Below, one piece after another: positions 1 through 64,000 of a DNA stretch of 64,000 nt. The notes beneath the pieces are model-generated. The model saw only the letters and a program-made list of their open reading frames with translations. It was not told the origin of the DNA and did no database searches. Position 1 is the first letter of the stretch. Each line of letters starts with the position of its first letter. The position numbers were made by a program, and so were the translations under genes. The stretch comes from Candidatus Merdivicinus intestinigallinarum (GTDB lineage Bacteria; Bacillota; Clostridia; Oscillospirales; Ruminococcaceae): NCBI GenBank assembly GCA_018713335.1, contig DVOW01000032.1:19816-83815 (forward strand), read 5' to 3'.

Positions 1-640
1 GCAGCATGAACTCGTGGGAAAGGTTCCCGCCCATCATGCCGGAGTCCGAGGCAACGGCCACCGTTTCCGGGATGCCGGCCCGGGCGAAGATCCGTTCATA
101 GGCTTCATAGCAGCGGGCGTAATAGGCCTCCAGGTCCTCCTGGGAGGTGTGGAAGGAGTAGGCGTCCTTCATGGTGAACTCCCGCACCCGGATCATGCCG
201 CCCCGGGGCCGGGCCTCGTCCCGGAACTTGGTCTGGATCTGGTAGATCATAAAGGGGTATTTGTTGTAGCTCTGGCCGTACTCCCGCACCAGCTGGACGG
301 CGGCTTCCTCGTGGGTCATGCCTAAGACCATGGGCGCGCCGTTCCGGTCGGAGAGGCGCATCAGCTCCGCACCCACGCTTTCATAGCGGCCGGATTCCTG
401 CCAAAGGGAGGCGGGGAGCACCACGGGAAACTGCACCTCCTGGCCGTCGATGGCGTCCATTTCTTCCCGGATGATCTGCTCGATTTTCCGGGTGATCCGC
501 CGCAGGGGCAGGTAGGAGGAGTAGATCCCGTTGGCCACCCCTTTCATGTACCCGCCCCGAATGAAAAAGGCGTGGCTGTCGATGACGCAGTCCGAGGGGC
601 GTTCCTTGAACCGTTCCCCCACTAATTTTTCCAGCTTCAT
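1..640 (-). CDS. proS: Prolyl-tRNA synthetase, N-terminal part (runs off the left edge)
   Basis: Charges tRNA-Pro with proline in the cytosol. The ORF track misses it because it is open at the left edge, but reading the minus strand from the ATG at 640 gives about 213 residues starting MKLEKLVGERFKERP. The class II signature FRDEARPRGGMIRVREFTMKDAYSF (motif 2) is complete, and THEEAAVQLVREY and SGRYESVGAELMRL are typical of ProRS. A GGAGGG ribosome-binding site sits just upstream of the ATG. Expression is predicted to be controlled by the T-box leader that immediately precedes it. The C-terminal anticodon domain and any editing insertion lie outside the window, so the ProRS subtype cannot be settled. 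Confidence 0.95.
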   Translation of the reverse strand, partial: MKLEKLVGERFKERPSDCVIDSHAFFIRGGYMKGVANGIYSSYLPLRRITRKIEQIIREEMDAIDGQEVQFPVVLPASLWQESGRYESVGAELMRLSDRNGAPMVLGMTHEEAAVQLVREYGQSYNKYPFMIYQIQTKFRDEARPRGGMIRVREFTMKDAYSFHTSQEDLEAYYARCYEAYERIFARAGIPETVAVASDSGMMGGNLSHEFML

Positions 641-664
641 AAAAATCCCTCCAAATAAAATAAA

Positions 665-925
665 AAACGCCCCAAACCAGTGTGAAACTGGTTCAGGACG
701 GATGATTCTGACGATCCGCGGTACCACCTGAATTCGGATTGCTCCGCACTTTGCCGCACAGGGGGACTCCCGATGCGTTTCTCTGTGACGGGAGGACCCG
801 GCGAGGCTTACTGGAAGTTTCAGCCCGCAGCTCCAAGGGGGGTTCCCAAATCCGTTCCCGAAGGCTTACACCGGCCGCCTTCTCTCTGCGCGTCCCGGAA
901 ATGGTACTGGTTCTTTTCATTGCTT
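665..925 (-). promoter_or_regulatory. T-box riboswitch leader of proS
   Basis: On the minus strand the leader carries AGGTGGTACCGCGGA (complement of about 716-730), the near-invariant T-box sequence that pairs with the uncharged tRNA acceptor end. It is followed by a GC-rich hairpin and a T-run. Upstream stretches such as CAGAGAGAAGG and GCTGCGGGCTGAAACTTCC look like Stem I and Stem II/III elements. Uncharged tRNA-Pro is expected to promote read-through into proS. I could not assign the specifier codon with confidence. The 75-aa minus ORF at 693-920 lies entirely inside this RNA and is not a gene. Confidence 0.9.
668..697 (-). terminator. T-box attenuator terminator
   Basis: On the minus strand CGTCC-TGAACCAGT-TTCAC-ACTGGTT-TGGGGCG folds into a stem and is followed by TTTTTTATTTTATTT just before the proS ribosome-binding site. 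Position and form match a T-box terminator. Confidence 0.85.
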
Positions 926-931
926 TGTTTC

Positions 932-960
932 AATATAGCATACCGGGTCCATTTTGTCAA
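932..960 (-). promoter_or_regulatory. Sigma-A promoter of the proS leader
   Basis: The minus strand reads TTGACA, 17 bases, TATATT. The -35 is at 955-960 and the -10 at 932-937, which places the start near 925, at the 5' end of the T-box leader. Confidence 0.85.
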
Positions 961-972
961 TAACAAAGGCGC

Positions 973-1010
973 GTCAAAAAATTTTGACAGGGCTTTTGGG
1001 GCGTTGTCAA
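973..1010. promoter_or_regulatory. Palindrome cluster between divergent proS and XRE promoters
   Basis: GTCAAAA-AA-TTTTGAC at 973-988 is a perfect 7-2-7 palindrome. A second pair, TTGACA at 984-989 and TGTCAA at 1005-1010, forms another inverted repeat. They lie just upstream of the XRE gene, so they are candidate operators for that regulator, but nothing else ties them to it. Confidence 0.4.
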
Positions 1011-1023
1011 GGAGTTTTGCTGG

Positions 1024-1049
1024 ACTTTCGGAAGGCGGTATGATATAAT
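1024..1049 (+). promoter_or_regulatory. Promoter of the membrane XRE regulator
   Basis: An extended -10, TGATATAAT, has its hexamer at 1044-1049. A weak -35-like TGGACT lies 17 bases upstream. Confidence 0.55.
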
Positions 1050-1073
1050 CCAGGCAGAAAGGGGAGTTGGGGT

Positions 1074-1733
1074 ATGGAAATCGGGCAGAAACTCAAAAAC
1101 GCCCGGGCGGCGGCAGGCCTCACACAGGAAGCCGCCGCGGAAAAGATCGGCGTCAGCAGGCAGACGGTATCCAATTGGGAAAACAACCGGTCCTATCCGG
1201 ACATTCTCTCCGTTCTATCTATGAGCGAGCTTTACGACGTCAGCCTGGATGAGCTGTTAAAGGGGGACCCGGGCATGACGGCCCATTTGGAGGACAGCAC
1301 CAATCTGGTAAAAAGCAGGAAACGCCTGGCGAAAACAGTGTGGTTTGCCTGTTATCTGCTGGTTTGGGCACTGTGTATCCTGTTTTTCTGGCTGGGCGGG
1401 CGTTCCGACGCCATGGGCTACTCTTTGTCGGTTTTGTATCTCGTCCTGCCGGCGGCCACCATTGCCTTTTCCGTGTTTATGGGACAGGCGGAGTGCGGTC
1501 CCAATGAACGGTGGCTCCTGCTGCTCCTGTGCGGCTTCCTATACATGTGCGTCCCTTACGCCACGTTCTCCCTTTCCAATATGGCGCATACCTCTGTGTT
1601 CCGCCTGCCGGAGCTTTGGACCATGCTGCCGGGGCTGCTTTGCGCGGCGGCTGGGATGGGGGCCGGAGCTGGGGTGAAAGCCCTCCGGAACAGGAAAGCC
1701 GTTCTTCCTTCCCAAAATGAGGAAGGGCAGTAG
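1074..1733 (+). CDS. XRE-family regulator with C-terminal membrane domain
   Basis: Predicted DNA-binding protein anchored in the membrane. Residues about 5-62 form a Cro/CI helix-turn-helix (KLKNARAAAGLTQEAAAEKIGVSRQTVSNWENNRSYPD). The remainder has about four hydrophobic spans at residues 88-108, 114-136, 148-168 and 182-200. The start follows GGGGAG with good spacing. This HTH-plus-membrane form is common in Clostridia and often responds to cell-envelope or peptide signals, but the ligand cannot be read from the sequence. It is transcribed away from proS, and palindromes between the two promoters might be its operator. No transporter gene sits next to it. Confidence 0.85.
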   Translation: MEIGQKLKNARAAAGLTQEAAAEKIGVSRQTVSNWENNRSYPDILSVLSMSELYDVSLDELLKGDPGMTAHLEDSTNLVKSRKRLAKTVWFACYLLVWALCILFFWLGGRSDAMGYSLSVLYLVLPAATIAFSVFMGQAECGPNERWLLLLLCGFLYMCVPYATFSLSNMAHTSVFRLPELWTMLPGLLCAAAGMGAGAGVKALRNRKAVLPSQNEEGQ

Positions 1734-1754
1734 AATGCTTCAACAATCAAAACA

Positions 1755-1787
1755 GGCAGCCTGTTTTAAACAGACTGCCCGTTTTTT
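1755..1787. terminator. Bidirectional terminator between XRE gene and flavodoxin
   Basis: GGCAGcCTGTTT-ta-AACAGaCTGCC forms a hairpin with CGTTTTTT on the plus side and a T-rich stretch on the minus side. It lies between the 3' ends of two convergent genes. Confidence 0.75.
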
Positions 1788-1797
1788 AATGCCTATT

Positions 1798-2214
1798 TTA
1801 CATAGCCGCCAAATCGGCCCCCAGCTTTTGGCAGGCGGCAAGCCCGTCGGCGTCCGGCGTTTCGTTGAGGATCAGCCCTTCGCCGCCGCAGAGCTGCGCC
1901 CCGGCGCTGACGGCCCGTTCCTGCCATTCCCGCATCCACTGGCCGTCGCCCCAGCCGTAGGAGCCGAAAAGGGCCACCTTTTTTCCTGCCAGGCTGGCTT
2001 CCAGTTCACTGAAAAACGGCTCGAACTCGTTTTCCTCCAGCACCTCGTCCCCCATGGCGGGGCATCCCAGGGCCAGGGCGTCGTAAGCGGCGGCCTCCGC
2101 GGCGGAAATTTCCGAAACGGCAAACAGCTGCCCGCCCGCCCCTTGGGCCACGGCCTCTGCCATGGCCTGGGTGTTGCCGGTTCCGGACCAATAAATCACA
2201 GCGGTTTTGTTCAT
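1798..2214 (-). CDS. Short-chain flavodoxin
   Basis: Small FMN electron carrier of 138 residues, the usual length for short-chain flavodoxins. The phosphate-binding loop SGTGNT is at residues 10-15. The two FMN-flanking loops are visible as ALGCPAMGDE near residue 50 and GSYGWGDGQWMREW near residue 88, the latter with a tryptophan that would stack on the flavin. It lies 21 bases downstream of the DUF3793 gene and is very likely cotranscribed with it. Flavodoxins commonly replace ferredoxin when iron is scarce, which fits a palindromic operator at the operon start, but that link is inferred. Confidence 0.9.
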   Translation of the reverse strand: MNKTAVIYWSGTGNTQAMAEAVAQGAGGQLFAVSEISAAEAAAYDALALGCPAMGDEVLEENEFEPFFSELEASLAGKKVALFGSYGWGDGQWMREWQERAVSAGAQLCGGEGLILNETPDADGLAACQKLGADLAAM

Positions 2215-2235
2215 AAAGCTCCTCCTTTAAAACAG

Positions 2236-2793
2236 TTATGCAGTGGCGAACAGCCGGGCCAGGGTCTGCCCCTGGCAGATCCTCTGGCAAAGGGCCGCGC
2301 GGCAGCGGTCGTACTGGGCGAACCGGCGCTTGGCCGCGCCTACATCCCCGTACACCTTCCAATGGCCGCAGTACCGGCAGTTTTTCCCCTGGTTTTCCCA
2401 AAAGCCCAGGACATCCTCCACCGGGTACCCTAAAAACAAGCCGATTTCATGGGGGAACTCCTCCTGCCGGAACCGCAGGCCCAGATAGTCCAGCATGGCT
2501 GAAGTCCCGGCCTTGACCGGATATCCCAGCTTGTTCAGCAGGGCCGACACAGCGGGTTCCGAAAGCTGCCGTTCCAGGCGGTCCGTCCGGTACACCAGCA
2601 AAAGCTGCCGGCTCTTGCAGGAGCAGAGGATGGTGAACCGGATCTTTGCCCCCGCCAGCGCCCGGTTGTACTCGTCCGCCATTCGGGAAAGCTCCGGGTA
2701 GTCCGCAAGCGAGCAGGAAAGCAGGTTGGAGGGCTTGATCCCGGCCAGGGCCGGGGCGCAGAAAAATGCCAGATCTTTTTCAAATTGTTCCAT
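2236..2793 (-). CDS. DUF3793 family protein
   Basis: A 185-residue soluble protein that I recognise as the DUF3793 type found in anaerobic Firmicutes, often near flavodoxin or ferrous-iron genes. Typical stretches are KIRFTILCSCKSRQLLLVYR, LGYP, FPHEIGLFLGYPVEDVLGFWEN and a C-terminal CRYCGHWKVYGD with two cysteines. The reaction is unknown. It is the first gene of a two-gene operon with flavodoxin, which suggests a redox or iron-linked role. A strong promoter with a palindrome over the start site lies upstream. Confidence 0.8.
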   Translation of the reverse strand: MEQFEKDLAFFCAPALAGIKPSNLLSCSLADYPELSRMADEYNRALAGAKIRFTILCSCKSRQLLLVYRTDRLERQLSEPAVSALLNKLGYPVKAGTSAMLDYLGLRFRQEEFPHEIGLFLGYPVEDVLGFWENQGKNCRYCGHWKVYGDVGAAKRRFAQYDRCRAALCQRICQGQTLARLFATA

Positions 2794-2817
2794 GAAATCA
2801 CCTCGGCTGTCCTTTAA

Positions 2818-2835
2818 AGTTAATTATGATTAACT
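2818..2835. promoter_or_regulatory. Palindromic operator candidate at the DUF3793-flavodoxin start site
   Basis: AGTTAAT-TATG-ATTAACT is a perfect inverted repeat with 7-base arms. It starts about ten bases downstream of the -10, overlapping the expected transcript start, a classic repressor position. The AT-rich arms resemble Fur-family sites only loosely, so the regulator is not identified. Confidence 0.55.
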
Positions 2836-2845
2836 TCTTGCTTTT

Positions 2846-2874
2846 ATCATAGCAGATCCCATAGGAGAAGTCAA
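2846..2874 (-). promoter_or_regulatory. Sigma-A promoter of the DUF3793-flavodoxin operon
   Basis: The minus strand reads TTGACT (2869-2874), 17 bases, TATGAT (2846-2851). Confidence 0.8.
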
Positions 2875-2914
2875 GGCAAACTGTTAGCGTTTACAAACTT
2901 TTAAGAAATGAAAG

Positions 2915-2939
2915 CTCCCGGCCGCAGAACAGCCGGGAG
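2915..2939 (-). terminator. Hairpin downstream of the small secreted protein gene
   Basis: CTCCCGGC...GCCGGGAG forms an 8-bp stem a few bases past the stop codon at 2950. The following minus-strand tract is only moderately T-rich (CTTTCATTTCTT). Confidence 0.55.
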
Positions 2940-2949
2940 ATGGAACAGG

Positions 2950-3339
2950 TTATTTTACATAATCCAGCAAATCGATGGTTTCCTTCTGCCCTGCATACCC
3001 AATATCCAGAGTCAGTTCCGTGTATGCCGGGTCGTAGGGGATGGAATAGACCTGGCCGGGCTGCCAGTTCCCGTTTTCCTCCTCCAGAAAATGCAGGCTG
3101 GCGCTGAAGCCGTCCTCATATTCGGCCCGGCCCGCCGCGTGAAGGTTCAATTCTTTGGGGTTTTCCAAGCCCGCGGGAATTTGAAAAATAATTTGCTCGT
3201 TCGCGTAAACAATGCTGCTGGCGAGCTGCTTCACCACAGCTTGTTCCATTGGCCGGAGGAACGCCGCGCAGGCTGCGGCTGCGCCCATCAGTACAACCGC
3301 GGCCGCCCCTATGCCCCAAATGGCTCTCTTTGCTTTCAT
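2950..3339 (-). CDS. Small membrane-anchored or secreted protein of unknown function
   Basis: The track ORF starts at 3381, but AAGGAGGG lies just before an ATG at 3339 (MKAKRAIWG), giving 129 residues. Residues about 5-27 form one signal-anchor helix (AIWGIGAAAVVLMGAAAACAAFL). A cysteine inside it does not sit in a clear lipobox. The outside part is acidic and predicted beta-rich. I do not recognise the family. It is downstream of rex, separated by about 90 bases, and has its own hairpin at the 3' end. Confidence 0.65.
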   Translation of the reverse strand: MKAKRAIWGIGAAAVVLMGAAAACAAFLRPMEQAVVKQLASSIVYANEQIIFQIPAGLENPKELNLHAAGRAEYEDGFSASLHFLEEENGNWQPGQVYSIPYDPAYTELTLDIGYAGQKETIDLLDYVK

Positions 3340-3431
3340 CACAACGCCCTCCTTCCAGTATGATAACGCCGGAAGGAGCACGGTTGTGACGGAGCAGGCC
3401 GCATAAGAGGGGATTTGCGGAAAAATGGGGC

Positions 3432-4079
3432 CTATTCGCTTTCCGCCTGTTCCAGTTCATTGACCCGGAAGCAGAGTGTGGATAGGCTGTCCCCCAGGTG
3501 GACGTTTTCCACGGCAATACCGTCGTAGTCCAGGGTCAGGTCGTAGTGGCTGAAGTTCCAGAAGCCCCGGATGCCGTGGCGGACCAGCATGGGCGCCACG
3601 GCCTTGGCGGCCTCTTTGGGGATGCAGAGGATGGCGATGTCCGGCCGGTGCAGCTTGCAGAAGGCTTCCAGCCCCGCGCTGTCCTGCACCGCCTGGTCCC
3701 CCACCGCAAGGCCCATCAAAGCGGGGTTGGAATCAAAGATGCCCATGAGCTCAAAGCCCCGGGAAGAAAAGTCCATGTGCAGGGCAATGGCCCGGCCCAG
3801 GTTCCCGGCCCCCAGAAGGATGGCCTTCCGGTGCTTGCCAAGGCCCAGGATCTTGCTGATCTCCTCGTAAAGGTCCCGGACATTGTAGCCGTACCCCTGC
3901 TGCCCGAACCCGCCGAAGCAGTTCAGATCCTGCCGGATCTGGGAAGCGGTGAGGCCCATTTTGGCCGACAGGTCGCCGGAGGAGATCCGTACCGTTCCGG
4001 CGTTCAATAGGTCCTTTAAAAATCGGTGATACCGCGGCAGCCGGCGGATAACAGAGAGTGAAACGTTGCCTTTCGCCAA
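3432..4079 (-). CDS. rex: Redox-sensing transcriptional repressor Rex
   Basis: Rex binds DNA when NADH is low relative to NAD and releases it when NADH rises. The winged-helix domain covers residues about 1-75 (LPRYHRFLKDLL, SGDLSAKMGLTASQIRQDLNCFGGFGQQGYGYNV) and the Rossmann domain begins at LLGAGNLGRAIA. The track start at 4100 is doubtful: AAGGGAGG lies inside its first codons and is correctly spaced before a TTG at 4079, giving 215 residues, the usual length. It is the third gene after acn and icd, 31 bases behind icd. Rex-type operators occur in this window over the promoter of its own operon and in front of adhE, so it probably controls itself and both pathways. Confidence 0.95.
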   Translation of the reverse strand: MAKGNVSLSVIRRLPRYHRFLKDLLNAGTVRISSGDLSAKMGLTASQIRQDLNCFGGFGQQGYGYNVRDLYEEISKILGLGKHRKAILLGAGNLGRAIALHMDFSSRGFELMGIFDSNPALMGLAVGDQAVQDSAGLEAFCKLHRPDIAILCIPKEAAKAVAPMLVRHGIRGFWNFSHYDLTLDYDGIAVENVHLGDSLSTLCFRVNELEQAESE

Positions 4080-4110
4080 GGTAAAACCTCCCTTGATCAT
4101 TCCATGAGAA

Positions 4111-5322
4111 TCAGGCCATCAGTTCGTCCAGGTGCCGGCCGATGGCAGCCATAAACTCCTCGGTGCCCACCACCTGTTTGCCCGGGATGGTGCAGAGGGC
4201 GGCCAGGTCCCCGGACATGATGCCGTCCCGGATGGTGCCGATGGTGGCTTTTTCCAGCTTGCCGGCGTAATCTACCAGCTCCGGAATGCCGTCCAGCTCG
4301 CCGCGCTTGCGGAAGGCCCCGGACCAGGCGAAGATGGTGGCGACGGGGTTGGAGGAGGTGGGCTCGCCTTTCAGGTATTTGTAATAATGCCGCTGGATGG
4401 TGCCGTGGGCGGCCTCGTATTCGTAAACGCCGTCGGGAGAAACCAGGACGGAGGTCATCATGGACAGGCTGCCGTAGGCGGTGGCAACCATGTCGGACAT
4501 GACGTCGCCGTCGTAGTTTTTGCAGGCCCAGATGTAGCCGCCGTTAGAACGGACAGTGCGGGCCACAGCGTCGTCAATGAGGGTGTAGAAGTATTCGATG
4601 CCCGCGGCCTCGAATTTTTCCTTGTATTCCTTCTCGTAAATCTCGGCGAAAATGTCCTTGAACCGGTGGTCGTACTTTTTGGAGATGGTGTCCTTGGTGG
4701 CGAACCAAAGGTCCTGCTTCTGGTCCAGGGCGTAGTTCATGCAGGCCCGGGCGAAGCTCTCAATGGACTTGTCGATGTTGTGGACGCCCTGGATGATGCC
4801 GGGGGTCTTGAAATCGTGGATCAGCTCCCGGGTTTCAGTGCCGTCGGGGTGGGTCACCACCAGTTCCGCCTTGCAGCCGGCGTCCACCCGCATTTCGGTG
4901 TTTTTATAAACGTCGCCGTAGGCGTGACGGGCGATGGTGATGGGTTTGGTCCAGCCGGGGATGTAGGGGTTGATGCCCTCCACCAGGATGGGGGCCCGGA
5001 ACACGGTGCCGTCCAGCATGGCGCGGATGGTGCCGTTGGGGGATTTCCACATTTCCTTCAGGTTATATTCTTCCACGCGGGCGGCGTTGGGGGTGATAGT
5101 GGCGCACTTGACGGCCACGCCGTATTTTTTGGTGGCGTTTGCGGAGTCAACAGTCACCTGGTCGTTGGTTTCATTGCGGTGGGCCAGGCCCAGGTCGTAA
5201 TACTCGGATTTCAAATCCACATAGGGGAGGATGAGGGTGTCCTTAATCATCTTCCACAAGACGCGGGTCATCTCGTCGCCGTCCATTTCTACCAGCGGCG
5301 TTTTCATTTGGATTTTAGCCAT
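4111..5322 (-). CDS. icd: NADP-dependent isocitrate dehydrogenase
   Basis: Converts isocitrate to 2-oxoglutarate and CO2 with reduction of NADP. The track ORF opens at 5412, but the ribosome-binding site GAAAGGA precedes the ATG at 5322 ([20 protein letters not shown]), giving 403 residues. It belongs to the dimeric, eukaryote-like IDH type, seen in [43 protein letters not shown] and [13 protein letters not shown], rather than the E. coli Icd type. It lies 22 bases downstream of the aconitase stop and upstream of rex, forming an operon that feeds 2-oxoglutarate to glutamate synthesis. No citrate synthase gene is in the window. Confidence 0.95.
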
Positions 5323-5344
5323 GGGAATCATCCTTTCTTCAAAA

Positions 5345-7606
5345 TCAGTCCCGGCCGTAGCCGGCGGCGTAGTAGTTGATGAGGCAGCCTTCCAGGATGA
5401 TGGTCTTTTCATCGTTGGTCAGTCCCTTGACGTACAGGGTGATGTCCTGGACGCCGTTTTTAGAAACAACCTTGCCGGGGATCACTTCCGCGCCGTTTTT
5501 CACGGCCTCCCGGATGCCGGGGACATACAGGAAATCGCCGGGTTCGTAATCAAAGGGGGTGTTTTCGTCCAGGGTGAAGGGGAGGATGCCCCAGTTGATG
5601 CAGTTGGAACGGTACCGCTTGGTGGCGTAGCTGTAAGCGATATTGGCGACGCCTCCCAGCACCTTCTGGCAGGAGGCCGCCTGTTCCCGGGCGGAGCCGT
5701 CGCCGGGGCGGTTGGCGAACACGCCGGAACCTACGGTGGTTTCCTTTAAGGTATCGGCAGGCAGGCTCAGTTTGTCCATGACGGCGGCCAGCTCTGCGGG
5801 GATTTCTCCATTCCGGACAGCGTCGGCCATGTCACGGGCGGCTTTGGAGCGTCCCACATATTCGGGGACACGGCGGGACAGGGCGAACTCGGAGAGCTTC
5901 ACCGGGTTGGAACGGTAGGAGGAGGTTTCGCCGGAGGGGATCAGCTCGTCGGTGGTAGTGACCGGGTCGTCGATGACGGCGGCCAGCTTCACCAGCAGGT
6001 TCTCCTGGAGGGGGTACATCTTGGGCCAGTCGGCGATGTTGGGCCCCAGTTTCAGCTGGGCGTCCGGATCGGCCTTGCCGAAGCCGTAGTAGCAGCGTTT
6101 TTTGTAGATTTCCCCGTCATACTCGTAGGGCATGTCCGGCACGTTGTAGTCGATCTCGGTGGCTGCTGTCAGCACGCCGCCGTTTTTGGCGGTGGCCGCG
6201 ATGGAACGGGCGTCCATCAGAGCAACGGAGGAAATCTGGCCCTGGCCGGGTTTAGAGCCTTCCCGGTTGGGGAAGTTGCGGGTGGTGTGGCGGATGGAGA
6301 AGCCGTTGTGGGAGGGCACGTCGCCCGCACCGAAACAGGGGCCGCAGAAGGCGGTCTTCATAATGGCGCCGGCTTCCAGCAGATCGGCGGCCACGCCGTT
6401 TCTGGTGACAGCCATGCTCACCGGGACAGAGGCCGGGTAAACGCTCAAGGAGAAGTAATCGCTGCCGGTGGAGCCGCCCTTTAAGATGGCCGCCGCTTCC
6501 ACCAGGTTTTCATACAGGCCGCCTGCGCACCCGGCGATGATGCCCTGGTCCACATGGACCTTGCCGTCTACGATCTTGTCGGTGAGGCGGAAATCTACCT
6601 GTCCGGCGAACTGCTTCTTGCCCTCTTCCTCGATTCTGCCCAAAATGGCGTAGGGGTCGGCCTGCAGTTCCCGGATGGTTACTGCGTTGGAGGGGTGGAA
6701 GGGCAGGGCGATCATGGGTTCGATTTCGGAAAGATCGATTTTCACCATCCGGTCGTAGTAAGCGATTTTGCCGGGCTGCAGTTTCTGATAGCGTTCCGGC
6801 TTGCCGTGGACTTTATAGAAGTTCTCTACCACCTCGTCGGTTTCCCAGATGGAGGTGAGGCAGGCGGTTTCAGTGGTCATAACGTCAATGCCAAGCCGGA
6901 AGTCGGCGGACAAACTTTTGACGCCGGGGCCTGCAAATTCCAGCACCCGGTTGGTGACAAAGCCCTGCTTGAATACCGCGCCGCAGAGGGCGATAGCCAC
7001 GTCGTGGGGGCCCACGCCCCGTTTGGGCACACCTTCTAAGTAAACCAGGACCACTTCCGGGGCGTCTACATCGTAGGTGTTTTCCAAAAGCTGTTTCACC
7101 AGCTCCGGGCCGCCTTCGCCCACGCCCATGCAGCCGATGGCGCCGTAGCGGGTGTGGCTGTCGGAACCTAAGATCATTTTGCCGCAGCCGGCCATTTCTT
7201 CCCGGGCGTACTGGTGGATGACGGACTGATGGGCCGGGACATAGATGCCGCCGTATTTTTTGGCCGCGGACAGGCCGAATACGTGGTCGTCCTCGTTGAT
7301 GGTGCCGCCCACGGCGCACAGGGAGTTGTGGCAGTTGGTCAGAGCATAGGGAATGGGGAATTTCTGCAAACCGGAAGCTCTGGCCGTCTGGATAATGCCC
7401 ACATAGGTGATGTCGTGGGACATGAGGGCGTCAAACCTGATCCGCATTTTCTTGGGGTCCGCGGATTTGGAATGGGCCCGCATAATCTGGTAGGCAATGG
7501 TTTCTTCCCGGGCCTTTTCCGGGGCGGGAAGATCCGCGCCGGAATCAGCGGGGATGATTTGCACGCCGTCCTTTAAATAGACGCCGGACTGACAAAGTTC
7601 GATCAT
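5345..7606 (-). CDS. Aconitate hydratase (aconitase, ~750-aa clostridial type)
   Basis: Isomerises citrate to isocitrate using a [4Fe-4S] cluster. Candidate cluster ligands are the cysteine of [13 protein letters not shown] and the two of [26 protein letters not shown] and the swivel-domain stretch [13 protein letters not shown] fit the fold. The length of 753 residues lies between AcnA (~890) and the split isopropylmalate isomerases, matching a lineage in Clostridia often called just hydratase, so substrate specificity rests largely on the neighbouring icd. It is the first gene of acn-icd-rex. Its promoter carries a Rex-like operator, so transcription is expected to rise when NADH is high. 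Confidence 0.9.
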
Positions 7607-7698
7607 GGAAAAACCTCCTGTTCATTTCCGCCGGGCGGCGGGGTGTTTATGCTGTTAAGGATGGCCAATGGCGCCCTTATTGAGAACCATACAGTTTT

Positions 7699-7727
7699 AT
7701 TTTATCACAAAATGGATTGATAAGCAA
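7699..7727 (-). promoter_or_regulatory. Promoter of the acn-icd-rex operon
   Basis: The minus strand reads TTGCTT (7722-7727), 17 bases, TAAAAT (7699-7704). The -35 lies inside the Rex-like site. Confidence 0.65.
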
Positions 7728-7734
7728 TTAACAA
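7717..7734. promoter_or_regulatory. Rex operator candidate over the acn promoter
   Basis: TTGATAA-GCAA-TTAACAA matches the clostridial Rex consensus TTGTTAA-N4-TTAACAA at 13 of 14 arm positions. It covers the -35 of the operon that encodes Rex itself. Confidence 0.75.
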
Positions 7735-7766
7735 TTCTGGATATTTCCAAAAAAATAACATTTCTA

Positions 7767-7795
7767 TTGTAAAAACTGTTTTTTAATGTTATAAT
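7767..7795 (+). promoter_or_regulatory. Promoter of the glycosyltransferase gene
   Basis: TTGTAA (7767-7772), 17 bases, TATAAT (7790-7795). Confidence 0.75.
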
Positions 7796-7872
7796 ATATA
7801 AGCTTATAGAGAAAAGAAAAAATCGGAACGCTGCGGCAGATTTCGGAAAATGGGCGAAAGGGGATAGATTTT

Positions 7873-8802
7873 ATGACCAAAGTGGCAGTGTTGATTCCAT
7901 GCTACAACGAGGAAAAAACCATCGGGAAGGTGGTGGCGGACTACAAAGCGGCCTTGCCGGAGGCGGATATTTATGTTTACAACAACAATTCCACCGACCG
8001 GACCGCGGAAATCGCGGAAAAAGCGGGAGCCATTGTCCGCAACGAGTACCGCCAGGGCAAGGGCAACGTGGTGCGCAGCATGTTCCGGCAGATTGACGCC
8101 GACTGCTACCTGATGATCGACGGGGACGACACCTACCCGGCGGAAAACGCCCGGGATATGGTGGAATATGTCCTTTCCGGCCAGGCCGATATGGTCATCG
8201 GCGACCGGCTCTCCTCCACCTATTTTACCGAAAACAAGCGGCCCTTCCACAATATGGGAAATGTGCTGGTGCGAAAGCTCATCAACTGGCTGTTCCACTC
8301 CAATATCAACGACATTATGACCGGCTACCGGGCCTTCAGCAAGGCCTTTGTCAAAGGGTTCCCGGTTCTGTCCCGAGGGTTTGAAATTGAAACGGAAATG
8401 TCCATCCACGCTGTGGACAAGAACTTCCTCTTAAAGGAGATCCCGGTGACATACCGGGACCGCCCCGACGGCAGCGAGTCGAAGCTCAATACCTATTCCG
8501 ATGGCTTCAAGGTGCTGAAAACCATTTTCCGTCTGTTCCGGGAGTACCGGCCCCTGGCCTTTTTCAGCGCCTTTGCCCTTTTATTCCTGCTGATTACCCT
8601 GATTTTGTTCCTGCCGGTGTTTGTGGATTACCTGCGCACCGGGCTTGTAGACCGGGTTCCCACACTGGTAGTGTCCGGCGTGTTCGGCACCTGCTCCCTG
8701 CTTTCCTTCCTGGTGGGCGTCATTTTGGACGTGGTGGTAAAGAAAGACCGGCAGATGTACGAGATCCTTATGAACCTCCGCACAGAATTGCAGGACAAAT
8801 AA
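7873..8802 (+). CDS. Family 2 glycosyltransferase with two C-terminal membrane helices
   Basis: A GT-A fold transferase of the dolichyl-phosphate mannose/glucose synthase type, expected to load a sugar from a nucleotide donor onto a polyprenyl phosphate at the inner membrane face. Visible signals are VLIPCYNEEKTIGKVV at the N-terminus, the donor-binding NNNSTDRTAEIA, the metal-binding DGDDTYPAE and GYRAFSKAFVKGFP. Two hydrophobic spans at residues about 222-246 and 262-285 anchor it. Sixteen bases downstream is a polytopic membrane protein that may use the product, so the pair probably decorates an envelope glycan. The donor sugar is unknown. Confidence 0.88.
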   Translation: MTKVAVLIPCYNEEKTIGKVVADYKAALPEADIYVYNNNSTDRTAEIAEKAGAIVRNEYRQGKGNVVRSMFRQIDADCYLMIDGDDTYPAENARDMVEYVLSGQADMVIGDRLSSTYFTENKRPFHNMGNVLVRKLINWLFHSNINDIMTGYRAFSKAFVKGFPVLSRGFEIETEMSIHAVDKNFLLKEIPVTYRDRPDGSESKLNTYSDGFKVLKTIFRLFREYRPLAFFSAFALLFLLITLILFLPVFVDYLRTGLVDRVPTLVVSGVFGTCSLLSFLVGVILDVVVKKDRQMYEILMNLRTELQDK

Positions 8803-8818
8803 CGGGGACAGACAGGCT

Positions 8819-10036
8819 ATGAAACAACATTTGCGGAATTTTGGGTGGAGCTGCGCCGTCTTTATCCTTTGCATCGCGATTTTTACCGGCGCCATGGCCG
8901 CCGCCTTTGCCATCCCCAACAGCGCCATCGAAAGCAACCAGCGGCAGGCTGTGGCGGTGATCGAATCGGAGGGCCAGTACCCCCGGTACTTTTTCGACAC
9001 ACCGGCCTGCCAGCTGGACAACTTTACCGACGGCCTGATGCTGGACCGGGCTATCAATCCGGACGAAAGCCGGGGACCTCTGGTGTCGGCCATGGACATT
9101 GAGGGGTATTCCCGGTACTGGCACGGCTATCAGGTGTTTTTGCGGCCGGCTCTGACCCTCCTCAATTATAAGCAGATCCGGTATCTGAACATGATGGTGT
9201 TTTTCATCCTGCTGGCCGGGGCCTTCGCGCTGATGCAGCGGAAAATGGGGACCCGTCCGGCAGTGGGATTTTTGGTTTCCGTGGCGGCCTGCTACGCCAT
9301 TATCATTCCGCTGTCCATGCAGTTTATGTCGGTGTTCGTTCTGATGCTCCTGGGCTGTATCTGGGTTCTGTGGCGGCATGGAAAGACGACTCCTTCGGAG
9401 GCCGTCCTCTTTTTTATGGTGCTGGGGATGACCACGAATTTCCTGGACCTGCTGACGGCCCCTCTTTTGACCCTGGGGATGCCCCTGGCCGTGTATCTGT
9501 ACCTGGAGATCGCCTCCCATCCGGAAAATGGCTGGTTTACCGGTTTTAAGCGGCTCTTTTTCCCGTCCCTGGCCTGGGGGCTGGGCTACGGCGGCTGCTG
9601 GGTATGCAAATGGGCGGTAGGGTCCCTGGTTCTCCGCCGGAACGTCTTTGCGGAAGCCGTTTCCCAGATTTTCTTCCGGGTGTCCGGCAGCGAGGACTAC
9701 CCCTTGGACCGGATGGAGGCCCTTTCCAAAAATTTTGACCGGATGTTTGTGGACCCCGGCAAGCGGCTGCTTTTGCTGCTGGGGATCATCCTGGGGCTGT
9801 GGCTTCTGCTGGCCCTTCTGTTCCGGAAATCATGGAAACAGCTGCTGAATGGGACGGTGCTGCTCCTTGCGGCCCTGTACCCTTACGCCTGGATTCTGGT
9901 CATGGCCAACCACTGCCAGATCCACTACTGGTTCACCTACCGGATACAGGCTGTGGCTCTCTTTGCCGTCGTCTGCTGGCTGGATTTATCGGTGGACGCC
10001 GGGAAGATCCGGAGGCTTTTTCAAAAGAAAAACTGA
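8819..10036 (+). CDS. Polytopic membrane protein, possible GT-C type glycosyltransferase
   Basis: A 405-residue protein with about nine to ten hydrophobic segments, beginning with a signal-anchor (WSCAVFILCIAIFTGAMAAAFA) followed by a ~90-residue extracytoplasmic loop, the shape of GT-C enzymes that use lipid-linked sugars. No catalytic motif is certain; acidic residues in the first loop (NFTDGLMLDRAINPDESRG) are candidates. It follows the polyprenyl glycosyltransferase by 16 bases and is probably in its operon. Family assignment rests on topology and context only. Confidence 0.65.
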   Translation: MKQHLRNFGWSCAVFILCIAIFTGAMAAAFAIPNSAIESNQRQAVAVIESEGQYPRYFFDTPACQLDNFTDGLMLDRAINPDESRGPLVSAMDIEGYSRYWHGYQVFLRPALTLLNYKQIRYLNMMVFFILLAGAFALMQRKMGTRPAVGFLVSVAACYAIIIPLSMQFMSVFVLMLLGCIWVLWRHGKTTPSEAVLFFMVLGMTTNFLDLLTAPLLTLGMPLAVYLYLEIASHPENGWFTGFKRLFFPSLAWGLGYGGCWVCKWAVGSLVLRRNVFAEAVSQIFFRVSGSEDYPLDRMEALSKNFDRMFVDPGKRLLLLLGIILGLWLLLALLFRKSWKQLLNGTVLLLAALYPYAWILVMANHCQIHYWFTYRIQAVALFAVVCWLDLSVDAGKIRRLFQKKN

Positions 10037-10047
10037 ATCTTCATAGC

Positions 10048-10084
10048 AAAACCCGGGGCAGATAATGGTGTCTGTCCCGGGTTT
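10048..10084 (+). terminator. Hairpin after the membrane-protein gene
   Basis: AAACCCGGGGCAGA...TCTGTCCCGGGTTT makes a stem of about 14 bp including one G-T pair, twelve bases past the stop codon. The T-tract after it is weak. Nearly the same stem sequence recurs at 10395-10427 on the other side of the hairpin array. Confidence 0.6.
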
Positions 10085-10160
10085 CGTCTGGCAATTTATA
10101 TAAGGGTTTATGCTTTGCTAACGCAAATGCACCGCAGATAAAATTTTAGGAGATTCTAAA

Positions 10161-10328
10161 CCGCCATTTTGCAAGCAAAATGGCGGTGGCGGGTCATCGC
10201 CAGGCGCTCTGCGGAGCGCCTTTTTTCTTGATAGTTCGCGCCCGGGGCGCGAAAAGATTGGATTTCGCCCATTGCGATGGGCGACCAAAGGCGTTGCCTT
10301 TGGAAACCACAAGCTTTTGAAAAAGCTT
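10161..10328. repeat. Intergenic array of at least six different hairpins (array 1)
   Basis: Six stems follow one another with almost no unpaired sequence: 10161-10186 (CCGCCATTTT/AAAATGGCGG), 10202-10221 (AGGCGCT/AGCGCCT then TTTTTT), 10235-10253 (TTCGCGCC/GGCGCGAA), 10266-10283 (CGCCCAT/ATGGGCG), 10285-10303 (CCAAAGGC/GCCTTTGG) and 10311-10328 (AAGCTTTT/AAAAGCTT). The array lies between two convergent genes and is flanked by two related terminator-like stems. The track ORFs crossing it (10118-10357 minus, 10272-10622 plus) have no coding features. The rest of this 410-base gap holds nothing else recognisable. Confidence 0.8.
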
Positions 10329-10345
10329 GACCAAAACTTTTTATT
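10261..10345 (+). repeat. Three-hairpin module, copy 1
   Basis: The last three hairpins of array 1, opened by GATTTCGCCCATTGCGATGG and closed by GACCAAAACTTTTTAT. It aligns with 23817-23901 through the first hairpin, spacer layout and closing motif. Two base pairs of the first stem change in a compensatory way between copies. Confidence 0.7.
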
Positions 10346-10394
10346 TTCCCTCATCATGCGAATTTATTCTGAAAGGAACCGTTCAACAACTCGA

Positions 10395-10427
10395 AACCCG
10401 GGGCAGACCTTCTATCTGCTCCGGGTT
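10395..10427. terminator. Terminator of the aminotransferase gene (probably bidirectional)
   Basis: AACCCGGGGCAGA...TCTGCTCCGGGTT forms a 13-pair stem 19 bases past the aminotransferase stop codon, with GTTTT on the plus side and a modest T-tract on the minus side. Confidence 0.7.
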
Positions 10428-10446
10428 GTTTTCACTGTTCCAAAAT

Positions 10447-11739
10447 TTACGCGGCCTGTTCCTGGAGCAGCTTTTCCACTGCGGCCAGCTTCACGCACAG
10501 GCAGAGGATTTCCGCCGCCTTTTCCAGGTCTTCCATGGAAGGATAGGTGGGGGCGATGCGGATGTTGGTGTCCTCCGGGTCCACGCCGTAGGGGAAGGAA
10601 GCGCCGGCGCCGGTCAGGGTGACGCCCGCCTCTTTGCAGAGGGAAACCACCCGTTTGGCGCAGCCGGGCAGGACGTTTAAAGAGAAGAAATATCCGCCGT
10701 TGGGCCGGGTCCAGCTGGCGATGCCGAGGCCGCCCAGCTCTTTTTCCAGCATATTCAGCACCAGCTCGAACCGGGGCTGGATCAAGGCTTTGTGCTTGGC
10801 CATGTGGGCCTTCATGCCCTCGGCGCTGCCGAAGAACCGGACGTGGCGGAGCTGGTTTATCTTGTCAAAGCCGATGGTCTGCATGGACAGGAATTTTTTC
10901 GCCCAGGCAAGGTTTTTCTCGCTCATGCCCATAACGGCCACGCCCGCGCCGCTGAAGGAAATTTTAGAGGTGGAGGCGAAAATGTACACCATGTCCTCAG
11001 AGCCCAGCTTTTTGCACTCGTCCATAATGTTTAACAGGGTGTCCGGGGTGTCGGTCAGGTCGTGGATGCAGTAGGCGTTGTCCCAGAAGATCCGGAAGTC
11101 CCGGGCCGCGGGCTTTAAGGCGGCGAAGCGGCGGACGGTTTCGTCCGAATAGGTGATGCCGTCGGGGTTGGAATATTTGGGCACGCACCAGATGCCTTTG
11201 ACAGACGGGTCGGAGGACACCAGTTTTTCCACCATGTCCATATCCGGGCCGTTTTCCGTCATGGGGATGTTGATCATCTCGATGCCAAAGGTTTCCGTAA
11301 CGGCAAAATGGCGGTCGTAGCCGGGGACGGGGCAGAGGAATTTCAGTTTGCCCTGCCGGTTCCAGGGGGCTTCCCCTTGGCAGGTCCCAAACTGCATGGC
11401 ACGGGCCACGGTGTCGTACATGAGGTTTAAGCTGGAGTTGCCCCCCACAAAGATTTCAGAGGGTTTTAAGCCCAACAGGTCGGCAAAAAGCTGCCGCGCT
11501 TCCGGGATACCCTCCAGAAGGCCGTAGTTCCGGGCGTCTTCCCCGGCGGCCGTTTGAAGAAGGTCCTTGGAGGTTAGGCAGTCCATCATGCCCATGGACA
11601 GGTCCAGCTGTTCCGCCGAGGGTTTCCCCCGGGACATATCCAGTTTCAGCCCCTGGGCCTGCACTGCCCGGTACTGCGCATCCAGTTCTTTTTTCTGCTC
11701 CGCCAGCTGTCCGGCGGAAACGCTGCTCATCAACGCCAT
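10447..11739 (-). CDS. Aspartate aminotransferase of the AspT (class I, subgroup gamma) type
   Basis: PLP enzyme moving the amino group between aspartate and 2-oxoglutarate, giving oxaloacetate and glutamate. The N-terminal MSRGKPSAEQLDLSMGM is the hallmark of the Corynebacterium AspT-like family. The PLP lysine is in ASTSKISFSGAGVAVM, and FWDNAYCIHDL holds cofactor-binding residues. The track start at 11796 is replaced by the ATG at 11739, eight bases after GGAGG, giving 430 residues. It is a single-gene unit with its own promoter and terminator. Families close to this one include MocR-type proteins, but there is no DNA-binding domain here. Confidence 0.9.
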   Translation of the reverse strand: MALMSSVSAGQLAEQKKELDAQYRAVQAQGLKLDMSRGKPSAEQLDLSMGMMDCLTSKDLLQTAAGEDARNYGLLEGIPEARQLFADLLGLKPSEIFVGGNSSLNLMYDTVARAMQFGTCQGEAPWNRQGKLKFLCPVPGYDRHFAVTETFGIEMINIPMTENGPDMDMVEKLVSSDPSVKGIWCVPKYSNPDGITYSDETVRRFAALKPAARDFRIFWDNAYCIHDLTDTPDTLLNIMDECKKLGSEDMVYIFASTSKISFSGAGVAVMGMSEKNLAWAKKFLSMQTIGFDKINQLRHVRFFGSAEGMKAHMAKHKALIQPRFELVLNMLEKELGGLGIASWTRPNGGYFFSLNVLPGCAKRVVSLCKEAGVTLTGAGASFPYGVDPEDTNIRIAPTYPSMEDLEKAAEILCLCVKLAAVEKLLQEQAA

Positions 11740-11787
11740 ATTCATACCCTCCAAATGATTCTCCAGTTGCGAATGACTGTATTTTTT

Positions 11788-11815
11788 ATTATACACCTTT
11801 TGAAAATTTTTGCAA
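11788..11815 (-). promoter_or_regulatory. Promoter of the aspartate aminotransferase gene
   Basis: The minus strand reads TTGCAA (11810-11815), 16 bases, TATAAT (11788-11793). Confidence 0.7.
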
Positions 11816-11948
11816 GAACTATTTTGAAATCCTGCAAAAAACTCCCTCCAAAGAATTGTATGTATCCAGCGCCGAAACTGTTCATGTTGGATAAAATGGC
11901 CTTTTCAGAGCAGATTTACAGAAATTATATGAATAAACATTCAGCGGA

Positions 11949-14000
11949 TTATTCTTTTCGGCGGAGAAAACCCATTTTGACGCAGTGGGCCAGGCTGAGA
12001 GTTTTTTCGCCGCAGCTTTCAAAAAAGACCTTGGCCCCGCCGTTTTTGAAGGATTGGATGACGCCTGCGCCAAAAAGACGGTGGGACACCGGGTCCCCGA
12101 CGGCGAATCCATCGTCTTTTGAGGGCCGTTTCGAGGAAGCGGACAAAAAGGCGTACCCAAACCGGGAGAGCCGCAGGTTTGGCAGCGCTTCCGGCGGGTC
12201 AAAGAGCACCAGCCGGTCCCTGGCCCGGGTGGCCCCCACGTAAAACAGCCGCATTTCCTCCCAGTAAGGCCCGTCGTCCTGGTATTTGCGGGCCAGCAGG
12301 GCGGATTTTCCAGGCAGAACCCCGTCAAAGCAGTCCCAGAGGATGACCGTGTCGAATTCCAGCCCCTTGGCCGAGTGGATGGTGGAGAGGGTGACCCGGG
12401 CCTCCTCCGGCCGGTAAGCCGCCGGGGCGGAGGCCGCCTCCATCCGGACAAAGAGGGTGGGGAAGTCCGGCGAGGTTTCACAGAGCCACCGAAGCTGGCT
12501 GTAACGCATCCGGATCAGCGGGTCGCCCTTTTCCCACCGCTGCCGCAGCCGTTTCCCCAGGGCCAGCTTGGTTTCCAGGGCTTCCAGGGCCTTATAAGGG
12601 GAAAGGGTCTGGCAGGCTTCCAAAACCTCCGCCATATTCAAGGCGGAGCCTCCCCGGGGAGAAAGGGGGGCGGCTTCCCTTAAAAGCTCCGGCACAGATT
12701 TTAAGCCGTCCGCCCTGAGAAGGACGTTTTGGTAAAGAAGCTGGTCCAGGTCCGGCCGGTAATCCAAATACCGGAAGGCCTCCAGATCGTAGGGGTTCGC
12801 GCAGAGGAACAACAGGGCCGCCATGGTTTTGGCATGGTATTTGATGAGGGAAACTGGCCCGGCGTCCAGGCGGAAGGGAATATGGGCCTCCTGCAAATAC
12901 AGGGACAGGGCGCAGGCCGAAAGGTTGTTGCGGTATAAAATCCCCACCGTTTCATTTGGCGGCGTTTCCCGGATGATGGCGGCGGCCTCCTGGAAAGCGT
13001 CGGACATGTCCCGAGGGGAAACCCGTTCCACCGCGCCCCCTTCCGGCCTGGTGGGGATCAGGAGCTTGTCGAAGCGCTCCGGGCTTTGGCGGATAAAGCC
13101 TTCGCAGAGGGAGAGAATCTCCGGCCGGCTGCGGTGATTGTGCTCCATTTTCAGCACCCGGGCATTGGGAAAGGTTTTGGGGAACCGCAGGATGCCGCCG
13201 GGGTCCGCCCCGCGGAAGCCGTAGATGCTCTGGTCCTCGTCCCCCACCAGGAAAAGGCCATTCCCTTCTGGGGCCAGCAGCTCCAAAAGGGCGGTCTGCA
13301 CCGGGGAAAGGTCCTGGCCCTCGTCCACGTTCCAGTAGTCGTACCGTTCCCGCCAGCTTTGCAGGAAGGCCGGGCGCTTTACCAGGATTTCCCGGGAAAA
13401 CAGCAGCAGGTCGTCGTAGTCCATGAGGCGCTCCGCCTTTTTTACCGCCTCGTACCGGGTGAAAATGGACAGGAAATAGGGCGGCAGGTCCGGAAGGGAG
13501 GAAATTTCCCCTTTGGAAAGCATCCGGTTTTTGCAAAGGCCGGTTTTGGAAAGCAGGTCGGACAAAAGCTCCTCATCCGGGGACGCGCCGGTCACCTCCT
13601 CCGCGCACCGGCGCATAATGGCCGCGGAACCGGGGGATTCCTCGCTGCCGGCAAGCCTTGGGAGGGGACGCCCCGACTGCCGGGAAAAATCGGTTAAAAT
13701 CCGCAGGCAGAGGCTGTGGATGGTGCTGATGTCCGGGGCTTTCGGGAACAGGTCCCCAAACAGTTCCGAGAACCGCCGCCCCATGTCCCCGGCGGATTCC
13801 CGGGAAAAGGAAAGGCAGCAGATCCGTTCCGGCGCAGCACCCCGTTCCAAAAGGGCCGCCAGCCGCGCCACCAGCACCGTGGTTTTGCCGGAGCCGGGCA
13901 CTGCCAGCAGCAGGGTGGGGGTCCTGCCGGTGGTCAGGGCCTGGGCCTGTACCGGGTTAAAGTAAATGCCTTTTTCCTCTAAATGCCGCAGGAGCTCCAT
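11949..14000 (-). CDS. UvrD/Rep-family superfamily 1 DNA helicase
   Basis: ATP-driven 3'-5' DNA unwinding enzyme for repair or replication restart. Motifs in order: Q-like FNPVQAQAL, Walker A AVPGSGKTTVLVA, Ia ISTIHSLCLR, II NVDEGQDLSPVQ, III GDEDQSIYGFRGA, IV EHNHRSRPEI, V STIHSAKGLEFDTVIL and VI FYVGATRARDRLVLF. The DEGQ in place of the usual DExQ is normal for the family. The start is set at 14000 (MELLRHLEEKGIYFNPVQ) behind GGGGGG, giving 683 residues. The last ~60 residues (DPVSHRLFGAGVIQSFKNGGAKVFFESCGEKTLSL) look like the small Tudor-like tail domain of PcrA/UvrD. It is divergent from adhE. Confidence 0.92.
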   Translation of the reverse strand: MELLRHLEEKGIYFNPVQAQALTTGRTPTLLLAVPGSGKTTVLVARLAALLERGAAPERICCLSFSRESAGDMGRRFSELFGDLFPKAPDISTIHSLCLRILTDFSRQSGRPLPRLAGSEESPGSAAIMRRCAEEVTGASPDEELLSDLLSKTGLCKNRMLSKGEISSLPDLPPYFLSIFTRYEAVKKAERLMDYDDLLLFSREILVKRPAFLQSWRERYDYWNVDEGQDLSPVQTALLELLAPEGNGLFLVGDEDQSIYGFRGADPGGILRFPKTFPNARVLKMEHNHRSRPEILSLCEGFIRQSPERFDKLLIPTRPEGGAVERVSPRDMSDAFQEAAAIIRETPPNETVGILYRNNLSACALSLYLQEAHIPFRLDAGPVSLIKYHAKTMAALLFLCANPYDLEAFRYLDYRPDLDQLLYQNVLLRADGLKSVPELLREAAPLSPRGGSALNMAEVLEACQTLSPYKALEALETKLALGKRLRQRWEKGDPLIRMRYSQLRWLCETSPDFPTLFVRMEAASAPAAYRPEEARVTLSTIHSAKGLEFDTVILWDCFDGVLPGKSALLARKYQDDGPYWEEMRLFYVGATRARDRLVLFDPPEALPNLRLSRFGYAFLSASSKRPSKDDGFAVGDPVSHRLFGAGVIQSFKNGGAKVFFESCGEKTLSLAHCVKMGFLRRKE

Positions 14001-14247
14001 GGCGCGCCCCCCTTTCCGTCTGTTTTTCCATACTATTATACCCTGTTTTTCCGCAGGAAACAAGCGGCGGGAAGCTTTAGCGTGTTTGCGCAAGAATATT
14101 TTGGAGAGTTATGGGGATGATACCAATAAAAACCCTTGCTGAATCCCTGGGAATGAGTTAAAATAAAAGGGAAGGCAATTGTGCTGTTTGCCTAAAAATA
14201 TGCTGCCCCTCTTGTGAAAGATTGGCCGCGTATTTGCTTTCATTCTG

Positions 14248-14276
14248 TTGACAGAAAGGGGGAAAACCAGTATAAT
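14248..14276 (+). promoter_or_regulatory. Sigma-A promoter of adhE
   Basis: A full consensus TTGACA (14248-14253), 17 bases, TATAAT (14271-14276). Confidence 0.9.
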
Positions 14277-14280
14277 AGAA

Positions 14281-14298
14281 TTGTTAAAAGATTAACAA
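14281..14298. promoter_or_regulatory. Rex operator at the adhE start site
   Basis: TTGTTAA-AAGA-TTAACAA is a perfect match to the Rex consensus. It begins five bases after the -10, over the expected transcription start, where bound Rex would block initiation. Confidence 0.85.
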
Positions 14299-14344
14299 TC
14301 ATTCCCCGAAGGAAAGTTTGGAACGAATAACAGGAGGTTTTGAA

Positions 14345-16960
14345 ATGGTTCAGGAAAAAGCAACTCCCACCGCACCCGTTGTGGACGTACAGGCAATGAT
14401 CAACCACCTGGCTCAGAAAGCCAAAGCCGCGCTGGCCGAGTATATGAAGCTCGATCAGGAACAGGTGGACAAGATTGCCCATGCCATGGCTCTGGCCGGC
14501 CTGGATAACCACACCAAGCTGGCGAAGCTGGCGGTCGAGGAAACCGGCCGCGGCGTTTACGAAGACAAAATCATTAAAAACCTGTTTGCTACCGAATATA
14601 TCTGGCACGACATCAAGGATCAGAAAACCGTGGGCATCATTGAAGACGATGAGCTGGCCGGCCTCATGCAGGTAGCAGAGCCTGTTGGTATCGTGGCTGG
14701 CGTTACTCCCGTAACCAACCCCACTTCCACCACCATGTTCAAATCCATGATCGCGGCCAAAGCCCGCTGCCCCATCATTTTCGGCTTCCATCCCTCCGCC
14801 CAGAAGTGCTCCGCTGAGGCTGCCCGCGTCGTCCGTGACGCCGCCGTCGCCGCCGGCGCTCCCGAAAACTGCGTGCAGTGGATCGAAACCCCCTCTCTGG
14901 AAGCTACCAACGCTTTGATGAACCATCCTGACGTGGCCCTGGTTCTGGCTACCGGCGGCGCCGGCATGGTAAAGGCCGCGTACTCCACCGGGAAACCCGC
15001 CCTGGGCGTAGGCCCCGGCAACGTGCCCTGCTATGTGGAGAAAACCTGCAATGTGGAGCGCGCCTGCAACGACATCATGCTGTCCAAGACCTTCGACAAC
15101 GGAATGATCTGCGCTTCCGAGCAGGCTGTCATCGTGGACAGGGAAGTTTCCGCCCAGTTTGAGAAATATATGAAGGACAACGGCTGCTACTTTGTCAACG
15201 CTGAGGAAGAAAAGAAGCTGGTGGACTACGCGTTCCCCGAAGCGAAAAACCGCGCGCTGAACTCCGCCATCGTCGGCAAGCCCGCCGCTTGGATCGCGGA
15301 ACAGGCAGGCCTGAAGGTCCCTGCGGACACTAAAATCCTCATCGGCCGCATTCAGGATGTTGGCCCCGACCAGCCTCTGTCCAAAGAGAAGCTGTCCCCC
15401 ATTCTGGCCTATATCGTGGTGAATTCCACGGAGGAAGGCTTCGCCATGGCCAAGAAGATGCTGTACAACGGGGGGTTGGGCCACTCTGCCGCCATCCATT
15501 CCGGCAGCGAGGAAATCATTGAGGCTTACGGCGAGGCCATGGAAGTCGGCCGCGTCATCGTCAACTCGCCTTCTTCTCAGGGCGGCATCGGCGACATCTA
15601 CAACGAAAATACGCCTTCTCTGACTCTGGGCTGCGGCTCCTTTGGTAAAAACTCCACCACCTCCAACGTTTCCGCCCTGAACCTGGTCAACGTGAAACGC
15701 ATTGCCAAGAGGAGAGTCAATATGCAGTGGTTCAAGATCCCCCCGAAAATCTACTTTGAATATAACGCCATCCAGTATCTGGAGAAAATGCCCGATATCT
15801 CCCGCGCCTTCATCGTCACCGACGAAACCATGGTAAAGCTGGGCAACGTGGACATCCTGCTCCACTACCTCCGGAAACGCAGCACCTACTGCCATGCGGA
15901 AATCTTCGCGGAAGTTGAGCCCGACCCGTCTGTTGACACCATCATGCGCGGCGTTGAGGCTATGAACCACTTCCAGCCCGATGTCATCATCGCGCTGGGC
16001 GGCGGCTCCGCTATGGACGCCGCCAAGGGCATGTGGATGTTCTACGAACACCCCGACATCTCCTTCACCGGCATGAAGCAGAAATTCTTCGACATCCGCA
16101 AGAGAACCTACCACTTCCCCAAGCTGGGCAACAAAGCGCAGCTGGTCTGCGTTCCTACCACCTCCGGCACCGGTTCTGAGGTTACCTCCTTCGCGGTAAT
16201 TACCGACAAGAAGGCCAACATCAAGTACCCTCTGGCCGACTACGAGCTGACTCCCGACGTTGCCATCGTTGACCCGCAGTTCGTGATGTCCGTCCCCAAA
16301 TCCGTGACTGCGGACACCGGTCTGGACGTTCTGACCCACGCCATCGAGGCTTACGTTTCCGTTCTGGCTTCCGACTACACCGACGGCCTGGCCCTCCATG
16401 CCATCCGGCTGGTCTTCAAGTACCTGAAGCGCGCCTACGACAACGGCAACGACCGGGAAGCCCGCGAGAAGATGCACAATGCGTCCTGCATCGCCGGTAT
16501 GGCCTTCACCAACGCGTTCTTGGGCATCAACCACTCCCTGGCCCACAAGCTTGGCTCCGCTTACCACATCCCCCACGGCCGCGCCAACGCCATCCTGCTG
16601 CCTTACGTCATCGCTTACAACGCCCAGAAGCCGAAGAAATTCGCCACCTGGCCGAAGTACGAGAAGTTTGTGGCTGACAAGCGTTACGCGGAAATCGCCG
16701 AGATGCTGGGCCTGCCCTGCCGGACCACGGAGGAGGGCGTCCAGAGCCTGATCAAAGCCATCGTTGACCTGGAGCGCTCCATGAACATTGTGAAATCCAT
16801 CAAGGATTGCGGCGTTGATGAAAAGACCTTCATGGACAACGTGGAAGCTCTGGCGGACGAGGCCCACAGCGACCAGTGCACCCCCGCGAATCCCCGTTAC
16901 CCCCTGGTTTCCGAGCTGAAAGAGCTGTATATCAAAGCTTACTACGGTGAAGAGAAATAA
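14345..16960 (+). CDS. adhE: Bifunctional acetaldehyde/alcohol dehydrogenase AdhE
   Basis: Reduces acetyl-CoA to acetaldehyde and then ethanol, using two NADH. The N-terminal half is a CoA-acylating aldehyde dehydrogenase with the catalytic cysteine in FDNGMICASEQAVI, and the C-terminal half an iron-dependent alcohol dehydrogenase with GGGSAMDAAKGMW and iron ligands in LAHKLGSAYHIPHGRANAILLPY. The start at 14345 follows ACAGGAGG with 7-base spacing, giving 871 residues, the normal length. AdhE of this kind assembles into spirosomes. A consensus promoter with a perfect Rex site controls it, so it should switch on when NADH accumulates. A 909-aa antisense ORF covering it is a codon-bias shadow. 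Confidence 0.97.
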   Translation: MVQEKATPTAPVVDVQAMINHLAQKAKAALAEYMKLDQEQVDKIAHAMALAGLDNHTKLAKLAVEETGRGVYEDKIIKNLFATEYIWHDIKDQKTVGIIEDDELAGLMQVAEPVGIVAGVTPVTNPTSTTMFKSMIAAKARCPIIFGFHPSAQKCSAEAARVVRDAAVAAGAPENCVQWIETPSLEATNALMNHPDVALVLATGGAGMVKAAYSTGKPALGVGPGNVPCYVEKTCNVERACNDIMLSKTFDNGMICASEQAVIVDREVSAQFEKYMKDNGCYFVNAEEEKKLVDYAFPEAKNRALNSAIVGKPAAWIAEQAGLKVPADTKILIGRIQDVGPDQPLSKEKLSPILAYIVVNSTEEGFAMAKKMLYNGGLGHSAAIHSGSEEIIEAYGEAMEVGRVIVNSPSSQGGIGDIYNENTPSLTLGCGSFGKNSTTSNVSALNLVNVKRIAKRRVNMQWFKIPPKIYFEYNAIQYLEKMPDISRAFIVTDETMVKLGNVDILLHYLRKRSTYCHAEIFAEVEPDPSVDTIMRGVEAMNHFQPDVIIALGGGSAMDAAKGMWMFYEHPDISFTGMKQKFFDIRKRTYHFPKLGNKAQLVCVPTTSGTGSEVTSFAVITDKKANIKYPLADYELTPDVAIVDPQFVMSVPKSVTADTGLDVLTHAIEAYVSVLASDYTDGLALHAIRLVFKYLKRAYDNGNDREAREKMHNASCIAGMAFTNAFLGINHSLAHKLGSAYHIPHGRANAILLPYVIAYNAQKPKKFATWPKYEKFVADKRYAEIAEMLGLPCRTTEEGVQSLIKAIVDLERSMNIVKSIKDCGVDEKTFMDNVEALADEAHSDQCTPANPRYPLVSELKELYIKAYYGEEK

Positions 16961-16980
16961 GTTTCCCATACGGGAATCAC

Positions 16981-17013
16981 AAAGCCCCCGGACCGAAAGG
17001 CCCGGGGGCTTTT
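16981..17013. terminator. Terminator between convergent adhE and Nudix genes
   Basis: AAGCCCCCGG...CCGGGGGCTT with TTTT on the plus side, 20 bases after the adhE stop. The A-run on the left serves the minus strand. Confidence 0.85.
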
Positions 17014-17026
17014 GCGTGCGGAAAAA

Positions 17027-17539
17027 TCAATAGGGGAAAAACGCAAAGGGCTGCGCTTTAAAGGGCGCCAGCTCTCCGGCTTCTTCCATCTGCCGCAGGG
17101 CTTCCTCAGTTACCCATTTGGCGTCCGCCACTTCCTCCGGCTGGAGGGTCAGGGCTTCCAGTGGGATGTCCCGTTCAAAGAGGTACACGTCATAATGGGC
17201 GCTGTATTGGCCCGGTACCTCCCGGCGGATGGAAAGGGAGGCAAGCAGGACGCCGGGGTTTCCATGAGTCAAATCCACCCCGATTTCCTCCTTGACCTCC
17301 CGCATGGCGGCGGCCAGGGATTCTTCCCCGGCCAAAACGGAGCCGCCGGTGCATTCCCACAAACCGCCGTAATGTTTCTCCGGGTGCCGTTTGGTCAGCA
17401 GGACTTCCCCTTTGGAATTGCGGAGCCAGATCTCCACCACCAGGTGGTAGTCCTCCGGGGATGCGGGGGGCTTGCCCCGTTCCTGGAACCGGCCGGTTTT
17501 CCTGCGGTCCTTGTCGTAAATATCCCAGTATTCCGGCAT
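17027..17539 (-). CDS. Nudix hydrolase, Idi-like domain layout
   Basis: Hydrolyses a nucleoside diphosphate linked to another group. The Nudix box GSVLAGEESLAAAMREVKEEIG fits G-x5-E-x7-REVxEExG. The N-terminal EYWDIYDKDRRKTGR resembles the YfcD/IDI-type Nudix proteins. The start is set at 17539, behind AAAGGAGGA, rather than 17572, giving 170 residues. It begins two bases after the stop of the broken GNAT gene, so translation may have been coupled to it. Substrate unknown. Confidence 0.85.
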   Translation of the reverse strand: MPEYWDIYDKDRRKTGRFQERGKPPASPEDYHLVVEIWLRNSKGEVLLTKRHPEKHYGGLWECTGGSVLAGEESLAAAMREVKEEIGVDLTHGNPGVLLASLSIRREVPGQYSAHYDVYLFERDIPLEALTLQPEEVADAKWVTEEALRQMEEAGELAPFKAQPFAFFPY

Positions 17540-17541
17540 GG

Positions 17542-18102
17542 TTACTCCTCCTTTGCCCGGATTTCCCGCCATTCATCCTCCAGTATGGCCATGAGGACGT
17601 CGTCAGCATAGCTGTTCCCATCCTTTACGGCGTCCCGTAGCGCCCCTTCCTGCCGGAATCCTGCCTTCCGGTAAGCGGCAATGGCTCGGTGGTTAAAGGA
17701 AAAAACATCCAGCGCCAGCCGGTGGAGCTTTAAGGTTTCAAAGGCAAAATCCCGGGTTTTCCGGATAACCCAGGAGCCGATTCCTTTGCCGCAGTCCTCC
17801 GGATGAAAAATCCCGATGCGGAAATTGGCGCTGCGGGTTTCCGGGTCAATCTCATTGATGACGCTTTCCCCGATGATCCGCCCGTCCGGGGAAATCAGCA
17901 GAAAATCGTACCGGCTTTCGTCCGCTAGTCACCGGGCAAAATAGCCGGTGACTTCTTCCCGGGTGAATTGGGTTTTGCAGCCTGTCAGCCGGGCAGTTTC
18001 CGGGGGAAGGGGGTCAAAATTCTGGGAAAAATAGGCGTTCGCGTCATCGGCCTTGGCCGGGCGCAGCACATAGCCCTGGCTTTCCCAAACAGGAATTTCC
18101 AT
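17542..18102 (-). pseudogene. GNAT acetyltransferase interrupted by one in-frame TGA
   Basis: No ORF-track line covers it, because both halves are too short or lack an ATG. Reading from the ATG at 18102 (after AAAAGGAGG) gives MEIPVWESQGYVLRPAKADD..., a TGA at codon 58 (17929-17931), then the same frame continues LADESRYDFLLISPDGRIIGESVIN...FRIGIFHPEDCGKGIGSWVIRKTRDFAFETLKLHRLALDVFSFNHRAIAAYRKAGFRQEG to a TAA at codon 187. The acetyl-CoA loop region ECGKGIG-like and the NHRAIAAYRKAGF helix are standard for RimJ-type GNATs. No frameshift is needed. A point nonsense mutation, a sequencing error or read-through are the options; the rest of the frame has not decayed, so the change is recent if real. 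Confidence 0.88.
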
Positions 18103-18114
18103 GAAATCCTCCTT

Positions 18115-19146
18115 TTACTCGATGAATCCGCCGCCTAACACCACATCCCCCTGGTAGATAGCCCCTGTCTGGCCGGGGGCCGGGGCCCGCTGAGGTTCCG
18201 CAAAGCGCACCTGCACCAGGCCGTTTTCCAGGGTCAGAGTGGCTTTGGCGGGGTTGGCCCGGGAACGGATTTTCACCTCCGCCTCCATGCCGCTATGGAT
18301 GGAATCCGGGAAGGTGCAGGACAGGTCGGTCAGGAACACTTCCTCCTCAAAGGAATCCGCCGCATCCGCCAGATATACCCGGTTTGTGGCAGGGTCGATG
18401 GATTTTACAAAGACCGGACGGCCCAGGGCGATCCCTAAGCCCTTGCGCTGACCGATGGTGTAGTGGATGATCCCCTGATGGATGCCGCAGGGAAGGCCTT
18501 CCGGGGAGATAAATTCCCCGGGTTCGCTTTTGCCCAGGCGTTCCTCAATGAACCGGGCGTAGTCGTTGTCCGGGATAAAGCAGATTTCCTGGCTGTCCGG
18601 CTTTTTAGCGCAGGAAAGCCCCGCCTTCTCGGCAATTTCCCGTACCTGCGGTTTGGGCAGATGGGATAAGGGGAACATCAGCCGGGACAGGACGTCCTGC
18701 CCCAAACGGCAGAGCATATAGGACTGGTCCCGTTCCAGGTTTTCGCCCTTGGTCAGGTAGGTGACCCCGTTTTCCCGGCGCAGTCCGGCGTAATGGCCGG
18801 TGGCAATCCAATCATACCCTTCTGCGTTTGCCGTATCCAGCAGGGCTTTGAATTTCAGCTTGGGGTTGCAGACAACGCAGGGATTGGGGGTGCGCCCCTT
18901 GCGGTATTCGGCGGCAAAATAGCTGACCACCTCCCGGTCAAATTCCGCGGTCATATTTTTCACAAATAAAGGGATCCCCAGCTGGCTGGCGGCGGTTTTG
19001 GCGTCCTCCACCGTTTGCCCGTGGGCAGGCGACATTTTTAAGACCACCCCGGCGACCTCATAGCCCTGCTCCCGCAGCAGGACCGCGGCGGCGGAACTGT
19101 CCACCCCGCCACTCATGGCCAGCAATACCCGCTTATTTTCGTTCAT
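18115..19146 (-). CDS. mnmA: tRNA-specific 2-thiouridylase MnmA
   Basis: Transfers sulfur to U34 of tRNA-Lys, -Glu and -Gln. The PP-loop AMSGGVDSS is at the N-terminus, the two catalytic cysteines lie in NPCVVCN and QEICFI, and GHYAGLRR and the C-terminal beta-barrel (IHSGMEAEVKIRSR) are as expected. The start is set at 19146 (RBS AGGAGG, seven-base spacing), giving 343 residues rather than the 382 of the track ORF. It lies downstream of iscS-iscU, the sulfur source for this reaction, with a hairpin in between. Confidence 0.95.
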   Translation of the reverse strand: MNENKRVLLAMSGGVDSSAAAVLLREQGYEVAGVVLKMSPAHGQTVEDAKTAASQLGIPLFVKNMTAEFDREVVSYFAAEYRKGRTPNPCVVCNPKLKFKALLDTANAEGYDWIATGHYAGLRRENGVTYLTKGENLERDQSYMLCRLGQDVLSRLMFPLSHLPKPQVREIAEKAGLSCAKKPDSQEICFIPDNDYARFIEERLGKSEPGEFISPEGLPCGIHQGIIHYTIGQRKGLGIALGRPVFVKSIDPATNRVYLADAADSFEEEVFLTDLSCTFPDSIHSGMEAEVKIRSRANPAKATLTLENGLVQVRFAEPQRAPAPGQTGAIYQGDVVLGGGFIE

Positions 19147-19168
19147 TCTCATTCCTCCTAATGCCAAA

Positions 19169-19197
19169 AAGGCGGCGTGGAAAAACCATGCCGCCTT
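19169..19197 (-). terminator. Hairpin between iscU and mnmA
   Basis: On the minus strand AAGGCGGCATGG-TTTTT-CCACGCCGCCTT is followed by TTTGG. It could separate iscSU from mnmA or act as partial read-through control. Confidence 0.6.
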
Positions 19198-19214
19198 GTT
19201 TTTGGTTGTCCGTC

Positions 19215-19667
19215 TTAGTGGCCGCAGCTGCAGGATTCCGCGTCGTGGCCGCAGGCCTCGCACTCTTCCAGCTTGCCCACAAAGGGGGTGGGGTCGATGC
19301 CCTGACGCTTGTAGTAGTCCGCAATGGCCGCTTTGATGGCCTGCTCCGCCAAGACAGAGCAGTGGATTTTCACCGCCGGCAGGCCGTCCAAGGCTTCTAC
19401 AACGGCCTTGTTGGTGAGCTTCAAGGCTTCGCTCAGGGGTTTGCCCTTAATCAGGTCGGTGGCCATGGAGGAGGTGGCGATGGCGGCGCCGCATCCAAAG
19501 GTCATGAAGCTGACGTCGGTGATAACGTCATTTTCCACCTTGATATACATTTTCATGATGTCGCCGCATTTCTGGTTGCCCACTTCTCCGACGCCGTTGG
19601 CGTCTTTCAGTTCGCCCACATTGTGGGGGTTCGCAAAATGCTCCATTACTTTCGCGCTGTATAACAT
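19215..19667 (-). CDS. iscU: Fe-S cluster scaffold IscU (NifU N-terminal type)
   Basis: Scaffold on which IscS sulfur and iron are built into a cluster. The three ligand cysteines are visible in GNQKCGD, TFGCGAAIATSSMATDLIKG and IHCSVLAEQAIKAAI. The C-terminus adds a cysteine- and histidine-rich tail, EECEACGHDAESCSCGH, common in clostridial NifU-like proteins. It follows iscS by 23 bases and is certainly cotranscribed. Length is 150 residues. Confidence 0.93.
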   Translation of the reverse strand: MLYSAKVMEHFANPHNVGELKDANGVGEVGNQKCGDIMKMYIKVENDVITDVSFMTFGCGAAIATSSMATDLIKGKPLSEALKLTNKAVVEALDGLPAVKIHCSVLAEQAIKAAIADYYKRQGIDPTPFVGKLEECEACGHDAESCSCGH

Positions 19668-19690
19668 GAAGATTCTCCCTTCCTTTTTCC

Positions 19691-20890
19691 TTACAGATTT
19701 TTACCGGCCCGTTCATCGTCGGACCATTCCTGCCACACCGGGGACATGGCCCGGAGGCGTTCCACAACTTTGGGCACCACGCTTAAGGTGTAGTCAATGT
19801 CTTCTTCCGTGGTATCCGCACCAAGGCTCAGCCGCAGGGAGCCGTGGGCGATGCCGTGTTCCAGCCCGATGGACAGCAGCACATGGGACGGGTCCAGGGA
19901 GCCGGAGGTGCAGGCGGAACCGGAGGAGCCCGCCACGCCGTTCATATCCAGCAGCAGGAGCAGGCCTTCGCCCTCAATGCCGCCGAAGGAGATGTTCACA
20001 TTGGTGCACAGGCGGTTTTCCCGGCCGCCGTTTAAGCGGGTGCAGGGGATTTGCAGCAGGCCGTCCATGAGCTTATCCCGCAGGGCGGTCATTTTTGCTA
20101 CCTTCTGGTCAAAGTTTTCATAGGTTTCCACAATGGCTTCGCCTAAGCCCACAATGGACGCCAGGTTTTCCGTGCCGGCCCGTTTGCCGGATTCCTGGGC
20201 GCCGCCGTCGATAAAGTTGTCCAGGTAAACGCCCCGGCGGATATACAAAGCGCCCACGCCCTTTGGCCCGTGAATTTTATGGGCGGAAAGGGACAGCATA
20301 TCAATGTTCTGTTCCTGCACGTCGATGCGGATGTTTCCAACGGCCTGCACCGCGTCGGTGTGGAACAGCACTTTATGCGCCCGGCAGATTTTCCCGATTT
20401 CCCCAATGGGCTGGATAGTGCCGATTTCGTTGTTGGCATACATCACCGAAACAATGGCGGTGTCCGGGCGGATGGCCGCCTCAATATCCGCGGGGTTTAC
20501 AAAGCCCAGCTTGTCCACCGGCACATAAGTGACCTCAAAGCCCTCTTTTTCCAGGGCCTGGCAGGTGTGGAGGACGGCGTGGTGCTCAAAAACGGTGGTG
20601 ATGATGTGCTTTTTCCCCTGCATTCTGGCAAGGCGGCGAGCCGCGCCCTTAATGGCCCAGTTGTCCGATTCGCTGCCGCAGCCGGTGAAATAAATTTCCT
20701 CGGGACGTGCGTTAAAAGCGGCGGCGACTTTTCCTCTGGCCTCCTCAATGGCGGAACGGGCTTCCCGGCCGATGGAGTAAATGCTGGAGGGGTTGCCGTA
20801 ATGCTCCGTAAGGTAGGGGACCATGGCTTTGAAAACCCGGTCCGAAATTTTTGTGGTTGCGGAATTGTCCAGATAGACAAAACGATCCAT
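19691..20890 (-). CDS. iscS: Cysteine desulfurase IscS/NifS
   Basis: PLP enzyme taking sulfur from cysteine for Fe-S clusters and tRNA thiolation. The PLP lysine is in [12 protein letters not shown], the substrate-binding stretch is YLDNSATT, and the sulfur-carrying cysteine is in [22 protein letters not shown]. The start is set at 20890 (RBS AGGAAA), giving 399 residues. First gene of the iscS-iscU-(mnmA) cluster. Many clostridia have an Rrf2 regulator gene iscR directly upstream; here that position holds only a promoter with a palindrome. Confidence 0.95.
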
Positions 20891-20948
20891 AGCGATTTCC
20901 TTTCTTCTATGACTTGCCTTGACGGCGGTAACATCTGTTGACAATCTT

Positions 20949-20977
20949 ATTATATACCTGCCGGGTATAATTTACAA
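20949..20977 (-). promoter_or_regulatory. Promoter of iscS-iscU
   Basis: The minus strand reads TTGTAA (20972-20977), 17 bases, TATAAT (20949-20954). Confidence 0.8.
20953..20969. promoter_or_regulatory. Palindrome in the iscS promoter spacer, Rrf2/IscR-type operator candidate
   Basis: TATACC-TGCCG-GGTATA has perfect 6-base arms and fills the spacer between -35 and -10. The position suits a repressor. IscR is a reasonable guess from the target genes only. Confidence 0.5.
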
Positions 20978-21000
20978 GAGCGTTCACAAAAAATTTTCAT

Positions 21001-21438
21001 TTATCGGAACCGCTGGCACTGGGCTACGGCCATTTGGTCGCAGCGCTCGTTTTCCGGGTGGCCGGCGTGGCCCTTGACCCACTGGTAGGTCATCTGGTGC
21101 CGGTCCAGCTGAGGGAGCAGCTTTTCCCACAAGTCAACGTTCAGGGCGGGGGATTTGTCGGCCTTGCGCCAGCCCTTGGCCTTCCAGGAATAGACCCATC
21201 CTTTGGTGATGGCGTCGATCACATATTTGGAATCGCTGACCAGCGTCACGGCGCAGCTGAATTTCAAAGCCGAAAGGCCCTCGATGACGGCGGTCAGCTC
21301 CATGCGGTTGTTGGTGGTGCTGGCTTCGCCGCCGGAAAGCTCTTTCCGATGGCCCTCGCACTCTAAAATGGCACCCCAGCCGCCGGGGCCTGGGTTGCCG
21401 CTGCACGCGCCGTCGGTGTACAGGGTAACTTGCTTCAT
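21001..21438 (-). CDS. rnhA: Ribonuclease HI
   Basis: Cuts RNA in RNA-DNA hybrids. The four catalytic acids can be placed in [41 protein letters not shown] and NERCDQMA. At 145 residues it is the minimal bacterial form. RBS GGAGGG precedes the ATG at 21438. Confidence 0.95.
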
Positions 21439-21540
21439 ATGGGTCCCTCCTGATTAGTTCCTGACACTTCAGTATACCCCGTTTTTCAGAAAAAAACAAG
21501 AGAAAAGGGGCTGTTTTGCCGGAAAGATGAAAAAGTCCGG

Positions 21541-22209
21541 TTATTCCGGCAGTTTCCAGCAGAGAGGCTCCCCGTATTTTTGGCAAAATTCCGAGGCTTT
21601 GGAAAAATGGCGGCAGCCGAAAAAGCCCTGGTGGGCCGAAAGGGGGCTGGGGTGCGCCGCTTCCAGCACCAAATGGTCGGGATTGGTGATCAGGGCATTT
21701 TTCTCCCGGGCGCTGGCTCCCCACAGAAGAAAGGCCACAGGTTCTTCCCGGCTGTTCAAAGCGCCGATGACCGCGTCTGTAAAAGTTTCCCAGCCAAGTT
21801 TCCGGTGGGAGTTTGCCATTCCCGCCCGGACGGTCAGGACAGTGTTTAAAAGCAGGACGCCGTTTTCCGCCCAGGCGGTCAAATCCCCGTGGGCTGGAGG
21901 CGAAATGCCGCAGTCCGCCTCCAATTCCTTGTAAATGTTCCGCAGGGAGGGCGGGATCCGCACGCCCCGGGGCACAGAAAAGGCCAGGCCGTTGGCCTGT
22001 CCCGGGCCATGGTACGGGTCCTGGCCCAGGATTACTGCCCGCACTTTGGAAAATGGGGTCAGCTCCAGCGCCCGGAACAGCAGGGGACGGGGCGGGTAGA
22101 CATCGCCGTTTTGATATGCCGCGTTGGCCCGTGCCATGATCCGCCCCATGGTGGATATGGAAAGGGACTTATCCAGCTCATCCTGCCAATCATTTCCAAG
22201 TAAAATCAT
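21541..22209 (-). CDS. ung: Uracil-DNA glycosylase
   Basis: Removes uracil from DNA to start base-excision repair. The water-activating motif GQDPYHGPGQANGLAFSV, the LLLNTVLTVRAGMANSH strand and the leucine-loop AAHPSPLSAHQGFFGCRHFSKA are all intact, which defines family 1. The start at 22209 (RBS GAAGGGAG) gives 222 residues; the track start at 22239 is upstream of that RBS. Confidence 0.95.
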   Translation of the reverse strand: MILLGNDWQDELDKSLSISTMGRIMARANAAYQNGDVYPPRPLLFRALELTPFSKVRAVILGQDPYHGPGQANGLAFSVPRGVRIPPSLRNIYKELEADCGISPPAHGDLTAWAENGVLLLNTVLTVRAGMANSHRKLGWETFTDAVIGALNSREEPVAFLLWGASAREKNALITNPDHLVLEAAHPSPLSAHQGFFGCRHFSKASEFCQKYGEPLCWKLPE

Positions 22210-22292
22210 GGAATCTCCCTTCCTGTATGTAATCTTCATTATTTTAACCTGTTTTCCGGGAAATGTAAAGATGAGGTTCTATCAATTTTCTT

Positions 22293-22321
22293 TTGCTTTT
22301 TGGGGCAAAGTATTATATAAT
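22293..22321 (+). promoter_or_regulatory. Promoter of the sensor-like gene
   Basis: TTGCTT (22293-22298), 17 bases, TATAAT (22316-22321). Confidence 0.7.
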
Positions 22322-22366
22322 GATTTTATTACGCCAAACGGAAAAAGATATAAGGATTTTTAAATG

Positions 22367-22399
22367 AATCGGACAAATAATAACAGGAATCGACAAAAT
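22367..22399 (+). promoter_or_regulatory. Two direct AATCG(G)ACAAA repeats in the leader
   Basis: AATCGGACAAAT at 22367-22378 and AATCGACAAAAT at 22388-22399. The second resembles a Spo0A box (TTCGACAA) with one mismatch. They lie downstream of the promoter and before the GTG start. A Spo0A role is only a guess. Confidence 0.3.
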
Positions 22400-22419
22400 A
22401 CGGCAAAGGAGGGCAAGAA

Positions 22420-23511
22420 GTGAAAAAAGAACAGCTATTGATCCAGCTGTATCAGGAAGAACAGCGGCCGGCTGTGGTGTTTGACAGCGGCCTGCGGGTG
22501 ATATGGATGAACAGTGCCTGCATCCAGCGGTTCCCGTCCATTGTGGAGGAAGCAAGCCTTCAGGACTTTTTTCCGGGGCTGAAATTTGAGGAGCTGGCCG
22601 CCGGGCAGCCTGCGCCGTCCCGGGTTTTGCAGGACCCGGAAGGCGGGGGACAGATGACAGTGACCGCGTATCCCGGCGAGCCTTGCTTATTTGCAGGCGT
22701 CTGGCAGGACGGTACGTCCTTTTGTCCGGGGCGGGACGGCATCGGGCCGGAAGGGGTCCAGCTGATGGACGCCTGGATCCGCCAGAACGTGTTCCGGATC
22801 TTTAATAATCTGGACCAGCTGGGGGAATATCTGGAACGGGCCAACGTCCCCCAGGGGGAGGAGAACCTGGGGCGGATCGAAAGGCACTGCCAGCAGCTCC
22901 TGCGGCTGGGCCTTGTCCTGTCCGGCTGCTATGGGCCGGAGGAAAGCAGCGTCCCGGCCCCGGTGGATATGGAGCAGCTTCTGGAGCAGCTTTTCCGGGA
23001 TGTAGATTTCCGCCTTGCCCCTTTGGGGATTTTCTTAGAACGGAAGGGCCATTGCCGGGGGGCGGTGTGTATGCTGGACCGGCGGCAGTTTGTCAGCGCC
23101 CTTCTCTGCCTCATCGACCTGTCCGCGGGCCAGATGGAAAAGGGCGGCGTGATGCGGGTGGAGCTTTCCAAAACCCAGAGGGAATTTCAGCTGAGCTTTT
23201 CGGACAGCACCACTTCCTTTTCCGCCATTGCCCGGCAGAAAGGGGAGATTTCCGCCGAGGAGGGGATGATTGCCGAAAACGGCGGCTTTTCCCGGCTGGC
23301 GGCGGCGTTTCTGGAACGGGTTGTGCGGGAAAGCGGCGGCCAGTGCATGATGGCCGACGGGAAACCCGGCATTCGGGTCACCCTCCGTCTGCCGCTGACC
23401 TTTTCGGAGCAGCCGCCCGCCGTATTCGACCAGCCGGCCTACACGGTCCGGTACCGGCGGCAGGCGCGTTCCAGCCTGGTGAGCATCATCCTCTCCGACT
23501 TGCCCCGGTAA
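22420..23511 (+). CDS. PAS/histidine-kinase-like protein without recognisable catalytic boxes
   Basis: Starts at GTG after AAAGGAGGG and gives 363 residues, no membrane helix. Residues about 10-100 look like a small PAS-type sensor (RPAVVFDSGLRVIWMNSACIQRFP), then a helical part (LMDAWIRQNVFRIFNNLDQLGEYLERANVPQGEENLGRIERHCQQLLRLGLVLSGCY) that resembles a dimerisation/phosphotransfer region, then a GHKL-ATPase-like fold (VDMEQLLEQLFRDVDFRLAPLGIFLERK ... GIRVTLRLPL). No clear HExxN histidine and no normal N, G1 or G2 boxes are visible, so it may be a signalling scaffold or pseudokinase. No response regulator is adjacent. Family uncertain. Confidence 0.6.
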   Translation: MKKEQLLIQLYQEEQRPAVVFDSGLRVIWMNSACIQRFPSIVEEASLQDFFPGLKFEELAAGQPAPSRVLQDPEGGGQMTVTAYPGEPCLFAGVWQDGTSFCPGRDGIGPEGVQLMDAWIRQNVFRIFNNLDQLGEYLERANVPQGEENLGRIERHCQQLLRLGLVLSGCYGPEESSVPAPVDMEQLLEQLFRDVDFRLAPLGIFLERKGHCRGAVCMLDRRQFVSALLCLIDLSAGQMEKGGVMRVELSKTQREFQLSFSDSTTSFSAIARQKGEISAEEGMIAENGGFSRLAAAFLERVVRESGGQCMMADGKPGIRVTLRLPLTFSEQPPAVFDQPAYTVRYRRQARSSLVSIILSDLPR

Positions 23512-23612
23512 TCCGGCGGGGAAGCCCCGCGGCTAATCCGACGCGGCCGCACAGCCTCACACCAACCGCTGGAACGGCGAAAATGTTCGCCGTATGGGAA
23601 GGTGTTGGTTCC
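23512..23612 (+). repeat. ~100-bp repeat, left copy
   Basis: Begins at the stop of the sensor-like gene: TAATCCGGCGGGGAAGCCCC, continuing GCGGCTAATCCGACGCGG ... CCGCTGGAACGGCG ... TTCGCCGTATGGGAAGGT. It matches, in inverted orientation, the copy at 24318-24419. The GCGGGG/CCCCGC core is itself a short hairpin. Confidence 0.65.
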
Positions 23613-23650
23613 TTACGCACGGTTTATAAACTGTTTTATAGAAAAGATTA

Positions 23651-23685
23651 CAGGGACGCCCGGAAAGGGCGTCCCTGCGGTTTTG
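23651..23685 (+). terminator. Terminator-like hairpin CAGGGACGCCC/GGGCGTCCCTG
   Basis: An 11-bp perfect stem at 23651-23677 with loop GGAAA, followed by CGGTTTTG. It is the first strong stem of the second hairpin array and may end transcription of the sensor-like gene. Confidence 0.6.
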
Positions 23686-23734
23686 ATGAGATTTATTTTT
23701 CCGTTTTTCTGAAAGGTACCGACGTTAAATATTT

Positions 23735-23887
23735 GGGGAACCCCTTGATAGGGTTCCCCACGGTGGAACAGTCCACCGGACTGTTCCACCTCCCTTCCTG
23801 ATTTTTTTATCATAAAGATTTCGCTCGTTGCGACGAGCGAGAAGGGACTCCGTCCCCTTCACCCCTGCCACCTTTTAAAAAAGGTGG
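23735..23887. repeat. Intergenic hairpin array 2
   Basis: Five consecutive stems: 23735-23759 (GGGGAACCC/GGGTTCCCC), 23762-23790 (GGTGGAACAGTCC/GGACTGTTCCACC), 23821-23840 (TCGCTCGT/ACGAGCGA), 23842-23859 (AAGGGAC/GTCCCCTT, one bulge) and 23868-23887 (CCACCTTTT/AAAAGGTGG). With the stem at 23651 this makes six hairpins within 240 bases. The 486-base gap between the sensor-like gene and the XRE gene is filled by the repeat and this array. Confidence 0.8.
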
Positions 23888-23901
23888 ACCAAAATTTTTA
23901 T
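23817..23901 (+). repeat. Three-hairpin module, copy 2
   Basis: GATTTCGCTCGTTGCGACGA opens it and GACCAAAATTTTTAT closes it. It corresponds to 10261-10345: same first-stem length and TGCG loop, same order and near-equal spacing, with stems of different sequence. Confidence 0.7.
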
Positions 23902-23997
23902 GATTTTGACGCAATTTGCATCGTTTTTCTGCTTCAGCAGAAAATTTTGCTATGATAAAATACGGGGTGCAATTTTTTATGAAAAGGCAGGGATTCT

Positions 23998-24225
23998 GTG
24001 TATTACAGGCGAATTAAAGAATTACGGGAAGATCAGGACATCAAACAAAGAGAAATCAGCGAGGCTCTTTCCATTACGCAGAAATGCTACGCGAATTATG
24101 AAAACGGCCACCGGGGGATCCCCACGGAGATTTTGTGCCAGCTGGCGGATTACCATCACACCTCCGTGGATTACCTGCTGGGGCGGACAGACAAAAAAGA
24201 ACCGTACCCGCCTGCCAAACGCTGA
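23998..24225 (+). CDS. Small XRE-family regulator
   Basis: A 75-residue single-domain helix-turn-helix protein (YRRIKELREDQDIKQREISEALSITQKCYANYENGHRGIPTEILCQLADYHHTSVDYLLGRTD). It starts at GTG; the nearby ATG at 23979 is out of frame. The ribosome-binding site is weak (AGGCAGGGA). It stands alone between hairpin array 2 and murC, inside a pair of inverted repeats, with its own terminator. Target unknown. Confidence 0.8.
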   Translation: MYYRRIKELREDQDIKQREISEALSITQKCYANYENGHRGIPTEILCQLADYHHTSVDYLLGRTDKKEPYPPAKR

Positions 24226-24240
24226 AAACAGGGAGAAAAT

Positions 24241-24276
24241 TGCAGGGGACGATGCCCAGATTTAACGCCCCCTGCA
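24241..24276 (+). terminator. Terminator of the small XRE gene
   Basis: TGCAGGGG...CCCCTGCA with a 20-base loop, followed by AAAGTTTGTTTT, about 15 bases after the stop codon. Confidence 0.55.
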
Positions 24277-24317
24277 AAGTTTGTTTTCGTTTGATTTCCC
24301 AAAACGATAGGAAATAA

Positions 24318-24419
24318 AACCTTCCCATACGGCGAGTTTATCGAGCCGTCCAGCGGGCGGATAGGAAATGAAACACCGCGTCGAATTAACAGCGGGGTTA
24401 CCCCGCCCGCGGCGGATTA
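24318..24419 (-). repeat. ~100-bp repeat, right copy (inverted)
   Basis: On the minus strand, starting at the murC stop: TAATCCGCCGCGGGCGGGGT, then AACCCCGCTGTTAATTCGACGCGG ... CCCGCTGGACGGC ... CTCGCCGTATGGGAAGGT. Shared blocks with 23512-23612 are GCGGGG-A-CCCCGC, TAATYCGACGCGG, CCGCTGGA-CGGC and CGCCGTATGGGAAGGT, in the same order. Confidence 0.65.
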
Positions 24420-25787
24420 GCCGCCGTATTTTTTAGAGAGCATTTCCACCATCATATGGGCGCATTTGTTCACGTCCCCGCAGCCCAGGGTGATAATCAA
24501 ATCGCCGGGCTCCGCGTGCTCCACCACATAACCGGCGATTTCCGGGAATTCCGGGAACCAGACGCAGCCGGGGATCTTCTCCGCCAAATCTTTGGCGTAA
24601 ATGTTCCAGGTGTTCTTTTCCCGGGACCCCATGATCTCCGACAGCACCACCCGGTCGGCAATGGACAGGGCCTTGGCGAAATCGTCCAAAAGCATGGCCG
24701 TCCGGGAGTAGGTGAAGGGCTGGTGCACCGCCCAGACCCGTTTAAAGGGCAGCTTTTTGGCGGCGGTTAAGGTTGCGGTGATTTCGGTGGGATGGTGGCC
24801 GTAGTCGTCCGCCACAGTAATGCCGCCGAATTTCCCCAGCACCTCGAACCGGCGCTGGGCCCCGTGGAACGCGTCCAATCCCTTGGCGCACTGCTCCCAT
24901 CTGGCCCCGGCTTCATGGGCTGCAATGCAGGCGGCAATGGCGTTTAAGATGTTGTGGTCCCCGGGAACATGGAGCCGGATGGGAGTAAGGATCTCCGAAT
25001 CCCGGCAAAGGTCAAAGGAGATGGTGACCCCGTCCACATGCTCGATGTTGGCGGGATAATAGTCGTTAATAGAGGCGTATCCAAAGGTAATAATCCGCCT
25101 ATCCAAATCTTTCAATGCCTTCAGAGTGTTTTGGTCGTCCCCGTTGGCGATGACCGCCCGGGTGGCCATGGAAGCGAATTTGTGGAAGGAGGCAATGAGG
25201 TTTTCCATGGTTTTGAAGTAGTCCAGATGGTCGGCGTCAATGTTCAAAATCACGGCAATATCCGGGTGCAGCTTCAAAAAGGTGTCCACAAATTCGCAGG
25301 CTTCGCAGACCATGGTGCCGCTTTTGCCGATGCGGCCGCCGCCGTGGATGGCCGGCAGCTTGCCGCCGATGACGCAGGTGGGGTCTAAGCCCGCGTCCAG
25401 CAGGATCTGGGTGGTCATGGAGGAGGTGGTGGTTTTGCCGTGGGTGCCGCTGACGCAGATGGCCGCCGGGTACCAGGCGGAAATCTCCCCTAACAGGACG
25501 CTGCGCTCAATGGTGGGCACGCCGCTTGCCCGGGCGGCGATCAATTCGGGATTGTCGTCCATAATGGCGGCGGTGTGGACGATCAGGTCCGCCCCCTCAA
25601 TGTTCTCCGCCTTCTGGCCCAGGGTGACGGGGATGCCCATTTCCCGGACCATTTGCAGGGTGTCGGTTTCGTTGTTGTCGGAACCGGTCAGGTAATAGCC
25701 CTTTCCGTGCAGAATCTGGGCCAGCGGGAACATGCCGGACCCGCCGATGCCGATAAAATGGATATGTTTTTTATTCTCAAGAAGCAT
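24417..25787 (-). CDS. murC: UDP-N-acetylmuramate--L-alanine ligase
   Basis: Adds L-alanine to UDP-MurNAc, the first peptide step of peptidoglycan synthesis, in the cytosol. N-terminal Rossmann motif HFIGIGGSGMFPLAQIL, ATP loop VSGTHGKTTTSSM, central NIDADHLDYFK and C-terminal DDYGHHPTEI are intact. The start is set at 25787 (MLLENKKHIHFIGIGG, RBS GGAG), giving 456 residues. It lies 22 bases downstream of recG on the same strand. Confidence 0.96.
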   Translation of the reverse strand: MLLENKKHIHFIGIGGSGMFPLAQILHGKGYYLTGSDNNETDTLQMVREMGIPVTLGQKAENIEGADLIVHTAAIMDDNPELIAARASGVPTIERSVLLGEISAWYPAAICVSGTHGKTTTSSMTTQILLDAGLDPTCVIGGKLPAIHGGGRIGKSGTMVCEACEFVDTFLKLHPDIAVILNIDADHLDYFKTMENLIASFHKFASMATRAVIANGDDQNTLKALKDLDRRIITFGYASINDYYPANIEHVDGVTISFDLCRDSEILTPIRLHVPGDHNILNAIAACIAAHEAGARWEQCAKGLDAFHGAQRRFEVLGKFGGITVADDYGHHPTEITATLTAAKKLPFKRVWAVHQPFTYSRTAMLLDDFAKALSIADRVVLSEIMGSREKNTWNIYAKDLAEKIPGCVWFPEFPEIAGYVVEHAEPGDLIITLGCGDVNKCAHMMVEMLSKKYGG

Positions 25788-25809
25788 AGTGATTCTCCTT
25801 CCGTCGCGT

Positions 25810-27855
25810 CTAATTCCAACCGTCTTTATTCTGGTCAAAAATCCGGTCGATAATCACCTTTAAGGGATGATTTTCCAATTTTTCCAGTTCCGGGTCGTCT
25901 TTTAACAGGGCTCGGGCCGCCTCCTGTGCCTCGGCGAACATCCCGGCGTCCTCAAAAAGGTCGGCGATGGCCAAAGCGGGCATCCCCGACTGGCGGCTCC
26001 CGAAAAAGTCCCCGGAGCCCCGGAGCTTTAAGTCCTCCCGGGCAATGACAAAGCCGTCGGCGGTGGATTTCATGACCTTTAACCGCTTCCGGTTCTCCTC
26101 CCCATCGTTGTCGGAAACCAGGATACAGTAGGATTTTTTGCTGCCCCGGCCAACCCGGCCCCGCAGCTGGTGCAGCTGGGCCAAGCCGAACCGTTCAGCG
26201 TTTTCCACCATCATGACGGTGGCGTTGGGGACGTCCACCCCCACTTCCACCACGGTGGTGGAAACCAGGAGCTGGATCTCGTTTTTCTGGAAGGCAGACA
26301 TGACCGCGTCCTTTTCCGCCGGGCGCATTTTGCCGTGCAGAAGCCCTACCGAAATCCCCGGGAAGGCCCCGGCGATCTGGTCCTTATACTGGGAGGCCGC
26401 CAGCAGGCCGCTGTCGGATTCCTCCACCAAGGGGCAGACAATGTAAGCCTGCTCGCCTGCGGCAATGTGCTCTTTGACAAAGCCCAAGGCCCGGTTCCGC
26501 TTGTCGGAATGGATCACCAGGGTTTCCACCGTCTGGCGGCCTTTGGGCAATTCGTCCAGGACGGACAAATCCAAATCCCCGTACACGATCAGGGCCAGGG
26601 TCCGGGGGATGGGGGTGGCCGACATGACCAGGCTGTGAGGGCTTTCCCCCTTGCCCGCCAGCCGCCGCCGCTGTTCCACCCCGAACCGGTGCTGTTCGTC
26701 GGTGATGACCAGCCCCAGGTTGTGGAAAACAGTGGAATTCTGCACCAAAGCGTGGGTTCCCACCACCGTGTCATAGGTCCCGGCGGCGATTTCCTCTTTT
26801 AACAGCTCTTTCTGCCGGGGGGTCAGGGAGCCGGTGAGCAGGCAGACCTTGACGCCCAAAGGCTCCAAAACCTTGGAAAAGGTGGCGAAATGCTGGGCGG
26901 CTAAGATTTCTGTCGGGGCCATGACCGCCGACTGGTAGCCGTTTTTGGCCGCCGCGTAAACTGCCGCCGCCGCCACCATGGTTTTTCCGGAGCCAACGTC
27001 CCCCTGTAAGAGCCGGTTCATAGGATAGGATTTTTTCATATCCGCCAAAATTTCCCCAATGGCCCGCCGCTGGGCGCCGGTTAGGGCAAAGGGCAGAGAG
27101 GCTTCAAAAGGGGTGATGTCTGTGTTGGCCAACTGCACCGCTGTGGCCGCCTTTTCCCTTCCCCGGAGCTTGATGAGGGCCAGGGACATGGTGAAAAACT
27201 CCTCAAAAACCAGCCGCCGCCGGGCGATTTCGTAGGCTTCCCGGCCGTTGGGAAAGTGGATATTCTCAATGGCGTACCGCAGCTGGCAGAGCTTTTGGTC
27301 CTGCAAAAGCTCTTTGGGCAGGGGATCTTCCAGCTGGTCGGCGCAGACGATTGCCTCCGTCAGGTTATTGACCACCATGCCGTTTGTGAGCCCCTCCGTC
27401 AGGTTATAAACAGGCCGCAGGATCCCCGCATCCTCCGCCGGCAGGTAAGAGGTCATGGCCAGCTGGAACACCCGGCCCTTGGCGGAAAACTTCCCGGCAA
27501 AAACATATTCCTCCCCGGTCTTGATGCCATAATATGCGTACTCGTTGTTGAATATGGTCACCTGGAAGTTGGAAAGGCCGTCGTTGGCCAGGATTTTGTA
27601 AATCACCAATCCCTTGCGGATGGGGGCGGGCTGGAGTTTTTTCAGGACGTATCCCTTGATGACGCAGGATTCCCCCTCCTGGCCGTCGGCGGCCATAATG
27701 GGGGAGGTGTAGTCGATATAGCTGCGGGGATAAAACCGGAGAAGGTCGGAAACCGTTCGGATCCCCAGCTTTTCATACAGGGCGGCCCGTTTGGCCCCCA
27801 CGTTTTTTAAGGCAGTCACCGGGGAATCCAGCGAAAGGCTTACGGTTTTTTCCAA
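25810..27855 (-). CDS. recG: ATP-dependent DNA helicase RecG
   Basis: Remodels stalled forks and branched DNA. A wedge/OB domain is followed by helicase motifs I (GDVGSGKTMVA), II (DEQHRFGVEQR), III (SATPIPRTLAL) and VI (QLRGRVGRGSKKSYCIL). The track start at 27909 lacks a ribosome-binding site; AAGGAGG lies six bases before a TTG at 27855 (reading MEKTVSLSLDSPVTALKNVG), giving 681 residues, the family norm. murC follows closely. Confidence 0.95.
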   Translation of the reverse strand: MEKTVSLSLDSPVTALKNVGAKRAALYEKLGIRTVSDLLRFYPRSYIDYTSPIMAADGQEGESCVIKGYVLKKLQPAPIRKGLVIYKILANDGLSNFQVTIFNNEYAYYGIKTGEEYVFAGKFSAKGRVFQLAMTSYLPAEDAGILRPVYNLTEGLTNGMVVNNLTEAIVCADQLEDPLPKELLQDQKLCQLRYAIENIHFPNGREAYEIARRRLVFEEFFTMSLALIKLRGREKAATAVQLANTDITPFEASLPFALTGAQRRAIGEILADMKKSYPMNRLLQGDVGSGKTMVAAAAVYAAAKNGYQSAVMAPTEILAAQHFATFSKVLEPLGVKVCLLTGSLTPRQKELLKEEIAAGTYDTVVGTHALVQNSTVFHNLGLVITDEQHRFGVEQRRRLAGKGESPHSLVMSATPIPRTLALIVYGDLDLSVLDELPKGRQTVETLVIHSDKRNRALGFVKEHIAAGEQAYIVCPLVEESDSGLLAASQYKDQIAGAFPGISVGLLHGKMRPAEKDAVMSAFQKNEIQLLVSTTVVEVGVDVPNATVMMVENAERFGLAQLHQLRGRVGRGSKKSYCILVSDNDGEENRKRLKVMKSTADGFVIAREDLKLRGSGDFFGSRQSGMPALAIADLFEDAGMFAEAQEAARALLKDDPELEKLENHPLKVIIDRIFDQNKDGWN

Positions 27856-27893
27856 AAAATTCCTCCTTCCGGACAATTTCAACACAAAGCGGC

Positions 27894-27930
27894 AAAACCC
27901 CCTCGCCAATACCGGCAGGGGGCTTTGGTT
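27894..27930 (-). terminator. Terminator between fakA-like gene and recG
   Basis: On the minus strand CCCCCTGCC-GGTATT-GGCGAGGGGG, one bulged G, followed by TTTTGCC, directly after the stop at 27934. Confidence 0.75.
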
Positions 27931-27933
27931 TTC

Positions 27934-29580
27934 TTATTCCACCGAGATGATATAGTAATAAACCGGCTGTCCGCCGTTGATGAGGCTGATCTCCAAATTG
28001 GGGGAGAGCTTGGATTTGAGCAGTTCGCAGGCCGCCTCCGCCTGGCCGTCGGTCACGTCCGACCCGTAGATCAGGGTGACAAAGCTGGAATCCCGCTTGA
28101 CCATGGAACGGGTCAGCTTGTAGACCGCCTTTTCCAGGTCCTTTTCCACAAAGGCCAGCTTGCCGTTTTCCATGGCCAGGATCTCCCCGGCCTTGATGTT
28201 GTGGCCGTCGTAATCGCTGTCCCGGGCCGCGAAGGTGATCTGCCCGGACTGGACCCTGGAGGCCGCTTCGGTCATGTTCACCTGGTTGTCCGCAAAGGAC
28301 GCCTCCGGGTCAAAGGCCAGCATGGCCGAGATCCCCTGGGGGATAGTGACTGTCTGCAAAACGCAGACCCGCCGGTCGGCCAGCTTCACCGCCTGCTCCG
28401 CCGCCATAATGATGTTTTTATTATTGGGCAGGACGAATACCGTCTGGGCCGGTGTGGCATGGATGGCGTTCAAAATGTCGTCGGTGCTGGGGTTCATGGT
28501 CTGGCCCCCGGTCACCACGTTGTTGACGCCCAGATCCTCAAACAGGGACTGCACCCCCATACCGGCGGCCACTGCCACAAAGCCGTAGGGAATATCCGGG
28601 TCAACGGGGACATAGCTGGCGTTTTCCGCCATCTGTTCCGCCTCCGTCACCTGGGCGGTGTGCTGTTCCTTCATGTTTTCGATCTTCAGCTTGGTGAGCA
28701 TCCCGAATTTGAGCCCCGCTTCCAGGGCGTTGCCGGGATGGTTGGTGTGGACATGGACCTTGATGATCTCCTCGTCGTCCACCACCACAACGGAATCGCC
28801 GATGGATTCCAGATAGGCCCGGAGCTTCAAGGCGTCCTCGCAGCCGGGGGCCTTCAGGACGATAAATTCCGTACAGTAAGTAAACAGGATGTCCCCGTCC
28901 GCTTCCGCCACAGCGGAGCGTTTGGGTTTGGCCGCGCTCCCGCCTGCCGGGGCCGCTTCCGGTTTTTTCACAGGGCCGCCCTCGAACACGTCCAGCATGG
29001 CCTGGAGGATAATCACCAGCCCCTGACCGCCTGCGTCCACTACCCCGGCCTTTTTTAAGACCGGCAGCATTTCCGGGGTGCGGGCCAGGGTTTCCTTGGC
29101 CTGGGCCACAGCGGCCCGGAAAACCGTCAAGGCGTCGTTGTCATCCATGGCTACGCTGCGGGCTTTTTCCGAAGCCTCTCTTGCCACAGTCAGGATGGTG
29201 CCCTCTGTGGGCTTCATCACCGCTTTATACGCGGCGGTAACGCCTTCTACTAACGCGTCCGCAAGGTCGGCGCCGCTGGCCTCGCTTTTCCCCTGCAAGC
29301 CTTTGGAGATTCCCCGGAACAGCAGGGAGAGGATAACGCCGGAGTTGCCCCTGGCGCCCCGCAGCAGGGCGGAAGCCGCCACCTTGGAGGTTTCCGAAAC
29401 CGCGGGGTCCTTGAGCATTTCCAGCTCCCGGGCGGCCGCGCCGATGGTCATGGACATATTGGTTCCCGTATCGCCGTCCGGAACAGGGAAGACGTTCAAT
29501 TCGTCCACCGACTGTTTCTGGCTGGCCAGGGTATATGCCGCGGAAAGGATTGCGTCCCGCAGCAGACTTCCGTTAATCAC
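27934..29580 (-). CDS. fakA: DAK2/DegV-like fusion protein (FakA/YloV type)
   Basis: Fatty-acid kinase ATP-binding subunit in characterised relatives: it phosphorylates fatty acids bound to a FakB protein. The DhaL domain (residues about 1-200) carries NVFPVPDGDTGTNMSMT, ALLRGARGNSGVILS and VVDAGGQGLVIILQ. After a linker rich in Ala, Pro and Lys, a DegV-like C-terminal part follows (VHVHTNHPGNALEAGLKFG, FVAVAAGMGVQSLFEDLG, FVLPNNKNI). Length 548 residues matches YloV. It follows the yloU-like gene by 24 bases, the usual Firmicute order yloU-yloV-recG. Confidence 0.9.
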   Translation of the reverse strand: MINGSLLRDAILSAAYTLASQKQSVDELNVFPVPDGDTGTNMSMTIGAAARELEMLKDPAVSETSKVAASALLRGARGNSGVILSLLFRGISKGLQGKSEASGADLADALVEGVTAAYKAVMKPTEGTILTVAREASEKARSVAMDDNDALTVFRAAVAQAKETLARTPEMLPVLKKAGVVDAGGQGLVIILQAMLDVFEGGPVKKPEAAPAGGSAAKPKRSAVAEADGDILFTYCTEFIVLKAPGCEDALKLRAYLESIGDSVVVVDDEEIIKVHVHTNHPGNALEAGLKFGMLTKLKIENMKEQHTAQVTEAEQMAENASYVPVDPDIPYGFVAVAAGMGVQSLFEDLGVNNVVTGGQTMNPSTDDILNAIHATPAQTVFVLPNNKNIIMAAEQAVKLADRRVCVLQTVTIPQGISAMLAFDPEASFADNQVNMTEAASRVQSGQITFAARDSDYDGHNIKAGEILAMENGKLAFVEKDLEKAVYKLTRSMVKRDSSFVTLIYGSDVTDGQAEAACELLKSKLSPNLEISLINGGQPVYYYIISVE

Positions 29581-29604
29581 AACAGCTGCACTCCTTCTTT
29601 TGGC

Positions 29605-29958
29605 CTAGTTGGTCCGCATCCCGTCCACAAAAACATTGACATGCTCCACGGGGATGCCGGTGACATCCTCCACGGTATAGCTCACCTTGTGCATAATGCT
29701 TTTGACAATGGCGGCGATGTTGACGCCGTAGGTGACGATGATATGGAGGTCGATAATGAGCCCGCTGCCGCGGGTGCGGATGCGGACGCCCCGGGTATCC
29801 TCATGACGCCCCTTCAGCCGGCTGAAAAGGTCCGCTGCCGGATGGACCCCGGCCATAGCGGCAACGCCGAAGCAGCTGGACGCGGCGGACGCCACAAGGT
29901 TCACAAAGAAATTCTGGGAAATGGAGATCGTACCCAGATGGTTTTTCAGTCTGACCAT
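29605..29958 (-). CDS. yloU: Asp23/Gls24 family envelope protein (YloU)
   Basis: A 117-residue Asp23-family protein (ISQNFFVNLVASAASSCFGVAAMAG, RIRTRGSGLIIDLHIIVTYGVNIAAIVKSIMHKVSYTVEDVTGIPVEHVNVFVDGM). In Firmicutes these are linked to envelope stress and occur before fakA, as here. It has no membrane segment of its own. Confidence 0.9.
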   Translation of the reverse strand: MVRLKNHLGTISISQNFFVNLVASAASSCFGVAAMAGVHPAADLFSRLKGRHEDTRGVRIRTRGSGLIIDLHIIVTYGVNIAAIVKSIMHKVSYTVEDVTGIPVEHVNVFVDGMRTN

Positions 29959-30009
29959 ATCGAACCCCCCTGGTTTAATTTATCACGAAAACTATCATTC
30001 TTATAATAC

Positions 30010-30038
30010 AGTTTAAACAAAACCCGCCTGTTTGTCAA
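30010..30038 (-). promoter_or_regulatory. Probable promoter of yloU-fakA
   Basis: The minus strand reads TTGACA (30033-30038), 17 bases, TAAACT (30010-30015). The -10 is weak. Confidence 0.45.
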
Positions 30039-30151
30039 GGGAAACGGCCCCTTTTTGAGATTTCCCACAAGAAACGGCGCGGATTTTTTCCGGTATAGAA
30101 AAGCGCTCTGCCGCATAGTCTAATAGCGGTTCATAGAAAGGGGAGGTTGCC

Positions 30152-31321
30152 ATGCGGACACATTTGCGGAGGAAATACCGGCTTCAGCGGATCTTCGCGG
30201 CTTTAGCCGCCGCAGCCGGAGTGGCCGGGTGCGCGGCCATGTTATTTTACAGCCTGCCGGGGATTTCCGGATATATGGTAAAAGCGGGGGTAATCTCGGC
30301 GGGCTTTGCTTTGCCGGAAGGCGGACTGGCTGTGCTGGAAGGCGGGCTGAACCAGGAGGAGCCCCAGTCGGTTCCTGCGGCAGAGCCCATTCCGGAAAGC
30401 TCCGCTTTGCCGGAGGAATCTGAGGCGGCGGAGGAGCCGGCTCCCCAGGAGGAAAGCGAACCGGCGGAAGCCTCCTATCCGCCCATTGAAGTCAGCGTCC
30501 CTGCCGTTGCCGATGAAAACAAAGCGGAGCTGGTCCATAAAACCTATACGGTTTCGCCCTCTAATATTTATATTCCCCTGGAAAACGGATATATTAAAAA
30601 CTGCACCAGCATTTCCAAGGCGGATATTGAGGCCCAGGTCCAAAACCCGCCGTATTTTACCATCGAGGATACAGACGAACCCCAGGTGCTGATTATGCAC
30701 ACCCACACAACGGAAAGCTATGTCCCCTTTACCGGGGATTATTACGACAAAACCATGTCCTTCCGTTCCACCGACAACAGCCGGAACATGGCGGTGGTAG
30801 GGGACCGGATCGCCTCTGAGCTGGAGGCGGCGGGGATCGGGGTCATCCACGACACCACCCAGCACGATTACCCCTCCTACAACGGGGCCTATGACCGTTC
30901 CCAGAAAACCGTGGAGCAGTATTTGGCGGAATACCCTTCCATTAAGATCGTGCTGGACGTCCACCGGGACGCCATCGCCTCCGGGGACCAGGTGATCTCC
31001 GCCGAAACGGAGATCGACGGGAAAAAGGCCGCCCAGGTGATGATCATTTCCGGCTGCGACGACGGCACCATGGGCTATCCCGATTATATGAAAAATCTGA
31101 GCTTTGCCGCCGCGCTGCAAAACCAGCTGGAGGGGGACTATCCCACCTTGACCCGGCCCATTCTCTTTGATTACCGGAAATACAACCAGCAGCTGACCAC
31201 CGGCTCCCTGCTTCTGGAAATCGGCAGCCACGGCAACACTTTAGAGCAGGCGGCCTATACCGGGGAGCTCATCGGCAAATCCCTGGGGCGGCTGCTGAAT
31301 GAAATGAAAACTGCCGAATAA
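30152..31321 (+). CDS. spoIIP: Stage II sporulation protein P, peptidoglycan amidase/endopeptidase
   Basis: Membrane-anchored enzyme that thins septal peptidoglycan during engulfment, acting with SpoIID and SpoIIM. An N-terminal helix at residues about 14-38 anchors it, then a Glu/Pro/Ala-rich linker (about 65-115), then the amidase domain with the zinc-binding VLIMHTHTTESY and LDVHRDAI, the region TFRSTDNSRNMAVVGDRIA-like and a C-terminal LLLEIGSHGNTLEQA. RBS AAAGGGGAGG. A CATAGTCT-like sequence near 30114 might be a sigma-E -10, but the match is poor. A small membrane protein gene follows by 11 bases. Confidence 0.93.
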   Translation: MRTHLRRKYRLQRIFAALAAAAGVAGCAAMLFYSLPGISGYMVKAGVISAGFALPEGGLAVLEGGLNQEEPQSVPAAEPIPESSALPEESEAAEEPAPQEESEPAEASYPPIEVSVPAVADENKAELVHKTYTVSPSNIYIPLENGYIKNCTSISKADIEAQVQNPPYFTIEDTDEPQVLIMHTHTTESYVPFTGDYYDKTMSFRSTDNSRNMAVVGDRIASELEAAGIGVIHDTTQHDYPSYNGAYDRSQKTVEQYLAEYPSIKIVLDVHRDAIASGDQVISAETEIDGKKAAQVMIISGCDDGTMGYPDYMKNLSFAAALQNQLEGDYPTLTRPILFDYRKYNQQLTTGSLLLEIGSHGNTLEQAAYTGELIGKSLGRLLNEMKTAE

Positions 31322-31332
31322 CGAGGATTTTT

Positions 31333-31674
31333 ATGAAAACATGGATGTGGAACCTGCGGTATTTTCTTCTGGGCTTTATCCCCACTCTGTGCCTGTTCGG
31401 GCTGGTGGGGGGCATTTTGACGGTGTGGCTCCGTTCGGCTGCCGCCCTGATGCCGGAAACGCCCTCCCTTACCCTGGAAAGGGCGGAAAACGGCTGGACT
31501 GTCACGGCTTTCGGGGAGGAGCACACCCTTTCCCTGCCCGGACAGAAGCTGGAAACCGCCGTGTCCCGTTTCCCCACCCTTGTCCCAAGGGAGCTGCGGC
31601 TGGCGGCCTGGGGCGCGGATGAAATTTTTGGGGAAAACTGGCAGGAATATCTGGAGGAAAAGCTCCCACAATAA
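31333..31674 (+). CDS. Small single-pass membrane protein downstream of spoIIP
   Basis: A 113-residue protein with one strong helix at residues about 10-35 (FLLGFIPTLCLFGLVGGILTVWL) and an outside domain (SLTLERAENGWTVTAFGEEHTLSLPGQKLETA). It starts 11 bases after spoIIP, so cotranscription is likely and a sporulation role plausible. The ribosome-binding site is poor. No family recognised. Confidence 0.6.
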   Translation: MKTWMWNLRYFLLGFIPTLCLFGLVGGILTVWLRSAAALMPETPSLTLERAENGWTVTAFGEEHTLSLPGQKLETAVSRFPTLVPRELRLAAWGADEIFGENWQEYLEEKLPQ

Positions 31675-31714
31675 CAAGGGGATTTCCCCCAGTACAAAAA
31701 AGGAGGCTGTCGCC

Positions 31715-31900
31715 ATGCCGCAATTAACTGCCAAAGAGCTGACCGCCCTGGGCGACCAGCTGGGAATGGAATGTTCCCTGGTCAAAAAATACGAGATGTA
31801 TGCCCAAGTATGCGCCGACCCGCAGCTCCGCACCAAGTGCGAGGAAACCGCCGCCAAGCATCGGAACCACTACCAGGCCCTGCTGGGCCTGCTGGGCTGA
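31715..31900 (+). CDS. Small spore-coat-like protein (CotF-related, 61 aa)
   Basis: The track ORF begins at 31580 but AAGGAGG precedes the ATG at 31715, giving MPQLTAKELTALGDQLGMECSLVKKYEMYAQVCADPQLRTKCEETAAKHRNHY. Clostridial coat/CotF-related proteins share this pattern (LxxKEL, EQxLVKKY, DPQLKxxC, HxxHY). It is entirely helical. The next gene follows within 14 bases and is also CotF-like, so they form a pair, probably made late in sporulation. Confidence 0.7.
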   Translation: MPQLTAKELTALGDQLGMECSLVKKYEMYAQVCADPQLRTKCEETAAKHRNHYQALLGLLG

Positions 31901-31914
31901 GGAAAGGAGCCGCT

Positions 31915-32193
31915 ATGCAAGCCACTGTGAACACTGCGAATTTTGACGACAAGGAGATTTTGACAGACGCCTTAGCGTCGGAGAAGTTTGCCGCAGACAG
32001 CTACAATACCTTCAGCTGTGAAGCGGCCACCCCCCAGGTAAGGCAGAATTTTCTTTCCCTCCTGTCGGAGGAGCACGAGATCCAAAACAGTATTTTCCTG
32101 GAAATGAGCAAACGGGGCTGGTACCCCACACCTGCCGCCGAACAGCAGAAGATCGACGACGCCAGAGTCAAATACCGCAATATGGCGCCGTAA
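31915..32193 (+). CDS. CotF-family spore coat protein
   Basis: Starts at 31915 after GAAAGGAG, not at 31771. The 92 residues (DDKEILTDALASEKFAADSYNTFSCEAATPQVRQNFLSLLSEEHEIQNSIFLEMSKRGWYPTPAAEQQKI) have the ferritin-like two-helix form of CotF, including the GWYxxxxAxxQKI ending. It lies in an operon with the 61-aa protein and ends at a strong terminator. Confidence 0.85.
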   Translation: MQATVNTANFDDKEILTDALASEKFAADSYNTFSCEAATPQVRQNFLSLLSEEHEIQNSIFLEMSKRGWYPTPAAEQQKIDDARVKYRNMAP

Positions 32194-32195
32194 AC

Positions 32196-32229
32196 AAAGC
32201 CTCCGGAGAAAGGTTCTCCGGAGGCTTTT
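32196..32229 (+). terminator. Terminator of the coat-protein pair
   Basis: AAGCCTCCGGAGAA-AGG-TTCTCCGGAGGCTT then TTG. A 14-bp perfect stem right after the stop codon. Confidence 0.9.
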
Positions 32230-32266
32230 GTGTGTTTGGATCAAGGGGGAAAACGTCCGGCGGCTT

Positions 32267-32443
32267 TTATAAGACGCCGCAGTCCTCGTAGTCCTTCCAT
32301 TTGTTGCGGTAGGCGCGTTCCGTCAGGAAATGATTGATCAGGTAAGCGCCGCCCATGATGAGGGTCAGCATCCCAAGGACCAGAGAAATGACCGACATGA
32401 CTGTCATGCCGCCGTCCCCAGAACAGTTGCGGTTAGATTTCAT
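32267..32443 (-). CDS. 58-aa membrane protein coupled to ttcA
   Basis: Too short for the ORF track. Reads MKSNRNCSGDGGMTVMSVISLVLGMLTLIMGGAYLINHFLTERAYRNKWKDYEDCGVL, with one helix at residues about 13-38 and a charged tail. An AAGGAGG site lies inside the end of ttcA, and its ATG directly follows the ttcA TAA with no gap, so the two are translationally coupled. It overlaps no other gene. Function unknown. Confidence 0.75.
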   Translation of the reverse strand: MKSNRNCSGDGGMTVMSVISLVLGMLTLIMGGAYLINHFLTERAYRNKWKDYEDCGVL

Positions 32444-33193
32444 TTAAAAAACCTCCTTCACAGGCTCCGTCTGATCGGGAAAGCCCCAGCCGTCCAGGCC
32501 GCTGCGCCGCAATGCGCCGAACACCCGGTACTGGAAGCCGCTGCTTTCCCGTTCTTTCTGGGCCAGAAATTCCTTCATCACCTGCCGCTGGGTGTGGCCG
32601 TCGGCAGGGCATTTGCTTTTGACAACCGGAAGCCCCGTCCGTTCCACCGCCCGGCGGATCTCCTTTTCCGGGGCGAACACCAGGGGACGGATCATCCAAA
32701 GGTCCTTCCGGGACAGATAGGACTTGGGGGAGAAGCACCCCAGCCGCCCTTCGTTGAACAAATTCATCATAAAGGTCTCAATGACGTCGTTATAGTGGTG
32801 CCCCAAGGCAATCTTGTTGCAGCCTGCTTCCTTGGCCGCGTCATGCAAAGCCCCCCGGCGCATCCGGGCGCAGAGGCTGCAGGGATTCGTTTCCTGCCGG
32901 GCGTCAAAGACGATCTCCCCGATCTGGGTTTTTTTGACCACATAGGGGATCTCCAGTTCCTCGCATATTTTTCCTATGGCGGAATAGTCCCCTGGGGCCC
33001 CATGGAACTGCGGGTCCAGCGTAATTGCCGTCAGGCTGTAATCAATGCCGATAAAACGCCGCAGCCGGGCAAGCCCCACTAAAAGCGCCACGGAATCCTT
33101 CCCGCCGGAAATGCCCACGGCGATCCGGTCGCCGTCCTGGATCAAGTCAAATTCCTGAATGGCCTTCCGCATATATCCCAAAACTCGCTGCAT
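32444..33193 (-). CDS. TtcA/TilS-type tRNA-modifying ATPase (likely TtcA)
   Basis: PP-loop ATPase of the tRNA 2-thiocytidine TtcA type. It shows GISGGKDSVALLVGLARL, a double-cysteine TNPCSLCARMRRGAL and GHHYNDVIETFMMNLF. TtcA binds an Fe-S cluster with such cysteines and thiolates C32 of tRNA. Length 249 residues. It begins at ATG 33193. Its own TAA is immediately followed by the start of the 58-aa membrane protein. Confidence 0.85.
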   Translation of the reverse strand: MQRVLGYMRKAIQEFDLIQDGDRIAVGISGGKDSVALLVGLARLRRFIGIDYSLTAITLDPQFHGAPGDYSAIGKICEELEIPYVVKKTQIGEIVFDARQETNPCSLCARMRRGALHDAAKEAGCNKIALGHHYNDVIETFMMNLFNEGRLGCFSPKSYLSRKDLWMIRPLVFAPEKEIRRAVERTGLPVVKSKCPADGHTQRQVMKEFLAQKERESSGFQYRVFGALRRSGLDGWGFPDQTEPVKEVF

Positions 33194-33296
33194 AAAACCT
33201 CCCGGTTACGAAAAAATGCCTGTGCTTTGATTATAGCCCATTTCCCGGAGAAAAGCAAGGCCGCAAATCATAAGATTCCTTTAATCTTATAAAAAT

Positions 33297-33323
33297 AAGG
33301 GACGGGCCGAAGCGCCGTCCCTT
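33297..33323 (-). terminator. Terminator after the beta-propeller protein gene
   Basis: On the minus strand AAGGGACGG...CCGTCCCTT then ATTTTTAT. A second stem, ATAAGATT/AATCTTAT, lies beside it at about 33268-33288. Confidence 0.85.
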
Positions 33324-33335
33324 GGGGATCCTGAA

Positions 33336-35453
33336 TTATTCCGCTTGTGCTTTCAGCTGCGCCATATCAAAGGACAGCATCCGGTCCGGCGCGGCCAGGT
33401 AGAAGGTTTCCCCGTCAAAAATCCCGGTCCGGTAATCCAGGTACTGGCTGCCGTCGGTTTCCATGGGCTGATCCAGCAGCTTCACAAAGCCGTTCCGGCT
33501 GTCATAGGAGTACAGGACATATCGGATGGGGGTCTCCGCGCCGTAATCCACCACGGAGAAGCCGATCAGGCCGTTTTCCTCGTCCAGATAGAGGCTTGCC
33601 GGATCGTCCCAGCCCAAAAGGCTTACCGGCCCTTCCAGGGTCACGGAATGGAGCTCCTCAAACCCGACAGGGGTCCGGTCCCGGTACATGATCAGCTGCA
33701 AGCCGGTCTGAACGCCGGTTTCATCGTAAACCGGGGTGACCTTCAGCACCTGGGAGCCAAATTCGTAATACTCGCCGAAGTCCCCCATCTCCTGGGGCGT
33801 TTGATTGAGGAATTCCGGGGATCTTGGCATGGAGCAGTCCACCGAGCAGATAAATTTGCCGGAAGCATCCAGATAGTGGGCAAAATACCCGTGGTACCAG
33901 ACGGACGACACGTTGGTGTCCGGAATAAAGTTCTCCATCTTCCCTAACATATTCAAATTCTTGTCCAGCAGGTAAAGGGAAACGGAATTCTGGGCGGTGG
34001 ATACAGACACCCGGATAGAACGGCCGTTGGGGTTTTCGGAAAAACCGTCCATCATCACGCCGTCCACAGTGGCTTCCGCCTCCAGCCTGATCCGGCTGCC
34101 GGTGTAGGAAAACGCGGTGAGGCAGGTTTGGGACTGGCTGGACCGGGCCATGTAGATCTGGCCCTCGTCCAGGTAAAAGGTATCCCCTTTCCCCAAATAG
34201 GAGAGGATATCCTGGAACTCATCGGGCTGCCGCAGGTCTATAAGTCCGATAAAGGTGTACACAGGGGCGTCGGCTTCCGCGCTGATCCGGATCTGCTCCT
34301 CCGAGGGGAGCACTTCTTCGCCATTTACATAGCATACCGGCAGATAGCTGCTGGTATGCTCCTCAGAAAGCGCCTGGCTGGGGGAAACCGTATAAGTGGT
34401 TACCAGGGCCAGCCGTCCGTTTTGGTTGTAGGAAGCGGTCAGCTGGCCGTCCTGGGCCAGGGTGCTGAGATATACCGGCTTTTGGGGGTTGCTGATGTCA
34501 TAGCTGGAAAGTACGGCGACTTCCCGCTGGCGGGTGCCGTTGTCGGACCAGTAATAGGCGGTCCCCACTACTGTTAACGTGTCCTTTTCCAGATAAAGGC
34601 CGGAAAAAGAAACGCTGCTTAAATGCATGCCGTTAAAAACCGGCAGCTGGTATTCCGGCCGGAAAGCGCTGGCCGGGGCTTGAGGGTTGCTCATGGAGTA
34701 AACGCGGACCGTATCGGCGTCTGCGTCTGAGGACAGGGTGCAGATCACAGCTCCGTTCTGCTGTACAGGCAGGGCGGCGGAGCCGACCCTGTTCAACTGG
34801 ACGGAGGTGCCGCGGCTGGAAGCGACGGCAATATCGTTGTTTTCATACACTTCGCTGTTTTGGCGGAAGGCCAGCATGGCCCGGTAAGCGTCCTCATAAG
34901 CGGAGATATCCTGCTGCTGGAGGCTGTCTTCCGGCTGGGAAGGCTCCGGAGCCGGCGCAGAAGACGGTTCCGGGGACTGCGCTTGGGAAGCGGGAGGCTC
35001 CGGCTGCCGGGAAGACGCGCTCCCCTCATCCGAAGCGGCGCCGCCGCTTGATTCCGCCGGCGGTGTTTCAGTGCTTTCCGGCGTTTCGCCGGAGTTTGCG
35101 GGGTCCTGCTGCGGCAGAGATCCCTGGGGGTCCTCATCAGAAGCGGAAGGCTCAGAAGGCTCCGCGGAGGAAGGGCCGCTGCCCGCCTGGGAAGCGGGGG
35201 CGGAGGATTCCGCCTGAATCATGGGGTCGCCGGAAAATTCCCGCAGGAAAAACGTGCCGGAAAGAACCACAAGCAGGCACGCCGCAGCCGCGGCGGCAGG
35301 GATATACCGCCGGATACGGATCATGGGAGCCTGCCGGCGGTCCGGAAGCCTTTTTATGAAGTTTTCCGGTTCCAGCGACGGCGGGACCTTGATGGAGTCC
35401 GCCATCTCCCGAATGCGCTGCTCCAGCGCATCTTTTTCCGGGGTGTGTTTCAT
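33336..35453 (-). CDS. Membrane-anchored beta-propeller protein, probable anti-sigma partner
   Basis: A 705-residue protein. The first ~48 residues are cytoplasmic (DALEQRIREMADSIKVPPSLEPENFIKRLPDRR), residues about 50-71 form one helix (IPAAAAAACLLVVLSGTFFL), then a ~120-residue Ser/Pro/Glu/Gln-rich linker. The rest is a repeated beta-strand domain (DISNPQKPVYLSTLAQDGQLTASY, GFSENPNGRSIRVSVSTAQNSVSLYLLDKN) of the secreted beta-propeller type (PF09826-like). It lies 37 bases downstream of an ECF-type sigma factor gene on the same strand; that arrangement and topology suggest it holds and releases the sigma factor in response to an outside ligand. No classical zinc anti-sigma motif is seen. 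Confidence 0.8.
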   Translation of the reverse strand: MKHTPEKDALEQRIREMADSIKVPPSLEPENFIKRLPDRRQAPMIRIRRYIPAAAAAACLLVVLSGTFFLREFSGDPMIQAESSAPASQAGSGPSSAEPSEPSASDEDPQGSLPQQDPANSGETPESTETPPAESSGGAASDEGSASSRQPEPPASQAQSPEPSSAPAPEPSQPEDSLQQQDISAYEDAYRAMLAFRQNSEVYENNDIAVASSRGTSVQLNRVGSAALPVQQNGAVICTLSSDADADTVRVYSMSNPQAPASAFRPEYQLPVFNGMHLSSVSFSGLYLEKDTLTVVGTAYYWSDNGTRQREVAVLSSYDISNPQKPVYLSTLAQDGQLTASYNQNGRLALVTTYTVSPSQALSEEHTSSYLPVCYVNGEEVLPSEEQIRISAEADAPVYTFIGLIDLRQPDEFQDILSYLGKGDTFYLDEGQIYMARSSQSQTCLTAFSYTGSRIRLEAEATVDGVMMDGFSENPNGRSIRVSVSTAQNSVSLYLLDKNLNMLGKMENFIPDTNVSSVWYHGYFAHYLDASGKFICSVDCSMPRSPEFLNQTPQEMGDFGEYYEFGSQVLKVTPVYDETGVQTGLQLIMYRDRTPVGFEELHSVTLEGPVSLLGWDDPASLYLDEENGLIGFSVVDYGAETPIRYVLYSYDSRNGFVKLLDQPMETDGSQYLDYRTGIFDGETFYLAAPDRMLSFDMAQLKAQAE

Positions 35454-35490
35454 GGATGATCGTCCTTTCCGAAGGATAAAAGCGTTTTAG

Positions 35491-35997
35491 TCAGGCAAGC
35501 GCCTCTCGAAGTTTTGCCAGGGCGCGGCTGTGCTTGGACCGTACCGTATTCCGGTTCAGGTTGAGCATCTTCGCGATTTCGCCGCTGTCGTACCCGCCGA
35601 ATACCGTCAGGGAAACGATGAGCCGTTCTTCTTCGCTTAACTGCGCCATAGCGCGCCTGAGCTCCAGGGAATCCTCCCTGGAGTCCGAAACGGGGATTTC
35701 CACCTCTGACAGCTCAGTTTCATCCCGCCTCTGGGAGTAGGATTTCATTTTCCGCTTGCATTTGGCCGAGAGAATCTTAAACATCCAGGCCCGGAACGCC
35801 CCGTCCTCCCGCAGTTTTGGAAGGTTTTCCCAGGCGTCCATGACCGCTTCGCTGACGGCGTCCTCGGCGTCCGTTTCGTTTTTCAGGCAGTAAAAGGCAA
35901 ATTTGTATAGATCCTTGTAGATTTCCTGGTAAAGCTGTGAAAAGGCGGATTTATCGCCTTCCTTCGCCGCAGGCACAAGGCTGTGGATTTCTGCCAT
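35491..35997 (-). CDS. ECF-type RNA polymerase sigma factor
   Basis: A 168-residue sigma-70 family protein with region 2 (LYKFAFYCLKNETDAEDAVSEAVMDAWENLPKLREDGAFRAWMFKILSAKC) and region 4 (LSEEERLIVSLTVFGGYDSGEIAKMLNLNRNTVRSKHSRALAKLREAL), without regions 1 and 3, as in ECF factors. The gene for its likely membrane regulator follows by 37 bases. A possible self-recognition promoter lies upstream. Confidence 0.92.
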   Translation of the reverse strand: MAEIHSLVPAAKEGDKSAFSQLYQEIYKDLYKFAFYCLKNETDAEDAVSEAVMDAWENLPKLREDGAFRAWMFKILSAKCKRKMKSYSQRRDETELSEVEIPVSDSREDSLELRRAMAQLSEEERLIVSLTVFGGYDSGEIAKMLNLNRNTVRSKHSRALAKLREALA

Positions 35998-36050
35998 TTC
36001 CTCACCTCGTATGGAACAGGGCTGTCCCTTTTCCGAATCTGCCAGCTATT

Positions 36051-36082
36051 TATATAGTGTCCGGAAAAGGGGAAACTGTTGC
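36051..36082 (-). promoter_or_regulatory. Possible ECF-type promoter of the sigma/beta-propeller operon
   Basis: On the minus strand GCAACAGTT (36074-36082) is followed after a short spacer by CGGACACTATATA (36051-36063). The AAC core and CGxxA element with near-16-base spacing resemble ECF promoters, which would make the operon self-activating. Confidence 0.4.
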
Positions 36083-36089
36083 GTGATTT

Positions 36090-37835
36090 TTAAAATTTTC
36101 CATCCTCTGGCAAGCTATTTTCCACGGGCAGGAAAACGGCCGCCGCCTGGCCCAGCAGGTCCTTCCTGCGGTAATTGAAAAGGCAGCGGCAGGCCGGGCC
36201 GCCGGTCAGGGGATGGAAGGGGAAAAAGTCCAGATGGGCCGTTTTTTCAACCTGCTTCGGGTCCTGGCCCTGATATTCCGGAAGGAATTTTTGAATGTTT
36301 TGGGGGTCCTGAAAGAACTCCCGCCGGGCCTGCCGGATTTGGGGGCCGTCTAACCCCGGCAGCCAGACCGGCAGCTTTTTGGCCTTTTCGTGGGAATAAA
36401 GATCGTACCGGATGCGGAAGCCCAGGGCTTCTCCATCGCATCCGGGAAGGGTCAGGCCGAACCGGCAAAGGATTTCGTATTGGCCAAGCAGGGAATGGGG
36501 AACCAGGTGGAGCCCTTTTTCCCGTCGGAACAGTGCCAGCTTTTCAAAGAAGCGGAAGGGGCTTTCCGCCAGGGGGACCAGGTACCCCAAAGCCGCCCGG
36601 AACCGGCCGGAATTGTAATAAAGCTCCACCTGCTCCTCGATTTCCTTTAAGCGCAGAAGGTCCGAAAAAGGCAGCTCCCGGGTGGCCAGCACCTCGTAGG
36701 GAGCCTCGTCCCGGCAGACGATGCCGTATTTTGCCGCGTCCCGCCGCAGGCCGGAGCCCTTTAACAGCTTTAAAAAGCCCAGCTGGAGCTGGTCGGGGCT
36801 TAGCCGGTACACCGTATCAAAGGAACGGCCGAAGCTCTCATAATCCTCAAAGGGCAGTCCGGCGATCAGGTCCAGGTGCAGGTGGATATTTTTCCCGGCT
36901 TTCAAGCGTTTTACCACCTGGGCGAGCTTTTCAAAATCCGTCCGGCGGTCCACGGCCTTCAAGGTTTCCGGGTTGGCCGACTGCACCCCGATTTCAAACT
37001 GGAAAAGGCCAGGCCGCACAGTTGATAAAAATTCCAGCTGCTCCTCGGTGAACAGGTCCGACTCCATTTCAAAATGGAAGTTGGTGACCCCATTGTCATG
37101 CTCCGCCAAAAACCGCCAGATCTCCATGGCGAATTTCCCGCTGGTGTTGAAGGTCCGGTCCACGAATTTCACCTGGGGGACCTTGGCGTCCAAAAAACGC
37201 TTCAGCTCGGATTTCACCTTTTCCAAAGGCTGGAAGCGGACGCCTTTATCCGTGGAGGAAAGGCAGTACTGGCAGTTGAAGGGACACCCCCGCTGGGCCT
37301 CGTAGTAAAGGATGCGGTTTTCAAATAGGGAGAAATCCTCATATACAAAGGGGAGCTTGTCCAAATCCAAGGGCTTGGCCATGGGGTTTGTCCGGACAGT
37401 GCCGCCGTCCTTCCAGGTCAGGGAAGGCACTTCCGCCAAGGGCGTCCCGTGTATCAGGGCCAGGCAGAGCTGGGAAAAAGGCTCCTCCCCTTCGCCGGAT
37501 AAAATGAAATCCGCCCCGGTTTCTGCAAGGGCCGCCGGCGCGTCAAAGCTCACCTCCGGCCCGCCCAAGAAAATCAGGGTGTCGGGCAGCACCTTTTTAA
37601 TAGACCGAACTAAGCGGCGGATTATTTCATAATTCCAAATATAACAGGAAAACCCCAGCAGCTCCGGGGCCTGCCGGTAGATTTCCCCCAGGATGGCGTC
37701 CTCCGACTGGTTGATGGTGTATTCCGCGGCGGAACACCGGATGCCGTACTGCCGCCGGGCGTACTGGGTCAGAAGATGTACTGCCAGGCAGGAGTGAATA
37801 AATTTTGCGCTGATGCCTGCTAAAAGTATTTTCAT
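36090..37835 (-). CDS. B12-binding domain radical SAM protein (DUF4080 type)
   Basis: An N-terminal cobalamin-binding fold (ILLAGISAKFIHSCLAVHLLTQYA ... LGFSCYIWNYEIIRRLVRSIKKVLPDTLIFLGGPEVSFD) is followed by a radical SAM core with the 4Fe-4S motif RGCPFNCQYCLSS. It ends with a DUF4080-like region. The start at 37835 (MKILLAGISAKF, RBS AAAGGCGGA) gives 581 residues; the track start at 37925 would add 30 residues that overlap the promoter. Related proteins are widespread in anaerobes with unknown substrates. Confidence 0.88.
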   Translation of the reverse strand: MKILLAGISAKFIHSCLAVHLLTQYARRQYGIRCSAAEYTINQSEDAILGEIYRQAPELLGFSCYIWNYEIIRRLVRSIKKVLPDTLIFLGGPEVSFDAPAALAETGADFILSGEGEEPFSQLCLALIHGTPLAEVPSLTWKDGGTVRTNPMAKPLDLDKLPFVYEDFSLFENRILYYEAQRGCPFNCQYCLSSTDKGVRFQPLEKVKSELKRFLDAKVPQVKFVDRTFNTSGKFAMEIWRFLAEHDNGVTNFHFEMESDLFTEEQLEFLSTVRPGLFQFEIGVQSANPETLKAVDRRTDFEKLAQVVKRLKAGKNIHLHLDLIAGLPFEDYESFGRSFDTVYRLSPDQLQLGFLKLLKGSGLRRDAAKYGIVCRDEAPYEVLATRELPFSDLLRLKEIEEQVELYYNSGRFRAALGYLVPLAESPFRFFEKLALFRREKGLHLVPHSLLGQYEILCRFGLTLPGCDGEALGFRIRYDLYSHEKAKKLPVWLPGLDGPQIRQARREFFQDPQNIQKFLPEYQGQDPKQVEKTAHLDFFPFHPLTGGPACRCLFNYRRKDLLGQAAAVFLPVENSLPEDGKF

Positions 37836-37863
37836 TGAAAAATCCGCCTTTGCTTTTTCTTTT

Positions 37864-37892
37864 ATCATAGCATATTCTTCGGGGTTCCACAA
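37864..37892 (-). promoter_or_regulatory. Promoter of the radical SAM gene
   Basis: The minus strand reads TTGTGG (37887-37892), 17 bases, TATGAT (37864-37869). Confidence 0.7.
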
Positions 37893-37979
37893 TGTTTGAT
37901 GCTGAATTTTCACATTTTCCCGCAAAATAAACGCTTTTGTTTCGTCTTTTGTGACACATATCAGTTGGATGAAAAAATA

Positions 37980-37994
37980 TTAGAATTTTTCTAA
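37980..37994. promoter_or_regulatory. PerR-box candidate upstream of the rubrerythrin gene
   Basis: TTAGAATTTTTCTAA fits the PerR consensus TTANAATNATTNTAA at all but one fixed position. It ends seven bases before the -35. Confidence 0.7.
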
Positions 37995-38001
37995 AATGTG
38001 C

Positions 38002-38030
38002 TTGACAACGTCTTCGTTTTGCGCTATAAT
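38002..38030 (+). promoter_or_regulatory. Sigma-A promoter of the rubrerythrin gene
   Basis: A full consensus TTGACA (38002-38007), 17 bases, TATAAT (38025-38030). Confidence 0.9.
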
Positions 38031-38102
38031 AAAGACACAGTCAAGAAAACGACAAAACGGCTGGAAAAGAGATCAATAAAATTACATGAGGAGGAAAATC
38101 AT

Positions 38103-38648
38103 ATGAAAAAATTTGTATGCTCCGTTTGCGGTTATGTTCACGAAGGCGATTCCGCCCCTGAATTCTGCCCTCAGTGCAAAGCTCCTAAAGAGAAATTCAA
38201 AGAGCAGGGCGAAGGCAAGACCTGGGCTGCGGAACATGTAGTCGGCGTTGCGGCCGGCGCTCCGGAAGACATCATGGCTGACCTCCGCGCCAACTTCCAG
38301 GGCGAGTGCACCGAAGTGGGCATGTACCTGGCTATGGCCCGGGTCGCTCACCGGGAAGGTTACCCCGAAATCGGCCTGTACTGGGAAAAAGCCGCTTACG
38401 AAGAAGCGGAGCACGCCGCGAAATTCGCAGAGCTGCTGGGCGAAGTCGTTACCGACTCCACCAAGAAGAACCTGGAAATGCGTGTTGACGCGGAAAACGG
38501 CGCTACCGCCGGCAAATTCGACCTGGCCAAACGCGCCAAAGCCCTGAACCTGGACGCTATCCATGACACCGTACATGAAATGGCCCGCGACGAAGCCCGT
38601 CACGGCAAAGCCTTCGAGGGCCTGCTGAACCGTTATTTTAACAAATAA
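38103..38648 (+). CDS. Reverse rubrerythrin (N-terminal rubredoxin domain)
   Basis: Peroxide-reducing, NADH-linked iron protein. The rubredoxin domain comes first ([20 protein letters not shown], residues about 6-26), then a four-helix diiron domain with [46 protein letters not shown] and [22 protein letters not shown]. That is the reverse of classic rubrerythrin, as in the clostridial reverse-rubrerythrin NADH peroxidases. The start at 38103 follows AGGAGGAAAA and gives 181 residues. Its codons are cleaner and less GGG/CCC-rich than its neighbours, as often seen in highly expressed genes. A consensus promoter and a PerR-like box precede it. Confidence 0.93.
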
Positions 38649-38702
38649 CCGCTATTTCGGCAAATAATCTTTTCTAATTCTCCAGAATACAATATCTGCA
38701 AA

Positions 38703-38735
38703 ACCCGGAAGGACGCCGCCTTCCGGGTCATTTTT
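38703..38735. terminator. Terminator between rubrerythrin and the DUF1624 gene
   Basis: ACCCGGAAGG-ACGCC..-CCTTCCGGGT then CATTTTTG on the plus side. It overlaps the stop codon of the convergent gene by one base. Confidence 0.8.
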
Positions 38736-39444
38736 GTATCAGAAGGAGAAAAACGGCTAAAACAGGCTGGTGCAGCAGGTAGATCCACAAGCTGTGCCGG
38801 CCGCAAAGGGACAGGAACGGGAAAGCCGGTTTCCCGGAACGAAGGAGTCCCTGCCGCCGGAGGAGCCGCCCGCCGAAATATCCGGCCCAGAATAAGAACA
38901 GCCAGGGGATCAGGGGGAAATAATCGCTGGAAGAAAACCCTTCCCCCGGAAACCCCAGCCGGTAAAGGCCGTCCCCGTTCAAAGAAAGCGCCCGCATCCA
39001 GGGCGTCAGCAGATATCCCGCCAAAAAACAGGCCGACGCGGCAAAAAGCCCCCTTTTTTCCGGGGTTTTTCCCAGAAAATCCTCCAAAAGCCCGGTGAGG
39101 GTCATGGACCAGCCCAGCAGGTGCAGGATGCCGAAGCGGATGGACATGCCGGGGACCAGGGCGGTGGCCCCTTCTACAAAAACGGCCGCCAGCAGGCAGG
39201 AAACGCCCCTTTTCAGGTTGTTCCGGGAATACAGGCAGCAGATGCCGGAAATCACAATAAAGGCCCCGGCGAAAATGTCCCGGATCAGGTTCATCCAGCC
39301 GGAAAAGAAAAAGGGCAGATCCCACACTCCCAGCTTTACCAGGTCGTAGGCCAGGTGGTAAAGGATCATGGCCAAAATATCAAAGCCCCGCACCTCGTCC
39401 AAAATCGGGACCCGGAGGCGCTGGGAGTCAAACGCGGCGGTCAT
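38728..39444 (-). CDS. DUF1624 (heparan-alpha-glucosaminide acetyltransferase-like) membrane protein
   Basis: A 238-residue protein with about seven membrane spans, starting RVPILDEVRGFDILAMILYHLAYDLVKLG; the short R-G-x-D-x-x-x-M-x-x-Y-H pattern is typical of DUF1624 and related acyltransferase families. GMSIRFGILHLLGWSM and HSLWIYLLHQPVLAVFLL are also characteristic. It probably moves acyl groups across or at the membrane, but no substrate can be named. Confidence 0.82.
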   Translation of the reverse strand: MTAAFDSQRLRVPILDEVRGFDILAMILYHLAYDLVKLGVWDLPFFFSGWMNLIRDIFAGAFIVISGICCLYSRNNLKRGVSCLLAAVFVEGATALVPGMSIRFGILHLLGWSMTLTGLLEDFLGKTPEKRGLFAASACFLAGYLLTPWMRALSLNGDGLYRLGFPGEGFSSSDYFPLIPWLFLFWAGYFGGRLLRRQGLLRSGKPAFPFLSLCGRHSLWIYLLHQPVLAVFLLLIQK

Positions 39445-39553
39445 GGCGGCAGCTCCTTTGCATGGTTTTTAAAAATAGTCTGCCACATTCCGGCGGGAAT
39501 TTTCAGGGATCCTGAAGAACGGCTTTTTTTTGCAAAATTATCGAAAAAGGGAC

Positions 39554-39582
39554 TTTTCACGACCCTAAAAATATTTTATAAT
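39554..39582 (+). promoter_or_regulatory. Promoter of zapA and the U32 gene
   Basis: TTTTCA (39554-39559), 17 bases, TATAAT (39577-39582). A short CCCG/CGGG stem with TTTTT (about 39600-39620) lies in the leader and could attenuate. Confidence 0.6.
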
Positions 39583-39647
39583 AGAAGGATAAGCAACCTG
39601 CCCGATCCCGGCGGGTTTTTGCATAGAGATTATGGGAGGCTGTGAAG

Positions 39648-40001
39648 ATGATGAACCGAGTAAAAGTGGTCGTTTGCGGCAAAACCTATACCATCCAGAC
39701 AGAGGAATCCCCTTCTTACCTGGTGAAGCTGTCCAAGGAACTGGACAAACGCATCAATGATTTTATGGACGCCAATGAGAGCGCCTCCGTCACTACCGCC
39801 GCGGTGATGGTGGGGCTGGAGCTCATGGACGAGAGCGCCAAAACGGTGGAGGACGCGGACCATATCCGTTCCCAGATCAAGGGGTATGTGGAGGAGTCCG
39901 CCAACGCCCGGCTGGAGGCGGACCAGCTGCGCCGGGAGCTGAACCAGGCCAAGCGGGAACTGGACGCCCTCAAAAAACAGCAGAAGGAGCCCAAGGAATG
40001 A
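39648..40001 (+). CDS. zapA: Cell-division protein ZapA
   Basis: Promotes FtsZ ring assembly. The N-terminal MMNRVKVVVCGKTYTIQTEESPSYLVKLSKELDKRINDFMD and a C-terminal coiled coil (SANARLEADQLRRELNQAKRELDALKKQ) are diagnostic. ATG 39648 is chosen over the GTG at 39642 because GGGAGG is eight bases before it. It overlaps the following U32 gene by four bases (ATGA). Confidence 0.9.
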   Translation: MMNRVKVVVCGKTYTIQTEESPSYLVKLSKELDKRINDFMDANESASVTTAAVMVGLELMDESAKTVEDADHIRSQIKGYVEESANARLEADQLRRELNQAKRELDALKKQQKEPKE

Positions 40002-42070
40002 AAAAACCGGAAATCCTGGCCCCGGCGGGTTCTTTGGAGGCCTTGGAGGCCGCGGTCCGCTGCGGGGCCGACGCGGTGTACCTGGGGCAGAAAAATTTCA
40101 GTGCCCGGGCAAATTCCCGGAACTTTGACGCCAAGGAGCTGCGGGAGGCCGCCGACTACGCCCACCGCTTCGGCGTAAAAATCCATCAGGCCTTAAACAC
40201 TGTAGTTTTTGAACGGGAACTGGAGGCGTTAAAAGAATGTATCCGCACCGCCTGCGAGGCCGGTGTGGACGCTTTGATCGTCCAGGACTGGGGCGTTGCC
40301 GCCGCGGTCAAGGCTTTTGCACCTTCCATGCCCCTCCACGCCTCCACCCAGATGGCCGTCCATTCCCCCATGGGGGTGGAAACCGCCACCCGGCTGGGAT
40401 TTTCCCGGGTGGTGCTGGCAAGGGAGCTTTCCCGGGAGGAAATCAAGGCCATCCGGGAATCCACGGAGCTGGAAATCGAAACCTTTGTCCACGGGGCCCA
40501 CTGCATGAGCATGTCCGGCCAGTGCTATATGAGCGCCATGTTCGGAGGGAAAAGCGGCAACCGGGGCCAGTGCGCCCAGCCCTGCCGCCTGCCCTTTTGG
40601 GCGGGGTGCCCCTCTGTGCCCAAAACCGGGGAAAACGTCCTGTCCTTAAAGGACATGTCCTTGGTAAAACGCCTGCCGGAGCTGGCGGCCATGGGGATCG
40701 ATTCCTTTAAGATCGAAGGGCGGATGAAGCGGCCGGAATATGTGGCCGCCGCCGTGACGGCCTGCAAAAAGGCACTTTCCGGGGAACAGACGGATTTGGA
40801 TACCTTACAGGCGGTGTTTTCCCGCAGCGGCTTCACCTCCGCTTATTTTGACGGGGAAATGGGCCGGGAGATGTTCGGCTTCCGCCGGAAGGAGGACGTC
40901 ACCGCCGCCGCCCCGGTTTTCAAGGAGCTGGCCGGGCTCTATCACAAGGACGTGCCCCGGGTGCCGGTTTCCGTGAACCTTTCCATGAAGGCCGGAGAAC
41001 CGGCGGCGCTGACTGTGACCGACGGGGAGCACATCGTTTCCGTTTCCGGAGAAATCCCCCGGGAAGCGGCTTCCGCCCCGGCGGATTTGGAGCAGGCCCG
41101 GAAATTTTTGGGGAAACTGGGGAATACTCCCTTTTACCTGGAGAGTTTGACCGGGGAAATCGGGGAAGGCCTGACCATGCCCGCCTCGGCCTTCAACGCC
41201 CTGCGCCGGGATGCTGCGGAAAAGCTGGAGGAAGCCCGGAAGGAGCCGCCCGTCCCCTTTACGGACGGGGAGTGGCCTCCATTGCCCGAGCGCCGGGATT
41301 TCACATCATCACCGGAAAAATGGGGAAAATTCCAGATCGCTTCCCAGGTTTCTTCAGAGGTCCTTGGGGAATTTTCCAAAATCCTGCTGCCGGTTCCGGA
41401 ACTGGAGGCCCATTGGGAGGCGCTTTCCGACGCCAAAGAACGGCTGGGGGCGGTTCTGCCCCGGTTTTTGTTTGACAGCGAAACAGAGTTCCTTTCCCGG
41501 CTGGGAGCCTTAAAAGAAAGGGGCCTGCGGTACCTCTACTGCGACAACGCCGCCCACATCGCGCTGGCCCGGAAAACCGGCCTGGAACCCTTAGGCGGGG
41601 CGTTTTTGAACCTCAACAATTCCTATGCCGTGCTCCAGGCGGAAAAGCTGGGGCTTACCGCCGCCCTCCTGTCCTTTGAGGGGAAACTGGAGGACATGCG
41701 GAAAATCCGGGCGGGAATCCCTCTGGGAGCTGTGGTATACGGTTATCTGCCCCTGATGGCGGTCCGCAGCTGCCCGGTGAAGGCCCAGATCGGCTGCGCA
41801 AAATGCGGGAAAAAGGGCTTTGTCACCGACCGGAAGGGGATCTCCTTCCCGGTGCGGTGCGATTACGATAGATCTGTGAGCTTGATTTACAACGCCGTGC
41901 CCTTGGAAATGTCCGACCGGAAGGCGGAAATAGGATTTTTGAACTTCTGGCTCTTTTCCTTTACCGGGGAAACGGCGGAGGAAGTTTCGGCGGTAATCAG
42001 GCGGTACAATTCCGGCGCAAAGCCCGCCGGGGAATACACCCGGGGCCTTTATTACCGGGGGATCGACTAA
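39998..42070 (+). CDS. U32 family peptidase/RlhA-like protein with DUF3656
   Basis: A U32 N-terminal barrel (PEILAPAGSLEALEAAVRCGADAVYLGQKNFSARANSRNF, MPLHASTQMAVHSPMG) with the Fe-S-type cysteines in SMSGQCYMSAMFGGKSGNRGQCAQPCR, followed by a DUF3656-like middle and C-terminal part. In E. coli the related RlhA hydroxylates C2501 of 23S rRNA, and other U32 proteins act in ubiquinone or tRNA modification, so peptidase activity is not certain. At 690 residues it is a long form. Overlaps zapA by 4 bases. Confidence 0.85.
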   Translation: MKKPEILAPAGSLEALEAAVRCGADAVYLGQKNFSARANSRNFDAKELREAADYAHRFGVKIHQALNTVVFERELEALKECIRTACEAGVDALIVQDWGVAAAVKAFAPSMPLHASTQMAVHSPMGVETATRLGFSRVVLARELSREEIKAIRESTELEIETFVHGAHCMSMSGQCYMSAMFGGKSGNRGQCAQPCRLPFWAGCPSVPKTGENVLSLKDMSLVKRLPELAAMGIDSFKIEGRMKRPEYVAAAVTACKKALSGEQTDLDTLQAVFSRSGFTSAYFDGEMGREMFGFRRKEDVTAAAPVFKELAGLYHKDVPRVPVSVNLSMKAGEPAALTVTDGEHIVSVSGEIPREAASAPADLEQARKFLGKLGNTPFYLESLTGEIGEGLTMPASAFNALRRDAAEKLEEARKEPPVPFTDGEWPPLPERRDFTSSPEKWGKFQIASQVSSEVLGEFSKILLPVPELEAHWEALSDAKERLGAVLPRFLFDSETEFLSRLGALKERGLRYLYCDNAAHIALARKTGLEPLGGAFLNLNNSYAVLQAEKLGLTAALLSFEGKLEDMRKIRAGIPLGAVVYGYLPLMAVRSCPVKAQIGCAKCGKKGFVTDRKGISFPVRCDYDRSVSLIYNAVPLEMSDRKAEIGFLNFWLFSFTGETAEEVSAVIRRYNSGAKPAGEYTRGLYYRGID

Positions 42071-42081
42071 AGGAGAATGTT

Positions 42082-42540
42082 ATGCAGCTGAAAATCAAAA
42101 AGCTCTGTTCGGAGGCGGTTCTGCCCAAACGGGCCACTCCGGAAAGCGCGGGCCTGGATCTTTGCGCCTGCTTAGAGCATGACCTGACCATCGAGCCGTT
42201 CCAGCTGGTGCGGGTGCCCACCGGGCTGGCCATTGCTTTGGAACCGGGGACGGTGGGGCTTGTTTACGCCCGCAGCGGCCTGGCTTCCAAATTCGGCGTC
42301 ACCCTTTCCAACTGCGTTGGGGTCGTCGACAGCGACTACCGGGGGGAGCTTCAGGTGGCCATGACCAACCACTCGAAAACCCCCTACACCATTCATCCCG
42401 GCGACCGGATCGCCCAGCTGGTGGTAAGCCCTGTCTTCCTGCCGGAAGTGGCGGAGGTTTCGGAATTGGATGAAACAGAACGGGGGGCCGGCGGCTTCGG
42501 CTCTACGGGCTTCGGGGAAAAAGGAGGGAACGGCCGTTGA
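42082..42540 (+). CDS. dut: Deoxyuridine 5'-triphosphate nucleotidohydrolase
   Basis: Hydrolyses dUTP to dUMP, keeping uracil out of DNA; complements the ung gene of this window. All five trimeric dUTPase motifs can be traced, including PESAGLDLCA, ARSGLASKFGV, GVVDSDYRGELQVAMTNHS and the C-terminal ERGAGGFGSTGF. Length 152 residues. The DUF4321 gene starts inside its stop codon. Confidence 0.95.
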   Translation: MQLKIKKLCSEAVLPKRATPESAGLDLCACLEHDLTIEPFQLVRVPTGLAIALEPGTVGLVYARSGLASKFGVTLSNCVGVVDSDYRGELQVAMTNHSKTPYTIHPGDRIAQLVVSPVFLPEVAEVSELDETERGAGGFGSTGFGEKGGNGR

Positions 42541-42794
42541 AACGCGCTCTTTTGTTGATCCTATACCTGTTCGGCGGGCTGCTCATCGGCACCCTGCTGA
42601 CGGAGATTGCCCGGAACGTATCCTGGCTGTCCTGGCTCTGCTGGGGCAAATCCATCGGCATCAACAGCCTGTCGGTGGACTTATCGGTGGTGCAGTTTAA
42701 CTTCGGCATTACTATTTCCATGAACGTGGCGGTACTGATCTGCCTGATTATCGCGGTGGTTTTGTATGTGAAAACCGCCGGGAAAATTCACTAA
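42537..42794 (+). CDS. DUF4321 membrane protein
   Basis: An 85-residue protein with two membrane spans (LLLILYLFGGLLIGTLLTEIA and MNVAVLICLIIAVVLYV) and the typical LSVDLSVVQFNFGITISMNVAVLICLI of DUF4321. It starts at TTG after AAAGGAGGGAA and overlaps the dut stop. It sits immediately before maf and mreB in Firmicutes, which suggests an envelope role. Confidence 0.85.
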   Translation: MKRALLLILYLFGGLLIGTLLTEIARNVSWLSWLCWGKSIGINSLSVDLSVVQFNFGITISMNVAVLICLIIAVVLYVKTAGKIH

Positions 42795-42807
42795 GGAGGG
42801 GAAGGGC

Positions 42808-43428
42808 ATGATGGGAGAGTTTTTAAAAGGCCGGAAAATCTGGCTGGCGTCCCGTTCCCCTCGCAGAAAAGAGCTGCTTTCCTTTATTACGGAGGATTTT
42901 TCCGTGAAAGTTTCCCATTTTGACGAGGAGCCTTTGATGAGAAATGCCGGTTCTATGGCCCCGGAGGAACTGGTGAAGGCATTGTCTGCTGGGAAGGCCC
43001 GGGCGGTTTTGGAGGAGCTGGGCTGCCCGGAAAACAGCCTGGTCATCGGCGGGGACACGGTGGTGGTTTCCCCGGAGGGGGAGATTTTCGGCATCCCCAA
43101 GGACCGGCAGGACGCGGCCCGGATGCTCCGTTTATTGGCGGGGCGGGAACACCAGGTGACCACCGGCGTCACCCTTTTGGCAAAGGGAAGGGAAAAGTCC
43201 TTTGCCGTCACCACCCGGGTGGAGTTTTACCCCCTGTCGGACGCGGAGATTTCTGACTACTTAGACACCGGCGAGCCCTTCGACAAAGCCGGGGCCTACG
43301 GCATCCAGGGGTACGGCTCCCTTTTGGTCAAAGGGATTTCCGGCAGCTACGACAATGTGGTGGGGCTCCCCACAGCGGAGCTTTTGAGGGAATTGGCGGC
43401 CTTTTTCAAAGAAAAGGAAGAATTATAG
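42808..43428 (+). CDS. maf: Maf nucleoside triphosphate pyrophosphatase
   Basis: House-cleaning enzyme for modified dNTP/NTP, linked to septum control in Bacillus. The N-terminal LASRSPRRKELLSFI, IGGDTVVVSPEGEIFGIPKD and the C-terminal GAYGIQGYGSLLVKGISGSYDNVVGLP are diagnostic. Length 206 residues. RBS AAGGAGGGG. It lies upstream of mreB as in Bacillus. Confidence 0.95.
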   Translation: MMGEFLKGRKIWLASRSPRRKELLSFITEDFSVKVSHFDEEPLMRNAGSMAPEELVKALSAGKARAVLEELGCPENSLVIGGDTVVVSPEGEIFGIPKDRQDAARMLRLLAGREHQVTTGVTLLAKGREKSFAVTTRVEFYPLSDAEISDYLDTGEPFDKAGAYGIQGYGSLLVKGISGSYDNVVGLPTAELLRELAAFFKEKEEL

Positions 43429-43478
43429 AGAAGTTTGACGAAAAAATTGGTTTTTTTACTTATATCATAAATTATGCC

Positions 43479-43507
43479 TTGTGTAATCCGACGGGAAGGG
43501 GTATAAT
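43479..43507 (+). promoter_or_regulatory. Promoter of the mreB operon
   Basis: TTGTGT (43479-43484), 17 bases, TATAAT (43502-43507). The leader contains GCCTGCC...GGCAGGC (43532-43561). Confidence 0.75.
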
Positions 43508-43605
43508 AAGCATAGGAATGACCATGAATCGGCCTGCCCATACGCAGGGAAACCGGCAGGCAGCGCGTTATCTATATATTACTGAATAAAGGGGTACAGA
43601 GATTT

Positions 43606-44625
43606 ATGTTTTCAAGGGATATCGGAATCGACCTGGGTACAGCCAACACCCTGGTGTACATGAAGGGCAAGGGCATTATTATCCGGGAACCCAGCGTAGT
43701 GGCTGTGGACACCAAAACCGACAAGGTCAAATGCGTGGGCCAGGAGGCTAAGGATGTCATCGGCCGCACGCCCGGCTCCATTGTCACGGTCCGGCCGCTG
43801 AAGGACGGCGTCATCGCGGATTTCGACGTGACCACCAGCATGCTGACGGAATTTATCCATAAGGCCATCGGCGGCGGCTTTTTTGTCCGGCCCCGGGTGG
43901 TCATCTGCATCCCCTCCGGCGTCACCGCTGTGGAACGGCGTGCCGTCCGGGACGCGGCGGAGCAGGCCGGAGCCAAGCGGGTTTCCATCATTGAGGAGCC
44001 CATGGCGGCGGCAATCGGCGCGGGACTCCCTGTGGCGGACCCTCAGGGCTCCATGGTAGTGGACATCGGCGGCGGCACCAGCGAGGTGGCCGTGATTTCC
44101 TTAGGGGGCATTGTGGCCTCCAAGTCCGTCCGGGTGGGCGGCGACGAGTTCGACTCCTCCATCATCAACTTCATCAAGAAAAAATATAATCTGCTGATTG
44201 GCGAACGCACCGCCGAGGATATCAAAATCCAGATCGGCTCCGCCTGCCCCTTAGAGGAGGGCGAGCTGTCCATGGAGATCAAGGGCCGGAACCTGTTAAA
44301 CGGCCTGCCGGAGAATATCACCATCACCTCCGACCAGATCCGCAGCGCTTTGGAGGACCCGCTGGCCCAGGTGCTGGACGCCATCCGCATCACCTTGGAA
44401 CGCACCCCGCCGGAACTTTCCGCGGACATTATCGACCAGGGCATCACCCTGACCGGCGGCGGCGCGCTGCTGCGGGGGCTGGATAAGCTCATCCACGATG
44501 AGACCGGCATGCCGGTGCAGATTGCGGAGAACCCCCTGGACTGCGTGGCCATGGGCACCGGTATGGTTTTGGACAACATCGACAAGCTCACCGATGTTTT
44601 GAGCGAAGAGGAACCCCGGTATTGA
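43606..44625 (+). CDS. mreB: Rod-shape-determining actin homologue MreB
   Basis: Membrane-associated filament that steers lateral wall synthesis. Phosphate loops [15 protein letters not shown] and [18 protein letters not shown], and the C-terminal [15 protein letters not shown], are intact. At 339 residues it has the usual length. First gene of mreB-mreC-mreD-PBP2. Confidence 0.97.
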
Positions 44626-44658
44626 GTCCGTCAGGTCTGCTGAAAGGGGGGCCGCTGC

Positions 44659-45540
44659 TTGCGGGAGTTTTTTAAAAGCCTGCGCTTTAAAATCATCCTG
44701 GCGGTAGTCGCCGTGATTTTAGGCGGGATGCTGTATGCCGCCACCACCGGCGGCCTGGCCACTCTGCCGGAGCAAATCCTTTCTTATGTGGTGTACCCGG
44801 TGCAGCGGGCGGCGGCGGCCGTTTCCGACAGCATTACCGGCTTTTTCTCCGTTTTTGTGGACGCCCGGGAAAACTATGAGGAAAACCAGCGCCTGAAAGA
44901 GGAAAACGCCGAGCTGCGCCGCCAGCTGGTGGACTATGAGGACACCAAAACCGAAAACGAACGGCTGAAGGAAATCACCGGCCTCAAAGAGCTGAACCCG
45001 GACATCGAGTTCCAGCCGGCCGGGGTCATCGCCCGGGACCCGGAGGACCGGTTCGGGGCCTTTACCATTGACATCGGCTACCTCCATGGGATCTCCGTCC
45101 GGGACCCTGTGGTGACCGGGGAAGGCTTAGTGGGATATGTCAGCAAGGTGGGGCCCACCTACGCTGTTGTCACCACTATTTTGAGCCCGGACTGCAATGT
45201 GGGGGCCATGGAGATCTCCACCAAAGATACGGGCAATATCACCGGCACTGTGGAGCTGGCGGCGGAAGGCTGCACCAAACTGGAGCTCCTTCCCCGGGAT
45301 ACCCTGGTGGAGGAGGGCGGCACCGTTGTCACCGCCGGCACCAGCGGCCTGTTCCCTAAAAATATCGTCATTGGGACAGTGGAGAAGGTGGAGCTGGAAA
45401 CCTCCGGCATCACCTCCTATGCGGTCATCCGGCCCGTCAGCGAGATCGATGAGATCAAGAACGTCTTTGTGCTGACGGACTTCCTGGGCAAAGGCTCCTC
45501 AGAAACGGAAGGAGGGGAGAGCAGTGACGCTGGGACATAA
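44659..45540 (+). CDS. mreC: Rod-shape-determining protein MreC
   Basis: One N-terminal membrane helix (FKIILAVVAVILGGMLYAA), a coiled coil at residues about 70-105 (ENYEENQRLKEENAELRRQLVDYEDTKTENERLKEI), then two beta-barrel domains. It starts at TTG after GAAAGGGGGG. It bridges MreB and the PBPs. Overlaps mreD by 17 bases. Confidence 0.93.
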   Translation: MREFFKSLRFKIILAVVAVILGGMLYAATTGGLATLPEQILSYVVYPVQRAAAAVSDSITGFFSVFVDARENYEENQRLKEENAELRRQLVDYEDTKTENERLKEITGLKELNPDIEFQPAGVIARDPEDRFGAFTIDIGYLHGISVRDPVVTGEGLVGYVSKVGPTYAVVTTILSPDCNVGAMEISTKDTGNITGTVELAAEGCTKLELLPRDTLVEEGGTVVTAGTSGLFPKNIVIGTVEKVELETSGITSYAVIRPVSEIDEIKNVFVLTDFLGKGSSETEGGESSDAGT

Positions 45541-46045
45541 TGCCAGGACGGCCTTGAAATGGGGCTGTTATATCCTGGTCCTGCTGCTGCTTTTCGGCCT
45601 TCAGTCCTCGCCGGGGCTGCTTTCCATCGGCGGGGTCAAGCCGGTCCTGATCGTCCCGGCGGCCATTTCCGTGGCGCTTTTTGAAAACGAGGCGGGGTCC
45701 GGCGCTTTCGGGCTGGGGGCCGGGCTTTTGTGGGATCTTTCGGCGGCAAAGCTCTTTGGCTTTTACGGCATGGTGCTGATGATCTGCTGTGTCTGCGTGG
45801 CCCTTCTGTCCATGTATTTTGTCAAGGTCAACTGGACCAACGCCGTGCTGCTGACAGGGTGCGCGGGGCTTTTATGCACCCTTTGGAACTTTCTGTTTTA
45901 CTACCTCATATGGGGCTATGAGGATGTGTGGATGTGCCTGGTCCGGCTGCTGCTGGTGCTGGTGTACACCATCGTCCTGGCCGCCCCGGTGTATTTCTTG
46001 ATCCGGCTCATCTCGGTCCGGTTCAACGAAGTGGTCCGGGCGTAA
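45524..46045 (+). CDS. mreD: Rod-shape-determining protein MreD
   Basis: A polytopic protein of 173 residues, about five membrane spans, starting at GTG within the end of mreC. PVLIVPAAISVALFENEAGSGAFGLGAGLLWDLS is characteristic of the family. Acts with MreC in the elongasome. Confidence 0.9.
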   Translation: MTLGHNARTALKWGCYILVLLLLFGLQSSPGLLSIGGVKPVLIVPAAISVALFENEAGSGAFGLGAGLLWDLSAAKLFGFYGMVLMICCVCVALLSMYFVKVNWTNAVLLTGCAGLLCTLWNFLFYYLIWGYEDVWMCLVRLLLVLVYTIVLAAPVYFLIRLISVRFNEVVRA

Positions 46046-46063
46046 TGCCCTTGCGTATGAAAT

Positions 46064-46103
46064 AGCTGTCCTGTTCCCAAACGGGCAGGGCAGCTTTTGT
46101 TTT
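46064..46103 (+). terminator. Terminator-like hairpin between mreD and PBP2
   Basis: AGCTGtCCTG...CAGGgCAGCT then TTTTGTTTT, in the 80-base gap before the PBP2 gene. No promoter is obvious after it, so it may lower PBP2 expression relative to MreBCD. Confidence 0.65.
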
Positions 46104-46126
46104 CCGGCATTGAAAAGGAGGTGCTT

Positions 46127-48217
46127 ATGCTGTCTAATAAACCGCAAAAGCCCAAGGAACGGGGCAGACTGATCACTCTCAGTATTTTATCTGCCATTGT
46201 GTGCGGGGCGTATGCTTTGCAGCTGATGAATTTCCAGGTGGTGCGGGGGGCGGAATTTCAGGCCCAGACCCAGCAGATGACGGTGAGCAAGATCGCCGTC
46301 AAAGCCGCCCGGGGGGAAATTACTGACTGCAACGGCGTGGCCCTGGCCAAAAATAAAGTGGGCTTCAATATCGTCTTTTATTACTCCTTTTTCCCGGCGG
46401 AGGAACGCAACGAGATCATCGCCCGGCTCATCCAGATGATGGAGGCCAACGGCGAGGAATGGCACGACCCCCTGCCTATGACGGTCAGCGGGCAGCCGGA
46501 GTTTTTGGAGAACCGGGACTCGGATATTGAAACCTTAAAGGAAAAGCTCCAGGTCAACGTTTACGCCACGGCGGACGACTGCATGTACCAGCTGCGGGAT
46601 CTGTTTGATATCGACGAATCCTACGACGACCTGACGGCACGGAAGATCGCCGGGGTGCGGTACGGCATGGTGCTGGCGGATTTTTCCGTCAACAATAACC
46701 AGTACACCTTCGCGGAGGACGTTTCCACGGAAACCGTTACCCAGATCAAGGAGCTTTCCTACCAGTTCCCCGGGGTGGATATCGTGGACGAGGATATCCG
46801 GGTCTATCCGGACGGCGACCTGGCCTCCCATATTGTGGGCGTCGTCGGGCAGATGTACGCGGAGCAGTATTACGGCGACCCGGAAAACGGGGTGGCCGGG
46901 TATCGGGACAAGGGGTATCCCATGAACGCCCTGATCGGCCGTTTCGGGGTGGAAAGCCTGATGGAATCGGAGCTGCACGGGGTGGACGGCGTCAAAACCG
47001 TGGAGCAGAGCAAGGACGGGGCGATCTTGAGCGAAACAGTTACCCAGGAGCCGGAATCCGGCAATAATGTGGCCCTGACCATTGATTCCCGGCTGCAAAG
47101 CCGCATCCAGGATGTGCTGAACCAGTACATCGAATACCTCCGGTCCCTGCCGGACGATCCGGACGGGGACGACAATGGAAATCAGGTGGTAGGCGGGGCA
47201 GTGGTGGTGCTGGACGCCAAAACCGGCGGCGTGCTGGCGGCAGTGACCGCCCCAACCTACGATTTGAACCAGTATTTTTCCGATTACAGCGAGCTGTCCT
47301 CCCGGGAGGACCTGCCCATGCTGAACCGGGCCTTCGACGGCCTGTACCGGCCCGGCTCCACCTTTAAGACCGCGGTGGCCGCCGGGGCGCTGACAGAGGA
47401 CCTCATCACGCCTTACGACACGGTGGACTGCCGCCGGGTCTACACCTACTATGATTACATCCCGGGGAACCAATTCCGCCCCACCTGTCTGGGCTACCAC
47501 GGCGCCACCAATGTCATGGAGGCCCTGACCGTTTCCTGCAACATTTTCTTCTACGATGTGGGCCGCAGGCTTGGCATTGACAAGATCCAGGAATACGCCC
47601 ATCTGCTGGGTCTTGGAACGGACACGGGGCTGGAGCTTTCCAACGCTGTGGGCGGCATCTCCGGGCCGGACCGTTCCGAGCTTCTGGGGACCACCTGGCA
47701 GCCGGGCAACGTCTGCCAGACCTCCATCGGCCAGATGGATACAGCGGTCACTCCCCTCCAGCTGGCGGTCCAGGCCATGACCCTGGCCAATCAGGGGCTT
47801 CGGTACCGGGCCCATATCATCAAGGAAGTCCGCAGCTACGACGACGCGGAGGTGCTGTCCAGCACGGAACCGGAGGTCATGTCTGAATTTACCATATCCG
47901 GCGAGGACTTTGAGGCTATCAAGGCCGGTATGATCGGCGTTTCGGAAAGCGTAGCGGAACGGTACAGCGTCCTGGGCTGGAACACTAGCCTGACGGACCT
48001 GGGCTACGACGTGGCCATGAAAACCGGTACCCCCCAGGTAACGGCCACCACCTTCAGCTCCTCGGCCATTGCCTTTGCCCCGGCGGACGACGCGGACATC
48101 GCCATCGGCATTATTCTGGAACGGGGCGCGGACGCCAGAAACCTGGTGCGGCCCATTTTGGACGCTTATACGGAGCTGTATGGACAGCCCGCCGCGGCGT
48201 CTGATGCGGAGAGTTGA
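46127..48217 (+). CDS. mrdA: Penicillin-binding protein 2 (transpeptidase of the elongasome)
   Basis: Cross-links lateral-wall peptidoglycan. One anchor helix at residues about 17-36, then the N-terminal pedestal and a transpeptidase domain with SxxK in RPGSTFKTAVAAG (about residue 410), SxN in VSCNIFFYDVG and KTG in AMKTGTPQVT. The start at 46127 follows AAAAGGAGG, giving 696 residues. It is the PBP2-type partner expected after mreBCD, although a RodA gene is absent from the window. Confidence 0.93.
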   Translation: MLSNKPQKPKERGRLITLSILSAIVCGAYALQLMNFQVVRGAEFQAQTQQMTVSKIAVKAARGEITDCNGVALAKNKVGFNIVFYYSFFPAEERNEIIARLIQMMEANGEEWHDPLPMTVSGQPEFLENRDSDIETLKEKLQVNVYATADDCMYQLRDLFDIDESYDDLTARKIAGVRYGMVLADFSVNNNQYTFAEDVSTETVTQIKELSYQFPGVDIVDEDIRVYPDGDLASHIVGVVGQMYAEQYYGDPENGVAGYRDKGYPMNALIGRFGVESLMESELHGVDGVKTVEQSKDGAILSETVTQEPESGNNVALTIDSRLQSRIQDVLNQYIEYLRSLPDDPDGDDNGNQVVGGAVVVLDAKTGGVLAAVTAPTYDLNQYFSDYSELSSREDLPMLNRAFDGLYRPGSTFKTAVAAGALTEDLITPYDTVDCRRVYTYYDYIPGNQFRPTCLGYHGATNVMEALTVSCNIFFYDVGRRLGIDKIQEYAHLLGLGTDTGLELSNAVGGISGPDRSELLGTTWQPGNVCQTSIGQMDTAVTPLQLAVQAMTLANQGLRYRAHIIKEVRSYDDAEVLSSTEPEVMSEFTISGEDFEAIKAGMIGVSESVAERYSVLGWNTSLTDLGYDVAMKTGTPQVTATTFSSSAIAFAPADDADIAIGIILERGADARNLVRPILDAYTELYGQPAAASDAES

Positions 48218-48298
48218 GAATGCATAGAAAACGGGATAAATTTTTATGAAAATGACAGAAAATTTTGGGAGCCTATGGAAAAAATAAGAGAAATGTGA

Positions 48299-48304
48299 TA
48301 TAAT
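48299..48304 (+). promoter_or_regulatory. Extended -10 promoter of minD
   Basis: TGATATAAT, with TG one base before TATAAT (48299-48304). No good -35 is visible. Confidence 0.5.
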
Positions 48305-48377
48305 TTTTTAAAAGTGTAATCTGGATATGTATGCCGAAGTGTTCACTTGATTTCGTTCATATGGAGAAGACGCAGTT

Positions 48378-49151
48378 ATGGCTTGGGATTCGTCAAATCG
48401 TCCCGGGGAACCGGAGCAAAACCAAGTAATCGCCATGACCTCCGGGAAAGGCGGCGTGGGGAAATCGACCCTTTGCGTGCTTTTGGGCCTTGGGGACGCT
48501 TTGCGGGGAAAGCGGGTCCTGCTCATTGAGTTTGACGCAGGGCTGCGGGGACTGGATCTCATGCTGGGGATCGCGGACCGGGTGGTGTACGATTTGGGCG
48601 ATCTGCTGGAGGGCCGTTGCACCATCAGCAAGGCTGTGATGGAATCCCCCCTGCACGAAAACCTGAACGCGATCGTGGCCCCGGTCAGCCTGGAAGCGCC
48701 TATGGACCTTTCGGATGTGCAGCTGCTGGTGGACGGCCTGCGGGGGCATTTCGACCGGCTCATTTTGGATATGCCGGCGGGCTTAGGCTTTTCCGCCAGG
48801 ATCACCGGCTGCACCGCCGATCTTGCCCTGATCGCCGTAACGCCGGACCCAGTGTGCGTCCGGGACGGCGCGAAAATGGCGCAGACGCTGGAAAAGCGGG
48901 GCTTTTACAGGCACCGGCTCCTGATCAACCGGGTGGAGGAGAAAATGCTCCGGCGCGCGGTCTTGACGGATCTGGACGCGGTGATCGACGGCGTAGGGTC
49001 CCAGCTATTGGGCGTTTTCCCCTATGCGGAGGAGATCCCCCTGCGGCTCTCCAGAGGACTTCAGCTGAAAGGGAACCATCCGGCGCTTCGCATCGCGCAG
49101 GCGGTTTCCAGACGCTTAGACGGGGAATATGTCCCCCTTGTTTTTCCTTGA
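48378..49151 (+). CDS. minD: MinD-like septum-site-determining ATPase without MinC or MinE neighbour
   Basis: A deviant Walker A (TSGKGGVGKSTLCVLLGLGDALRGK), switch I FDAGLRGLDLMLG and Walker B LILDMPAGLG place it in the MinD/ParA group, and VYDLGDLLEGRCTISKAV is MinD-like. After ~18 extra residues at the start, the fold begins. Two things are odd. The C-terminus (ALRIAQAVSRRLDGEYVPLVFP) lacks an obvious amphipathic membrane-targeting helix, and no minC, minE or rodA/ftsW gene sits next to it. It follows PBP2 with its own promoter. It could be a degenerate MinD or a related ATPase. Confidence 0.82.
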   Translation: MAWDSSNRPGEPEQNQVIAMTSGKGGVGKSTLCVLLGLGDALRGKRVLLIEFDAGLRGLDLMLGIADRVVYDLGDLLEGRCTISKAVMESPLHENLNAIVAPVSLEAPMDLSDVQLLVDGLRGHFDRLILDMPAGLGFSARITGCTADLALIAVTPDPVCVRDGAKMAQTLEKRGFYRHRLLINRVEEKMLRRAVLTDLDAVIDGVGSQLLGVFPYAEEIPLRLSRGLQLKGNHPALRIAQAVSRRLDGEYVPLVFP

Positions 49152-49246
49152 AACGGCGACTAAGAACTATCCCTTTCCCGAAACAAAACGCAGCATTTCA
49201 ATCCAACAGCCACCCAATTTAACCTGTCATAAGGAGGAACTGTAAA

Positions 49247-49648
49247 ATGAATATCGCACTGATTGCGCATGATACAAAAAAGGAACTGATGGTGCAGTTC
49301 TGCATTGCTTACTGCGGGATCATGAGCCGCCACCGCCTGTGCTCTACCGGCACTACCGGCAAGCTGATCTCGGAAGCCACCGGCCTGGACATCAAACGCT
49401 TTTTGAGCAGCTCTCAGGGCGGCGACCAGCAGATCGCGTCCCTGATCGCCTGCAATGAAATCGACCTGTTGCTCTTTTTCCGGGACCCCCTGACCACCAA
49501 GACCCATGAGAGCAACGAAATGAACCTGCTCCGGCTCTGCGATGTTCACAATATCCCGGTGGCCACCAATATCGCCACGGCGGAAGTGCTGATCCACGGC
49601 CTGGAACGGGGCGATCTGGATTGGCGGATCATTGTCAGCCAGCGCTGA
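49247..49648 (+). CDS. mgsA: Methylglyoxal synthase
   Basis: Converts dihydroxyacetone phosphate to methylglyoxal and phosphate, a bypass under sugar-phosphate stress. Phosphate-binding STGTTGKLI, the catalytic aspartate in [11 protein letters not shown] and [14 protein letters not shown] are all present. Length 133 residues, slightly short of E. coli MgsA. RBS AAGGAGGAA. Usually found in Clostridia close to the mre/min block, as here. Confidence 0.95.
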
Positions 49649-49746
49649 CGCTGTTTGCAAATGAATAGCCAAGGGGTGCCGCTTGTCTGAAAACGGGCGG
49701 GGGTATCCCTTTCTTTGCTTGTATAGAATTAGAAAGTGGGAATGTC

Positions 49747-50610
49747 ATGAATATGGAACGCACCGGCGGCTTTGTCATCCGCCCCCCGGAAAGCGCCGGA
49801 TGGCAGTCTGCGGAGCGCTTTTTTCTGGATACGGCCCGGCTGGCCGGGTATGAGGAAGTCCGCTTCCCTGCCGGGGAGAAGCCGGATTTTGCAGAACTTG
49901 AGCCGGCGAAATACAGTTATGTGATGCCCTCCCATCGAATGGGCGCAGCGGCGGTTGGCGTTGGCAGTCCGGCCGCAGCGGCGGAGCTGGCGGCAATGGC
50001 CGGGGATTTCCTGGGCTTTTTGGGCCTTCAGGAGGTTTCCCTTGTGATTTTCGGCCCGGAAAAGCTGATTGGCAGGTTGGGAGATGTGTTGTCTGCCCTG
50101 CAGTTGGAGTATACCGCCATGGACGGGGATGATTTTTCTTTCTGCCTGGCGGCAGGCCCCCGGGAAATCGGATGGGGCGGAAGCTTGGAGCCCTCCGGTT
50201 TCTGGATGGAGCTGGATACAGGGATGGTTTTGGAGGCAGTCAAAGAGCAGGGAGCGTCCCTGCCCAAGGCGGACCCTTTGATGCTCTATCTTTGCCCCGC
50301 AGGCCCGGAAGGTGAGCTTGCGGCCCTTTCCATTGCGGAGGAACTGCGGAGCGAGGGATTTTCCGCGGAGGCGGACTGGTCCGGATGCGCTCCGGAGGAA
50401 GGGATCGCCAAAGCCCGGCAGAAGGGGGCCCGGTATTTCTGCGCCGTGGACGGAACGGCGGCTGACGGGAAAATCTCCATCCTCTCCCTGGAGGACGGGA
50501 CCTCCGCATCCGTGGCCCTGGGCGACGGGCTGACCCGCTTTTTCTATGACAGCGAGCTGTCGGAATTAAGCGGCGCTCTGGACGGGGTCCCTTTTTCCCT
50601 GGATATTTAG
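49747..50610 (+). CDS. Degenerate histidyl-tRNA synthetase-like protein
   Basis: A 287-residue ORF just before aspS, where Firmicutes normally keep hisS. HisRS features survive: the motif-1-like RLAGYEEVRFP, AAAELAAMAGDFLGFLGLQEVSLVIF (cf. DAEVIALAYDLLKALGLKDVTLEI), EIGWGGSLEPSG...ELDTGMVLEAV (cf. GGRYD...G.G.G.ER), and a recognisable anticodon-like tail (PLMLYLCPAGPEGELAALSIAEELRSEGFSAEADWSGCAPEEGIAKARQKGARYFCAVDGT). Motif 2 and the histidine-binding LVRGLDYYTG are missing. It cannot be a working HisRS. It may be a HisZ-like or other regulatory paralogue, or a decaying gene; the frame is intact. ATG at 49747 or 49753 is possible. Confidence 0.7.
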   Translation: MNMERTGGFVIRPPESAGWQSAERFFLDTARLAGYEEVRFPAGEKPDFAELEPAKYSYVMPSHRMGAAAVGVGSPAAAAELAAMAGDFLGFLGLQEVSLVIFGPEKLIGRLGDVLSALQLEYTAMDGDDFSFCLAAGPREIGWGGSLEPSGFWMELDTGMVLEAVKEQGASLPKADPLMLYLCPAGPEGELAALSIAEELRSEGFSAEADWSGCAPEEGIAKARQKGARYFCAVDGTAADGKISILSLEDGTSASVALGDGLTRFFYDSELSELSGALDGVPFSLDI

Positions 50611-50635
50611 AATCAATGAAAGAATGGTGAATGAT

Positions 50636-52417
50636 ATGGCAGAAACAATGCGCGGGCTGAAACGGAGCTGCTACTGCGGCCAGGTTTCCACTGCGGATAT
50701 TGGAAAAGAAATCGTGGTAGGGGGGTTCACCCAGAAGCAGCGGGACAAGGGCGAGCTGGTCTTTATCGACCTGCGGGACCGCACCGGCATCGTCCAGCTG
50801 ATTTTTGACGAGAAATCCGACCGGGGCGTCATTGCCAAGGCAAAAGAGGTCCGCTCCGAGTATGTGCTCATGGCCAAGGGCTTGGTGCGCCGCCGAGAAA
50901 GCGTCAACCACGACATCCCCACCGGCGAGGTGGAGATCTTCGTCACCGAGCTGCGGATCCTCTCCAAAGCCCAGACGCCGCCTTTCCACATCAGCGACGA
51001 AAGCGACACCAACGAGGAGCTGCGGCTGCGCTACCGTTACCTGGACCTGCGCCGGCCTGCTTTGCAGAAAAACCTCATGTTCCGGGCGGAGCTGGCCCGG
51101 GCCGCCCGGGATTATTTCGCGGAAAACGGCTTTATTGAAATCGAAACGCCCATGATGATCAAATCCACCCCGGAAGGCGCCCGGGACTATGTGGTGCCCT
51201 CCCGGGTCCACAACGGCAGCTTTTACGCTCTGCCCCAGTCCCCCCAGATCTACAAGCAGCTGCTGATGATCTCCGGCTTTGACCGGTACATCCAGCTGGC
51301 CCGGTGCTTCCGGGACGAGGACCTGCGGGCGGACCGCCAGCCGGAATTTACCCAGATCGACATGGAAATGTCCTTTGTGGACATGGAGGACGTGCTGGAT
51401 ATGGGCGAAGGCTTTGTCCGGTACATTATGAAACGCCTGAAAAACATTGACATCACCGAGCCCCTGCCCCGCCTGACCTATAAAGACGCCATGGAACGGT
51501 ACGGCTCCGACAAGCCGGACATCCGCTACGGCATGGAGATTACCGACCTGTCCGACCTGGTGAAAGACTGCGGCTTCTCCGTCTTCGCTTCCGCGGTGGA
51601 AAACGGCGGCAGCGTCCGGGGCATCACGGTGAAAAACGGCGCGTCCGTTTATACCCGCAAGGAAATCGACAAATTGACCGAGCACGCCAAGGGCATCGGG
51701 GCCAAGGGCCTGGCTTGGGTACGCTGGGTGGATGAGAAACCCGCCTGCTCTTTCGCCAAATTCATGAGCGAGGAAGAACTGGCCGCCATCCTGGCCCGCA
51801 TGGGCTGCGAAAAGGGCGACGTGGCCCTGATCGTGGCGGACAAGGACCGGGTGACACTGCCTGTTTTGGGCGCTCTGCGGCAGATCTGCGCCAAACGCAT
51901 GGACATCATCCCCGAAGGCTACGCCTTCCTGTGGATCACCGAGTTCCCCTTCTTCGAGTGGGACGACGAGTCCCAGACCTGGGTCGCTATGCACCATCCC
52001 TTCACCATGCCCATGGACGAGTGCCTGGGCTCCCTGGAATCCGACCCCGATTCTGTCCGGGCCAAAGCTTACGACCTGGTACTCAACGGCATCGAGCTGT
52101 GCAGCGGCTCCATCCGCATCACCGACTACGAGCTTCAGCAGAAGATGTTTGAGCTGTTAGGGCTTACGGATGAGGAAATCGAGGCCAAATTCGGCTTCTT
52201 AGTGGAAGCGTACAAATACGGCGCGCCGCCTCACGGCGGATTGGGCCTTGGCCTGGACCGGTTGGCCATGCTGCTGTGCGGCGCCGACAACATCCGGGAC
52301 GTCACCGCTTTCCCCAAGGTGCAGAACGCCAGCGAGCTCATGAGTGGCTGCCCTGCTCCCATCGACTTCAAACAGCTGGAGGAACTTGGGATTTCCGTAA
52401 CCAAAACAGAAGAATAA
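50636..52417 (+). CDS. aspS: Aspartyl-tRNA synthetase
   Basis: Charges tRNA-Asp. The N-terminal OB domain (VVGGFTQKQRDKGELVFIDLRDRTGIVQLIFDE) is followed by the class II core with motif 2 ARCFRDEDLRADRQPEFTQIDMEMSF and motif 3 GLGLGLDRLAMLL, and a bacterial GAD insertion. Taking the second ATG gives 593 residues; ATG 50624 would add four. RBS is weak. It lies 13-25 bases after the HisRS-like gene and is probably translated with it. Confidence 0.95.
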   Translation: MAETMRGLKRSCYCGQVSTADIGKEIVVGGFTQKQRDKGELVFIDLRDRTGIVQLIFDEKSDRGVIAKAKEVRSEYVLMAKGLVRRRESVNHDIPTGEVEIFVTELRILSKAQTPPFHISDESDTNEELRLRYRYLDLRRPALQKNLMFRAELARAARDYFAENGFIEIETPMMIKSTPEGARDYVVPSRVHNGSFYALPQSPQIYKQLLMISGFDRYIQLARCFRDEDLRADRQPEFTQIDMEMSFVDMEDVLDMGEGFVRYIMKRLKNIDITEPLPRLTYKDAMERYGSDKPDIRYGMEITDLSDLVKDCGFSVFASAVENGGSVRGITVKNGASVYTRKEIDKLTEHAKGIGAKGLAWVRWVDEKPACSFAKFMSEEELAAILARMGCEKGDVALIVADKDRVTLPVLGALRQICAKRMDIIPEGYAFLWITEFPFFEWDDESQTWVAMHHPFTMPMDECLGSLESDPDSVRAKAYDLVLNGIELCSGSIRITDYELQQKMFELLGLTDEEIEAKFGFLVEAYKYGAPPHGGLGLGLDRLAMLLCGADNIRDVTAFPKVQNASELMSGCPAPIDFKQLEELGISVTKTEE

Positions 52418-52430
52418 TTCCGCCCGGCGC

Positions 52431-52459
52431 TTGACCTGCCGGAGCAATGGGGTTATAAT
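52431..52459 (+). promoter_or_regulatory. Promoter of pduL
   Basis: TTGACC (52431-52436), 17 bases, TATAAT (52454-52459). Confidence 0.8.
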
Positions 52460-52495
52460 GGATAATAGAGTCAATTTTGTGGGAGGATTATCAAA

Positions 52496-53068
52496 ATGAG
52501 TACTTTTATTGTCGAAACATCTGCAAGACACGTTCATGTCACCAAAGAGGCGCTGGAGGTCCTGTTCGGGGCCGGCGCTACCCTGACCAATAAAAAAGAC
52601 CTTTCCCAGCCCGGCCAGTTCGCCTGCGAGGAAAAGGTCACCGTTGTGGGCCCCAAAGGCCAGCTGAAGGCTTCCATCCTGGGGCCGGAGCGCAAGGACT
52701 GCCAGGTGGAGCTGAGCGCCACCGACGCCCGTTCCATCGGCGTCACCGCCCCTGTCCGGGAATCCGGCGACATCGCTGGTTCCGCCGGCTGCAAGCTGGT
52801 CGGCCCCTGCGGCGAAGTTGAGCTTTCCGAGGGCGTCATCATCGCCAAACGGCACATCCACCTGACCCCTGCCGACGCAGAGGAACTGGGCGTTTCCGAC
52901 AAGGAAGTGGTCTGGGTCCGGGTCAACACCGAGGACCGCAGCCTGATCTTCGGCGACGTGGTCTGCCGGGTCAGCGAGAAATTCGCCCGCGCCATGCACA
53001 TCGACACCGACGAGTCCAACGCGGCTGGCTGCAAAGGCGCTGTAAACGGCGAGATCATCCGGCTGTAA
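52496..53068 (+). CDS. pduL: Phosphate propanoyltransferase PduL
   Basis: Zinc enzyme that swaps CoA and phosphate on short acyl groups, feeding acetate or propionate formation. The two metal-binding parts are SARHVHVTKEALEVLFG and IIAKRHIHLTPADAEELGV. There is no N-terminal encapsulation peptide as in microcompartment PduL, so it likely acts in the open cytosol in place of Pta. Length 190 residues. It stands alone between a good promoter and a strong terminator. Confidence 0.93.
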   Translation: MSTFIVETSARHVHVTKEALEVLFGAGATLTNKKDLSQPGQFACEEKVTVVGPKGQLKASILGPERKDCQVELSATDARSIGVTAPVRESGDIAGSAGCKLVGPCGEVELSEGVIIAKRHIHLTPADAEELGVSDKEVVWVRVNTEDRSLIFGDVVCRVSEKFARAMHIDTDESNAAGCKGAVNGEIIRL

Positions 53069-53080
53069 TATTAGACATCA

Positions 53081-53115
53081 AACACGGAGGCAGGATCCTG
53101 CTTCCGTGTTTTTTT
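53081..53115 (+). terminator. Terminator of pduL
   Basis: AACACGGAgGCAGGATCCTGCtTCCGTGTT then TTTTTTT. Confidence 0.92.
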
Positions 53116-53180
53116 AAAAAAATTGGTAGAAATTAAAAAAAACAGAAAGATTCTACACGAACTTTCCGGTATCTGTGTTG

Positions 53181-53186
53181 TATAAT
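53181..53186 (+). promoter_or_regulatory. Probable -10 of the alpha-mannosidase promoter
   Basis: TTGTATAATAAG has TATAAT at 53181-53186; the -35 is poor, which suggests an activator. A GC hairpin (CTGCGCC..GGGGCAG type, about 53205-53243) lies in the leader. Confidence 0.45.
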
Positions 53187-53275
53187 AAGATGAAATATCA
53201 TGAAAAACTGCGCCGCGGCAGGCATTCCTGCCCGGGGCAGCGCACACAAACGACAGGTTATGGGAGATGATCGAA

Positions 53276-56200
53276 ATGAAAATGGCGCCGGAATGGCACG
53301 ACCGGTTGCGGCACTGGATTGCCACGCTGGAGAAAGATTTTTATCAGCCTTTGGGCGAGATTTCCTTTGAGGGGCTTTGCACCTATGAGCACTTCAAGCC
53401 GGAAGACGCGGCAAAGCTGCCCGGCTACGCGCCGGTACCCGAAGGGACCGTCTGGGGCAATGAATGGGAATATATGTGGCTGAAGGGCACTGTCACCCTG
53501 CCTCCGGAAGCGGAAGGCAAGATGATCGTAATGGACCTGAACCCCGGCGGCGAAACCACCCTTTTTGTCAACGGGAAGGCCTTCGGCACCTGCCGGGCCG
53601 ACTGGGTCTCCATTCCCCACCACTTTATGGAGGACAACATCCTCACCGAGAACGCCAAAGCCGGCGACCGGTTCGACATCCTGGCGGAGGCTTACGCCGG
53701 TCATTTCTTCCCCAATGGGAAGATCGCCTACTGCGGAACCGGCCCTGTGCTGCCCGGCAGCTATCAGGACCCCAAAGCCGGGAAGCTGCGGACGGCTATG
53801 GGCAAAAACACCTACGGCGTGTGGAACGAGGACGCCTATCAGCTTTGGATGGACGTGAAAACCCTGGCGGAGGTCATGGAGTGCCTGCCGGACAGCAGTC
53901 TGCGGGCCGCGAAAATCGCCAAGGCATTGCAGAGCTTTACCCTGACCGTAGATTTTGAGCAGCCCCTGGAAGGCCGGGTCGCCGACTACAAAAAGGGCCG
54001 GGAAGTCCTGAAAGACGCCCTTTCCTGCGTCAACGGCAGCACCGCCCCCACCTTCTACGGCATCGGCAACGCCCATCTGGACGTGGTGTGGCTGTGGCCC
54101 CTGGCTGAAACCGAACGGAAGGTGGCCCGGACCTTTGCCGCCCAGCTGCGGCTCATCGAAAAATATCCCGGCTATAAGTTCCTCCAGAGCCAGCCCCAGA
54201 CCTACGCCTTCTGCCAGGAATATTATCCGGAGCTGTTCGAGCGCATCAAAGCGGCCATCAAAACCGGCGGCTGGATCGCGGAAGGCGGCATGTGGGTGGA
54301 ACCGGACACCAATATGACCTCCGGCGAATCCCTGGTGCGCCAGCTGGTCCACGGTATGCGGTACTTCAAAAACGAACTGGGCGTGGACTGCGAGATCCTC
54401 TGGCTGCCCGATACCTTCGGCTATACAGCGGCCCTGCCCCAGATTTTAAAGAGCTGCGGCATCAAGTACCTGGTGACCCAGAAGATCTTCTGGAGCTACA
54501 ACGGCGGCGACCAGTTCCCCTACCACTACTTCACCTGGCAGGGCATGGACGGCAGCGAGATTGTTTCCTACCTGCCCACCAACTACACCTATACCACCAA
54601 CCCCAAACAGCTCATTGACGTTTGGGACAACCGGGTCCAGAAGGACGGCCTGGACAAATTCCTGCTGCCTTACGGCTACGGCGACGGCGGCGGTGGTCCC
54701 AGCCGGGATTACATCGAGTTCGCCCTGCGGGAACAGGATTTGGAAGGCTGCCCCAAACTTGAAATGGCCCATCCCAGCAAGATCTTCGAGGACCTGGAAG
54801 CGGAAGGCGGCCCGGAGAACACCTATGTGGGCGAGCTTTATTTCGCCTGCCACCGGGGCGTTTACACCAGCCAGGCTTCGGTGAAAAAAGGCAACCGGAA
54901 ATCCGAGCTGGCTCTCCGGGAGGCCGAAATGTGGGGCTCCCTGGCCATGCAGAACGGCTTTGCGTTCCCTTATGCGGAATGGGACGCCGACTGGAAAAAG
55001 GTGCTCTTGAACCAGTTCCACGATATCCTGCCCGGATCCTCCATTGCGGCGGTCTACAAAAAGGCCAAGGAGCTGCATGACGAGGTTATCGCGTCCGGGA
55101 CCGCCCTGGCCAACACTGCGGCTGGCTCCATTGCCGGCAGCGGCAAGGATGAGCTGGTCTTCAACTCCCTGTCCTGGGACCGGGACGCTGTAGTGAAAAA
55201 AGCCGACGGCAGCTACGCCCGGGTGACCATCCCCGCCTGCGGCTATGCGCCTGCTGAAGATAACGGCCTTGCTTCCGAAGAAGCAGTCCATGTTTCCGTC
55301 ACCGCGGAAGGCGCTGTGCTGGAAAACAGCAAGGTGCGGGCCGTTTTGGATGCAAACGGCGAGATGACCTCCTTTGTCCTCAAGGAAAGCGGCCGGGAAT
55401 TTGCCGCCGGCAGCATGAACCGCCTGCTCCTTTACAAGGATGTGCCCCGTGTGTTCGACGCCTGGGACATCGACAGCCCCTATGAGCAGCAGTTTGTGGA
55501 AAGCGGCCGCTGCACCGGCATCCGCCTTGTGGAGGACAACCCCTACCGCTGCGCTGTGGAAATCAGCCGCGAAATCGGCAATTCCACCTTCACCCAGATT
55601 GTTTCCCTGGAAAGCGGCGCCATCCGGGTGGAATTCGACACCACTGTCCAGTGGCACGAGCTGCACCGCCTCCTGAAGGTCAGCTTCCCGGTGGATGTGA
55701 CTGCCACCGAAGCGGTGAACGAGATGCAGTTCGGCTATGTGAAACGGCCCACCCACCGTTCCCGGGCTTACGAGAAGGACCGTTTCGAGGTCTGCAACCA
55801 CCGCTACACCGCCCTTTGCGATGAGGGCCACGGTGCGGCTGTGCTGAACGACTGCAAATACGGCGTCAGCATGCTGGGCAACGCCATCAACCTGACCCTG
55901 CTGCGGGCCGCCGCCTCCCCGGAAATGGCTGCGGACAACGGCACCCATCATTTCACCTACGCCTTTACCGCCTGGGAGGGTAGCCTCCTGGACAGCCCCG
56001 TTGTGGAACAGGGCTACGAGCTGAACGTTCCCCCCATGCTGGTGTCCGGCCAGGCCGGTTCTCGGAGCTTCTTCTCCCTGGACGGCGCGCCCAACGTAGT
56101 GCTGGATACGGTAAAACCCGCGGAGGACCAAAGCGGCGACCTGATCCTGCGTCTGTACGAAAGCAAGCACGCGGACAGCGGCTGCACCCTGCGCTGGGAT

Positions 56201-56341
56201 CTGCCGGTTGAAGCGGCATGCACCTGCAATATGCTGGAAGCAGCGGACAGCTGCCAGGCTTTGGCAGTGGAAGGAAACGGCGTCAAGCTGCATTTCCGTC
56301 CCTTTGAGGTGAAAACGATCCGCCTCCATTTGGCAAAATAA
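53276..56341 (+). CDS. GH38 alpha-mannosidase
   Basis: Removes alpha-linked mannose from glycans. The zinc-binding GNAHLDVVWLWPLAETERK opens the catalytic domain, the nucleophile aspartate lies in EILWLPDTFGYTAALPQIL, and the zinc histidine in LLNQFHDILPGSSI. An N-terminal ~250-residue beta domain (GTVTLPPEAEGKMIVMDLNPGGETTLFVNGKAFG) and a C-terminal beta domain complete the ~1000-residue form. ATG 53276 is taken because GGGAG would overlap the track start at 53267; this gives 1021 residues. There is no signal peptide, so it should act on imported oligosaccharides. It has its own terminator and may not be cotranscribed with the following transporter. Confidence 0.93.
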   Translation: MKMAPEWHDRLRHWIATLEKDFYQPLGEISFEGLCTYEHFKPEDAAKLPGYAPVPEGTVWGNEWEYMWLKGTVTLPPEAEGKMIVMDLNPGGETTLFVNGKAFGTCRADWVSIPHHFMEDNILTENAKAGDRFDILAEAYAGHFFPNGKIAYCGTGPVLPGSYQDPKAGKLRTAMGKNTYGVWNEDAYQLWMDVKTLAEVMECLPDSSLRAAKIAKALQSFTLTVDFEQPLEGRVADYKKGREVLKDALSCVNGSTAPTFYGIGNAHLDVVWLWPLAETERKVARTFAAQLRLIEKYPGYKFLQSQPQTYAFCQEYYPELFERIKAAIKTGGWIAEGGMWVEPDTNMTSGESLVRQLVHGMRYFKNELGVDCEILWLPDTFGYTAALPQILKSCGIKYLVTQKIFWSYNGGDQFPYHYFTWQGMDGSEIVSYLPTNYTYTTNPKQLIDVWDNRVQKDGLDKFLLPYGYGDGGGGPSRDYIEFALREQDLEGCPKLEMAHPSKIFEDLEAEGGPENTYVGELYFACHRGVYTSQASVKKGNRKSELALREAEMWGSLAMQNGFAFPYAEWDADWKKVLLNQFHDILPGSSIAAVYKKAKELHDEVIASGTALANTAAGSIAGSGKDELVFNSLSWDRDAVVKKADGSYARVTIPACGYAPAEDNGLASEEAVHVSVTAEGAVLENSKVRAVLDANGEMTSFVLKESGREFAAGSMNRLLLYKDVPRVFDAWDIDSPYEQQFVESGRCTGIRLVEDNPYRCAVEISREIGNSTFTQIVSLESGAIRVEFDTTVQWHELHRLLKVSFPVDVTATEAVNEMQFGYVKRPTHRSRAYEKDRFEVCNHRYTALCDEGHGAAVLNDCKYGVSMLGNAINLTLLRAAASPEMAADNGTHHFTYAFTAWEGSLLDSPVVEQGYELNVPPMLVSGQAGSRSFFSLDGAPNVVLDTVKPAEDQSGDLILRLYESKHADSGCTLRWDLPVEAACTCNMLEAADSCQALAVEGNGVKLHFRPFEVKTIRLHLAK

Positions 56342-56357
56342 AAGTTTCTTATCGGAT

Positions 56358-56385
56358 AAGCCCCTGGCAGCAGGGGCTTATTTTC
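56358..56385 (+). terminator. Terminator of the alpha-mannosidase gene
   Basis: TAAGCCCCTG-GCAG-CAGGGGCTTA then TTTT. Confidence 0.88.
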
Positions 56386-56705
56386 CTATCCGGATATTTT
56401 TTTCAGCGGGATTTTACCGTTTTTTGCGTTTCATTATCCAAAAGCCTTCGGAAAACCATCTTGCTGCGTGAAAAAACCTCCCGTTCAAGCATAAAATGGG
56501 GCGGGTATTTAGAAGCTGCCTGTGTTTTCTGTAAATTTTTTGCGTATGGAAAATCCAAGGAGGCAGGCCGGACGGCGAAAGCCTGCACGGTTTGCATAAA
56601 TTATCAAAAGGAAATAAAAAGGAACTATACGGGATGACTCCGGAAAGGCGGCCTTGGCGGAAAGGGGCAATGGAAAACGTTGCCGGGATTTTACAGAGAT
56701 GTGAT

Positions 56706-56734
56706 TTTTGGGGAATACCGTCCTGTGGTATAGT
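56706..56734 (+). promoter_or_regulatory. Promoter of the GDPD-ABC operon
   Basis: TTTTGG (56706-56711), 17 bases, TATAGT (56729-56734). Confidence 0.55.
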
Positions 56735-56761
56735 AAATCATGACGAAAGGATGAAGAAAAT

Positions 56762-57478
56762 ATGATGAAAGGTGAACGTTACGGGAGCTGCAAATGGATC
56801 ACAGCCCATTCCGGGTGCGAGGGCAAGCCGGACAATTCCGAGGCCCACATCCGGGCGGCGGCTGCCAGCGGCGCAGATGTGCTGGAGGTGGATATCCGGC
56901 GGGTGCAGGGGAAATTACTGCTGACCCACAACGAGCCGGAGGACCCGGAAAGCTGCGTGCCCCTGAGGGAATGCTTCCGGCTGGTGAAGGAGCTGTCCGG
57001 ACAGATGCGGATCAACTGCGACTTGAAGCATGAGGGGCTGGAACAGGACGTCCTGGCCTTAGCTGAGGAGGAAAACATGCAGGGCCGGATCATCTTCACC
57101 GGAACAGTGGAGCCGGAGCTTCTGAAAACCATGCCGGAATGGGTCATGGTTTCCATGAACGTGGAAAACCTGCTGCCCGGCGTTTATGAAGGGGCGGAAG
57201 CCCGGGGGGAGCTCCGGATGACGGAGGAGGAAGAGAACCTCCTGCTGGAAAAAGCCCGCCAATACGGCATTACCTCCCTGAACATGAATTACCGTTTCTT
57301 TCACAAGGGCCTTTGGCAGAAAATGGCGGACGCCGGCATTGCCTTCTCTTTGTGGACGGCCAATGACCAGGAAACCATCCGGAACCTGCTGGCCTATGAT
57401 TTGGAAAACCTCACCACCCGGATGCCGGTGTTTGCCTGCCGGGTGCGGGAGGAACTGGAAAGGAGTCCCGTAAAATGA
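56762..57478 (+). CDS. Atypical glycerophosphodiester phosphodiesterase family protein
   Basis: A 238-residue GDPD barrel. The usual HRG...PENT is AHSG...PDNS here, EVDIR is kept, and the second catalytic motif is LTHNEP instead of HDxxL. Both catalytic histidines and the metal acids of E-x-D survive, but the arginine beside the first histidine is serine and the HD is HN. Activity may therefore be changed or aimed at a different phosphodiester. First gene of an ABC-transporter operon; overlaps the permease gene by four bases (ATGA). Confidence 0.8.
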   Translation: MMKGERYGSCKWITAHSGCEGKPDNSEAHIRAAAASGADVLEVDIRRVQGKLLLTHNEPEDPESCVPLRECFRLVKELSGQMRINCDLKHEGLEQDVLALAEEENMQGRIIFTGTVEPELLKTMPEWVMVSMNVENLLPGVYEGAEARGELRMTEEEENLLLEKARQYGITSLNMNYRFFHKGLWQKMADAGIAFSLWTANDQETIRNLLAYDLENLTTRMPVFACRVREELERSPVK

Positions 57479-58314
57479 AGATCCCCACCCCCCGCAGCCT
57501 GTACTACGGCCTGGGAAAAGCAAACTTTATCCAGTACATTATCTTCGCCGTTTTTCTGCTGTTTTTTTACCTGCCTTTGGCGAATCTAATGATGCTGGCC
57601 TTTGGGAACAAGTACGAAATGCCGGCCGTTATCCCTCAGGAATTCGGCCTCAAGTGGTGGAAATTCGTGTTCCAGCAGAGCAGCCTGGTTTCCTCCATTT
57701 TCACCTCCTTTGTACTGGCCATCATCGTGACCGCAGTATCCCTTCTGATCTGCGTCCCGGCGGCCTATGCCCTGGCCCGGTTCGATTTCCCGGGAAAAGG
57801 AGTGTTCCAGTTTTCGTTCCTGTTCAGCAATGCCTTCCCCAAAATGGGCCTTTATATCGCCATCGCCATTGTGTACTACAAGCTGAACCTGATGGGCACC
57901 TGGCTGGGCGTTATCCTGCTCCACGTCATAAACACCATGATGTTTATGACCTGGATCCCCATGGGGGCTTTCCGCAGCGTACACAGGCAGCAGGAGGAAT
58001 CTGCGAGGGATGTGGGTGCGGGACCCTTCCGCACCTTCTTAAAGATCACCTTTCCCCTGGCCCTGCCCGGTATTACCGTAGCGTCCATCTTCACCTTCTT
58101 GGCCTCCATCGAGGAGGCCCAAGGGACCCTGATGGTGGGCTTCCCGGATATCAAGACCGTGCCGGTGGAGCTGTACGGCATCATTATGCAGTACCCCACT
58201 ACCGCGGGCCCGGTGCTGTCCTTTATCCTGCTGATCCCCGCCCTGCTGATCCTGATCCTGGGCCGCAAATATATCAGCGTGGACGCCATTTCCAAAGGCT
58301 ACAACCTGCATTAA
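57475..58314 (+). CDS. ABC transporter permease (PotC/PhnV-like)
   Basis: A 279-residue protein with about six membrane spans and the cytoplasmic EAA loop ESARDVGAGPFRTFLKITFPLALPGI that docks on the ATPase. It belongs to the spermidine/putrescine, thiamine, iron and aminoethylphosphonate permease group. Pairs with the permease at 60507. Overlaps the first GDPD gene and is followed by the ATPase after 12 bases. Confidence 0.9.
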   Translation: MKIPTPRSLYYGLGKANFIQYIIFAVFLLFFYLPLANLMMLAFGNKYEMPAVIPQEFGLKWWKFVFQQSSLVSSIFTSFVLAIIVTAVSLLICVPAAYALARFDFPGKGVFQFSFLFSNAFPKMGLYIAIAIVYYKLNLMGTWLGVILLHVINTMMFMTWIPMGAFRSVHRQQEESARDVGAGPFRTFLKITFPLALPGITVASIFTFLASIEEAQGTLMVGFPDIKTVPVELYGIIMQYPTTAGPVLSFILLIPALLILILGRKYISVDAISKGYNLH

Positions 58315-58326
58315 AGGAGAATCGTG

Positions 58327-59334
58327 ATGACCGAGTATAAACCGCAATCAGACAGCGTAAAACTGCGCATTTCAAACATGACCAAGCGTTACCACAACGG
58401 CGACGGTGTTTCTGACATCGACCTGGATGTAAGAGAAGGGGAGATTGTCACCCTTTTAGGCCCGTCCGGCTGCGGAAAATCCACCATCCTCCGGACTATC
58501 GGCGGATTCATCGGGGTGGACAAAGGGGAGATCCTCATCGACGGCAAGCCGGTCCAGCACCTTCCCCCGGAAAAACGCCCCACCGCCATGGTGTTCCAGA
58601 GCTATAACCTCTGGCCCCACATGACCATCTACGACAACCTGGCCTTTGGGCTGCAAATCAAGAAAATGCCCAAAAAGGAAATCGCCGCCCGCATTGACAA
58701 AATGCTCCGGCTGGTCCACATGGAAGGCCACGAGAAAAAATACCCCACCCAGCTGTCCGGCGGCCAGCAGCAGCGTGTCGCCATTGCCAGGGCCCTTTTG
58801 CTGGAGCCCTCCGTCCTGCTCCTGGACGAGCCCTTCTCCGCCTTGGACGCCAAGATCCGCGCCCAGATGCGGGAGGAACTGAAGCGCATCCAGCAGGAGC
58901 TGAAAATCACCGTGGTATTCGTCACCCACGACCAGGAGGAGGCTATGGCCCTTTCCGACCGGATCGTGGTCATGAATAAAGGGGTCATTGAACAGGTAGG
59001 GGGGCCGACGGAAATCTACGACTGCCCCAAGACCCGCTATGTGGCGTCCTTTATCGGGGAAATGAACTTCCTCCCCGGTGAAAACGGCACGGAGATCGCC
59101 GTGCGGCCGGAGGATATCTGGCTAGACGACGCCATGGAGCCGGAGCTGAGCGCGGTGGTCCGCACCATTATGCCTCTGGGGCATTACACCAAGGTGGGGC
59201 TGGAAGCCGGGGAGCATTTCCTCCGGGCTTACGTCCCCAAAACCGACGCCGCGTCCCTGCGGGTCAACGATACCGTTTCCCTTACGTTCCACAAAAAATA
59301 TGTTTATAACCAAGATGGAGGTCTCATGCAATGA
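58327..59334 (+). CDS. ABC transporter ATP-binding protein (PotA/UgpC-like)
   Basis: Walker A GPSGCGKST, Q-loop FQSYNLWPHMT, signature LSGGQQQRVAIARALL, Walker B VLLLDEP and H-loop VTHDQEE are all present. A C-terminal TOBE-like regulatory domain follows (EIAVRPEDIWLDD...). ATG 58327 is preferred to GTG 58324 because AAAGGAG lies seven bases upstream. Length 335 residues. Overlaps the binding-protein gene by four bases. Confidence 0.93.
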   Translation: MTEYKPQSDSVKLRISNMTKRYHNGDGVSDIDLDVREGEIVTLLGPSGCGKSTILRTIGGFIGVDKGEILIDGKPVQHLPPEKRPTAMVFQSYNLWPHMTIYDNLAFGLQIKKMPKKEIAARIDKMLRLVHMEGHEKKYPTQLSGGQQQRVAIARALLLEPSVLLLDEPFSALDAKIRAQMREELKRIQQELKITVVFVTHDQEEAMALSDRIVVMNKGVIEQVGGPTEIYDCPKTRYVASFIGEMNFLPGENGTEIAVRPEDIWLDDAMEPELSAVVRTIMPLGHYTKVGLEAGEHFLRAYVPKTDAASLRVNDTVSLTFHKKYVYNQDGGLMQ

Positions 59335-60482
59335 AAATCGCAGGAAAATTGATGCTGGGTATGATCGCGGGCGCTATGGCCATTGCCAGCCTGACTAGCT
59401 GCACCACCGCTTCTTCCGCGGCGGACGACGGAAAAACTTTCACCATCTGGGCCAGCGGCTCCGATAATGTCAAGGTACAGTTCGAGCAGCAGGTAGCCAA
59501 ATTTAACGAGATCCAGGACGAATATGAAGCGGAGCTTCAGTTCATCACTTCCGGGACAGGGGCGGAAAGCCTTTCTTCCCGCCTGATCGCGGCTTACCAG
59601 AGTGGACAGACCAATACGGATTACGATTTGGTGGAGGCCAGCGATTCTGAGGTCATCAATTATCTGAACCAGTGCGGCGAGGACTTCTTTGTAGAAGCGG
59701 ACACCGCATCTATGGAAAATTACAGCAACTTGCAGTACCAGCCTTCCGTGGGTCAGGAATATTATATTCCTTACCGGGGCACCACGGTCCTGCTGGCCTA
59801 TAACAGCGACACCGTTCCCAATCCCCCCACTACCGCTGAGGAGCTTTACCAGTGGATCCAGGACAACCCCGGCCGGTTCGCCTACAATACCCCCGGATCC
59901 GGCGGCGCGGGCAGTTCCTTTGTCCAGACGTCCATTTATAACTTCCTGCCGGAAGAGGCGCTGAGCTCCCCCGACGAAGTATGGGCGGAGGAATGGGATC
60001 AGGGCTTTGAACTGCTGGAAAGCCTGCACCCGTACATGTACCAGTCCGCGGGCAAGGTAGTTTACCCCAACAAGAACCAGGGCACCCTGGACCTTCTGGC
60101 CAACTTTGAGATCGACATGTGCCCCGCTTGGGCGGATATGGTCATCTCCCAGAAAATGCAGGGGACCATGCCGGAGAGCATCCAGCTGGTCCAGATCGAC
60201 CCGGCCTTTACCGGCAATCTTTGCGGCTTTATCGCTCCTTCCTTCGGTACGAACCACGAGGGCGCTCAGGCGTTTATGGACTACATGCTTTCTCCGGACG
60301 CCCAGAATATCGCCCTGGAATCCATGGCGGCCCTGCCGGTCATCGATTTCTCCCTGCTGGATCAGGAGCTGGTGAAAAACATCGAAACCTTGAATATCAG
60401 CGAGTTCCGCAGCTCCAGCATCGGCGACCTGGGCACCCAGATCAACGAGCGCTGGGACCGGGAAATCGCAACTTTAGGCTGA
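59331..60482 (+). CDS. Lipoprotein substrate-binding protein of the ABC importer
   Basis: A lipoprotein signal (MKIAGKLMLGMIAGAMAIASLTSC) with lipobox LTSC places it outside the membrane. The mature part (FTIWASGSDNVKVQFEQQVAKFNEIQDEYEAELQFITSGTGAESLSSRLIAAYQSG ... YIPYRGTTVLLAYNSDTVPNPPTTAEELYQWIQ) is of the iron/thiamine/polyamine/aminoethylphosphonate binding fold (family 1-like). Ligand not determined; the GDPDs beside it suggest a phosphodiester or phosphonate. Confidence 0.9.
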   Translation: MKIAGKLMLGMIAGAMAIASLTSCTTASSAADDGKTFTIWASGSDNVKVQFEQQVAKFNEIQDEYEAELQFITSGTGAESLSSRLIAAYQSGQTNTDYDLVEASDSEVINYLNQCGEDFFVEADTASMENYSNLQYQPSVGQEYYIPYRGTTVLLAYNSDTVPNPPTTAEELYQWIQDNPGRFAYNTPGSGGAGSSFVQTSIYNFLPEEALSSPDEVWAEEWDQGFELLESLHPYMYQSAGKVVYPNKNQGTLDLLANFEIDMCPAWADMVISQKMQGTMPESIQLVQIDPAFTGNLCGFIAPSFGTNHEGAQAFMDYMLSPDAQNIALESMAALPVIDFSLLDQELVKNIETLNISEFRSSSIGDLGTQINERWDREIATLG

Positions 60483-60506
60483 TCGCTGGCGGAAAGGAAC
60501 CGGATT

Positions 60507-61352
60507 ATGGATCAAGAACGGAAAAACAAGGTGCTGCCTTACCTGATGCTGATGCCGGCCATGGCGGTGATGATGATCGTGGTCATTTACCCCATCTTCT
60601 CCTGCATTGTCACCAGCTTCACCCAGGAGGAGGCCGGCGGGTTCGGGTTTGAAAACTACCTGTACTTCCTGGCCGACCCCATGCAGCTGACCAATATCGG
60701 CTATACCCTGGCCATTGTCGTGATCACTGTAGTGCTGGCTGTCGGGATCGCTTACCTTTTGTCCATGTACCTGCGGTTTTCCAATTCCCGGGTCAGCCGC
60801 TGGATCGGGAAGCTCTACCTGCTGCCCCGGTTCATCCCGGGCCTGGTAGCGGTCAACGGCATGATCACCATTATCAGCAACTCCGGGCTTTTGAACCGGC
60901 TGTCCCGCCTGTTCGGCATGGACTGGGAGCTGGGACTCATGTACGACGCCAAGGGCATTATCCTCATGAACCTGTGGTTCAACATCCCCTTTGCGGCCAT
61001 GATGATGGGGGCGGCCATGTCCGCCATCAACGACTCGGAGATCGAGGCCGCCAAGGATGTAGGGGCCGGGAAGCTGAAGATCTTTTATAAGATCATCCTG
61101 CCCCTGACCTACCGGGACATTTTCATCAGCGCCACCTTTGTGTTCATGAGCAACATCAGCTCCTTTACCACGCCTTACCTGATGGGAGGCAATTACCCCA
61201 CCATGATGGGCGTCACCATGTACAACCTGTACGGCAACCAGCATTTCGGCCGGTCGGCGGCGTTGTCCGTGATCATGTTCATACTGTCGGCTTTGTCAGC
61301 GGTTATGTACATCTACGTCAACATGAGGAAAGATCAATGGGAGAAAAACTGA
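60507..61352 (+). CDS. ABC transporter permease (PotB/PhnU-like)
   Basis: A 281-residue protein with six membrane spans and the EAA loop SEIEAAKDVGAGKLKIFYKIILPLTYRDI. Second permease of the importer. Follows the binding protein by 24 bases and overlaps the second GDPD gene by 16. Confidence 0.9.
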   Translation: MDQERKNKVLPYLMLMPAMAVMMIVVIYPIFSCIVTSFTQEEAGGFGFENYLYFLADPMQLTNIGYTLAIVVITVVLAVGIAYLLSMYLRFSNSRVSRWIGKLYLLPRFIPGLVAVNGMITIISNSGLLNRLSRLFGMDWELGLMYDAKGIILMNLWFNIPFAAMMMGAAMSAINDSEIEAAKDVGAGKLKIFYKIILPLTYRDIFISATFVFMSNISSFTTPYLMGGNYPTMMGVTMYNLYGNQHFGRSAALSVIMFILSALSAVMYIYVNMRKDQWEKN

Positions 61353-62284
61353 AGCTCCTTCCGGTGGCTCACCGGGGGATGCATGAAAACGCGCCGGAAA
61401 ACACCATGGCCGCCTTCCGGGCGGCGGCCCAGGCGGGATGCGCGGTGGAAACGGATATCCGCATGACAGCGGACGGGGAAATCGTCATATTCCACGACGA
61501 GAACCTGCTGCGCCTTTGCCGGGGGCTCCGGGACATCCCGGGAACCCCTATTGAGCAGCTGACCTGGGAGGAGCTTTCCCGCATCCGGCTCCCCTACGGC
61601 GGCCATGTGACGGGGGATTTCTTCCCGAAAAACGGGTATGAGCAGGAAGAATGGTTCAATTACCCCTGGGCGCTGGACAGCGAGGAGGCCATTTTGGAAC
61701 GGGCCGGGCGCTACAGTGGCCTTTCCCAGGAAGAACGGGTCCGGCGGCTGCTGGCGGATTACGAGGACGGCTTTTACAAAGCCAGCCAGGAGGATCCCCG
61801 TTCGGAACCCATCCCCACTTTGGAAGAATTTCTGCGGTGGGCAGCCGGGCAGCCGGAGGGGTTCTTCGCGGAGATCGAGTACAAGGGCCTGGGCATGACC
61901 CCCAAGGTATTTGAACTGCTGGAAAAGACCGGCGCGGCGGGGAAATGCATCCTCATGTCCGGGGACATTGCTCATGTCCGGGAAATGCAGAGATTTGCCG
62001 CCAAAGAGGGGAAACCCCAAGGCCTGCGGCTGGGCGTCAATATCCGGTACTGCGATGAGGAGCACCTGGCCAAACTCGAAGGCTACGACCTTTGGGAACT
62101 GGGACTGAACGCCGGGGAGTTTTCCGCCGGGGACGTAAAGCGCCTGGCGGATCGGGGGATCCGGGTGTTCGCAAACCTGGGGGATACCCCAAGCTGGTGG
62201 GAGACCCTGGAAACTACCGGGGCGGCGGCTTTCAAAACCAATACTCCGAGCCGCTACCTGGCATGGAAACAGGCGCAAAAATAA
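61337..62284 (+). CDS. Glycerophosphodiester phosphodiesterase
   Basis: A canonical GDPD: VAHRGMHENAPENTMAAF, AVETDIRMTADGEIVIFHDENLLRLC and EIEYKG carry the catalytic histidines and the calcium acids. Hydrolyses a glycerophosphodiester to sn-glycerol-3-phosphate and an alcohol in its characterised relatives. No signal peptide, so it would act on material imported by the adjacent transporter. Length 315 residues. A hairpin with a T-run follows the stop. Confidence 0.92.
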   Translation: MGEKLKLLPVAHRGMHENAPENTMAAFRAAAQAGCAVETDIRMTADGEIVIFHDENLLRLCRGLRDIPGTPIEQLTWEELSRIRLPYGGHVTGDFFPKNGYEQEEWFNYPWALDSEEAILERAGRYSGLSQEERVRRLLADYEDGFYKASQEDPRSEPIPTLEEFLRWAAGQPEGFFAEIEYKGLGMTPKVFELLEKTGAAGKCILMSGDIAHVREMQRFAAKEGKPQGLRLGVNIRYCDEEHLAKLEGYDLWELGLNAGEFSAGDVKRLADRGIRVFANLGDTPSWWETLETTGAAAFKTNTPSRYLAWKQAQK

Positions 62285-62292
62285 AGAAAAGG

Positions 62293-62319
62293 ACGGCCCT
62301 TTTTACGGGGGCCGTTTTT
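62293..62319 (+). terminator. Terminator-like hairpin inside the GDPD-ABC operon
   Basis: ACGGCCC-TTTTTACGG-GGGCCGT then TTTT, ending 19 bases before the start of the next gene. It could reduce expression of the last two genes. Confidence 0.7.
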
Positions 62320-62337
62320 GCGATAGGAGGAATTTAT

Positions 62338-62811
62338 ATGGAGATTTTGCTGGAGGAGAAAGTCCTGCTGCGCCCGGAGGACACCGGCACTACGGTGTGG
62401 ATGCCTTTCCGGCTGGAAAAACCGGCGGGGATGCTCCAAATCCATTTTTCTTATGGGCCCAAAATAGTGGAGGACCGGGAACTGTGCCGGAAGCTGCTGC
62501 TTGCCGGTGCGGAAAAATACGGCGTCCCGGAGCTGTTAGACGGGCGGGAGGAAGAGCTGGAAAAATTTTTACCCTTAACCAACTTGGTGACCATAGGGCT
62601 GCGGGGGCCGGAGGGCTTTGTGGGCTGCGCCCACCGTCCCGCGCCGGAGCAGATCCACCGGATCACGGCGGAAAGATCTTCCCCCGGGTTCCTTCCCTGC
62701 CCGGTGAAAGCCGGGGAATGGAGGATCGCAGTGCAGGTCCACGGGGTCTTTACCCCGGAGTGCCGCTGCCGTATCCAGGCAGAAGCTGGGGAAGGGGGGA
62801 TGGATCTATGA
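62338..62811 (+). CDS. Detached N-terminal beta domain of a CehA/McbA-like PHP protein
   Basis: The track line starts at 62092, but AGGAGG precedes the ATG at 62338, giving 157 residues. The sequence TVWMPFRLEKPAGMLQIHFSYGP ... NLVTIGLRGPEGFVGCAHRPAPEQIHRITAERSSPGFLPCPVKAGEWRIAVQVHGV resembles the beta-sandwich that normally precedes the PHP domain in CehA/McbA metallohydrolases. Here it is a separate gene that overlaps the PHP gene by four bases (ATGA), so the two products probably work as a complex. By itself it has no catalytic residues. Confidence 0.65.
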   Translation: MEILLEEKVLLRPEDTGTTVWMPFRLEKPAGMLQIHFSYGPKIVEDRELCRKLLLAGAEKYGVPELLDGREEELEKFLPLTNLVTIGLRGPEGFVGCAHRPAPEQIHRITAERSSPGFLPCPVKAGEWRIAVQVHGVFTPECRCRIQAEAGEGGMDL

Positions 62812-63791
62812 AATGGTTTGCCGCGGAAATGCACTGCCACACGGTGCACAGCGATGGAAACTTCACACCGGCACAGCTGGCCGCCAGCGCCAGGGAGTTT
62901 GGCCTGGACGCTTTTTGCCTGACGGACCACAATACGGTTTCCGGCCGGGAGGAGATTCAGGCGGAAGCCGCCAAAAACGGGCTTTGCGTCCTGCCGGGAA
63001 CGGAATGGACCACCTATTTCGGCCATATGCTGGTGCAGGGGTGCGTCAGCTGCCTGGACTGGGAGGCTGTGTCAAAGGATACGCTGGAGGAGTTTATCCC
63101 CTTGATCCAGCGCGCCGGGGGAGTTGTGGGCCCGGCCCATCCCTTCCGGCCGGGTAACCCCTTCGGCACCGGCTGCCACTGGGAATACCGCATCCGGAAC
63201 TGGGACTGCTTCGACTTTTATGAGGTGCTGTCCGGGGAAAATCCCGCCCGCCGCTATTACAACCAGCGGGCACTGGCCCATTGGACATCCCTGCTGGACC
63301 AGGGGTGCAAAATCGCGCCCACCTCCGGCATCGACTGGCACCGGCCCCTTTTGGAAGGGGCTGTGTACGCCTCCACCTGGCTGGGCGTTTCCGGGGAATT
63401 GACGCCGGAAGCTATGAGGGAGGCGCTGAAGCGGGGCTGCACTGCCGTCAGCACCGGCCCTCTGCCTCTGGTTTCCGCTTTCGAGAATGGAGAGGAGCAT
63501 TACCCTGGGGAAACAGTTCCGCCTGGGCCTGCGGAAATCAGGCTGGCCGCCGATTTGGACCGCCGGGGGGAGATCTGGCGGAAATGGCAGATCATCCCTC
63601 GGGAGTGGCGGATCGCAGGGCCGGGAGGGGAAATCCTTTACCGGCTGCCCTTCCGGGAGGGACGGCCCCAGACCGCCCTTTTGCCGTCCATGCCCTTGTG
63701 GTGCCGGGCGGAGCTTTTCGGGGACGTTCAGGGGGAGGAGGCCCTCATTGCCCTGACAAGCCCCTTTTACCGGGGAACATCCAAAGCGTAA
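62808..63791 (+). CDS. PHP-domain metallohydrolase (CehA/McbA-like catalytic part)
   Basis: A PHP metal-dependent hydrolase with HxH in MHCHTVHSDGNFTP, DH in CLTDHNTVSG, E in LPGTEWTTYFGH, H in VGPAHPFRPG and the closing GIDWHRP, all expected metal ligands. The track ORF at 62397 is an upstream extension in a shadow frame; ATG 62808 gives 327 residues. With the GDPDs and the importer it forms a group of four phosphoester-directed proteins, so a phosphoesterase activity is likely though CehA itself is a carbamate hydrolase. Confidence 0.85.
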   Translation: MKWFAAEMHCHTVHSDGNFTPAQLAASAREFGLDAFCLTDHNTVSGREEIQAEAAKNGLCVLPGTEWTTYFGHMLVQGCVSCLDWEAVSKDTLEEFIPLIQRAGGVVGPAHPFRPGNPFGTGCHWEYRIRNWDCFDFYEVLSGENPARRYYNQRALAHWTSLLDQGCKIAPTSGIDWHRPLLEGAVYASTWLGVSGELTPEAMREALKRGCTAVSTGPLPLVSAFENGEEHYPGETVPPGPAEIRLAADLDRRGEIWRKWQIIPREWRIAGPGGEILYRLPFREGRPQTALLPSMPLWCRAELFGDVQGEEALIALTSPFYRGTSKA

Positions 63792-63862
63792 ATCCTTGGG
63801 AAATACAGCAAAAAAACGGGACATCCAAAAGGTGCCTCCCGATAAGAAAACATCGTGAGGCA

Positions 63863-63901
63863 AGAGAGAAACGGTATAGCTTCGGCTATGCCGTTTTTCT
63901 C
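63863..63901. terminator. Bidirectional terminator GAGA..AACGGTATAGC-TTCG-GCTATGCCGTT..TCTC
   Basis: A long stem with a TTCG tetraloop and TTTTT. It lies between the PHP gene and the convergent recombinase fragment. Confidence 0.85.
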
Positions 63902-64000
63902 ATTCTTGCCTTGATGAAGTGACTTTGGATACTTCCAGGGCTCCAATGCCCTTATAGTAGATGTCAATTTCCTGGGTGCGGTTCTTACCCTTTGGATCGC
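63900..64000 (-). CDS. C-terminus of a probable serine site-specific recombinase (partial)
   Basis: Reading in from the right edge gives DPKGKNRTQEIDIYYKGIGALEVSKVTSSRQE and a TGA at 63900-63902. RTQEIDIYYKGIGAL is the kind of ending seen in large serine recombinases/transposon resolvases of clostridial integrative elements. Only 32 residues are visible, so this is a likely but not certain call. It is not in the ORF track. Confidence 0.6.
   Translation of the reverse strand, partial: DPKGKNRTQEIDIYYKGIGALEVSKVTSSRQE

Follow-up and report, generated by a model that had tools for sequence, protein, structure and literature searches.

A 287-residue relative of HisRS is encoded immediately 5' of aspS in the window, i.e., the whole stretch of 64,000 nucleotides from Candidatus Merdivicinus intestinigallinarum that was analyzed here (Table 1), and it is very probably descended from the native hisS of this lineage. 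We suggest that the native enzyme was displaced by a foreign HisRS, lost its active site, and was retained as a pseudoenzyme acting by protein contact; taken as a whole, this best explanation has about an even chance of being right, and its parts are of different strength.

Table 1. Features of the locus (positions in the window; residue numbers refer to the 287-aa protein)
Feature	Position	Strand	Basis
HisRS-derived pseudoenzyme, 287 aa, very probably the native hisS remnant	49747..50610	+	homology, model, dN/dS
N-terminal (motif 1) helix and next strand, kept, residues 15-38; one of the two best-conserved stretches among the short forms	49789..49860	+	model secondary structure, conservation profile
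Strand-helix-strand that follows the missing motif 2 loop, kept, residues 63-110	49933..50076	+	alignment, model
What is left of the HisA/motif 3 region, shrunken and without catalytic residues (residues 123-167); contains the least conserved stretch	50113..50247	+	alignment, conservation profile
Fold of the anticodon-binding domain, residues 178-258, without the basic motif R-S-L/V-K-A-Q-M-K-Y-A	50278..50520	+	Pfam, alignment
C-terminal helix past the anticodon domain, residues 260-279 (LTRFFYDSELSELSGALDG), top conservation	50524..50583	+	model, conservation profile
mgsA-like 5' neighbor	49247..49648	+	named from sequence; synteny conserved in relatives
aspS, next gene 3'	50636..52417	+	
Strong hairpin AAGGGGTGCCGC...GGTATCCCTT in the interval separating mgsA from the pseudoenzyme gene	49671..49711	+	z -3.2

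The 287-aa protein belongs to the HisRS superfamily by both sequence and fold. It matched the NCBIfam hisS model (TIGR00442) in three stretches with E=1.8e-13 and 50.3 bits, below the curated cut-off of 286.75 bits; Pfam HGTP_anticodon was matched at residues 185-260 (E=5e-5), and the sequence also matched the Staphylococcus aureus HisRS 1qe0 in the PDB (E=6.5e-6). HisRS accounted for all of the 21 best PDB fold matches of an AlphaFold model (mean pLDDT 91.6; top match E=3.7e-19, TMq 0.72). A second model, built only from the short forms, that is, this protein and its counterparts in relatives, to limit circularity, had a pLDDT of 78.7, and 20 HisRS chains ranked first in its PDB fold search, with TM-scores of just ~0.5 that reflect either domain orientation or model quality. 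The HisRS fold elements and anticodon-like tail recognized in a first-pass annotation of this DNA were thereby substantiated, and the AlphaFold comparison that it had proposed returned no best match unrelated to class II aaRS.

Alignment with the full-length HisRS (445 aa) of G001, another species of the genus, demonstrated that the 287-aa protein lacks ~40 residues that lie between motif 1 and motif 2, the RxE loop of motif 2 (CFRxEKPQAGR; the arginine and RxE are absent in all short forms), the whole insertion domain, the HisA motifs RGLDYY and GGGRYDG, and motif 3. What is kept comprises the N-terminal helix and strand, a core sheet of reduced size, the fold of the anticodon-binding domain, and a C-terminal helix. 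The first-pass annotation had noted the loss of motif 2 and of the histidine-binding loop, and the losses proved larger than this; its estimate of ~130 missing residues holds against a typical HisRS and becomes 158 against the same-genus copy. The conserved basic stretch of the anticodon domain, GRS(L/V)KAQMKYADKIGAK, reads GCAPEEGIAKARQKGAR in the 287-aa protein, and in the short forms acidic or neutral residues stand in its place. The short forms have a pI of 4.1-4.45 and a net charge of -19 to -30 (about -25 for the 287-aa protein), compared with -3 to -16 for five full-length relatives. A class II synthetase without motif 2, the HisA motifs, and motif 3 cannot activate histidine. Judged from its sequence, the 287-aa protein is unable to catalyze aminoacylation; it is likewise predicted to bind neither histidine nor ATP, and tRNA binding is improbable as well.

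The gap between this gene and aspS is 25 nt when the aspS start is taken as 50636, and from the gene position co-expression with AspRS is probable. The hairpin upstream, which is conserved in G004 and apparently also in G002, gave no Rfam match; it probably serves as a terminator or as a leader hairpin. T-box regulation was rejected: no T-box was found at this locus or at loci L001, L005, L007, and L008. T-box leaders were seen 5' of the native hisS-aspS in two relatives, G029 and G010 (loci L011 and L012). Farther 5' of mgsA, mreD-like, penicillin-binding protein, and minD-like genes lie in series at 45524-49151 of the window, with no obvious minC or minE among them.

Foreign synthetases are well known to replace essential native ones, and the genome that holds the window (G000) encodes a second HisRS on contig C4 (45673-46908, 412 aa), in which RAERPQKGR, RGQGYY, GGGRYDGL, and motif 3 are all intact. 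The real hisS that the first-pass annotation had expected elsewhere was thus located. This enzyme (L043/L085) is nearest by sequence to PDB 6nhi and human cytosolic HisRS; the final strands of the anticodon domain, present in native HisRS, are absent from it. Trans-complementation of its short C-terminus by the 287-aa protein was considered and rejected, because copies of similar length occur in many genomes without a remnant. Of the 126 genera sampled from the family, 26 contained the foreign type at E<=1e-30. In the family sample of 249 genomes, it was present at >=47% identity in 43; the model used detected full-length native hisS in none of these, 37 having no native match and 6 a short form. 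Native hisS was found in 184 genomes without the foreign type, the majority, although a small number of the matches may be to HisZ alone. Full-length native hisS and foreign HisRS were mutually exclusive (Fisher p=3e-32), and six of the seven sampled short-form genomes carried the foreign enzyme. No HisRS-like frame preceded aspS at any of the aspS loci read in foreign-type genomes that had no native match. The native HisRS was apparently displaced by the foreign one several times within the family. No other HisRS was found in the short-form genomes G006 (81% complete) and G244 (95% complete), in which the enzyme may be absent from the assembly, presumably because of an assembly gap in G244. 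One genome, G190 (contigs C77 and C141), contains a native full-length hisS together with a divergent foreign-type HisRS (41% identity), which may reflect either contamination or displacement at an early stage.

The same gene was sought before aspS in relatives, as the first-pass annotation had advised, and intact short frames were found there in nine species: G000 and G002-G006 of the genus Candidatus Merdivicinus, G036 of a neighboring genus, and, with a more degraded form, two members of a third genus, G175 and G244. All nine frames are open, and no frameshifted short copy was found. Matches in G151, G224, G225, and G243 were rejected as further short forms, being probably cut off, since the contigs are short and the match lies near a contig end. 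No other short form occurred among matches at E<=1e-18 in 197 genomes of the order, a cut-off that a very degraded one could escape. The order mgsA-short form-aspS is present in G000, G003, G004, G005, G006, and G036; a full-length hisS occupies the same spot in G001, a member of the window's genus, in G241 (both with the order minD-mgsA-hisS-aspS), and in G113 and G096 (hisS-aspS with an mgsA tail 5').

These relatives bear on how often the short state arose. In the aspS tree, in which the row for G235 was misread and has a long branch, G241 is the sister of G036 (95/98), and the short state requires three changes. A one-residue insertion (DxETL) is common to G036 and G241, and the tail YDxELxELSGALD is shared, whole or in part, by G001 and the short forms of its genus. 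In G036 the foreign HisRS clusters with the copy of another genus and not with that of the window's genus (82/97), as would fit separate acquisitions. All short forms were united in a HisRS tree (89/94), which disfavored a grouping of G036 with the full-length copy of its sister (p-AU 0.03); this result is suspect because the branches are very long. A single origin is the less favored reading in view of the three changes in the aspS tree and the tail signatures that tie short forms to their own relatives, and sequence comparison points, with good likelihood, to at least three parallel reductions of native hisS.

The short forms evolve fast, being 35-50% identical among species whose aspS is >90% identical, and few stops arise at 62% GC, where stops make up 2.8% of substitutions. 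A slowly decaying pseudogene, open by chance in a GC-rich genome, would account for both observations; however, about 3.7 stops are expected by chance between G000 and G004 and 0 were seen, nine frames are intact, and dN/dS is well below 1. This reading is improbable and is largely refuted for the window's genus, in keeping with the earlier argument against simple decay from the open frame and the tight spacing to aspS. For the G000/G004 pair, dN was 0.104 and dS 0.441, giving a dN/dS of 0.24 (95% 0.17-0.33), and the G005/G006 pair gave 0.32 (0.23-0.42). In simulations in which stops were forbidden and every missense change was permitted, dN/dS averaged 0.80 for the first pair, never falling below 0.44, and 0.89 for the second, never below 0.62. 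The observed 0.24, as against ~0.8 for avoidance of stops alone, suggests that the protein itself is under selection, and it is highly probable that the short form is a selected protein, moderately constrained in the window's genus. The chief rival, which we regard as unlikely though well ahead of the other alternatives, is that the remnant is a functionless translated spacer between the operon 5' end and the essential aspS: frameshifts and stops would lower aspS expression by polarity, in-frame shrinkage would be tolerated, and the product would merely have to be soluble and harmless. The repeated in-frame shrinkage in three lineages can be explained in this manner, as can the closeness to aspS, the drift toward an acidic and soluble product, the weak constraint in G175/G244 (dN/dS 0.44, 0.28-0.63, at 42% identity, with aspS 96% identical), and the total loss in other lineages. 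The low dN/dS is not easily explained by it, as the stops-only simulation indicates, nor is the conservation of particular helices beyond overall solubility, and aspS persists in lineages that have lost the remnant.

What the selected protein does is suggested by the distribution of its conservation. Across the six genus members, conservation peaks at residues 21-40 (motif 1 helix, 0.58) and 261-280 (C-terminal helix, 0.63) and is lowest at residues 121-140 in the former active-site region (0.18). In class II synthetases the motif 1 helix is part of the dimer interface. Helix peaks with an active-site minimum fit a contact scaffold, whereas a ligand pocket would show the opposite; the idea of an amino-acid sensor, raised in the first-pass annotation along with a HisZ-like subunit and a tRNA-His binder, fails on this minimum and on the loss of all histidine- and ATP-binding motifs. 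Strong acidity and the loss of tRNA- and histidine-contact motifs make all three readings unlikely. Binding or regulation of tRNA-His through the anticodon domain, whose fold is indeed kept, is very unlikely given that GRS(L/V)KAQMKYADK has been lost to acidic or neutral residues and the net charge is about -25. A HisZ-like regulatory subunit or histidine sensor has a known precedent, HisZ being a bacterial regulator derived from HisRS (PMC9437257), and is nevertheless the least probable of the readings: a canonical hisZ adjoins hisG on contig C33 of the same genome (no hisG is near the window's gene, as previously noted), all histidine-site motifs are gone, and the protein scores far better with hisS than with hisZ models (50 bits, as against 17 for the sole HisZ model matched; the best hisZ-model score was 17.2 bits for a cut-off of 643, and TIGR00443 was not reported).

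In the explanation that we prefer, displacement followed by retention for protein contact, a horizontally acquired HisRS would have taken over the job of the native clostridial hisS, which, freed from catalysis, would have lost its entire active site and insertion domain through in-frame deletions while remaining folded, protein-coding, and in the aspS operon position. The remnant, probably co-expressed with AspRS, may act by protein-protein contact via two retained helices, the N-terminal one (class II dimer) and the C-terminal one, putatively as a small partner or a dimer in the translation machinery. We put this contact role at slightly less than even likelihood. Constraint is weaker than on aspS (dN/dS 0.03-0.04) or the foreign HisRS (0.08), and is weak in G175/G244; many foreign-HisRS genomes do without any remnant, so the role is not general; and the conserved helices could be kept for folding alone. 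It is a tentative and rather doubtful extension that a HisRS-derived non-catalytic partner evolved at least three times in parallel, converging on the same stripped architecture and serving the AspRS/HisRS translation module by contact.

Several known systems may be compared with this protein. Bacterial HisRS (TIGR00442; 1qe0) has the same fold, domain order, and place before aspS, in keeping with direct descent, but possesses motif 2, the HisA motifs, motif 3, and the insertion domain, all of which are absent from the strongly acidic protein of about 290 aa. HisZ, the ATP phosphoribosyltransferase regulatory subunit, is likewise bacterial, HisRS-derived, and non-catalytic; it keeps the catalytic-domain fold and works with the adjoining HisG, whereas the 287-aa protein keeps the anticodon domain, has no pocket, and lies before aspS. 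In Gcn2 (PMC4335047), a HisRS-related region is also kept for a non-catalytic role, though Gcn2 binds uncharged tRNA and has a kinase, and the 287-aa protein has neither the tRNA-contact motif nor a kinase. Dead paralogs that activate an enzyme partner, such as trypanosome prozyme (PMC5201418), may share a contact mode; the short HisRS, with its putative partner role, differs in having arisen by xenologous displacement and not by duplication. HisZ is the sole function named for bacterial HisRS paralogs in the reviews consulted (including PMC9437257), and our literature searches found no description of a HisRS remnant of this kind. The protein is derived from an aaRS, its catalytic residues are lost, and its sequence is under purifying selection; it is an aaRS-like pseudoenzyme, neither a HisRS by function nor a HisZ, and its probable parallel origin after displacement is the notable part.

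The fate of a displaced synthetase is seldom visible. Within this one family, three outcomes stand side by side: native hisS is intact, gone, or stripped of its active site under selection, the last apparently in parallel. The family offers a natural experiment in the passage of a housekeeping enzyme to a pseudoenzyme, and in whether synthetase scaffolds hold non-catalytic duties that may outlast catalysis.
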